Positions 1 through 32,290 of a stretch of DNA of 32,290 nt are shown here, one piece after another. Within the stretch, counting starts at the first letter, position 1. Every line of letters begins with the position of its first letter. The DNA comes from Candidatus Olsenella stercoravium (lineage in GTDB: Bacteria; Actinomycetota; Coriobacteriia; Coriobacteriales; Atopobiaceae). Position numbers and translations under genes: made by a program. The stretch covers positions 1 to 32,290 of the forward strand of contig DXBZ01000063.1 of NCBI GenBank assembly GCA_019116265.1. The letters run 5' to 3'. The notes under the pieces are model-generated. The model was given only the letters and a program-made list of their open reading frames with translations. It searched no databases and was not told the origin of the DNA.

Positions 1-1
1 C

Positions 2-97
2 AGCGAGGGCTTTTGGGCGTTCATCGAGGGCAACGTCGACCCATCCAGGATCGTCACCAAGGTCAACCGGCGGGGGAGCGCGCACGAGGATCGCTGA
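2..97 (+). CDS. C-terminal end of an unidentified protein (5' end outside window)
   Basis: An open frame runs from the left edge to a TGA at 95-97 and gives 31 residues containing FWAFIEGNVDPSRIVTKVN and a charged tail. The composition looks like real coding sequence, but the fragment is too short to assign to a family. It could equally be a chance open frame at the edge. It lies on the same strand as the diaminopropionate lyase but is separated from it by more than 400 bases, so it probably belongs to a different transcription unit. Confidence 0.45.
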   Translation, partial: SEGFWAFIEGNVDPSRIVTKVNRRGSAHEDR

Positions 98-319
98 GCT
101 CACCGACGCCCTTCTTGCCGAGCGCGTCCGCCCGTCATAGCCGTTGGTGCACGCGGTCGGTCCGGCCCCTCCGCTCTTCTCGGCGGCTTTTCTACCGAGG
201 CGGAGCGGATGCGGAAAACTCTCTATGAAACGGCGCCCCTTTTCCGTAGACGCTCCGTCTCGGCGACGGTGGGTCGGGGCGGATGCCCTGTCCCGGCAGC
301 AGAGGGCGGTCGTAGCCGT

Positions 320-367
320 CGAGAAGAACGAACGTCGCGTGTGATGGTCGTGGAGTGGTTCTTCTCG
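320..367. repeat. Inverted pair of the GAGAAGAAC motif
   Basis: CGAGAAGAAC at 320-329 is matched exactly by its reverse complement at 358-367, with 28 bases between. It could form a hairpin terminator-like structure for whatever is transcribed from the left. It uses the short motif repeated about 27 times in this window. Confidence 0.6.
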
Positions 368-431
368 GCCGACCGTTCGCGGGCCTAAAATCACCGCCTG
401 CGACATCCCCAAAATTCCCCTTGAAACCCTC

Positions 432-490
432 TTGAAATGTGCCACCATATGCAGTAACAAACTTTCTGTTTGGTAAGCAAACAAAAAGTT
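432..490 (+). promoter_or_regulatory. Putative promoter and operator array before the lyase gene
   Basis: This AT-rich stretch has a TTGAAA (432-437) followed 17 bases later by a weak TAACAA (455-460). Three pentamers alternate in orientation at exact 10-base steps: CAAAC at 458-462, GTTTG at 468-472 and CAAAC at 478-482. Helical-turn spacing of alternating half-sites is typical of a regulator binding on one face of DNA. The promoter call is weak; the alternating array is directly visible. Confidence 0.4.
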
Positions 491-531
491 GACACACAGG
501 AGCACAGCCGCCAAGGAGCAAGGAGGAAGCG

Positions 532-1746
532 TTGAGCGAGAAGATCAAGTGGGTCGCCAACAAGATGCCTAAGAGCGACGACAGGCACCTCGGCATCATG
601 TCCCTCGAGAACGTGGAGGCGGCGCGCAGCTTCCACCGGAGCTTCCCGCAGTACGACGTCACCCCGCTCGCCAAGCTGGACCAGCTGGCGGGCGAGCTCG
701 GCCTTGCGAACCTGGCCGTGAAGGACGAGTCGTACCGCTTTGGCCTCAACGCCTTCAAGGTGCTCGGCGGCTCCTTCGCCATGGCCAACTACATCGCGGG
801 CAAGATCGGCCGCCCGGTCTCCGAGATGACCTACGACTACCTCACGAGCGACGAGCTGGCGCGCGACTTCGGCCAGGCCACCTTCTTCACCGCCACGGAC
901 GGCAACCACGGTCGCGGCGTCGCCTGGGCCGCCAACAAGCTGGGCCAGAGGGCCGTCGTGCACATGCCCAAGGGCAGCGTGAAGAGCCGCTTTGACAACA
1001 TCGCCGCCGAGGGCGCCGAGGTCACGATTGAGGACGTCAACTACGACGAGTGCGTCCGCATGGCTGCGGCCGAGGCCGAGGCCTGCGAGAACGGCGTCAT
1101 CGTGCAGGACACCGCCTGGGACGGCTACGAGGAGATCCCGTCTTGGATCATGGAGGGCTACGGCACCATGGCCTCCGAGGCGGCCGAGCAGTACGCCGCG
1201 GCAGGCGTGGAGCGCCCGACGCACGTCTTCGTGCAGGCCGGCGTCGGCAGCCTGGCCGGCGGCGTGGTGGGCTACTTCACCAACCTCTTCCCCGACAACC
1301 CGCCCACCTTCGTGGTGATGGAGGCCGACACCGCGGCATGCCTCTACAAGGGTGCCGTGGCCGGCGACGGCGACCCGCGCATCGTGGACGGCGACATGCC
1401 CACGATCATGGCGGGCCTGGCCTGCGGCGAGCCCAACACGCTGGGCTGGGACATCCTGCGCAACCACGTGTCCGTGTTCGTGAGCTGCCCCAACTGGGTG
1501 GCCGCCAAGGGCATGCGCGTGCTCGGGGCCCCCAGGAAGGGCGACCCGCGCGTCATCTCCGGCGAGTCCGGAGCCGTGGGCGCGGGCCTGGTCACGACCC
1601 TCATGGAGTCCGACGAGTACGCCGAGCTCCGCGAGGCCATCGGCCTGGACGAGACGAGCTCCGTGCTGCTCTTCTCGACCGAGGGCGACACGGATCCGGT
1701 GAACTACCGCAGGGTCGTGTGGGACGGCGCGTACCCCGCCGAGTAG
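532..1746 (+). CDS. ygeX: Diaminopropionate ammonia-lyase (PLP enzyme, YgeX/DpaL)
   Basis: This 404-residue protein matches the fold-type II PLP enzyme that cleaves 2,3-diaminopropionate to pyruvate and two ammonia, by way of 2-aminoacrylate. The PLP lysine is Lys76 in GLNAFKVLGG. Further family features are ATDGNHGRGVAW and the glycine-rich VQAGVGSLAGGVVG. Length is close to the E. coli enzyme (about 400). The start is TTG at 532, chosen because AAGGAGG at 520-526 sits at good spacing and the protein N-terminus fits the family. It heads a plus-strand block with ygeY, ygeW and carbamate kinase, the usual partners. The enzyme should be cytosolic. The annotation is secure; the in vivo source of diaminopropionate is inferred from the neighbours. 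Confidence 0.96.
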   Translation: MSEKIKWVANKMPKSDDRHLGIMSLENVEAARSFHRSFPQYDVTPLAKLDQLAGELGLANLAVKDESYRFGLNAFKVLGGSFAMANYIAGKIGRPVSEMTYDYLTSDELARDFGQATFFTATDGNHGRGVAWAANKLGQRAVVHMPKGSVKSRFDNIAAEGAEVTIEDVNYDECVRMAAAEAEACENGVIVQDTAWDGYEEIPSWIMEGYGTMASEAAEQYAAAGVERPTHVFVQAGVGSLAGGVVGYFTNLFPDNPPTFVVMEADTAACLYKGAVAGDGDPRIVDGDMPTIMAGLACGEPNTLGWDILRNHVSVFVSCPNWVAAKGMRVLGAPRKGDPRVISGESGAVGAGLVTTLMESDEYAELREAIGLDETSSVLLFSTEGDTDPVNYRRVVWDGAYPAE

Positions 1747-1753
1747 GGAAGGG

Positions 1754-1775
1754 CGAGAAGAACGCGTTCTTCTCG
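1754..1775. terminator. Perfect palindrome of two GAGAAGAAC motifs
   Basis: CGAGAAGAAC, two central bases and GTTCTTCTCG form a 22-base perfect palindrome 8 bases after the lyase stop. It could act as a transcript-end or processing hairpin but has no T-run after it. It is a tail-to-tail pair of the motif repeated throughout the window, much like paired DNA-uptake sequences acting as terminators in Neisseria. Confidence 0.5.
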
Positions 1776-1818
1776 GCAGAAGACTGGTAACGAGGGCGTC
1801 AGAAAGGACGTAATCAAA

Positions 1819-3225
1819 ATGGCCAAGGAACTGGATTTCGAGCAGATCAAGCGCGCTGCGGAGGACTACGGCAAGGACATGACCGCCTTCCTGCGCGCCA
1901 TGATCTCCCACCCCTCCGAGTCCTGCGAGGAGGGCGAGGTCGTGGCCTGCATCAAGGCCGAGATGGAGAAGCTCGGCTTTGACAAGGTCGAGGTCGACGG
2001 CCTGGGCAACGTGATCGGCTGGATGGGCGAGGGCGACAAGATCATCGCCATCGACTCCCACATCGACACCGTGGGCATCGGCAACCGCGACAACTGGGAG
2101 GCCGACCCCTACGAGGGCTACGAGACCGACGAGCTCATCTATGGCCGCGGCGGCTCCGACCAGGAGGGCGGCATGGCGTCCGCCACGTATGCTGCGAAGA
2201 TGATGAAGGACCTCGGCCTCATCCCCGAGGGCTACAAGATCATGGTCGTCGGCTCGGTCCAGGAGGAGGACTGCGACGGCATGTGCTGGCAGTACATCGT
2301 CAACAAGTACTTCGACGGCCCGGAGGACGCGCGCGAGAAGATCGAGTTCGTGATCTCCACCGAGCCCACCGACGGCGGCATCTACCGCGGTCACCGCGGT
2401 CGCATGGAGATCCGCGTGGACGTCCACGGCGTCTCCTGCCACGGCTCCGCGCCCGACCGCGGCGACAACGCCATCTACAAGATGGCCGACATCATCGCCG
2501 ACGTCCGCGCCCTCAACAACAACGGCTGCGACGAGTCCACCGACATCAAGGGCCTCGTCAAGATGCTCGACCCCAAGTACAACCCCGAGCACTTTGAGGA
2601 CGCGCGCTTCCTGGGCCGCGGCACCTGCACCGTCTCCCAGATCTTCTACACCTCGCCGTCGCGCTGCGCCGTGGCCGACTCCTGCGCGATCTCCATCGAC
2701 CGTCGCATGACCGCCGGCGAGACCTGGGACTCCTGCCTCCAGGAGATCCGCGACCTGCCCGCCGTCAAGAAGTACGGCGACGACGTCAAGGTCTCCATGT
2801 ACATGTATGACCGCCCGAGCTGGAAGGGCACCGTCTACGAGACCGAGGCCTACTTCCCCACGTGGATCAACGCCGAGAGCGCCGCTCACGTCCAGGCCCT
2901 CGTCGACGCCCACCACGCCCTCTTCGGCGAGGAGCGCATCGGCTGCGAGCCGTCCATGGACAAGCGCGTCGGCCGCCCGCTGACCGACAAGTGGACCTTC
3001 TCCACCAACTGCGTCTCCATCCAGGGCCGCTACGGCATCCCGTGCGTGGGCTTTGGCCCCGGCGCCGAGAGCCAGGCGCACGCGCCCAACGAGGTCACTT
3101 ACAAGCAGGACCTCGTGACCTGCGCCGCGCTCTACACCGCCGCGCTCAACCTCTACGACCCGTCCAAGAAGACCGGCGACGTCACCGTCTTCCGCGCCGG
3201 CGCCACCGACAACGACATCCAGTGA
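1819..3225 (+). CDS. ygeY: YgeY family M20-type metallohydrolase
   Basis: This 468-residue protein belongs to the M20 peptidase/deacylase superfamily, in the YgeY group linked to selenium and purine metabolism. All expected metal ligands and the catalytic pair are visible: His81 and Asp83 in DSHIDTV, Asp114 in [10 protein letters not shown], Glu149-Glu150 in VQEEDCDG, Glu182 in STEPT and His421 in [12 protein letters not shown] 1819 follows AGAAAGGA. It probably hydrolyses an amide or carbamoyl bond of a ureido or diaminopropionate intermediate, since it sits between the diaminopropionate lyase and the carbamoyltransferase; the true substrate cannot be read from sequence. Its TGA stop (3223-3225) is the first three bases of a palindromic repeat. 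Confidence 0.93.
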
Positions 3226-3292
3226 TACAAAGGGACAGTCCCTTCGTATCATCAAAGACGCAATGAGACAAAGGGACTGTCCCTTTGTCTCA
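3223..3292. repeat. Double palindromic repeat (AAGGGAC-GTCCCTT family)
   Basis: Two 29-base palindromes sit in tandem. The first (3223-3251) has TGATAC arms around AAGGGACAGTCCCTT; the second (3264-3292) has TGAGAC arms around AAGGGACTGTCCCTT and is perfect. They are separated by 12 bases. The same pair recurs at 5568-5636 with a related 13-base spacer. They fill almost the whole ygeY-ygeW spacer and would form two strong RNA hairpins. Confidence 0.85.
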
Positions 3293-3307
3293 GGAAAGGA
3301 AACCACA

Positions 3308-4510
3308 ATGGCTAAGGACTTCTCCGCGCTTCTCGACGAGCTCAAGGGCTACGACTTCTCCGGCATGTACGACGCCGACTTCCTGCACACCTGGGACAAG
3401 ACCACCGACGAGCTCCGCGCCCTCTACGCCGTGGCCGCCGCGCTGCGCAACCTCCGCGAGCGCAACATCTCCCCGCGCATCTTCGACTCCGGCCTCGCCG
3501 TCTCGCTCTTCCGCGACAACTCCACCCGCACGCGCTTCTCGTTCTCCAAGGCCACGAACCTCCTGGGCCTCCAGCTCCAGGACCTCGACGAGGGCAAGAG
3601 CCAGATCGCGCACGGCGAGACCGTCCGCGAGACCGCCACGATGATCTCCTTCATGGCCGACGTCATCGGCATCCGCGACGACATGTACATCGGCAAGGGC
3701 GACGCCTACATGGCCGAGGTCGCCGAGTCCGTCGACGAGGCCTACAAGGACGGCGTGCTCGACCACCGTCCCACCCTCATCTCCCTGCAGTCCGACTCCG
3801 ACCACCCGACGCAGTCCTCCGCCGACATGCTCTACCTCATCGAGGAGTTTGGCGGCCTGGAGAACCTGCGCGGCAAGAAGGTCGCCGTGACCTGGGCCTA
3901 CTCCCCGAGCTACGGCAAGCCGCTCTCCTGCCCGCAGTCGCTCATCTCGCTGCTCCCGCGCTTCGGCATGGACGTCACGCTGGCACACCCCGAGGGCTAC
4001 GACCTCATGGGCGACCGCGTGGAGGCCGCGAAGGCCTACGCCGCCGAGTCCGGCTGCACGTTCCGCCAGGTGAACACCATGGCCGAGGCCTTCGAGGGCG
4101 CCGACATCGTCATCCCCAAGAGCTGGGCCCCCTACGCCGCCATGGAGAAGCGCACCAACCTCTACGCCGAGGGCGACGACGCCGGCATCAAGGCGCTGGA
4201 GAAGGAGCTTCTCGCCCAGAACGCCACGCACCAGGACTGGTGCTCCACGACCGATCTCATGGCGAAGACCGCCAACGGCCAGGACACCATCTACATGCAC
4301 CCGCTGCCCGCCGACATCTCCGGCGTCTCCTGCGAGCACGGCGAGGTCATGGCAGACGTCTTTGACATGCACCGCGTGGGCATGTACAAGGAGGCCAGCT
4401 ACAAGCCCTACGCCATCGCTGCCATGATCTTCCTGCAGAAGGTCAAGGACCCGGTGGCCACCCTCGCGGCGCTCGAGGAGCGCGGCCGCGACCGCTGGTA
4501 CCAGGCATAG
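3308..4510 (+). CDS. ygeW: Knotted carbamoyltransferase YgeW
   Basis: This 400-residue protein is of the aspartate/ornithine carbamoyltransferase superfamily and the YgeW subgroup. The carbamoyl phosphate loop is FRDNSTRTRFSF (Ser72-Arg76), followed by HPTQ at 166-169 and HPLP at 331-334. ATG 3308 is chosen because it follows GGAAAGGA; an in-frame ATG upstream at 3263 only reads through the palindromic repeat. The subgroup's substrate was long unknown; next to carbamate kinase and diaminopropionate lyase the likely direction is phosphorolysis of a carbamoylated or ureido-diaminopropionate to release carbamoyl phosphate. That direction is inference. It should be a cytosolic trimer, as in the family. 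Confidence 0.95.
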   Translation: MAKDFSALLDELKGYDFSGMYDADFLHTWDKTTDELRALYAVAAALRNLRERNISPRIFDSGLAVSLFRDNSTRTRFSFSKATNLLGLQLQDLDEGKSQIAHGETVRETATMISFMADVIGIRDDMYIGKGDAYMAEVAESVDEAYKDGVLDHRPTLISLQSDSDHPTQSSADMLYLIEEFGGLENLRGKKVAVTWAYSPSYGKPLSCPQSLISLLPRFGMDVTLAHPEGYDLMGDRVEAAKAYAAESGCTFRQVNTMAEAFEGADIVIPKSWAPYAAMEKRTNLYAEGDDAGIKALEKELLAQNATHQDWCSTTDLMAKTANGQDTIYMHPLPADISGVSCEHGEVMADVFDMHRVGMYKEASYKPYAIAAMIFLQKVKDPVATLAALEERGRDRWYQA

Positions 4511-4532
4511 GAACAATCGCTCGTCCGGGTGA

Positions 4533-4600
4533 GGGCCGCCCATAAGTCGTTCGCTCGCTGCGCGCTGCGCAGAAGTCGCTCACTGACTTATGGGCGGCCC
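4533..4600. terminator. Long hairpin between ygeW and carbamate kinase
   Basis: A perfect 16-base inverted repeat (4533-4548 with 4585-4600, GGGCCGCCCATAAGTC and its complement) encloses 36 bases rich in further short inverted repeats. It has no T-run, so it may be a processing or attenuation hairpin rather than a classical terminator. Confidence 0.55.
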
Positions 4601-4625
4601 CGTCCTTACGTTGAGAGGGCATCAA

Positions 4626-5567
4626 ATGTCTAAGAGAATCGTCATCGCTCTTGGTGGCAACGCGCTGGGTAACAACCTGCCCGAGCAGATGGAGGCGGTC
4701 AAGCACACGGCGCGCGCGATCGTGGACCTCATCGAGCAGGGCAACGAGGTCGTGGTGGCCCACGGCAACGGCCCGCAGGTGGGCATGATCCAGGAGGCCA
4801 TGACCCAGCTCACGCGCTCGAACCCCGAGAAGTACATCCCGTGCCCGCTCTCGGTCTGCGTGGCCATGAGCCAGGGCTACATCGGCTACGACCTGCAGAA
4901 CGCCCTGCGCGAGGAGATGCTCGACCGCGGGATAGACGTGGGCGCGGCCACCGTGCTCACGCAGGTGGAGGTGGATCCCAACGATCCGGCCTTCGCCAAC
5001 CCCACTAAGCCGATCGGTGCCTTCATGACGCGCGAGGAGGCCGACCGCATGATCGCCGAGCGCGGCTACGACGTGGTGGAGGACGCCGGGCGCGGGTATC
5101 GCCGCGTGGTGGCCTCTCCGCGGCCGGTGGGCATCGTTGAGCTGGACACCATTCGCTCGCTCGTGGAGACCAACCACGTGGTGGTGGCCTGCGGCGGTGG
5201 CGGCATCCCGGTGTTCAAGACCGAGGGCAACCACCTCAAGGGCGCGGCAGCGGTTATCGACAAGGACTTTGCGGCTGCCAAGCTCGCCGAGCAGCTGGAC
5301 GCAGACTTCCTCGTGATCCTCACGGCTGTGGAGAAGGTCGCGGTGAACTTTGGCAAGCCTGACCAGCAGTGGCTGGACGAGCTCACGCCTGCCGACGTGG
5401 AGCGCTACGTGGCCGAGGGCCAGTTCGCACCCGGTTCGATGCTGCCCAAGGTCCAGGCCGCCCTGGCCTTCGCGCAGTCCGGCGAGGGTCGCTCGTCGCT
5501 CATCACGCTGCTTGAGCGCGCGGCCGACGGCATCGCCGGCAAGACGGGTACCATCGTACGTGGCTAG
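4626..5567 (+). CDS. arcC: Carbamate kinase
   Basis: This 313-residue amino acid kinase-fold enzyme transfers phosphate from carbamoyl phosphate to ADP, giving ATP, CO2 and ammonia. Family signatures are visible: KRIVIALGGNALGNN at the N-terminus, VVAHGNGPQVGM, VACGGGGIPVF, LVILTAVEKVAVNFG and GSMLPKVQAAL. The start is ATG 4626 after GAGAGGG; the upstream in-frame ATG at 4590 lies in the hairpin region and would add a non-homologous extension. Its position directly after YgeW says it harvests the carbamoyl phosphate released there, making the pathway energy-yielding. Its TAG stop abuts a double palindromic repeat. Confidence 0.96.
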   Translation: MSKRIVIALGGNALGNNLPEQMEAVKHTARAIVDLIEQGNEVVVAHGNGPQVGMIQEAMTQLTRSNPEKYIPCPLSVCVAMSQGYIGYDLQNALREEMLDRGIDVGAATVLTQVEVDPNDPAFANPTKPIGAFMTREEADRMIAERGYDVVEDAGRGYRRVVASPRPVGIVELDTIRSLVETNHVVVACGGGGIPVFKTEGNHLKGAAAVIDKDFAAAKLAEQLDADFLVILTAVEKVAVNFGKPDQQWLDELTPADVERYVAEGQFAPGSMLPKVQAALAFAQSGEGRSSLITLLERAADGIAGKTGTIVRG

Positions 5568-5636
5568 GATACGAAGGGACAGTCCCTTCGTATCATCAAG
5601 AGTGAAATGAGACAAAGGGACTGTCCCTTCGTCTCA
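5568..5636. repeat. Double palindromic repeat (AAGGGAC-GTCCCTT family)
   Basis: A second copy of the paired element: GATAC-armed palindrome at 5568-5594 and TGAGAC-armed palindrome at 5608-5636, with a spacer very like that at 3252-3263. It begins on the base after the arcC stop codon. An ATG at 5636 created by the last bases of the repeat is not a convincing start. Confidence 0.85.
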
Positions 5637-5650
5637 TGGGACGGGGAGGC

Positions 5651-6604
5651 ATGAGGCCTGACCTCAGGGCATATCTTCTGGGCGACGATGGGCGCCGGGT
5701 CTTTGGGCCCGGTCCCGTCGACCTGCTGGAGCGCGTGGGCGAGCTGGGCAGCCTCCGCGCCGCCGCGATCGAGATGGGAATGGCCTACACCAAGGCCACG
5801 CGCCTCGTGCACGACGCCGAGCGCGCCTTTGGCTTTGCGCTCACCGAGCGGACCGTGGGCGGCTCCGGGGGAGGGGGCTCCCAGCTCACGGCCGAGGCGC
5901 GCGAGCTGATCGGGCGCTATCGCACGTTCGAGTGCACGAGCCGCGCCGCGCTCTCCGCCGCCTACGAGACGTGCTTCTCGGGCTTTGCCGACGTTCCGCG
6001 CCTGGGTTGCGTGGTCATGGCGTCCGGCGAGGGCGCGCGATTTGGCGGTGAGCCGGGCGAGAAGCTCGTGACGCCGCTGGCGGGAGTGCCGGTGCTCGAG
6101 CGCACGCTCGCCGCGCTGCCGGCGGACCTGATCGACGTCGTGGTGGTGACGCGCTGGGACGCGGTGGAGGCCCTCTGTGAGCGGCTCGGCGTGCGCTGCG
6201 TGCGCGCGGAGGGACCCCTCAAGAGCGACACGATGCGCGCGGGCCTCGATGCGCTGGGGCATCGCGCCGGCTGCCTCTTTGTGACCGGTGACCAGCCGCT
6301 CCTGCGCGAGAAGAGCGTGCGCGCGCTGGTGGCCGCGCTCACGCGAGAGCCCACGGCGATCGTGCGCCTGAGCTGGCACGGTCGCCCGGCGAATCCGGTG
6401 CTCTGGCCGAACGACACGCTGGGCGCGCTCGCCCGGCTTGACAATGACACCGGGGGGCGCGTCCTTCTCGACGGCCATTTTGAGCTGGAGGGTCGCGTGC
6501 GCCTGGTTGAGGCCGCCGACGAGTGGGAGCTCGCTGACGTGGACACGCGGGAGGACCTGGCACGCCTGGAGGGCGCGCTGGCCGAGAGAGGGGAGAGCCG
6601 ATGA
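5651..6604 (+). CDS. ModE-like HTH fused to MobA-like nucleotidyltransferase
   Basis: This protein of about 317 residues joins two domains. Residues 1-100 resemble the ModE winged helix (FGPGPVDLLERVGELGSLRAAA, then a recognition-helix segment MAYTKATRLV). Residues 117-315 are a MobA/MocA-type NTP transferase with CVVMASGEGARFGG and Lys138, plus CLFVTGDQPLL and DVDTREDLARLEG. The second half is related to E. coli MocA (YgfJ), which makes the cytosine dinucleotide form of the molybdenum cofactor for xanthine-dehydrogenase-type enzymes. ATG 5651 fits the ModE N-terminus, though GGGGAGG sits unusually close; ATG 5636 is the alternative. The stop overlaps the next start by 4 bases (ATGA). A bifunctional molybdenum-responsive regulator and cofactor enzyme is likely but inferred. 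Confidence 0.85.
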   Translation: MRPDLRAYLLGDDGRRVFGPGPVDLLERVGELGSLRAAAIEMGMAYTKATRLVHDAERAFGFALTERTVGGSGGGGSQLTAEARELIGRYRTFECTSRAALSAAYETCFSGFADVPRLGCVVMASGEGARFGGEPGEKLVTPLAGVPVLERTLAALPADLIDVVVVTRWDAVEALCERLGVRCVRAEGPLKSDTMRAGLDALGHRAGCLFVTGDQPLLREKSVRALVAALTREPTAIVRLSWHGRPANPVLWPNDTLGALARLDNDTGGRVLLDGHFELEGRVRLVEAADEWELADVDTREDLARLEGALAERGESR

Positions 6605-7974
6605 GGAGGATCCTGACAAACGGCACGCTGGTCACGCCGGAGGGCCTGCGTCGCGCCGACCTCGCGCTGGAGGGCGAGAAGATCGCGGAGATCGCCGCGC
6701 ACATCGAGCCCGGGCTCACCGACGTCGTCGAGGATGTCACGGGCTGCTGGGTGTTCCCCGGCTTCATTGACGCGCACACGCACCTGCAGTGCTGGACCGG
6801 CATGGACTGGACGGCGGACAGTTTCGAGACCGGGACGCGCGCCGCGGCCTGCGGCGGCACCACCTGCGTCGTTGACTACGCCACGGCCGACCGCGGCGTG
6901 ACGATGGACGAGGCGCTGGCCGAGTGGCAGGCGCGCGCGGCGTCGGGCGCGGGCTGCACGGCCAACTACGGCTTTCACATGGCCATCTCCGAGTGGGGCG
7001 AGGACTCCGCCGAGCAGATGCGCCGTATGCGCGAGGCGGGCGTCTCGAGCTTCAAGACCTACCTCGCCTACGACCACCTGCGCCTCTCGGACGCCGAGAC
7101 GCTTCGCTGCCTGGAGGTCTGCCGCGACCTGGACGCCGTCCTCTGCGTGCACTGCGAGAACGGTGACGTGGTGAACGAGCTGCAGCGGCGCGTGCTGGGC
7201 GCCGGCATCACGGGGCCGGAGGGACACCCGCTCTCCCGGCCCGCCGAGGCCGAGGCGGACGCCGTCTCCCGTCTGCTCTACCTTGCCCAGATCGCGGGCG
7301 CCCGCGTGAACGTGGTGCACCTGTCCACGGAGCTCGGGCTTCTCGCCGTTCGCACCGCCCGCGAGCGAGGCCAGAGGGGCATCTACGTGGAGACCTGCCC
7401 GCAGTACCTCACGCTCGACGACACGCGCTACCTGGAGTGCGGCGACGACGGCTTCGCGGGCGCCAAGTACGTGATGAGCCCGCCCTTGCGCAAACCGTCG
7501 GACGTGCGGGCGCTGCGCGGGGCGGTGCTTGCCGGTGAGGTGGACTCCATCGCGACGGACCACTGCTCGTTCAACCTGCACGGCCAGAAGGACCGCGGCC
7601 GCGGCGATTTCACCAAGATCCCTAACGGCGGCCCGGGCATCGAGCACCGCCCGGCCGTGACGGCCACGACCTTCGAGGGGCAGCTCGGGCCGACGGAGCT
7701 CTGCCGCCTGCTGTCGGAGGGTCCGGCGCGCGTCTTCGGCCTGTGGCCGGAGCGCGGTCGGCTCGCCGTGGGCGCCGCGGCAGACGTCTGCGTATGGGAC
7801 CCGTCCGCGCGCTGGACGATCAGCGCGGCGACCCAGCACCAGGCCGTGGACTACACGCCGTGGGAGGGCTTCGAGGCGCACGGGAGGGCGCACCTCGTCT
7901 ACGTGGGCGGGGAGCTCGTGGCCCGCGACGGCGAGCCCTGCGGCCCCACCCCCGGCCGCTACGTGGCAAGATGA
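6601..7974 (+). CDS. hyuA: Hydantoinase/dihydropyrimidinase-family amidohydrolase (YgeZ/HyuA-like)
   Basis: This 457-residue cyclic amidohydrolase has a complete binuclear metal site: His59 and His61 in FIDAHTH, carbamylatable Lys152 in SSFKTYLAYD, His184 in CVHCEN, His240 in NVVHLS and Asp320 in IATDH. It should open a hydantoin, dihydropyrimidine or related ureide ring. E. coli carries the related YgeZ in the ygeW-ygeX-ygeY-hyuA locus. The start overlaps the preceding stop (translational coupling). Sharing an operon with YgeW and carbamate kinase suggests it feeds ureido compounds to them. The stop TGA is the first codon of another palindromic repeat. Family assignment is firm; the substrate is inferred. 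Confidence 0.93.
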   Translation: MRRILTNGTLVTPEGLRRADLALEGEKIAEIAAHIEPGLTDVVEDVTGCWVFPGFIDAHTHLQCWTGMDWTADSFETGTRAAACGGTTCVVDYATADRGVTMDEALAEWQARAASGAGCTANYGFHMAISEWGEDSAEQMRRMREAGVSSFKTYLAYDHLRLSDAETLRCLEVCRDLDAVLCVHCENGDVVNELQRRVLGAGITGPEGHPLSRPAEAEADAVSRLLYLAQIAGARVNVVHLSTELGLLAVRTARERGQRGIYVETCPQYLTLDDTRYLECGDDGFAGAKYVMSPPLRKPSDVRALRGAVLAGEVDSIATDHCSFNLHGQKDRGRGDFTKIPNGGPGIEHRPAVTATTFEGQLGPTELCRLLSEGPARVFGLWPERGRLAVGAAADVCVWDPSARWTISAATQHQAVDYTPWEGFEAHGRAHLVYVGGELVARDGEPCGPTPGRYVAR

Positions 7975-8000
7975 TACAAAGGGACAGTCCCTTCGTATCG
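7972..8000. repeat. Palindromic repeat (AAGGGAC-GTCCCTT family)
   Basis: A single GATAC-armed copy begins with the hydantoinase stop codon and ends 17 bases before the ribosome binding region of ridA. It lacks the second TGAGAC hairpin found at 3264 and 5608. Confidence 0.8.
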
Positions 8001-8025
8001 TTTCGAGAATGATAAGGAGAAGAAC

Positions 8026-8412
8026 ATGGCAATCGAGGCAATCGTTACCGACAAGGCGCCTGCGGCGCTCGGCCCCTACTCCGCCGCCGTGGCCGCCCCG
8101 GCAACCAAGGCCATCCACGTGTCCGGCCAGCTGCCGATCGACCCGGCCACCGGCGAGTTCGCCGGCGAGGACATCCAGGCCCAGACCCGTCAGAGCCTGA
8201 CCAACATCAAGAACATCCTCGAGGCCGCCGGCGCGAGCATGGCCGACGTCGCCGAGGTCACCGTCCTTCTCGACGACATCGCGGACTTCGCGGCCATGAA
8301 CGAGGTCTACGGCGAGTTCTTCACCGCGCCGTACCCCAGCCGCGCCGCCTTTGAGGTGGCCGCGCTGCCCAAGGCCGCCAAGGTCGAGATCAAGGCCGTG
8401 GCCTACCTGTAG
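8026..8412 (+). CDS. ridA: RidA family 2-iminobutanoate/2-iminopropanoate deaminase
   Basis: This 128-residue YjgF/YER057c/UK114-family protein hydrolyses reactive enamine/imine intermediates. Diagnostic segments are GPYSAAVA, HVSGQLPIDPATGE and YPSRAAFEVAALPKAAKVEI, with the catalytic Arg106. ATG 8026 follows AAGGAG. It closes the plus-strand block that begins with diaminopropionate ammonia-lyase. That enzyme releases 2-aminoacrylate, the best-known toxic RidA substrate, so a local detoxification role is well supported by context. Confidence 0.96.
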   Translation: MAIEAIVTDKAPAALGPYSAAVAAPATKAIHVSGQLPIDPATGEFAGEDIQAQTRQSLTNIKNILEAAGASMADVAEVTVLLDDIADFAAMNEVYGEFFTAPYPSRAAFEVAALPKAAKVEIKAVAYL

Positions 8413-8430
8413 GCAGGGCCTCACGCGCGG

Positions 8431-8510
8431 GGGGCGCCCGCCACGCTTCACGCGAGAGTGTTCGCGCTTTGCGCTCAGAACTCTCGCTTAGAAGCGTGAC
8501 GGGCGCCCGC
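8431..8510. terminator. Large hairpin after ridA
   Basis: GGGCGCCCG near 8432-8440 pairs with CGGGCGCCC at 8500-8509, and internal arms CACGCTT/AAGCGTG and GCGAGAGT/ACTCTCGC extend the stem. It lies between the convergent ridA and yqeC genes and may terminate both. It is followed by GTTTGGTCCT rather than a clean T-run. Confidence 0.6.
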
Positions 8511-8540
8511 GTTTGGTCCTCAGGCGCCTGGAGCACTTAT

Positions 8541-8649
8541 CCGGGTGTGTACGAAGTTGCAAAGTTGATGTTATTGTCGGCAGGGCGTCTACCTGCAGGT
8601 TTGTAATCGCTAGGTACCTTATCAATAGCTTAATCTTGTACACGCCCGG
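8541..8649. repeat. Imperfect inverted-repeat element overlapping the yqeC 3' end
   Basis: CCGGGTGTGTAC at 8541-8552 pairs with GTACACGCCCGG at 8638-8649 (11 of 12). Between the arms the DNA is AT-richer than its surroundings and holds two small palindromes, ACCTGCAGGT (8591-8600) and AGGTACCT. The right arm encodes the last residues of YqeC, so the element may have replaced the original gene end. It looks like a small non-coding insertion, but no target duplication is obvious. Confidence 0.5.
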
Positions 8650-9295
8650 AAGAGGGTAGCAAGACGCTGCCCACGAACGACGGGATGGCGAGAAGAGCGG
8701 CGAGGTCGCGGGCCGCATCCGGCGCGGCGTCTGCCTGGTTGACGAGGGCGACGTCGGCGAGGGCCTCGGCGTTTGCAGCGCGCGCCGCGAGCTCGGGCGT
8801 GGTGGGGTCATCCGGCGCGCAGTCGGCGAGCTCGCAGAAGCGCTCCGGGCGGTGGACCCTCTCGCGCACGGGATGGCCGAGGCCGGAGGCGCCGAGCACG
8901 AGGATCGTGCGGTCCGAGCATGCGGGGATGACGGGCTCCCAGGGGGCGTGGGCCTTGAGGGGGAGGCGCCGGGCGCCGTCGGCCTCCACGAGCACGTGGT
9001 CCGCGAGGGACGCCAGCGCGTCGATGCCCAGCTCGGGGGTCACGAGCTTGCCGTTCTTCTCGGCCTGCGAGCCCACGCAGACGACGCGCGACCCCGCGAG
9101 GGCCGTGCGCACGTTGTCGGCGTCGGCCGAGGTCACGAGCGGTACGTTCGGGAATGGCAGGATGTGCGTCGTGGTGGTGAGCACGACCGTGCCCGGCAGC
9201 TCGCGCGCAAGCGCCGCCAAAAGCGACGTCTTGCCGCCGCTGCCGATGACCGACGTCACGCCGGGCCTCACGCCCAGAGTCTCCGCAAAGCCCAC
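8630..9295 (-). CDS. yqeC: YqeC-family selenium-dependent hydroxylase accessory protein
   Basis: This protein of about 221 residues has an N-terminal P-loop-like VTSVIGSGGKTSLL and the segments VVLTTTTHI, VLVEADGARRLPLKAHAPWEPVIP and VALVNQAD of the YqeC family. The family co-occurs with YqeB and SelD in bacteria that make selenium-dependent molybdenum hydroxylases. GTG at 9295 is chosen because GAGGAGG lies six bases upstream; the frame stays open further 5' only as antisense of yedF. It is transcribed divergently from yedF across a 118-base AT-rich gap. The last residues fall in an inverted-repeat element. The biochemical role is unproven. Confidence 0.9.
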   Translation of the reverse strand: MGFAETLGVRPGVTSVIGSGGKTSLLAALARELPGTVVLTTTTHILPFPNVPLVTSADADNVRTALAGSRVVCVGSQAEKNGKLVTPELGIDALASLADHVLVEADGARRLPLKAHAPWEPVIPACSDRTILVLGASGLGHPVRERVHRPERFCELADCAPDDPTTPELAARAANAEALADVALVNQADAAPDAARDLAALLAIPSFVGSVLLPSSGRVQD

Positions 9296-9332
9296 CTGCC
9301 ACCTCCTCGACGCGATCCTACCGTCCGCCGCA

Positions 9333-9365
9333 TTGTAGTTTTCAAAATACAACGCCCTATTACAA
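9333..9365. promoter_or_regulatory. AT-rich divergent control region of yqeC and yedF
   Basis: TTGTA (9333-9337) and TACAA (9348-9352) form an inverted repeat around an AT-rich centre, with a further TACAA at 9361-9365. The region is the only AT-rich stretch between the two divergent starts, so it likely holds both promoters. I could not fix -10 and -35 boxes with confidence. Confidence 0.4.
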
Positions 9366-9413
9366 TTTTTCTGGTTAGCAGACCGTTTTTCGGCAAACGA
9401 GCGAGGAGAGAAC

Positions 9414-10064
9414 ATGGCAGACACGGTGCTCACGATCGACGCGCGGGGCGAGGCGTGCCCCATCCCCGTGGTGCGGACCCTGAAGGCGCTCGCGGCGCTG
9501 GCCGGACCGGGCAGCGTGGAGACGCTCGTGGACAACGAGATCGCGGTGCAGAACCTCACGCGCATGGGCGAGGGCAAGGGCTGCGCGGTGGCGAGCGAGC
9601 GCCTGGGCGAGAAGGAATGGCGCGTTACCGTGACCACGTCCGTGGCGCTCGGGGTGAGTGACGCGGAGGCCGAGTCGGCAACGTGCGAGGTGCCAGTGCC
9701 GGGCGCGGCAGCCGCGACGGCCGCGCCGCGCCGCGTGGTGGTGGCGATCACCTCCGAGTGCATGGGCACCGGCGACGACGTGCTGGGCAGGAAGCTCATG
9801 GGGAGCTTCGTGTACTCGCTCACGCAGCTCGACGAGCTGCCGGCGACCGTGCTGCTCTACAACGGCGGCGCGCACCTCAGCTGCGAGGGCTCGGCGGCGC
9901 TCGAGGACCTGCGCGGCCTTGCGGCCTCCGGCGTGGAGGTGCTCACCTGCGGGACCTGCCTCGACCATTACGGCATCGCGGACACACTGGCCGTGGGCGA
10001 GGTCACCAACATGTACGTGATCGCGCAGCGCCTGACCGGCGCGAGCCTCGTGGTGCGGCCGTAG
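9414..10064 (+). CDS. yedF: YedF-type selenium metabolism protein (TusA + DsrE-like)
   Basis: This 216-residue protein has an N-terminal TusA/SirA domain with the CPxP motif (Cys15, ARGEACPIPVVRTLKAL) and a C-terminal DsrE-like domain from about residue 107, with Cys residues in VAITSECMGTGDD and VLTCGTCLDHYG. This is the architecture of the YedF proteins found with selenium-dependent molybdenum hydroxylases. It probably carries persulfide or perselenide sulfur/selenium. ATG 9414 follows GAGGAG. It heads a run with a DUF3343 protein and a cysteine desulfurase-like enzyme, consistent with selenium mobilisation and delivery. Confidence 0.93.
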   Translation: MADTVLTIDARGEACPIPVVRTLKALAALAGPGSVETLVDNEIAVQNLTRMGEGKGCAVASERLGEKEWRVTVTTSVALGVSDAEAESATCEVPVPGAAAATAAPRRVVVAITSECMGTGDDVLGRKLMGSFVYSLTQLDELPATVLLYNGGAHLSCEGSAALEDLRGLAASGVEVLTCGTCLDHYGIADTLAVGEVTNMYVIAQRLTGASLVVRP

Positions 10065-10084
10065 CGCCGGCGGGGCGGCGGGCG

Positions 10085-10336
10085 ATGGCGCGCGTGCGGG
10101 TGCTGTCTCTGGTGGTGACGTTTCCCACCACGGCGGCGGCGATGTCATGCGAGGAGTGCTGTAAGCGGCGCGGCCTGGGTGGGCGGATGATTCCGGTGCC
10201 CGGCGAGATCGCGGCCGGCTGCGGCCTGGCGTGGAAGACCGCGCCGGAGGCACGCGAGGAGCTCGCGTCCGCGCTGGCCGCCGACGGCGTGCCCGTCGAG
10301 GCCATGACGGTGATCGAGCTCTTGGAGTTTCGCTGA
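10085..10336 (+). CDS. DUF3343 putative Se/S carrier-like protein
   Basis: This small protein (83 residues) has LVVTFPTTAAAMSCEECC near the start, then IPVPGEIAAGCGLAWKT, which matches the DUF3343 pattern of an early conserved hydrophobic strand followed by a cysteine-containing GCGLA motif. Four cysteines are present (two adjacent in ECC). The family is described as Se/S carrier-like and usually sits beside YedF and the cysteine desulfurase. ATG 10085 lies 21 bases after yedF; its ribosome site is a weak GGCGGG. The neighbourhood gives the main support for its role. Confidence 0.85.
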   Translation: MARVRVLSLVVTFPTTAAAMSCEECCKRRGLGGRMIPVPGEIAAGCGLAWKTAPEAREELASALAADGVPVEAMTVIELLEFR

Positions 10337-10363
10337 GCGTCGGGCGAGAAGGACGTGGGGCCG

Positions 10364-11509
10364 ATGATCTACCTGGACAACGCGGCAACGACGATGCGCA
10401 AGCCGCAGGAGGTCGTGGACGCCGTCGTGGCGGCGATGGGCTCGCTCGGAAACGCTGGCCGTGGCGCGTCCGCGGGCGCCCTCGACGCCGGGCGCGTGGT
10501 GCTGCGCGCCCGCGAGGCGGTGGCCGCGCTCCTGGGCTGCCCGCACGCCGACCACGTGTGCTTCTCGGCCAACGCCACAGCGTCGCTCAACGCCGCGCTG
10601 TCCGGCCTGGTGGGGCCGGGGGACCGCGTGGTCACGACGGTGCTGGAGCACAACTCCGTGCTGCGCCCGCTCGCGCGCCTGGCGGACGAGCGGGGCGTCG
10701 AGGTTGTATATGCCGGCTGCGACGCGCACGGGTTTCTCGACCTGGACGAGCTCGAGCGGCTGGTCACGCCGGGCACGCGCCTCGTTGTGGTGACGCATGG
10801 CTCCAACGTGACGGGCAACCTCGTTGACGTGACCCGCGTGGCGCAGGTCGCGCACGCTGCGGGCGCGATCTGCCTGGTGGACGCGTCGCAGACGGCGGGC
10901 GCGGTGCCGCTGGACGTGGCGGCTATGGGCCTTGACGTGGTGTGCTTCACCGGGCACAAGGGCCTCATGGGCCCGCAGGGCACGGGTGGCATGGCGGTGG
11001 CCGACGGCGTCGACGTGCGGCCGTGGGCCGAGGGCGGCTCCGGCGTGCGCTCCTTTGAGCGCCGGCACCCTCTGGAGTGGCCCACGCGGCTGGAGGCGGG
11101 GACGCTTAACGCGCACGGCCTGGCCGGCCTTGCGGCGGGCGTTGCGTTTGTCGAGAAGAACGGCGGGCCCGCAGCGGTGGGCGCGCGTGAGCACGCGCTG
11201 GCGCGTCGGCTCTACGAGGGCGTGCGCGACGCGCCGGGCGTGACGGTGTACGGCGGCTGGCCCGTGGCGCCCGAGCGTTGCGGTGGCATCGTGGCGCTCA
11301 ACGTGGACGGGCTGGACTCGGCGGAGGTGGCCGACGCGCTATCGGCTGGCTGGGGGATCGCGTGTCGCGCCGGCGCCCACTGCGCGCCGCTCATGCACCG
11401 CGCACTGGGGACCGAACGCCAGGGCATCGTCCGCTTGAGCTGCGGCTGGTTCACCACCGAGGACGAGGTGGACACTGTCGTGGCTGCGGTACGGACAATC
11501 GCGGCTTAA
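10364..11509 (+). CDS. Class V PLP aminotransferase, cysteine desulfurase-like (Se/Mo cluster)
   Basis: This protein of about 381 residues has NifS/CsdA-type signatures: MIYLDNAATTMRKP at the N-terminus, SNVTGNLVDV, LVDASQTAGAVPLDV, the PLP-binding CFTGHKGLMGPQG (Lys199) and the catalytic-loop CRAGAHCAPLMH (Cys340). ATG 10364 fits the family and gives reasonable spacing from AAGGA at 10349; a GTG at 10355 is too close to it. It probably frees sulfur or selenium from cysteine/selenocysteine for the YedF/DUF3343 carriers. Selenium specificity is inferred from the neighbours. The spacer before it is one copy of the GAGAAGGAC motif. Confidence 0.9.
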   Translation: MIYLDNAATTMRKPQEVVDAVVAAMGSLGNAGRGASAGALDAGRVVLRAREAVAALLGCPHADHVCFSANATASLNAALSGLVGPGDRVVTTVLEHNSVLRPLARLADERGVEVVYAGCDAHGFLDLDELERLVTPGTRLVVVTHGSNVTGNLVDVTRVAQVAHAAGAICLVDASQTAGAVPLDVAAMGLDVVCFTGHKGLMGPQGTGGMAVADGVDVRPWAEGGSGVRSFERRHPLEWPTRLEAGTLNAHGLAGLAAGVAFVEKNGGPAAVGAREHALARRLYEGVRDAPGVTVYGGWPVAPERCGGIVALNVDGLDSAEVADALSAGWGIACRAGAHCAPLMHRALGTERQGIVRLSCGWFTTEDEVDTVVAAVRTIAA

Positions 11510-11516
11510 GCAAAAA

Positions 11517-11618
11517 CGGGACGTGTTTATCGCTGCCGCTATTTTGGGACAGGTTTGGACCTGCGGCTTGGAATCCTCGAACCTGTCCCAAAAAAGCTGC
11601 ACCGACAAACACGTCCCG
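11517..11618. repeat. Nested inverted-repeat element (GGGACAGGTT type)
   Basis: Outer arms CGGGACGTGTTT (11517-11528) and its exact complement (11607-11618) enclose inner arms TTTTGGGACAGGTT (11542-11555) and its exact complement (11580-11593). The whole would fold into a two-part hairpin. It lies just after the cysteine desulfurase stop. The GGGACAGGT core is typical of REP-like elements mobilised by Y1 transposases, but none is encoded here. Confidence 0.7.
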
Positions 11619-11696
11619 CTTTGGTAGGTTGGAGCCGTCTGGGTGCGTACATTGGCCGTTCGCGACGTTGGACGGTGGGGCAAACATTTTGTGAGG

Positions 11697-11719
11697 TAGA
11701 CTTACTCGATGGAAGTCTA
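11697..11719. promoter_or_regulatory. Inverted repeat upstream of yqeB
   Basis: TAGACTT (11697-11703) and AAGTCTA (11713-11719) form a perfect 7-base dyad with a 9-base spacer in the AT-rich leader before yqeB. It may be a second operator or part of the promoter; TATCTA follows at 11718-11723. Confidence 0.35.
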
Positions 11720-11729
11720 TCTAGTGAAG

Positions 11730-11757
11730 AGCGTTATGTTTTTGAAGATATAACGCT
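11730..11757. promoter_or_regulatory. ModE-like operator upstream of yqeB
   Basis: AGCGTTAT (11730-11737) and ATAACGCT (11750-11757) are perfect inverted arms around 12 bases. Known ModE sites in enterobacteria are built from CGTTAT-type and ATAACG-type half-sites with an AT-rich centre, which this matches well. A possible -10 box TATAAC (11749-11754) lies within the right arm, so binding would block transcription. A ModE-like domain is encoded at 5651-6604. The match to the consensus is by eye. Confidence 0.55.
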
Positions 11758-11777
11758 GAAGGGGAGGTCGGCGGGGC

Positions 11778-13601
11778 ATGTTGGTCGTGATCCGTGGGGC
11801 GGGCGACATTGCGTCGGGCATAGCGCTGCGCCTGCACCGCGCGGGCATGCAGGTCGTGATGTGCGACCTCGCGGTTCCCACGTCCATCCGGCGCACCGTG
11901 TGCTTCTCGGAGGCCATCCGTCTGGGCGAGACGCGCGTGGAGGGCGTCCGCGGCGTGCTGTGCGCGGACGCCGCGGCGGCGCGCGCGGCAGCGGCGGCGG
12001 GCGACGTCGCCGTGCTCGTGGACCCCGAGGCCGCCTGCGTGCGCGAGCTCGCGCCCGACGCGCTGGTTGACGCCATTCTCGCCAAGCGCAACCTCGGCAC
12101 CACGCGTGACCTGGCGCCCGTCGTGATTGGCGTGGGCCCCGGCTTCACCGCGTGCGAGGACTGCGACGCCGCCGTGGAGACGATGCGCGGCCACTACCTG
12201 GGGCGCGTCTACTACGAGGGCTCGCCGATCCCCAACACGGCGGTGCCCGGGCTCATCGGTGGCTACGCGGGCGAGCGCGTGATGCGCGCGCCGGCAGACG
12301 GCGCCTTCGAGCCGTGCATGGCGATCGGCGCGCAGGTGGCGGCCGGCGACGTCTGCGCCACGGTCGCCGGCGAGCCCATGCGCGCGACGATCGACGGCGT
12401 GGTGCGGGGGCTGCTGCAGGTGGGCGTCCCCGTGCACAAGGGCATGAAGTGCGGCGACGTGGACCCGCGCTGCCACCCGGAGTACATCGAGAGCGCCTCC
12501 GACAAGGCGCTGGCCGTGGGTGGTGGCGTGCTCGAGGCGATTCTCTCGCTCTCGGGCGAGAAGGACAGACGCGTCGAGAAGAACGCGCAGGCCGAGAAGA
12601 ACGCGCGCTCCGTCAACGGCTCGCTCTCCGACGAGGGTTTCGTCTCCGCGCTCGTGGCGGAGCTCGTGGCCGGGCGGCGTGTGGGACTGGCGAGCCTGCT
12701 CGCCACGAGCGGTTCGATGCCGCGCCACGAGGGTGCGCGCCTGGCGGTCCTCGCAAACGAGGCGCTGGTCGGGACCGTTGGCGGCGGCGCCATCGAGCAG
12801 CTGGCCATCGAGCGCGCCCGCGCTGCGTGCTCCGGCGCCGCGCCAAGCCTCGAGTGGTACCACACGGGTGACGCCATGGCCTGCGGCGGCTACGCGCTGC
12901 TCGCCGTGCGCTTGCTCACGGCCGACGACCTGCCCGTCCTTTTCGCCGTACGAAACGCGCTCCAGCGCGACGAGCCCGTTTGCGTAACGGAGCGCTGGAC
13001 AGACGCCGCCGCGCCGACGATCGAGGTCGGCCCGGCCGCGCGCCTTTCCGCCCCGACCTGGGACGACGCGCGTGCCACCTACCGCGAGCCCGTCGCCGCG
13101 CCGAGCCGGCTGCACGTCTTTGGCGCCGGGCACGTGGGCGCCGCGCTCGTGGGACTGGCCGCGCAGGCGGGCTTTGAGGCGCACGTCTACGACGACCGCC
13201 CGGAGCTCGCCACGTGCGAGCGACTGCCCCAGGCAACATCCGTGACCTGCGGCGCGTTCGACGAGCTCGCCGCCGGCGCCCCCATCGGGCCGCGCGACTC
13301 CGTCGTCGTGCTCACGCACGGGCACGCCCACGACGAGACGGTCCTTCTCGCCGTGCTCTCCCGCGACGTCCAGCCCGCCTACGTGGGCTGCATCGGCAGC
13401 GCCCGCAAGGCCGCCCTCGCGCGCGAGCACCTCGCCGCCGCCGGCGTGCCGGCCGAGCGCGTCGACGCCGTGGCCATGCCGATCGGTCTTGCCATCGGCG
13501 CCGTCACGCCCGCCGAGATCGCGCTTGCCATCATCGCGCAGCTCGTCCGCCGGCGCGCCGAGCGTCGTGGTGAGGGCCCGGGGAAGGGCGAGCGCGCATG
13601 A
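11778..13601 (+). CDS. yqeB: YqeB-XdhC protein, selenium-dependent molybdenum hydroxylase maturation
   Basis: This 607-residue protein has two parts. Residues 1-258 match the EF2563/YqeB family (VIRGAGDIASGIALRL, IGVGPGFTACEDC, VYYEGSPIPNTAVPG). Residues about 284-590 match XdhC/CoxI: GLASLLATSGSMPRHEGARL, GTVGGGAIEQLA, then a Rossmann segment HVFGAGHVGAALVGLA, VVLTHGHAHDE and AYVGCIGSARK. XdhC proteins bind molybdenum cofactor and hand it, sulfurated, to the hydroxylase. The linker (260-277) encodes three copies of the repeated GAGAAG(G/A)AC motif as EKD/EKN. ATG 11778 follows GGGGAGG at 10 bases. The stop overlaps the transporter start by 4 bases. As far as I recall the long form of E. coli YqeB is also a two-part protein. 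Confidence 0.92.
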   Translation: MLVVIRGAGDIASGIALRLHRAGMQVVMCDLAVPTSIRRTVCFSEAIRLGETRVEGVRGVLCADAAAARAAAAAGDVAVLVDPEAACVRELAPDALVDAILAKRNLGTTRDLAPVVIGVGPGFTACEDCDAAVETMRGHYLGRVYYEGSPIPNTAVPGLIGGYAGERVMRAPADGAFEPCMAIGAQVAAGDVCATVAGEPMRATIDGVVRGLLQVGVPVHKGMKCGDVDPRCHPEYIESASDKALAVGGGVLEAILSLSGEKDRRVEKNAQAEKNARSVNGSLSDEGFVSALVAELVAGRRVGLASLLATSGSMPRHEGARLAVLANEALVGTVGGGAIEQLAIERARAACSGAAPSLEWYHTGDAMACGGYALLAVRLLTADDLPVLFAVRNALQRDEPVCVTERWTDAAAPTIEVGPAARLSAPTWDDARATYREPVAAPSRLHVFGAGHVGAALVGLAAQAGFEAHVYDDRPELATCERLPQATSVTCGAFDELAAGAPIGPRDSVVVLTHGHAHDETVLLAVLSRDVQPAYVGCIGSARKAALAREHLAAAGVPAERVDAVAMPIGLAIGAVTPAEIALAIIAQLVRRRAERRGEGPGKGERA

Positions 13602-14614
13602 CGGCGCTCGCCCGCAGACATCCCGGCCGCGTCATCGCCCTTCTCGGCGTGCTGCTCGTTGCCGTCGTGCTCGTCTCGCTGGCGCTCGGCCGCTACCCCA
13701 TCGGCCCGGCCGACACGCTCGAGCTCCTGGCCTCCCGCGTGGCACCTGGCCTCGGCGACTTCTCCGCGCAGCAGGAGACGCTCTTCTTCAACGTGCGCCT
13801 GCCGCGCATCCTGCTCGTGATCCTCGTGGGCGCGAGCCTCTCGGCCGCCGGCGCCGCCTTCCAGGGCATCTTCCAGAACCCGCTCGTCTCGCCCGACTTC
13901 CTCGGCGCGTCGCAGGGCGCGGCCTTCGGCGCGTGCTGGGCCATCCTCGCGGGCGGCACGTCGCTCGCGATCTCCGGCTCCGCCTTCGCCGTCTCGCTCG
14001 CCGCGGTGGGGATCGTGCTGCTGGTGAGCAGTCGGGCGCGCGGCAACCGGATCCTCGTCACCGTGCTCGCCGGCATCATGGTGAAGTCGCTCTTCGAGGC
14101 CGGCGTCTCCTACACAAAGCTCGTGGCCGACCCGTCCAACCAGCTGCAGGCCATCACGTTTTGGCTGCTCGGCTCGTTCAACGGAGCCAAGGTTGCTGAC
14201 CTCGCGCTGGCGGCCGCGCCCATCGCGATCGGCCTCGCCGGCCTCATGGCCATGCGCTGGCGCCTCAACGTCCTCACGATGTCCGATGACGAGGCGCTCT
14301 CCATGGGCGTCAACGCCCCGCGCGTCCGCGCCGTGGCCGTGCTCTTCTCGGCGCTCGTGACCGCGGCGAGCGTGGCGGTCTCCGGGCTTATAGGCTGGGT
14401 GGGGCTCGTGGTGCCGCACCTCGCGCGCGGCCTCGTGGGCAGCGACTACCGACACCTCCTGCCGGCCAGCATGCTTGCGGGCGCCACGTTTCTTCTCGTC
14501 GTGGACGACATCGCGCGCCTCGCGCTCACGGCGGAGATTCCCATCGGCATCCTCACGTCCGTGGTGGGCGCGCCGTTCTTCCTGTGGCTCATCGTGAAGC
14601 GGGGGCGCGGCTGA
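13598..14614 (+). CDS. FecCD-family ABC importer permease
   Basis: This 338-residue integral membrane protein has about nine to ten hydrophobic segments. It carries the family signatures RLPRILLVILVGASLSAAGA, FQGIFQNPLVSPDFLGAS and GLIGWVGLVVPHLAR, the last forming the coupling region to the ATPase. FecCD permeases import chelated iron or cobalamin, and some import molybdate (MolB type). Its start overlaps the yqeB stop (ATGA), so the two are translationally coupled. That coupling makes a molybdate/tungstate or related cofactor-metal substrate more likely than iron; this is inference. Confidence 0.93.
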   Translation: MTALARRHPGRVIALLGVLLVAVVLVSLALGRYPIGPADTLELLASRVAPGLGDFSAQQETLFFNVRLPRILLVILVGASLSAAGAAFQGIFQNPLVSPDFLGASQGAAFGACWAILAGGTSLAISGSAFAVSLAAVGIVLLVSSRARGNRILVTVLAGIMVKSLFEAGVSYTKLVADPSNQLQAITFWLLGSFNGAKVADLALAAAPIAIGLAGLMAMRWRLNVLTMSDDEALSMGVNAPRVRAVAVLFSALVTAASVAVSGLIGWVGLVVPHLARGLVGSDYRHLLPASMLAGATFLLVVDDIARLALTAEIPIGILTSVVGAPFFLWLIVKRGRG

Positions 14615-14674
14615 TGCGGGCGAGAAGAACCTGGCGTCCCGGCTCCACGGTGGGCGAGAGGGGGCGCGGCTGAC

Positions 14675-15493
14675 ATGAGCTTTGCAATCTCCGGCCTCAG
14701 CTTCTCCTACGGCGACCACTCCGTGCTCGAAGGCGTGGACCTCTCCGTCGCGGACGGCGAGCTCGCGTGCGTGCTCGGGCCCAACGGCGTGGGCAAGACC
14801 ACCCTCTTCCGCTGCATCCTGGGCCTCGAGCGGCCGCGCGCGGGGACCATCCTCGTGAACGGCCGCCCGCTCGAGGAGCTCTCCGTGGTCGAGCGTGCCC
14901 GCGAGATGGCCTTCGTCCCGCAGAGCCACGCGCAGGTCTTTGACTACGAGGTGCTCGACGTGGTGCTCATGAGCGCGGCGTCGCACCTGGGGCCGCTGCG
15001 CGCACCTGCGGCCGCCGACCGCGCCCGTGCCGAGGAGGCGCTCGAGCGCGTGGGCGTGGCGCACCTCGCGCACCGGAGCTTCATGCAGGTCTCGGGCGGG
15101 GAGCGGCAGCTCGTCCTTATCGCCCGCGCCATCGCTCAGGACGCGCGCTCGATCGTGATGGACGAGCCCACGAGCGCGCTCGACTTTGGCAACACGGCGC
15201 GCGTGATGGCGGTCGTGCGGCGGCTCGCGAGCGAGGGGCTCTCGGTGATCGCGTCCACGCACGCGCCCGATTTGGCCTACCTCTACGCGGACACGGTGCT
15301 CGCGCTTGACGGCGGGCGCGTCCGCGCGTGCGGCGCCCCGGCCGACGTGATCACCGGGCCGCTCCTGAGCGAGCTCTACGGCCTGCCCGTGGAGGTCAGC
15401 TCGCTCCACGGCGACCGGGCGCGCGCCTGCGTGCCCACGGAAGTGTTACGAAGGGACTGTCCCTTCGTAACATCGAGAAGGGAGAAGAAGTGA
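14675..15493 (+). CDS. ABC importer ATPase (FecE/MolC-like)
   Basis: This 272-residue cytosolic ATPase energises the adjacent permease. Walker A is GPNGVGKTT (35-43), the signature is VSGGERQ (139-145), Walker B is SIVMDE (159-164) and the switch histidine is His196. ATG 14675 follows a G-rich stretch in a 60-base gap that holds one GAGAAGAAC motif. Oddly, a 29-base palindromic repeat lies in frame inside the 3' end and encodes LRRDCPFVTS, so the last 15 or so residues are repeat-derived rather than family sequence. The stop overlaps the next GTG start by 4 bases. Confidence 0.93.
   Translation: MSFAISGLSFSYGDHSVLEGVDLSVADGELACVLGPNGVGKTTLFRCILGLERPRAGTILVNGRPLEELSVVERAREMAFVPQSHAQVFDYEVLDVVLMSAASHLGPLRAPAAADRARAEEALERVGVAHLAHRSFMQVSGGERQLVLIARAIAQDARSIVMDEPTSALDFGNTARVMAVVRRLASEGLSVIASTHAPDLAYLYADTVLALDGGRVRACGAPADVITGPLLSELYGLPVEVSSLHGDRARACVPTEVLRRDCPFVTSRREKK
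15444..15472. repeat. Palindromic repeat inside the ATPase 3' end
   Basis: A perfect 29-base palindrome with TGTTACG arms around AAGGGACTGTCCCTT. It has the same core as the elements at 3223, 5568, 7972 and 20281 and shares its arms with the one at 20281. It is read in frame as the C-terminal tail of the ATPase. Confidence 0.85.
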
Positions 15494-16575
15494 GGAGAAG
15501 AACGTTCCTGTCGGCGGTCACGGCGCTTGCGGTGGCGGTGTCGCTCGGGGCGTGCGGCGGCGCGCCGGCTGCGGAGCCCGCTCCCACCGACGAGGCTGCG
15601 ACGCGCGTGGTCACGGACTCGCTCGGGCGCGAGGTGGAGATCCCGGCCGAGGTCGAGCGCATCGCGGCGTCCGGTCCCGTGGCCCAGCAGGTGCTGCTCA
15701 CGGTGGCGCCCGAGAAGATGGTCGGCCTCTCCGGCGAGCTCACGGACGAGCAGCTCGCCTACCTCGGCGAGGACCTCGCCGATCTGCCCGTCTTTGGCCA
15801 GATCTACGGCGGCAAGGGCGACTTCAACCGCGAGGCCGTCGCCGCAGCGGACCCGCAGCTGATCATCGACGTCGGCGAGGCCAAGGACTCGCTCGCCGAG
15901 GAGCTGGACACGCTGCAGGAGCAGCTCGGCATCCCGTGCGTGCACATCGACTCGACCGACCTCCACAGCTACGCCGACCTCTACGACCAGCTCGCGGACA
16001 TCCTGGACTCCGAGAAGGCCGCCGAGCTCGCCGACTACTGCCGCGACGCGGTGGCCGAGGTCGAGGCCGTTGTCGCCGAGGTCCCCGAGAGCGAGCGCCC
16101 GCGCGCGGCGTACCTGCTCGGCGACACGGGCACCAACGCGATGGCGCGTGGCGGCTTCCAGTCCGGCATCATCGACCTGTGCTCCGAGAACGTCGTCGTG
16201 GTGGACGACCCGTCGTCCAGCGGCAAGGGCAACGAGATCGGGCTCGAGCAGATTGCGCTTTGGGATCCCGAGCTCATCGTCTTTGTGGGCGACTCGATCT
16301 TTGACACGGTGGGCGACGAGCTGGCCTGGGCCGAGCTCACCGCCATCAAGTCGGGCAACTACTACCGCGCGCCGAGCGTGCCGTACAACTGGATCTCCAT
16401 GCCGGCCTCGGTCAACCAGATCGTCGGCCTGCAGTGGTACGCGCGCCTGTGCTACCCGGACCGCTTCGACGACGACCTGCGCGACGTGGTGGGGGAGTAC
16501 TACCAGCTCTTCTACGGCCACGACCTCACGGACGAGGAGTACGACGCGCTGATGCGCGGCGCCGTGCGGGAGTAG
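15490..16575 (+). CDS. ABC importer substrate-binding lipoprotein (cluster III/FepB-like)
   Basis: This 361-residue protein starts with MRRRTFLSAVTAL and a lipobox SLGAC (Cys22), so it should be an exported lipoprotein. The body has the typical VVTDSLGREVEIPAEVERIAA entry strand of siderophore/metal-chelate binding proteins and WDPELIVFVG in the second lobe. GTG 15490 is chosen: it follows AAGGGAG and overlaps the ATPase stop as GTGA. With the FecCD permease and ATPase it makes a complete importer. The ligand is not readable from sequence; molybdate, tungstate or a chelated metal fits the hydroxylase context. Confidence 0.92.
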   Translation: MRRRTFLSAVTALAVAVSLGACGGAPAAEPAPTDEAATRVVTDSLGREVEIPAEVERIAASGPVAQQVLLTVAPEKMVGLSGELTDEQLAYLGEDLADLPVFGQIYGGKGDFNREAVAAADPQLIIDVGEAKDSLAEELDTLQEQLGIPCVHIDSTDLHSYADLYDQLADILDSEKAAELADYCRDAVAEVEAVVAEVPESERPRAAYLLGDTGTNAMARGGFQSGIIDLCSENVVVVDDPSSSGKGNEIGLEQIALWDPELIVFVGDSIFDTVGDELAWAELTAIKSGNYYRAPSVPYNWISMPASVNQIVGLQWYARLCYPDRFDDDLRDVVGEYYQLFYGHDLTDEEYDALMRGAVRE

Positions 16576-16582
16576 GACAGAA

Positions 16583-16704
16583 TATCTGGGTACTTTTTTG
16601 CCCGACCCCCAAGTATCACCTTGGTACAGCAAGCATCTGAGCTGGGCAAACAGAAAGTTTTTGCCCCTGACTACTTGAGGTATACGCAAAAAAGTACCCA
16701 GATA
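16583..16704. repeat. 122-bp inverted-repeat element between convergent genes
   Basis: A 19-base sequence (16583-16601, TATCTGGGTACTTTTTTGC) recurs exactly in reverse complement at 16686-16704. Inside it, GGGCAAA and TTTGCCC form a second dyad. The element is AT-rich against its surroundings and fills the gap between the lipoprotein and NTPase genes, which converge on it. T-runs on both strands could give two-way termination. It resembles a small non-autonomous (MITE-like) insertion. Confidence 0.7.
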
Positions 16705-16718
16705 AAATTCTGGGTGCG

Positions 16719-17267
16719 TCACATCACAGCGGCAAGGGCCTCGCGCAGCCTTTCGGAGCCGCTTTTGTCGGGGAGGATGAGGGCGCATCGCCCCCAGACG
16801 GGTTCGAGGCGCGCGGCGACCTCCTCGGCGAGCGCCGTGCGTGCGATCACGAGGGCATGGGGCCAGGCGGGTGCGGGGCCGGCATCCAGCAGTTCGAGCG
16901 CCTCGGCGAGCCCGGCGCCGCGGCGCAGCTCGAGCGGGCCGATCTCGTCGATGACGAGAAGGCCGGGGCGCATGACGCCTGCGGCCGCCGCGAGTTCGGT
17001 GAGGTGCGCGTTCACGCGGGCGAGCGCCTCCGCGTCAAAGTCCCAGCCCAGGCCGGTCGAGCACCCATTCCCAGCAGGCGTGGCGAGAAGGACGTGCTCG
17101 CGCGAGGGAAGAAGCACGTTCTCGATCCCGACCTTCTCGCCATCGTGCCACACGCCCGGCGCGAGCACGCCGCGCACGGGCACGCCCGCCGCCTCGAGCT
17201 CGCGTACGCGCGCCTCAAGCCACGTGGTCTTGCCCGACCGAATGTCTCCGGTGAGAATGAACAGCAT
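16719..17267 (-). CDS. P-loop NTPase of the THEP1/NTPase_1 type
   Basis: This 182-residue protein has Walker A at the very N-terminus (LTGDIRSGKTTW, residues 6-17) and Walker B GLLVIDEIGPLELRRG, the pattern of the nucleoside-triphosphatase THEP1 family. Such small NTPases are often found beside molybdenum-enzyme genes, but their role is not known. It starts 33 bases from the divergent DUF4213/DUF364 gene, leaving little room for two separate promoters. A G-rich ribosome site (GGGGGCG) precedes ATG 17267. Family call firm, function open. Confidence 0.85.
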   Translation of the reverse strand: MLFILTGDIRSGKTTWLEARVRELEAAGVPVRGVLAPGVWHDGEKVGIENVLLPSREHVLLATPAGNGCSTGLGWDFDAEALARVNAHLTELAAAAGVMRPGLLVIDEIGPLELRRGAGLAEALELLDAGPAPAWPHALVIARTALAEEVAARLEPVWGRCALILPDKSGSERLREALAAVM

Positions 17268-17300
17268 GACGCCCCCTGACTACCCCGCCTGGAGGAAATG

Positions 17301-18119
17301 ATGACAGATGCGTGGTCACTCTACGACCGGATGATCGCCCAGGTTCCCGAGGACGTCCTCGTGCGCAGCGTGGTCATGGGCGCCCACCACTGCTTCGTCG
17401 AGGCGGAGTGCGGCTCGGGCGTGGCGGCGCTTCATCGCGGCGGCACGCGCCTGCGCATGGAGTGCGGCTGGGCGGGCCGCCCCCTGCACGAGCTTGCGAC
17501 CTGCGTGAAGCCGTGGGACTTCGAGGTGGCGTCAGTGGGCGTCGCGGCGCTCAACGCCTGGCATAACCAGAGTGGGCGCCTGGCCACGCTGGGCCTGGTC
17601 ACGGACGCGCCGAGCACGGACCCGTTCGTGTTTCTTGCTCCGGTCGCCGCGCGCATGGCGGCCGAGAAGGACGACGGCTCGCGGCCCCACGCGGTGGTGG
17701 TCGGTCACTTCCCGCACCTCGGCGCCATCGCGGAGCACGCGGACGTCACCGTGCTCGAGCGCGCCGCCCGCTCGGACACGGACCTGCCGGACACTGCCTG
17801 CGAGTACCTGCTGCCGGATGCGGACCTCGTCGTCATGACGGGCATGACGCTCGCCAACAAGACCATGCCCCGGCTGCTCGAGCTCGCGCGCGACGCGCTC
17901 ACCTGCGTCGTGGGCCCCTCGGCCACGATCTGCGCGCCGGTGCTGGAGGCGGGTGCGGATCTCGTCGCCGGCAGCGTGGTCGCTGACGTCGCGCTCGCCC
18001 GCGAGGTCGTGACCTGCGGCGCCCCGCTCCACGGCTCCGGTGCGCTCGAGCACGTGCTCGTGGCCACGTCCCGCGGCCGTGCGGCGCTTGCAAGCCCAGG
18101 TCCTTCTCGCCAGCTCTAG
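17301..18119 (+). CDS. DUF4213/DUF364 (putative heavy-metal chelation) protein
   Basis: This protein of about 272 residues has an N-terminal DUF4213-like part (VVMGAHHCFVEAECGSGVAAL, LATCVKPWDFEVASVGVAALNAW) and a C-terminal Rossmann-like DUF364 part (AVVVGHFPHLGAI, LVVMTGMTLANKTMPRLLELA, CVVGPSATICAPVLEAGADLVAG is spread over the end). Family members are thought to bind metal or pterin compounds and often sit near FecCD importers and molybdenum enzymes. GGAGG at 17291-17295 favours ATG 17301 over ATG 17298. Its last bases overlap by 4 with the convergent ABC-2 permease. The exact role is unknown. Confidence 0.85.
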   Translation: MTDAWSLYDRMIAQVPEDVLVRSVVMGAHHCFVEAECGSGVAALHRGGTRLRMECGWAGRPLHELATCVKPWDFEVASVGVAALNAWHNQSGRLATLGLVTDAPSTDPFVFLAPVAARMAAEKDDGSRPHAVVVGHFPHLGAIAEHADVTVLERAARSDTDLPDTACEYLLPDADLVVMTGMTLANKTMPRLLELARDALTCVVGPSATICAPVLEAGADLVAGSVVADVALAREVVTCGAPLHGSGALEHVLVATSRGRAALASPGPSRQL

Positions 18120-18841
18120 AGCTCGCGCCTCTCGTAGAGCTTGAGGGAGACGGCGGCAGAGATCGCCAGCGCCACGGCCGACAGGGCCACGAGAGCCACG
18201 CAGCCCACGGCCATGCCGGCCGGCGTGTCGAGCGCCTCGAGCGTGGCGGAGACAAGCTCCATGCCCGGGATGCCGTCGTCGAGCATGCCACTGTTGCCGA
18301 GGACGACCACCGGCACCACGAAGAGCAGCACGATCACCGTGGGCAGGATCTGCGTGGCGCGCGTCTGGCCCAGGCGGAAATAGAGCGGCGTCACCACGCT
18401 CGCCACGACGGAGCCGATGAGCAGGGTGAAGCAGGTGACGACGGCCATGACGGAGAGCATGTCGGGGTCAAAGGCGAACGCCTCGCTGACCTCGCCGGGC
18501 AGGCCCACCGCGCTGACGACGGCCGTTGCCACGAGCGCTGCCACGAGGCCCACGACCATGCCGAGCAGGCCAAACGTCACGATGGCGGCGTAGCGGCCGA
18601 GCACGACGTCGCGCCGGGAGAGCGGCAGCGTGAGGCGGAAGAGCTCCCAGTGGTTGAGCTGGTCGTAGGCGGCGAGGCCCATCGCGCTCATCATGAAGAA
18701 CATGCAGGTGAGCGTTGCCGGCATCGCAAGTGGCGTCTGCATGCCGAGGCCGATGCACAGGCTCACGAGCAGCCCCAGTCCCACGAGCTGCCGTGCGTAG
18801 TCGCGAAAGATCGTCATCTCAAGGAGGAATGCGCGCTTCAT
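18116..18841 (-). CDS. ABC-2 type exporter permease
   Basis: This 241-residue membrane protein has about six hydrophobic segments and the MSAMGLAAYDQLNHWELFRLTLPLSRRDVVLGRY segment pattern (split here over residues 51-84) of ABC-2 permeases paired with YtrA-type GntR regulators. Its ATG shares one base with the stop of the upstream ATPase gene (TAATG), so translation is coupled. The substrate is unknown; relatives export peptides, antibiotics or cell-wall-active compounds. Confidence 0.88.
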   Translation of the reverse strand: MKRAFLLEMTIFRDYARQLVGLGLLVSLCIGLGMQTPLAMPATLTCMFFMMSAMGLAAYDQLNHWELFRLTLPLSRRDVVLGRYAAIVTFGLLGMVVGLVAALVATAVVSAVGLPGEVSEAFAFDPDMLSVMAVVTCFTLLIGSVVASVVTPLYFRLGQTRATQILPTVIVLLFVVPVVVLGNSGMLDDGIPGMELVSATLEALDTPAGMAVGCVALVALSAVALAISAAVSLKLYERREL

Positions 18842-19731
18842 TATCGGACACCGCCCTTCAGGGTGAGGGTCATGTAGTCGTCTATGGTCATGCGGTCGAC
18901 CGGGATCTCCGGGAAGCTCTCCGCAAAGGCAAAGCGGTCGGGAACGAGCACGTCGATGCCGTAGTCGTGGCGCAGGTAGCGCAGCTCGGCGTCTGCGACG
19001 ACGCCCGCGTCCGCGATCTTCTCGAGGTCCGCCACGCGGCAGCGCGCGACGCCCATCTCGTCGGTGATGACGTCCTTGGGCAGGTCAAAGATGATGCGTC
19101 CGGCGTCGATGCACACGATGCGGTCCGCGATGCGCTCGAGGTCGCTCGTGATGTGGCTGCTCATGAGGATGGCGCGACCGGGCTCGGCCACGAAGTCGCG
19201 CAGCAGGTCGAGCACCTCGTCGCGCGCCATCGGGTCCAGGCCGGCGGTGGCCTCGTCGAGGATGAGCAGGTGCGCGTCGTGCGCGAGCGCGCAGGCCAGG
19301 GAGAGCTTCATGCCCATGCCGCGCGAGAGGCTCTTCACGGTCTTCTTGGCGTCCAGGCCGAACTCGCTGACCAGTCGCTCGAAGCGATGCGCGTCCCAAG
19401 TGGCGTAGGTGCGCTGGTAGATGCGCCCCACGTCGGCGACCTTGAGGTGTTCCGGCAGCGAGATCGCGTCAAAGACGACGCCGACCTGCTCCTTGGTGGC
19501 CGCGCCCGACGCGCGGGAGAGCTCGTCGCTGGGAACGCCGAGTACGCTCGAGGTGCCTCCGTCCACGGGGAAGAGGCCGAGAAGGGCCTTGATGGTGGTG
19601 GACTTGCCGGCGCCGTTCTGGCCGATGAAGCCCACGACCTCGCCCTCGTTCACGGTGAGGTCCACGCCCTCCAGCGAGAAGGCGTCGTAGTGCTTGGTGA
19701 GCCCGCGGGCCTCGATGAGACTGCCGCTCAT
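18841..19731 (-). CDS. ABC exporter ATPase (GntR-linked)
   Basis: This protein of about 296 residues has Walker A GQNGAGKST, signature LSRGMGMK and Walker B LLILDEATAGLDP, followed by a C-terminal extension of about 90 residues typical of this exporter group. The signature is LSRGM rather than LSGGQ, a common variant in ABC-2 systems. ATG 19731 follows AGAAAGGA; an in-frame ATG upstream at 19752 borders the palindromic repeat. It forms a three-gene unit with the GntR regulator and the ABC-2 permease. Confidence 0.92.
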   Translation of the reverse strand: MSGSLIEARGLTKHYDAFSLEGVDLTVNEGEVVGFIGQNGAGKSTTIKALLGLFPVDGGTSSVLGVPSDELSRASGAATKEQVGVVFDAISLPEHLKVADVGRIYQRTYATWDAHRFERLVSEFGLDAKKTVKSLSRGMGMKLSLACALAHDAHLLILDEATAGLDPMARDEVLDLLRDFVAEPGRAILMSSHITSDLERIADRIVCIDAGRIIFDLPKDVITDEMGVARCRVADLEKIADAGVVADAELRYLRHDYGIDVLVPDRFAFAESFPEIPVDRMTIDDYMTLTLKGGVR

Positions 19732-19744
19732 GTGACGTCCTTTC

Positions 19745-19777
19745 TGATTCAAAAGGGGACAGACCCCTTTTGAATCA
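19745..19777. repeat. Palindromic repeat (AAGGGGACAGACCCCTT type)
   Basis: TGATTCAAAAGGGG and its exact complement flank ACAGA. It is a variant of the AAGGGAC-GTCCCTT family and lies between the GntR and ATPase genes of one operon, where it could reduce read-through or stabilise mRNA. Confidence 0.8.
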
Positions 19778-19788
19778 CTTTCTGCGCG

Positions 19789-20157
19789 TTACTCCAGTAC
19801 CAGGGCGAACATCTCGGACAGCTCGTCATCGGTGAGGCCAATCGTCCGCCCGCGCTCAACGGCCTTGGCGAGAAGCCCCTCGACCTCCCTCATCTGTTCC
19901 TCGCGGATGAGCTCGGCGTTTCCGCCGGCGACGTAGGTGCCCTTGCCCTGCACCGTCTCGATCAGGCCCGCCGCCTCCAGGTCCGCGTATGCGCGCTTGG
20001 TGGTGATGGCGCTCACGCGCAGGCTGTTGGCGAGCGCCCGGATCGAGGGGAGCTGCTCGCCCTCCGCGAGCTGGCCCGTCACGATCGCCGACTTGATCTG
20101 GTCGGTGATCTGCTCGTAGATGGGCCTGCCGCTCGAAGCTGAGATGATGATGTCCAA
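19789..20157 (-). CDS. YtrA-subfamily GntR transcriptional regulator
   Basis: This regulator of about 122 residues has the GntR winged helix (SGRPIYEQITDQIKSAIV, then LPSIRALANSLRVS and TTKRAYADLEAAGLIETVQG) and a short C-terminal helical tail, the YtrA subfamily layout. TTG 20157 is chosen since MDIIISASSGRPIYEQI is the usual YtrA N-terminus and a GGAAGGGCGG ribosome site precedes it; upstream in-frame codons only read the promoter and a palindromic repeat. Members repress their own operon and the linked ABC exporter. A clear promoter/operator lies upstream. Confidence 0.92.
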   Translation of the reverse strand: MDIIISASSGRPIYEQITDQIKSAIVTGQLAEGEQLPSIRALANSLRVSAITTKRAYADLEAAGLIETVQGKGTYVAGGNAELIREEQMREVEGLLAKAVERGRTIGLTDDELSEMFALVLE

Positions 20158-20207
20158 GTCGCCGCCCTTCCGTACTGGCCCGCCAGGACGTCTCCTGCGG
20201 GCCGACC

Positions 20208-20254
20208 GTGTATACCCGGTAAGTACAGTATATACACACCTATACACAGTGCAA
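20208..20254 (-). promoter_or_regulatory. Promoter and autoregulatory site of the GntR-ABC operon
   Basis: Read on the minus strand, TTGCAC (20254-20249) and TATACT (20232-20227) are separated by 16 bases and form a good sigma-70-type promoter. GTGTATA at 20208-20214 is inverted to TATACAC at 20231-20237, which is repeated directly at 20241-20247. These GTGTATA half-sites overlap the -10 box and spacer, as expected for repression by a YtrA-type regulator. Confidence 0.65.
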
Positions 20255-20280
20255 GAGACAAGAGCAAAGTTTTTCTCGGC

Positions 20281-20313
20281 AACGTTACGAAGGGACTGTC
20301 CCTTCGTAACGTT
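20281..20313. repeat. Palindromic repeat (AAGGGAC-GTCCCTT family)
   Basis: A perfect 33-base palindrome with AACGTTACG arms around AAGGGACTGTCCCTT. It lies upstream of the GntR promoter, between divergent transcription units, so it is not restricted to gene ends. Confidence 0.85.
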
Positions 20314-20438
20314 TTGTCTGAGGGACAGGGCAGACAACCTTGCGAAACCGTTAGGGGAGCTTAAGCCCGGACGATGGCGGGCTGGGCGGGCGAGAAGGAC
20401 GATGGGCTTGTCACCAACGCCGCCCGGAAGGAGCCGCC

Positions 20439-21827
20439 ATGCCCGTCACCCTGCGCGTCGCGCTCGGCAACGTCTCGCGCTGCGCACGCGACTACTCGGT
20501 CTACCTTGTCACGCTCGCCTTTGCCACGTGCCTGCTCTACGCGTTCAACGCCTCGGGCGACTACCTCCTGGCGATGCCGCTCACGGACCCGCAGCTTGAG
20601 GTCATCCACAAGGCGCGTGACATCACAGGAGCCTTCTCGGTCTTCGTGGTGCTGGTATTCGCCGTGCTCGTGGCCTACGCCACGCGCTTCATCGTACGGC
20701 GGCGCTCGCGGGAGTTTGGGACGTACGCACTGCTCGGCATGCGCGCGCCCGCACTCGCGGCGATTCTCGCGGCGGAGGGCGCGCTCGTGGGGCTCGCGGC
20801 GCTGGCGGCGGGGCTCGCGCTCGGCGTCGTGGCGTCGCCGGCCTTCGGTGCGATCGCGGCGTTCGTCTTTGGCGTGCCGTGGCAGCTTGCCTGGTCCTTC
20901 TCGCCCGCGGCGGCGCTCGACGCGTGCGCGTGGTTTGCTGGGATCGAGGGGCTGGCGATCGCGCTCTCCGTGGTTGACGTGCTGCGCCGGCCGCTCGTGG
21001 AGCTTCTCGAGCGGGACCGTGCGCCGGAGCAGCTCGCCTTCGCAACGCATCGTGGCGTGACGCGTGCGCAGGCGGTGCTGGCCGTGGTCCTTCTCGCTAT
21101 GGTGTGGGGCTCGTGCGTGGTGCAACCCGGGCTCTTCGTGCTTGCGATTCTGCCGATGGGGTGGGCGGCCTACGTGGCCACCTCGCTCGTCTTTCGCCTG
21201 GTGGCGACGGGCGTGCCCGACCACGTGCGTCGCGGCTCCCGCTACTGGGAGGGGCTGCGCGCCTTCACGCTGCGGCAGGTGGAGGGCCACGTGTCCACGG
21301 GGTGCCAGGCGCTCTCGTGCACCTGCGTGCTCGTGGCGTGCGCGGTCTGCATGATCTGCGCGGGGCTCCTGTTCTCGGTGGGGCAGCGTGCGGCCGGACT
21401 CGCGGACCCGGGAGCGCTGGCGGAGGCGTCGCTCGCACCGATCGGCTACGTGGGGATCTTCTACGGGGAGGCGTTTCTCGTGGCCGCCGCTGCGGTGCTC
21501 GCGCTGCAGCAGGTGAGCCAGGCGGCCGACGGCAGGCGCGCCTATGCCACGCTCATGGCGCTTGGGACGGACGCGCGGGAGGCGCGCGGCGCCGTGCGGG
21601 CACAGGTGGGCGTCGCCTTCGTGCTGCCCGCGGCGCTCGCGGTGGTGCACGACGGCTTCGGTCTCATGCTGGTGCGTCAGCTCGCAGGTGGCGTGCCTGA
21701 CGAGGTGTTTCTCGCCATCGCGGTGTGCTCGGTCGTGGGCACGCTCGGGCTTCTTGCCCTGTACTACCTGCTTTGCGTTCGCGAGTGCTCGCGCGTGCTG
21801 CTGGGTGGGGCGTCGAGTCTTGGTTGA
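20439..21827 (+). CDS. FtsX-like ABC transporter permease (lone)
   Basis: This 462-residue membrane protein has an N-terminal segment LRVALGNVSRCARDYSVYLVTLAF, then about eight hydrophobic stretches, with RRRSREFGTYALLGMRAPALAAILAAE marking the FtsX domain near residues 86-112. It resembles BceB-type permeases of peptide-sensing or resistance exporters. ATG 20439 follows AAGGAG. No plus-strand ATPase gene is adjacent; the nearest is on the minus strand in a block that appears inserted. It may have lost its partners. Its last codons (ASSLG) lie in a 30-base sequence repeated at 25174. Confidence 0.82.
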   Translation: MPVTLRVALGNVSRCARDYSVYLVTLAFATCLLYAFNASGDYLLAMPLTDPQLEVIHKARDITGAFSVFVVLVFAVLVAYATRFIVRRRSREFGTYALLGMRAPALAAILAAEGALVGLAALAAGLALGVVASPAFGAIAAFVFGVPWQLAWSFSPAAALDACAWFAGIEGLAIALSVVDVLRRPLVELLERDRAPEQLAFATHRGVTRAQAVLAVVLLAMVWGSCVVQPGLFVLAILPMGWAAYVATSLVFRLVATGVPDHVRRGSRYWEGLRAFTLRQVEGHVSTGCQALSCTCVLVACAVCMICAGLLFSVGQRAAGLADPGALAEASLAPIGYVGIFYGEAFLVAAAAVLALQQVSQAADGRRAYATLMALGTDAREARGAVRAQVGVAFVLPAALAVVHDGFGLMLVRQLAGGVPDEVFLAIAVCSVVGTLGLLALYYLLCVRECSRVLLGGASSLG

Positions 21828-21839
21828 CCGCGCGCGAGA
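21810..21839. repeat. Left copy of a 30-base direct repeat flanking a 3.3-kb block
   Basis: This sequence spans the FtsX stop codon and matches 25174-25203 at 26 of 30 positions; all four differences are transitions. The pair flanks the minus-strand permease, the RelB-ABC fusion and the toxin-antitoxin pair. Confidence 0.6.
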
Positions 21840-21850
21840 AGGACCAGTTT

Positions 21851-23350
21851 CTATGTCATATCTATCGCCAGCGTGCGCTCGCCGCGAAGAACTTGTCGCT
21901 CGCCCAGACGATAGGCGAGCAGTACCAGCATCCAGCAGATGGCGGCGAACACGGCAACGTGCACGATCGGCATGTTAGCAAGAAATGCTTCCCAGGTTAC
22001 AGGGCTCGCCTCTACCGCGAACACGGTAATGAGGAGGTTGAGCGCTGCCGCCCATGCGAGGGGTCTCGCCACGATGAGGGTGGCCTCTCTGGTGAACATC
22101 CTTCTCACCTGCCTGTGGGTAATGCCCGCCGAGAGCAGCTGGGAGACTTCGCGCCGGCGTTCGGGAATCCTGCCAAGCACGCTCGAGAAAACGTCTGAGA
22201 TTCCTATACAGGCAAGCACACCAGCAAAGACGTCAACAAAGAGCCTGAGGCCTGCTCGCGAGTCCTCGTCGCGCTTGGCCTCCTCGGTGAGACTTAGCAC
22301 TTCTATGTTTTTGTTGCCGGAGAAGCGATTCTCCAGCGCATGAGCTATCTCAGTCTCCGCTGTCGGCGACGTAACGAGGATGTTATAGAAGAGGTCACCG
22401 CTTTCGGCTTTGTGCTCGTCTCCCAACGTGACCGACGACACGCCGTCCATGGCGAGAAGATCGTTGATGAGCGAGTCGTCCGCGCCTGCGGCGGCGCCGT
22501 CGTCAACGGTTATGCGGACATCCCATACTCCGTCGTAGCGCTCGAAGTAGGTAACTTGGGTCGATAGGTGCGATAAAGTCTCGAAGTTGATAAGCGTCAC
22601 GAAGGCGAGAATCGCAAGGGCAATTGAGGCGTTGGCGGTGCGCATGGTGCGCCTTCGCGAGCGCAGGGACTGTGCTGCGAGCGACGTCTCGATTCTCAGC
22701 CGTGTGGCGAGCGCCCGAAAAATAGGGCCCGGGCGTCGTTTGGTAGCATAGTCGTCGTCACCCTCGGACATCGCCTTGATCACGCTGATTTTTCCAAGTC
22801 GGCGTGCGGGCAGGAGCGCTGAGAGCGCTACTGTGGCAGTCGCAACGAGAAGGCCGAGAAGGACTGCGAACGGCGAGAGGCCAACCACGGGCTCATAGGT
22901 GCGCGCGTTTGCAGTTAGCGCAAGCACTCCCGTAACGAGCACGAGCGCAAGCCCCATGCCCACGAGGACGCCAAGGCAGGCCGCGGGAAGCGAGAGCACA
23001 CATCCCTCTGCAAGGAGTAGGCGCCTGATCTGCGCGTCGTTTGCTCCGATTGACTTCAGAATGCCAAGCTGACGAATGCGAGCACTCATGGAAACGCCAA
23101 AGGCGCTCTTGAGCATGAGAACGAGCGCCAACGCGCTTGTCGCCGTCACTACGCCAAAGGCGATGGTCGAGCCTGTGACGCTCGGCGTCTCGCCGAGGTA
23201 GGCCATGCGCGCGAGGTAGTCGGTAACGAGCATATGGGCAACGCCGACCACGAGCCCGAGCAGGGCGGATGCGACGAAGGAGATTGCGGCGAGCGAAGTG
23301 ACCGAGGCACGGTTGTGACGGACGTAGCTCGTAAGATAGTCGCGAAGCAT
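21851..23350 (-). CDS. FtsX-like ABC transporter permease
   Basis: This 499-residue permease has four main hydrophobic segments in each of two halves and the FtsX motif RIRQLGILKSIGANDAQIRRLLL near residues 91-113, with a related segment RRREVSQLLSAGITHRQVRRMF near residue 400. A large extracytoplasmic region lies around residues 262-345. ATG 23350 follows AAGGAG. It starts 2 bases after the stop of the ATPase fusion gene, so the two form one unit and one transporter. Its base composition and codon use look AT-richer than neighbouring genes, suggesting horizontal origin. Confidence 0.88.
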   Translation of the reverse strand: MLRDYLTSYVRHNRASVTSLAAISFVASALLGLVVGVAHMLVTDYLARMAYLGETPSVTGSTIAFGVVTATSALALVLMLKSAFGVSMSARIRQLGILKSIGANDAQIRRLLLAEGCVLSLPAACLGVLVGMGLALVLVTGVLALTANARTYEPVVGLSPFAVLLGLLVATATVALSALLPARRLGKISVIKAMSEGDDDYATKRRPGPIFRALATRLRIETSLAAQSLRSRRRTMRTANASIALAILAFVTLINFETLSHLSTQVTYFERYDGVWDVRITVDDGAAAGADDSLINDLLAMDGVSSVTLGDEHKAESGDLFYNILVTSPTAETEIAHALENRFSGNKNIEVLSLTEEAKRDEDSRAGLRLFVDVFAGVLACIGISDVFSSVLGRIPERRREVSQLLSAGITHRQVRRMFTREATLIVARPLAWAAALNLLITVFAVEASPVTWEAFLANMPIVHVAVFAAICWMLVLLAYRLGERQVLRGERTLAIDMT

Positions 23351-23352
23351 AG

Positions 23353-24240
23353 CTACTCCTTTCCGTCGACGACACGTCCGTCGGAGATGCGTACGACGCG
23401 GTCAGCCGCAGCTGCCACGCTCTCGTCGTGGGTGACGAGGACGATGGTGGTACCAAAGCGTTCCCGCACCTTTCCTAGGAGGCCCACGACCTTCTCGCCG
23501 TTTTCTCGGTCGAGGCTGCCTGTGGGCTCGTCGGCAAGGACGACGGCAGGACGCGAGACGAGAGCTCGCGCGATGGCCACGCGCTGCTGTTGCCCGCCGG
23601 AGAGCTCGGAGGGCATGCTCTTCTCGCAGTCCGTGATGTTGAGAAGGTCAAGGAGCTCGGCAACCGTTGCCGGGTCCGGACGAGACCCGTCGAAGCGCAC
23701 GGGAAGCTCTACGTTGTCTCGCACGGAGAGGAACGGGACGAGATTGTGGAACTGGTAGACGAGACCGACGGTGTGTCGGCGATAGAGGGCAAGAGCGTCT
23801 GCGCCAAGCGTGGAGAGATCCATGCCGTCCACGACCACGCGACCAGCGGTGGGGGCGTCCACGCCGCCAAGGATGTGCAGCAGCGTCGACTTGCCGGAGC
23901 CCGAGGCGCCCATGATGGCGACGAACTCACCCCGGCGTACGGTGAGCGTGGCACCATCGAGTGCCCTCCGCTCCGCTGCGCCCTCGCCGAAGACGCGCGT
24001 GACGTCCTCGACGATGACCGCTGGGTCGGCATGGTTGCTGCCGATGGTTAGGGGCTGCGCTCCGGTTGCGGAGGTGCCATCAAGTGACACGTCGAAGGGG
24101 ATGCGCCGCTCACGGTCGACTTTCTTTGCAAAGAGCGTGAACGCTGTGGTCATGCTCATTCCGAGGTCGCGACATATTCCCTCCATGGAGCGCTTGGTGT
24201 CCTGATCGAGCCGGAAGTTGACGAGCGTGGTCTCGGACAT
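23353..24240 (-). CDS. RelB/DinJ-like RHH domain fused to an ABC ATPase
   Basis: This 295-residue protein joins two domains in one frame. Residues 1-53 match RelB/DinJ antitoxin N-termini: VNFRLDQDTKRSMEGICRDL, GMSMTTAFTLFAKKV and RIPFDV. After a linker (about 54-74) comes a MacB/LolD-type ATPase: Walker A GASGSGKST (111-119), signature LSGGQQQ (213-219), Walker B VVLADE (233-238) and His271. The family's usual length is about 225, so the N-terminal 70 residues are extra. AAGGAGG precedes ATG 24240, and I see no internal start with a ribosome site that would give the ATPase alone. It partners the FtsX permease 2 bases downstream. A dyad flanking its -10 box suggests autoregulation by the fused domain. 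Confidence 0.88.
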   Translation of the reverse strand: MSETTLVNFRLDQDTKRSMEGICRDLGMSMTTAFTLFAKKVDRERRIPFDVSLDGTSATGAQPLTIGSNHADPAVIVEDVTRVFGEGAAERRALDGATLTVRRGEFVAIMGASGSGKSTLLHILGGVDAPTAGRVVVDGMDLSTLGADALALYRRHTVGLVYQFHNLVPFLSVRDNVELPVRFDGSRPDPATVAELLDLLNITDCEKSMPSELSGGQQQRVAIARALVSRPAVVLADEPTGSLDRENGEKVVGLLGKVRERFGTTIVLVTHDESVAAAADRVVRISDGRVVDGKE

Positions 24241-24253
24241 GGGAGCCTCCTTA

Positions 24254-24294
24254 AAGATATTGTCTTTATATTATCTTACACAGAGAGAAAACAA
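24254..24294 (-). promoter_or_regulatory. Promoter and dyad before the RelB-ABC fusion gene
   Basis: On the minus strand TTGTTT (24294-24289) and TATAAA (24270-24265) are 18 bases apart. AAGATA (24254-24259) and TATCTT (24272-24277) form a perfect dyad flanking the -10 box. A ribbon-helix-helix dimer bound here would block transcription. Confidence 0.5.
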
Positions 24295-24311
24295 AAGCTG
24301 GCACCTGGAGT

Positions 24312-24359
24312 AAATGCCAGAATGCATTTGGATTACAAAGTGGTCTAACGTGGTATAAA
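24312..24359 (+). promoter_or_regulatory. Promoter and dyad before the antitoxin-toxin pair
   Basis: An extended -10 box TGGTATAAA (24351-24359) lies 45 bases before the antitoxin start; the -35 region is weak (TTACAA at 24333-24338 with a short spacer). AAATGC (24312-24317) and GCATTT (24324-24329) form a perfect dyad just upstream, a likely operator for the encoded antitoxin. Confidence 0.5.
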
Positions 24360-24403
24360 TGGAATCAAACAATGACACTTGGACAATCGGTAGGGGAGGT
24401 CCC

Positions 24404-24694
24404 ATGGCAACGTCAATGACGTCGCTCAACACCAAGCTGAGCGTCGAGGAGAAGGACGCCTTCGTCAGGAACACCGCCGCCCTGGGCCTGACGCCGTCCG
24501 CTGCCATCAAGGTCTTCGTCCACATGTTCAACGAGTGCGGCGGCTTCCCGTTTGAGGTTCGCCGGCAGGTGAGCGACGAGGCCACAACCTACCTCTCTGC
24601 GGATGATTACGGGCGCTTTGCGAGCGCCCTCGACTCTGCCATGCCCGTGGCTACCCAAGAGCTGCTTGGTCGCGAGTTCTCATGGGAGGGCTAG
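24404..24694 (+). CDS. RelB/DinJ-family antitoxin-like protein
   Basis: This 96-residue protein has an N-terminal ribbon-helix-helix pattern: SLNTKLSVEEKDAFVRNTA, LGLTPSAAIKVFVHMF and GGFPFEV, closely parallel to the domain fused to the ABC ATPase next door. The C-terminal 40 residues (DDYGRFASALDSAMPV onward) would bind and neutralise the toxin. ATG 24404 follows GGGGAGG. Its stop lies inside the toxin gene (13-base overlap), typical of toxin-antitoxin pairs. GNAT toxins usually pair with DUF1778 antitoxins, so a RelB-like partner is a less common pairing. Confidence 0.85.
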   Translation: MATSMTSLNTKLSVEEKDAFVRNTAALGLTPSAAIKVFVHMFNECGGFPFEVRRQVSDEATTYLSADDYGRFASALDSAMPVATQELLGREFSWEG

Positions 24695-25167
24695 CGTTTC
24701 TTCGCATTCGCCCGCTTCTCGACGATGACGACGTGAGCGAGTTCTCCTCGGGTAACGACGACAACGACGCCTGGCTCAAGGGGCGCGCGCATCGCGCGAT
24801 GCGCGACGGGACGGCTCGGGTGTACGTCCTGCCCCTCTCAACTGGTGAAATTTGCGGCTACTATGCCCTGAGCACCCATGCGGTGGCGCGGGTCGGGACG
24901 CTCGCCGGCTCGTTGCGTCGAAACGCCCCGGACCCGATTCCCTGCACGCTGCTTGGCCAGCTTGCCGTCGATGAGTGCTATCAGGGGGAGTCGGCGGGAG
25001 CCAGATTGCTGCAGGACGCCATTCGCCGCGCGGCTGCGGCGTCGCGCATCGTCGCATCGCGGGCGCTTGTCGTCGACCCGGCTGACGAGCACGCGGAGGG
25101 CTTCTACGCTCACTTTGGGTTCCAGCGCCTGGCGAGCGATTCTCGCCGCATGTTCGTGCGGCTTTAG
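24682..25167 (+). CDS. GNAT-family toxin (TacT/AtaT-like acetyltransferase)
   Basis: This 161-residue GNAT protein follows the toxin pattern: FSSGNDDNDAWLKGRA near the start, GYYALSTHAVAR, PIPCTLLGQLAVDE, ALVVDPADEHAEGFYAHFGF with Tyr142 at the expected catalytic place. Such toxins acetylate aminoacyl-tRNA and stop translation. The acetyl-CoA loop is unusual: residues 101-106 read Q-G-E-S-A-G where family members have Q/R-x-x-G-x-G/A, so the key first glycine is serine. That could mean weakened or lost activity. ATG 24682 overlaps the antitoxin gene; no strong ribosome site is visible, fitting translational coupling. Confidence 0.85.
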   Translation: MGGLAFLRIRPLLDDDDVSEFSSGNDDNDAWLKGRAHRAMRDGTARVYVLPLSTGEICGYYALSTHAVARVGTLAGSLRRNAPDPIPCTLLGQLAVDECYQGESAGARLLQDAIRRAAAASRIVASRALVVDPADEHAEGFYAHFGFQRLASDSRRMFVRL

Positions 25168-25173
25168 TGCGCG

Positions 25174-25203
25174 GCGTCGAGCCTCGGTTGACCACGTGCG
25201 AGA
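25174..25203. repeat. Right copy of the 30-base direct repeat
   Basis: Matches 21810-21839 at 26 of 30 positions and starts 7 bases after the toxin gene. Read in the same frame as the left copy it again spells ASSLG-stop, so it looks like a remnant or duplication of the end of the FtsX gene. Confidence 0.6.
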
Positions 25204-25213
25204 GACGTCAACC
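25186..25213. promoter_or_regulatory. Perfect dyad upstream of the XRE-TPR gene
   Basis: GGTTGAC (25186-25192) and GTCAACC (25207-25213) form a perfect 7-base inverted repeat with a 14-base spacer. It lies 9 bases upstream of the -35 box described for the XRE gene and may be an operator, or a weak hairpin after the toxin gene. Confidence 0.4.
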
Positions 25214-25222
25214 AGCGCTCCT

Positions 25223-25251
25223 TTGATTCCACTTCCGCTCGACCGCATACT
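25223..25251 (+). promoter_or_regulatory. Promoter of the XRE-TPR gene
   Basis: TTGATT (25223-25228) and CATACT (25246-25251) are separated by exactly 17 bases, a good sigma-70-type match. The start codon follows 36 bases downstream. Confidence 0.55.
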
Positions 25252-25287
25252 GGAGATAGCAGCTGTTCGCAGCGCCAAGGGGGAGCT

Positions 25288-26439
25288 ATGAGCGAGAGCA
25301 TCAACATCGGCCGAACCATCGCGCGAGAGCGTCGTCGCAAGGGCATCACGCAGGAGGCACTGGCCGCCCACCTCGGCGTCTCGAAGGCAGCCGTGAGCAA
25401 GTGGGAGCTCGGCCAGAGCCTTCCGGACGTGAGCCTGTTGCCGCGCATCACCGCGTACTTCTCGCTCACCCTGGACGAGCTCTTCGACTGGCGCGACGAG
25501 CTCTCTCAGGAGGAGTCCGCTGCACTCTATGCCGAGGTATACGCACTGGGCGAGAAGGACCTTGGCGCCGCGCACGAGCGACTGCGTGCGCTTGCCTCGG
25601 AGCACTACTCGGACGCTAACCTGCTGCTCATGCTGGCGTCGCTCCTCACGGTCTGGGCGGGCGGCATGGCTACGCCGTTCGCGTCGGCGGGCGAGAAGGA
25701 CAGCGTGTCCGATGCCGACGGTCTTACCGACGAGGCGCTCGCCCTGCTCGACCGCGTGCTCGAGGTGGCAACGGACCCCACTGCCCTGTATCTCGCGCAG
25801 CAGCAGAAGGCCACGACGCTCTTCCAGGCAGGCAGCTACGCAGAAGCAACGACGCTGCTGGAGTCACTCGTGCGCCGACAGGACACGAGCGCCCCGACGA
25901 TGCTTCTGGCCTCTGCCTACCGCAAGCTCGGCCGCAACGACGAGGCCCTCGACCTTCTGCAGGCGGAGCGCCTGCGCGCGGCGAGCTTCGTGCTCTCGGC
26001 GCTCATGCAGGAAGTGGGGATGCGAGATGATGCGGCATTTGCGCGGGTGGCTGGCAACGCCGCAGAGGTGGTCTTTGAGGCTCTCGACATGGGCGCGGTG
26101 AACCCGTTTTTCTCGGCAACGATGTCCCTCGAGGTGGCGGAGGTACTGCGCAAGGCTGGCGAGAAGGACGGTGCGCTCGAGGCGCTTGCGCGAGCAATCG
26201 AAGCTGTGACCCTGGAGCATCAGGACGCGACAGACTCTCCGCTCTGGGATCGCATGGCCGACCGTCTCGACCCCGCCTGTGCCGGCGAGGCATGGGCCGA
26301 GCACAAGGCACGTCAGGCAGGCGAGGCAAGATTGCTCATTCGACAGGGTCTCGCCGAGCGCACATCGTCTCCTGAGTGGCAGAGGATTGTGAGCGACAAT
26401 CCTCGTTACCGCGACATTCTTGCGAAGACTCCGCGCTGA
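25288..26439 (+). CDS. XRE-family regulator with TPR-like C-terminus
   Basis: This 383-residue protein has an N-terminal XRE helix-turn-helix (IGRTIARERRRKGITQEALA, HLGVSKAAVSKWELGQSLPD, residues about 7-60). The rest is alpha-helical with TPR-like repeats (ALYLAQQQKATTLFQAGSYAEA, LLASAYRKLGRNDEALDLL, EVLRKAGEKDGALEALARAI). The layout resembles peptide- or stress-responsive regulators. Three copies of the GAGAAGGAC motif occur in the gene, each read as GEKD or EKD. ATG 25288 follows GGGGAG. No obvious target operon adjoins it. Its last 104 bases overlap a convergent gene. Confidence 0.85.
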   Translation: MSESINIGRTIARERRRKGITQEALAAHLGVSKAAVSKWELGQSLPDVSLLPRITAYFSLTLDELFDWRDELSQEESAALYAEVYALGEKDLGAAHERLRALASEHYSDANLLLMLASLLTVWAGGMATPFASAGEKDSVSDADGLTDEALALLDRVLEVATDPTALYLAQQQKATTLFQAGSYAEATTLLESLVRRQDTSAPTMLLASAYRKLGRNDEALDLLQAERLRAASFVLSALMQEVGMRDDAAFARVAGNAAEVVFEALDMGAVNPFFSATMSLEVAEVLRKAGEKDGALEALARAIEAVTLEHQDATDSPLWDRMADRLDPACAGEAWAEHKARQAGEARLLIRQGLAERTSSPEWQRIVSDNPRYRDILAKTPR

Positions 26440-26953
26440 TGCTCCGCGTGACGATCTCGTCCTCGTCGCGTCCGGTCACCATGCAGTAGATGATGAAGAC
26501 GAGGCGGACGCCGAGGTTCAGGAACAGCAGCGCGAATATGAACCCGAGGCCGCCTAGGACTACCTGCTGGATGATCGACGTCGGCCCGACGATGAGAACG
26601 AATTTCACGGTGTCGAGCACCCTGAGCGCGAAGGCTGCCGCCGCGACCGCGACGATGACACGTGCGGGCAGCCAGACGCGGCAGACCGCCTGGAGAGACC
26701 TGATGGAGCTCATGATGAGTATCGCGAAGACGAAGAACGCAACGCCGAAGCCCGCGGCGCAGCCGAGCGTGAAGCCGAGGTCGAAGGGCTGATCGTTCGC
26801 CCGTGTCCCCGCGAAGCCGACCGCCGCGCCGAACGCCGCTCCCAGCAGCGCGAATATGACGTACACCACGACGTCGAGACGCCTCTTGCCGTGGATGACG
26901 TCACCTGCGTACTGCATCTCGTCGGACGTGGGCAGCCTTACGAACACAGCCAT
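26336..26953 (-). CDS. Membrane protein of unknown function
   Basis: This protein of about 205 residues has four likely membrane segments (VVVYVIFALLGAAFGAAVGFA; LGFTLGCAAGFGVAFFVFAIL; VIVAVAAAAFALRVL; VLGGLGFIFALLFLNLGV with a following VFIIYCMV). I recognise no family. ATG 26953 is preferred: AGGAAAGG ends 9 bases before it, whereas ATG 26962 abuts that site directly. The charged C-terminal tail after the last membrane segment (from about residue 165) is encoded opposite the end of the XRE gene; this antisense tail may be an extension gained after loss of an earlier stop. Confidence 0.65.
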   Translation of the reverse strand: MAVFVRLPTSDEMQYAGDVIHGKRRLDVVVYVIFALLGAAFGAAVGFAGTRANDQPFDLGFTLGCAAGFGVAFFVFAILIMSSIRSLQAVCRVWLPARVIVAVAAAAFALRVLDTVKFVLIVGPTSIIQQVVLGGLGFIFALLFLNLGVRLVFIIYCMVTGRDEDEIVTRSISAESSQECRGNEDCRSQSSATQETMCARRDPVE

Positions 26954-27116
26954 GCGGAGCATCCTTTCCTAAGGGTGCGCCTAGGGTAGTCGCGCGCCAC
27001 GTGCCGTGCGTAACGAGCCGGTAAGCGCTCTGACAGGGTTTGTGGCGCGGTCCCGTGGGAAAGGACGGTATCGTAGCCATAGGACAGGTTGCTTGGAATC
27101 GGGGAGGCGTTTGCGC

Positions 27117-28019
27117 GTGTTGTCCGGTCGAACAGGACGAAGCGTTGCCTTCGCGTTCGCGGCGGCGGCGCTCTATGCGCTGAGCACGCCGTTTTCCAAG
27201 GTGCTGCTTGCCGATATCGCGCCGAACATGATGGCGGCGTTGCTGTACCTTGGCGCGGGCGCCGGCATGACGGTGCTTTCGCTCGCTGACGGCGTGCGCG
27301 GAGACGCGGGCGAGGCGCGCGGACGGTCCCTCGAGCGGACGGACGTCCCCTACGTGGCCGCGATGGTCGCGCTCGACGTGGCGGCGCCCCTGCTGCTCAT
27401 GGCCGGGCTCTCCCTCTCGTCGGCGGAGAGCGTCTCGCTGCTGAACAACTTCGAGATCGTGGCGACCGCCCTTATCGCCCGCCTCGCGTTCGGGGAGCGG
27501 GTGGGGGTGCGTGCGGCAGTCGGCATCGGTGCCATCTCCCTGGCGTGCGCTCTCCTGTCTTGGGACGCGGGCGCGCGCGGGTTCTCCGCCGGCTCGCTTC
27601 TCACGCTTGCGGCATGTCTGTGCTGGGGCATCGAGAACAACTGCACGAACAGGTTGTCGGACTGCGATCCGGTCAAGGTCGTCGTCATCAAGGGGTGGGG
27701 CTCTGGCGCGGGCGCGCTCGTCGTGGCGCTCTGCGCGGGAGACGCCCTGCCGATGCTCGTCGACGCGTGGCTCGCACTCCTGCTCGGGTTCGTCTCGTAC
27801 GGGCTGTCGATTGCCTGCTACGTGCGCGCCCAGCGCGACCTGGGAGCGGCGCGAACGAGCGCGTTCTACGCGGTGAACCCCTTCATCGGCAGCGCGCTGG
27901 CGTTCGCGCTGTTCCGCACGCCGCTCGCCCCGACGTTCGCCGTCGCGCTCGTTCTCATGGCGCTCGGCACATGGCTCGTGGCGCCGCGAGAGCCTAGTGC
28001 GTCTCGCCCACCAGCTTGA
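27117..28019 (+). CDS. EamA/DMT-superfamily exporter
   Basis: This protein of about 300 residues has ten likely membrane segments in two EamA repeats (FAAAALYALSTPFSKVLLADIAP, then LLTLAACLCWGIENNCTNRLS at the second repeat, ending VALVLMALGTWLVAP). Members export metabolites, amino acids or drugs; the substrate is not clear. GTG 27117 is chosen because GGGGAGG at 27101-27107 gives normal spacing and MLSGRTGRSVAFAF enters directly into the first membrane helix. An earlier ATG would add 37 non-family residues. Its 3' end overlaps the convergent SMR gene by 26 bases. Confidence 0.85.
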   Translation: MLSGRTGRSVAFAFAAAALYALSTPFSKVLLADIAPNMMAALLYLGAGAGMTVLSLADGVRGDAGEARGRSLERTDVPYVAAMVALDVAAPLLLMAGLSLSSAESVSLLNNFEIVATALIARLAFGERVGVRAAVGIGAISLACALLSWDAGARGFSAGSLLTLAACLCWGIENNCTNRLSDCDPVKVVVIKGWGSGAGALVVALCAGDALPMLVDAWLALLLGFVSYGLSIACYVRAQRDLGAARTSAFYAVNPFIGSALAFALFRTPLAPTFAVALVLMALGTWLVAPREPSASRPPA

Positions 28020-28317
28020 GGCCGATGACGCACGCCACAAGGCCCGCGATGAGCAGGGTCTTTGCCCATGAGAACGACTCCGCGCCGGAGGCGACGCCCC
28101 ACGCCACCGTGAGCGCGGCGCCGATGCCCACCCAGACGGCGTATGCCGTGCCCAGCGGAATCGTGCGAACGGCGTGGCTCAGGCCGAGCATGCTCGCCGT
28201 GAGGGCGACGAGAAACACGATTGAGGGGACGGGCTGTGAGAAGCCCTCGGAGCGGTCGAGGGCCTGGGCCCACACGGCCTCCATCGCGCCCGACACGACC
28301 AAGATGACCCAATCCAT
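27994..28317 (-). CDS. gdx: SMR-family guanidinium exporter (Gdx/SugE type)
   Basis: This 107-residue protein has four membrane helices of the small multidrug resistance family. MDWVILVVSGAMEAVWAQAL carries the essential helix-1 glutamate (Glu13) in the Gdx/SugE style, GFSQPVPS follows, and GTAYAVWVGIGAALT is the SMR signature; it ends IGLKLVGETH as Gdx proteins do. Gdx exports guanidinium in exchange for protons as a dual-topology dimer. GGAGG sits five bases before ATG 28317. A guanidine-III-type aptamer lies directly upstream on the same strand, which supports guanidinium as substrate. Confidence 0.93.
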   Translation of the reverse strand: MDWVILVVSGAMEAVWAQALDRSEGFSQPVPSIVFLVALTASMLGLSHAVRTIPLGTAYAVWVGIGAALTVAWGVASGAESFSWAKTLLIAGLVACVIGLKLVGETH

Positions 28318-28335
28318 GGCAACCTCCAAGATTAT

Positions 28336-28375
28336 GCGCCGTCTTTGCGATTCTGGTACGGCTGCCCTCGTCAGA
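28336..28375 (-). promoter_or_regulatory. Guanidine-III (mini-ykkC-III type) riboswitch aptamer
   Basis: Read on the minus strand, the leader of gdx contains TCTGACGAGG, GCAGCCGTACCAGA and AAAGACGGCGC in order. This matches the known guanidine-III layout: short stem P1 (TCTG with CAGA here), the GACGAGG segment, CCGTACC, and the AAGACGGCGC strand that pairs back with GCAGCCGT (one bulged A) to form the pseudoknot. The aptamer ends 18 bases before the start, so the ribosome site GGAGG is close enough for control of translation. The assignment is from recalled consensus and local pairing. Confidence 0.85.
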
Positions 28376-28394
28376 GACCCGTTGGGTCTGGGGC

Positions 28395-28424
28395 ATCGTA
28401 GCACAGGTGGCTGCCATGTCTCAA
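28395..28424 (-). promoter_or_regulatory. Promoter of the riboswitch-gdx transcript
   Basis: On the minus strand TTGAGA (28424-28419) and TACGAT (28400-28395) are 18 bases apart. Transcription would start near 28388, and a small hairpin AGACCC-AAC-GGGTCT precedes the aptamer. Confidence 0.5.
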
Positions 28425-28426
28425 AA

Positions 28427-28639
28427 GAGGTTTGGGTTCAAGTTTTAGCGGTTTCTCGAGTAGGCGGTTACAGAACTCCAGCTCAGCGGGGCGGGTTGTC
28501 TGCCGGCCCTGACGGCGTGAACCCAAACCGGAAAACGGTTTGGGTTCACCACGAGCCTATAGTGCAAAAGCGCGAAGCCGTTACCTGCACGTATGTAACC
28601 TGATACTCGCGAAACCGCCGGAACGTGAACCCAAACCTC
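28427..28639. repeat. 213-bp nested inverted-repeat element (GGTTTGGGTTCA)
   Basis: Outer arms GAGGTTTGGGTTCA (28427-28440) and exact complement (28626-28639) are extended inward by further imperfect pairing (GCGGTTTCTCGAGTA with TACTCGCGAAACCGC). In the middle, GTGAACCCAAACCG (28517-28530) and its exact complement (28536-28549) form a tight hairpin with a 5-base loop. The core thus occurs four times, alternating in orientation. It is a REP/MITE-like element. Its left edge borders the gdx promoter. Confidence 0.75.
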
Positions 28640-28721
28640 GAGAGGCGGTGTCTGCGCCTTGCTTTGTGCCGAGTTGGAGGCAGGCAGTTTGCCGGCGAGC
28701 AGCTGCGCAACGGGCTGTTTC

Positions 28722-28750
28722 TTGTGTGGCTTCGGGCGTGCGGTGACAAT
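28722..28750 (+). promoter_or_regulatory. Promoter of the XRE-TipAS gene
   Basis: TTGTGT (28722-28727) and GACAAT (28745-28750) are separated by 17 bases, 33 bases before the start codon. The match is moderate. Confidence 0.45.
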
Positions 28751-28783
28751 GGCCTTACCGAGAGACCCGAGCGAGGAGGACCC

Positions 28784-29611
28784 ATGGCCATCAAGGACGT
28801 CATCACCGCCATCCGCAAGGAGGCGGGCATTACGCAGGAAGAAATGGCGCGCAGGCTCTACGTGACGCGGCAGGCCGTCAGCCGCTGGGAGCAAGGCGAG
28901 ACGACCCCCGGGATCGACATGGTCAAGCTCATCTGCGTCACCTTCGGCGTGCCGCTCGAGCGCTTCTTTGACATGCCCATGAGCTACTACTGCCAGTGCT
29001 GCAGCATGCCCATCCCCGACGAGGAGATGCACGGCACCGAGGCCGACGGCTCCAAGAGCGTGGACTTCTGCAAGTTCTGCTACGACCACGGAGACTTCAC
29101 CGCCAAGGGCATGACGATGGACGAGTTCATCGAGGCCACGGCCCCCATGGAGGCCAAGGCGCTCGGCGTCTCCCTCGACGAGGCGGTCTCGCTCATGGCC
29201 ACGCTGCTGCCGCATCTCAAGCGCTGGCGCGAGGTCGCCGAGAACGAGGCGGCCTACGGCGAGGAGGTTCGGGCTGCCTACGGCGACGAGGTGATGGATA
29301 CTGCTAACGAGAAGTACGTGGCGATGGGGGAGGCCGCCCACCTGCAGGCCGAGGAGCTGGCGCTGGCCATCAACGAGCAGCTGCGCCGCGCTATGGAGGC
29401 GGGAGACCCGGCCGGTCCGGAGGCGCGCAAGCTCGTTGCGATGCACGGCCACTGGCTGCGCATGTACTGGCCGGATGGCCTCTACACGCCCGAGGCCCAC
29501 AAGAGCCTGGCCGATGGTTACGTCTCCGACGAGCGGTTTCGCGCGTACTACGAGAAGGTGGCCCCAGGCGCTGCGCAGTTCCTGCGCGACGCAATCCACG
29601 CGTGCGTGTGA
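28784..29611 (+). CDS. XRE HTH - zinc ribbon - TipAS-like regulator
   Basis: This 275-residue protein has three parts. Residues 1-62 are an XRE helix-turn-helix (IRKEAGITQEEMARRLYVTR, QAVSRWEQGETTPGIDMVKL). Residues 66-110 are a zinc ribbon with Cys70, Cys73, Cys96 and Cys99 (CQCCSMPI and CKFC). Residues about 155-275 resemble the TipAS ligand-binding domain (HGHWLRMYWPDGLYTPEAH, ADGYVSDERFRAYYEKVAPG, AAQFLRDAI). TipAS domains bind thiopeptide antibiotics and usually follow a MerR domain. Here an XRE domain takes that place. ATG 28784 follows GGAGGA. No exporter adjoins on the same strand; gdx lies upstream, transcribed the other way. Confidence 0.87.
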   Translation: MAIKDVITAIRKEAGITQEEMARRLYVTRQAVSRWEQGETTPGIDMVKLICVTFGVPLERFFDMPMSYYCQCCSMPIPDEEMHGTEADGSKSVDFCKFCYDHGDFTAKGMTMDEFIEATAPMEAKALGVSLDEAVSLMATLLPHLKRWREVAENEAAYGEEVRAAYGDEVMDTANEKYVAMGEAAHLQAEELALAINEQLRRAMEAGDPAGPEARKLVAMHGHWLRMYWPDGLYTPEAHKSLADGYVSDERFRAYYEKVAPGAAQFLRDAIHACV

Positions 29612-29690
29612 TTCGGCTTCAGGAAGCGTGCCCTGGTTCACACGGTGCACCTTTCTTCCTAATCCGGTTATCGAGCCTTGGTCACTTTAA

Positions 29691-29769
29691 CCTAGCGAAT
29701 TGCGAATCATCTACTTTTGCTAGGTTATCCTAGCAAAAGTAGATATTTGAGAAGTTGCTAGGATATAAT
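29691..29769 (+). promoter_or_regulatory. 72-bp dyad and -10 box before the DUF4143 ATPase gene
   Basis: A perfect 16-base inverted repeat (29709-29724 and 29729-29744, loop TTAT) contains GCTAGG/CCTAGC. Outer CCTAGC (29691-29696) and GCTAGG (29757-29762) are placed symmetrically about the same centre, extending the dyad to 72 bases. A perfect TATAAT (29764-29769) follows immediately. No strong -35 is visible, so an activator or repressor bound at four half-sites is plausible. Confidence 0.6.
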
Positions 29770-29811
29770 CAGCGCCATGAGTCGCGCAGCATGACCGGAT
29801 AAGGGGGCCTT

Positions 29812-30990
29812 ATGTACGAGCGAGCTTGCGTGGGCCTGTTGGCGGAGCGTCTCAGCGAGCCACGGCGCTTCATCCAGATCGTGGTCGGATCGCGACAGAC
29901 GGGCAAGAGCACCGCCGTGGGCCAGGCGCTCTCTCGTGCGGAGATCCCCTGTGTCGAGTTCGCCTTCGACCGCCCGCGGGACCGACGCGCTCGCAAGCTT
30001 GAGGAGGTCTGGGAGTCCGCCCGCGAGGTCGCCGAGGACGGGGGCGAGGTTATCCTCTCCCTTGATGAGGTGCAGAAGGTTCCCGACTGGGCCTCGACGG
30101 TGAAGTACCTCTGGGACGAGGACACAAGGTGCGGGCGCAGCGTCAAGGTCGTTCTGACGGGGTCCTCTACGCTCACCCTGAAGCGAGGCGTGTCCGAATC
30201 CCTCAAGGGGCGCTACGAGCTCATTCCCTCGACGCAGTGGACCTACGGCGAGTGCCGAGAGGCCTTTGGGTGCACGCTGGAAGAGTATCTCTACTTTGGC
30301 GGCTATCCCGGTGCGGTGCAGCTCCGCGACGACGAGCCCCGATGGAGCGCCTATGTGCGCGACGCCATAATCGAGCCCACGCTGACGCAGGACATCCTCG
30401 AGATGGAAACGGTTCGCAAGCCCGCGCTTCTCCGTGCGCTGTTTGAGGTGGGAGCCGCATATTCTGCCCAGGAGATCTCCTATCGCAAGCTCCTCGGGCA
30501 GCTCGACGACCGGGGCAACACGGATACCATCGCACACTACTTGGAGCTGCTCTCGCACGCGGGGCTTATGAGCGGCCTCAGAAAATACGACGAGAAGATC
30601 CTCAAGGAGCGCGGCAGCTCGCCGAGGCTGCTCGTGCACGACACCTCGCTCATGGTGGTCGCCTCGGGAGAGGACAGGGCGAGACTGCTTGAGGACAGCG
30701 ACCGGCGCGGCCACCTTGTAGAGACAGCGGTCGGCACCTACCTTCTTGCCCGGTCGAAAACGGAGCACTTCTCGGTCAACTGGTGGAGGGACGGGTCGGC
30801 AGAGGTTGACTTCGTGGTGACGCAGGGGAGAAAGAGAACCGCCATCGAGGTCAAGAGCGGCCGCGTCAAGAGCCTCAGGGGACTTGGCGAGTTCGTTCAG
30901 AGATATCCGGGAACTTATGCCCTCGTCATCGGCTCTGACGAGTTCCCCGTTGAGGACTTCCTTCTGGGAAGGGTCCCGCTCTTTCAGTGA
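29812..30990 (+). CDS. AAA_14/DUF4143 family ATPase
   Basis: This 392-residue protein has an N-terminal AAA_14 ATPase (Walker A VVGSRQTGKSTAV near residue 25, Walker B EVILSLDEVQKVPDW near 80, sensor KVVLTGSST near 115) and a C-terminal DUF4143 domain with a nuclease-like strand pattern (AEVDFVVTQGRKRTAIEVKSG near 330-350). These common proteins have no established function. ATG 29812 follows AAGGGGG. It is followed after 8 bases by a broken YjbR-family gene. Confidence 0.9.
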   Translation: MYERACVGLLAERLSEPRRFIQIVVGSRQTGKSTAVGQALSRAEIPCVEFAFDRPRDRRARKLEEVWESAREVAEDGGEVILSLDEVQKVPDWASTVKYLWDEDTRCGRSVKVVLTGSSTLTLKRGVSESLKGRYELIPSTQWTYGECREAFGCTLEEYLYFGGYPGAVQLRDDEPRWSAYVRDAIIEPTLTQDILEMETVRKPALLRALFEVGAAYSAQEISYRKLLGQLDDRGNTDTIAHYLELLSHAGLMSGLRKYDEKILKERGSSPRLLVHDTSLMVVASGEDRARLLEDSDRRGHLVETAVGTYLLARSKTEHFSVNWWRDGSAEVDFVVTQGRKRTAIEVKSGRVKSLRGLGEFVQRYPGTYALVIGSDEFPVEDFLLGRVPLFQ

Positions 30991-30998
30991 GGTGCGCT

Positions 30999-31381
30999 AT
31001 GGATCTCTCGCGTATCGACGCCCGCCTTCTCTCGCGACCCGGCGCCACCAAGGCACTCCATGGGAAGTGGGGCCTTTGGTCTACTGGGTTGGCGACAGGC
31101 AGTTCGCCTGCGAGTTCACGGTTTCGTCCGATGCCAAAGCGCCCTACGCGGGGCGCCACCTGCTGTCGCTCAAGTGCGACTCCGACCGCATTCTGGAGCT
31201 ACGCGCCGAGTACCCGGATGCGATTCTGCCCGGCTATTACTCCGACGGGCGCACGTGGATTTCGCTCGACCTTGACGCCGACCTGCCCGAGGGACTCCTG
31301 CTCGAACTGTGCGACATGAGCTACGACCTCGTCTTTTCCAAGCTGCCGAAGCGCGTGCAACGAGAGATCTCCGGCGAGTAG
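30999..31381 (+). pseudogene. Frameshifted MmcQ/YjbR-family gene
   Basis: The family N-terminus (MDLSRIDARLLSRPGATKAL) is encoded from ATG 30999 in one frame. The rest (PWEVGPLVYWVGDRQFACEF, LLSLKCDSDRILELR, ILPGYYSDGRTWISLDLD, DMSYDLVFSKLPKRVQREI) is encoded in another frame up to 31381. A single missing base near 31058 joins them into a full-length protein of about 127 residues. The site (CTCCATGGG) is not a usual slippery sequence, so a mutation or a sequencing error is more likely than programmed frameshifting. YjbR proteins have a DNA-binding-like fold; function unknown. Confidence 0.7.
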
Positions 31382-31547
31382 CCGCTACTCCTCTTCGGAG
31401 CCCGCTTGGTACCGAGCGCAGCACATCAGCTTCGCGACGAGCGCCACGACTTGGGGCCGCTCCAGCTCATGACTCAGTCCACGCCGATATGAAGGGCACC
31501 TCGACCGTAGCATCCTAGCGCCATCCCGATTTGGTTCAAAGGTATTC

Positions 31548-32290
31548 TCATCGGGTTTGCACAGGCGAAGGCCCCTCACAGAGGTCAACCTGCTCCACCT
31601 CTGCCTTCGCCGCATCCCTCCACCTCGCTGGCGAAAGGCCGTGCATCCGGGCGAAGGCTGCGGAGAAGCTCGTGGAGGAGCGGTACCCGACCTCTCGCGC
31701 CACCTCGGCGACACCCCTCCCGGCCAGCAGCAGGGCCCTCGCCTCGCGCATCCGCCGCGCGGCTATATAGGCCGACCAAGAGCTTCCGGTCGCCCGTCTG
31801 AACAGGAGCTTGAACTTGGTGATTCCCATGTCGGCGGCTGACGCAGCCTCCCCCTGGCTCGCGCCCTCCCGCCATCGCGCGTTCGCGAGCTCGATGGCGG
31901 CAAGGATGCCGGTTCGTGCGCTGCCTTCCTTCGGAAGAGCTGCTGCCGCGGTCCCGACAAGCGAGCCGAGAAGGACCTTCGCCGCCCCCTCGTAGACAAG
32001 CGCGGCGCCCGGCGCGGCGGGATCGGCGTCGGAGATCTCGCCGAGCGCGGAGAGGACCCCGGGGGCCCAGCCCACGCTGTGCCGCGTCTCGGTGAGAAGG
32101 GACGAGATCCCCTCGATGGACCTCCATCCGAGCTCGGCGAACGCGCCCCGGAGCGCACTCTCGAAGTACTCGACCTCCGCGTAGGCGAAGTGCGAGCCGG
32201 CCGGCACGGGCGTGGTGACCCATCCCTCGCGCGTCTCGATGTAGGCGATCGCCACGGGATCCGCCGCGCCGCCGCGCCCCTCGCTCGCTG
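31548..32290 (-). CDS. AraC-family transcriptional regulator (5' end outside window)
   Basis: The frame is open to the right edge, so the true start is probably beyond it; a GTG at 32255 is the first start codon inside but would cut the N-terminal DPVAIAYIETREG region. The C-terminal 100 residues form an AraC double helix-turn-helix: GEAASAADMGITKFKLLFRR, AYIAARRMREARALLL, then GVAEVAREVGYRSSTSFSAA and FARMHGLSPARWR. The N-terminal part is a poorly conserved effector region. The 166-base gap on its 3' side holds nothing I can identify. Confidence 0.82.
   Translation of the reverse strand, partial: ASEGRGGAADPVAIAYIETREGWVTTPVPAGSHFAYAEVEYFESALRGAFAELGWRSIEGISSLLTETRHSVGWAPGVLSALGEISDADPAAPGAALVYEGAAKVLLGSLVGTAAAALPKEGSARTGILAAIELANARWREGASQGEAASAADMGITKFKLLFRRATGSSWSAYIAARRMREARALLLAGRGVAEVAREVGYRSSTSFSAAFARMHGLSPARWRDAAKAEVEQVDLCEGPSPVQTR

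Follow-up and report, generated by a model that had tools for sequence, protein, structure and literature searches.

A guanidine-III riboswitch very probably heads the mRNA for a Gdx-type guanidinium/H+ exporter on the minus strand of the window, i.e., the whole stretch of 32,290 nucleotides from the gut-type actinobacterium Candidatus Olsenella stercoravium that was analysed. Judged by its sequence, the element is a genuine riboswitch located before the Gdx gene and an ordinary member of the known class, with an aptamer core at 28336-28375. Its assignment to this class and strand, as proposed in a sequence-only reading of the region, is borne out by a full-length, sub-threshold match to the Rfam family Guanidine-III (RF01763) and by a score of 68 bits with a covariance model built for the clade. 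The expected pairing of riboswitch and exporter is otherwise confirmed, and would mean that Atopobiaceae and related Coriobacteriia control the detoxification of guanidine through an RNA element.

The RF01763 match (28393-28333, minus strand) covers model positions 1-67, which is the full length, and contains no non-standard pair. It scores 28.4 bits, with an E-value of 3.4e-4 when 361 nt were searched at relaxed thresholds and of 4.1e-4 across the whole 1.84-Mb genome, where it ranks second. Because the gathering score of the family is 36 bits, no match was reported when the whole window was scanned at the Rfam default threshold: the sequence of the element has diverged too far to reach the standard cut-off. 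The covariance search suggested earlier returns this match at relaxed thresholds and nothing at the default one, and the absence of a hit, which had been named as a refutation, would mislead in the case of a copy lying below that threshold.

The clade covariance model was built from 27 Coriobacteriia sequences, leaving out both the window's clade and a second copy found on contig C15 of the same genome. When the genome was searched with this model, the window copy obtained its 68 bits with an E-value of 7.4e-17, while the best match apart from the C15 copy reached only 21 bits. With the same model the element scored at least 62 bits in 25 of the genus's 31 genomes, among them the genome that contains the window, and a model adjusted to the Coriobacteriia in this way picks up sub-threshold copies cleanly. 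The score under the Rfam cut-off could be taken to indicate a chance resemblance within a GC-rich leader, but the probability of this is negligible: it is rejected by the clade-model score together with the compensated P1 pairs described below, and the conserved position before gdx speaks against it as well.

The top RF01763 match of the genome (38.3 bits) is the second copy (C15:35972-36036, minus strand; locus L001), which precedes a paralogous Gdx-type SMR gene. Both copy types are also present in the congeners G086 and G092, while most congeners carry one. The third to fifth RF01763 matches of the genome (22 bits or less, inside long ORFs) were taken as chance, and matches of the site to further Rfam families (sR9 snoRNA, rdlD, cow-rumen-1 and ZNRD1-AS1_3, with E-values of 1.5-9.9) were rejected. 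The second copy, the sub-threshold score and an extra 5′ hairpin were absent from the sequence-only reading.

With nucleotides numbered as in the structure from Thermobifida fusca (PMC5696562), the window aptamer comprises 40 nt and is the counterpart of the crystallised 41-nt aptamer, so that the span indicated earlier (28336-28375) equals the crystallised extent. As in the guanidine-III class (ykkC-III, RF01763; T. fusca 5NWQ), it can be folded into an H-type pseudoknot with P1, P2 and the third strand ACGAGG. The pseudoknot is preceded by a 5′ hairpin (P0, GACCC-AAC-GGGTC, 28388-28376, with arms at 28388-28384 and 28380-28376), corresponding to model positions 6-20 of the Rfam family. P1 is formed by UCUG (28375-28372) and CAGA (28355-28352), the letters that had been proposed for it, and is followed by the third strand (28371-28366), which holds A5, C6 (28370), G7 (28369) and A8. 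P2 consists of GC(A)GCCGU (28365-28358), with a bulged A at 28363, and ACGGCGC (28342-28336), which shows no non-standard pair in the RF01763 alignment. The pseudoknot strand AAGACGGCGC (28345-28336) is present as given in the sequence-only reading. A28357-C28356 corresponds to A19-C20, and the joint AUCGCAAA (8 nt, 28351-28344) is followed by G28343, equivalent to G34.

The nucleotides reported to contact guanidine in this class are C6, G7 and G17 (PMC5696562), all of which are retained in the window (C28370, G28369 and G28359), as are A5, A8 and G34; A19-C20 and A32-A33-G34 are likewise shared with T. fusca. The differences from the T. fusca element lie in P1 (UCUG/CAGA against CCGG/CCGG), in the 8-nt joint, with C-A instead of A-C at positions 30-31, in P2, with the bulged A and without a residue matching U11, and in the distance to the Shine-Dalgarno (SD) sequence (8 nt against 16); the score below the Rfam cut-off also sets the window copy apart. 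The core joint of the class, G29-A-C-A-A-G34, is thus not matched, the window reading GCAAAG. The differences in joint and P2 leave the ligand contacts untouched.

Leaders were collected from 140 genomes of the family (36 positive), 300 genomes of the class (46 positive) and, within Actinomycetota, 80 named SMR loci, of which 44 showed the core upstream; the Coriobacteriia copies that were read are located before Gdx genes. Judged by its named relatives, the window's genome belongs near Thermophilibacter/Olsenella. Over 76 distinct leaders P1 is Watson-Crick paired in 301 of 304 cells, compared with a mean of 243 and a maximum of 259 after shuffling, a statistic that takes the leaders as they stand and ignores their kinship. 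Changes in P1 are of several kinds and, listed by lineage, are compensated: CCGG/CCGG in Actinomycetia, GCGG/CCGC in two Intrasporangiaceae leaders, CCUG/CAGG in other Coriobacteriia and UCUG/CAGA in the window's clade. The inner three pairs of P2 are invariant in these leaders, while 15-38 and 14-39 mostly vary together. Only 17 of the 36 positive family genomes yield an RF01763 match over the cut-off, which shows that roughly half of the lineage's copies go unreported at that threshold. In the G086 orthologue (L165; C20:232905-232962) C36 is replaced by U, so that the ligand-binding pair becomes a G17-U36 wobble; this copy is missed by the Rfam model at an E-value of 0.001 and scores 62 bits with the clade model.

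Positions 30-31 read CA or AA in 43 of 45 Coriobacteriia leaders, compared with AC in 30 of 31 Actinomycetia leaders, and CA at these positions, the 8-nt joint and the bulged A in P2 are common to most Coriobacteriia copies. This distribution could mean that the joint and the P2 bulge tune the guanidine-III fold to a relative of guanidine, for instance methylguanidine or agmatine, instead of guanidine itself. Such a change of ligand is very unlikely, given that C6, G7 and G17 are all retained, that positions 30-31 have been described merely as stacked bases, that the switch controls, like canonical members of the class, a Gdx-type gene, and that AA also occurs in one Rhodococcus leader type (L118). 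Since the GCAAAG or GAAAAG joint is shared by 43 of the 45 Coriobacteriia leaders, including copies above the Rfam cut-off, the variant is regarded as lineage variation within the class and no bar to membership. A broader proposal, which we consider improbable, is that the Coriobacteriia elements form a structurally distinct subtype (P1 CCUG/CAGG or UCUG/CAGA, a bulged A in P2, and C-A or A-A at 30-31 of an 8-nt joint), set apart by an affinity or ligand range peculiar to it and complemented in the window's clade by a strand exchange in which the 5′ strand of P2 and the 3′ strand of P1 would pair with the SD region without guanidine.

The promoter and ribosome site that had been noticed next to the aptamer are both present. 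The promoter is sigma-70-like (TTGAGA-18-TACGAT, the -10 box being preceded by TG) and occupies 28424-28395 (minus strand; 9 of 12 matches); it is the sole site in the region, against 0.1 expected. An SD sequence, GGAGG (28327-28323), lies 8 nt past the aptamer and 5 nt before the ATG at 28317, and the short distance between aptamer and SD is retained in most relatives. The extended -10 box recurs 18-28 nt upstream of P1 in most Coriobacteriia copies; for this reason the aptamer probably opens the transcript, even though the -35 box is not conserved among these copies. From the position of the -10 box, P0 is probably the 5′ end of the transcript. The 5′ hairpin, the placement between promoter and SD and the SMR exporter gene are features shared with the guanidine-III class. 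No terminator was found near the aptamer and the gene, and transcriptional control through a terminator was rejected on this ground. As the aptamer sits between the extended -10 box and the SD, a translational ON switch is the most likely mode of action.

Guanidine is a toxic compound. By analogy with the class, guanidinium that accumulates in the cell would bind between G7 and G17 and dock the third strand into P2, stabilising the H-type pseudoknot. Competing folds over the ribosome site would then be lost and the SD freed, the 5′ end would probably be shielded from RNase E, and the exporter would be translated at a higher rate and pump guanidinium out. For the class it has been reported that guanidinium forms a bridge between G7 and G17 and brings the third strand into P2, stabilising the pseudoknot and freeing the SD (PMC5696562), and that guanidine-III protects mRNA from RNase E (review PMC12186494); the ON direction of the class is described in both (PMC5696562; PMC12186494).

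Folding computations were in line with this direction. The computed cost of opening the SD drops once the aptamer has formed in all 20 leaders of the genus that were folded, with the 5′ hairpin included. A candidate anti-SD helix pairs GGCAGCC (28366-28360) with GGUUGCC (28324-28318) and would hide the SD and exclude P2. In a short leader the opening cost falls from 8.2 kcal/mol to 3.4 with the aptamer formed, and only 2-4 of 200 shuffled tails match the effect of this helix. It nevertheless fails the control in the full leader of the window, which includes the 5′ hairpin, where 51 of 100 shuffled tails equal it. For cognate aptamer-tail pairs the mean over all Coriobacteriia is 2.4 kcal/mol (chimeras 1.8-2.4), and in Actinomycetia cognate pairs fall below their chimeras (0.7 against 1.0-1.4); coevolution of aptamer and tail is not demonstrated, as natural combinations have no clear advantage over chimeras. 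When a sister-clade aptamer is joined to a tail from the window's clade, the opening difference (6.1) is nearly that of the natural pair (6.9); most of the effect is therefore due to the tail together with the shared P2 strand, and not to the clade-specific P1. In these models the predicted ON direction is supported, while the particular SD-hiding helix is not.

That result also bears on the proposal that the switch works chiefly by stabilising the mRNA, with a ligand-stabilised pseudoknot at the 5′ terminus blocking RNase E and only a minor part for SD release. The predicted transcript start at the 5′ hairpin, the RNase E protection reported for the class and an SD-hiding pairing no better than control in the full leader are all consistent with it. 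It is set against an aptamer that ends 8 nt from the SD, at a short spacing that most relatives have kept, and is considered rather unlikely as the main effect. The two modes, mRNA stabilisation and SD release, are compatible and not exclusive, and translational control stays the preferred reading.

The gene behind the switch (27994-28317, minus strand) encodes an SMR transporter of 107 aa that belongs, as proposed earlier, to the Gdx (SugE) type. The protein matches Pfam PF00893 (5e-21; 75 bits, cut-off 23.7) and, over residues 1-102, aligns without gaps to Gdx-Clo (6WK5; E 5.9e-19). E13, W16, S42, Y59 and W62 are all present, as is G64-I65-G66 shared with Gdx-Clo and SugE; W16 has been reported to separate Gdx from Qac proteins (PMC7695847). 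Portal residues 39 and 43 differ, being L and M compared with M and F in Gdx-Clo, and the score with the NCBIfam SugE equivalog model (84.4 bits) is below its cut-off of 126, though no other SMR model matches better; the protein is a putative guanidinium exporter. The sequence-only reading held that the riboswitch fixes the exporter substrate as guanidinium. Riboswitch class and binding-site residues do make guanidinium the most likely substrate, but this falls short of proof, as methyl- and aminoguanidine are ligands of the guanidine-III class as well (PMC5696562). A tree of the SMR gene had too few columns to resolve a single origin of the window's clade.

The SMR gene is convergent with an EamA transporter gene on the plus strand, which ends at 28019, and the two overlap by 26 bp (27994-28019); an EamA neighbour also adjoins the G086 orthologue. 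Upstream, the riboswitch promoter is abutted by two 101-bp units (28429-28529 and 28537-28637, region 28429-28637) with 12/13-bp terminal inverted repeats, GGTTTGGGTTCA(C)..(G)TGAACCCAAACC. The 13-mer GTGAACCCAAACC occurs 48 times in the window's genome (0 for a reversed-pattern control) and 68 times in G086, whereas other congeners have few occurrences or none. The units fall into length classes around 91, 101-102 and 111-112 bp, which differ by about a helical turn, and adjacent units are often separated by 7 bp; their interiors are largely unrelated, save for a loose central motif like AAAACCGCAGGTAA. Units are also found upstream of the same gene in G087 and G107. Beyond them, a regulator gene (28784-29611, plus strand) combines HTH_3, a zinc ribbon (PF12674) and a TipAS antibiotic-recognition domain in one protein. 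Its HTH is of the Xre type; that of TipAL is of the MerR type.
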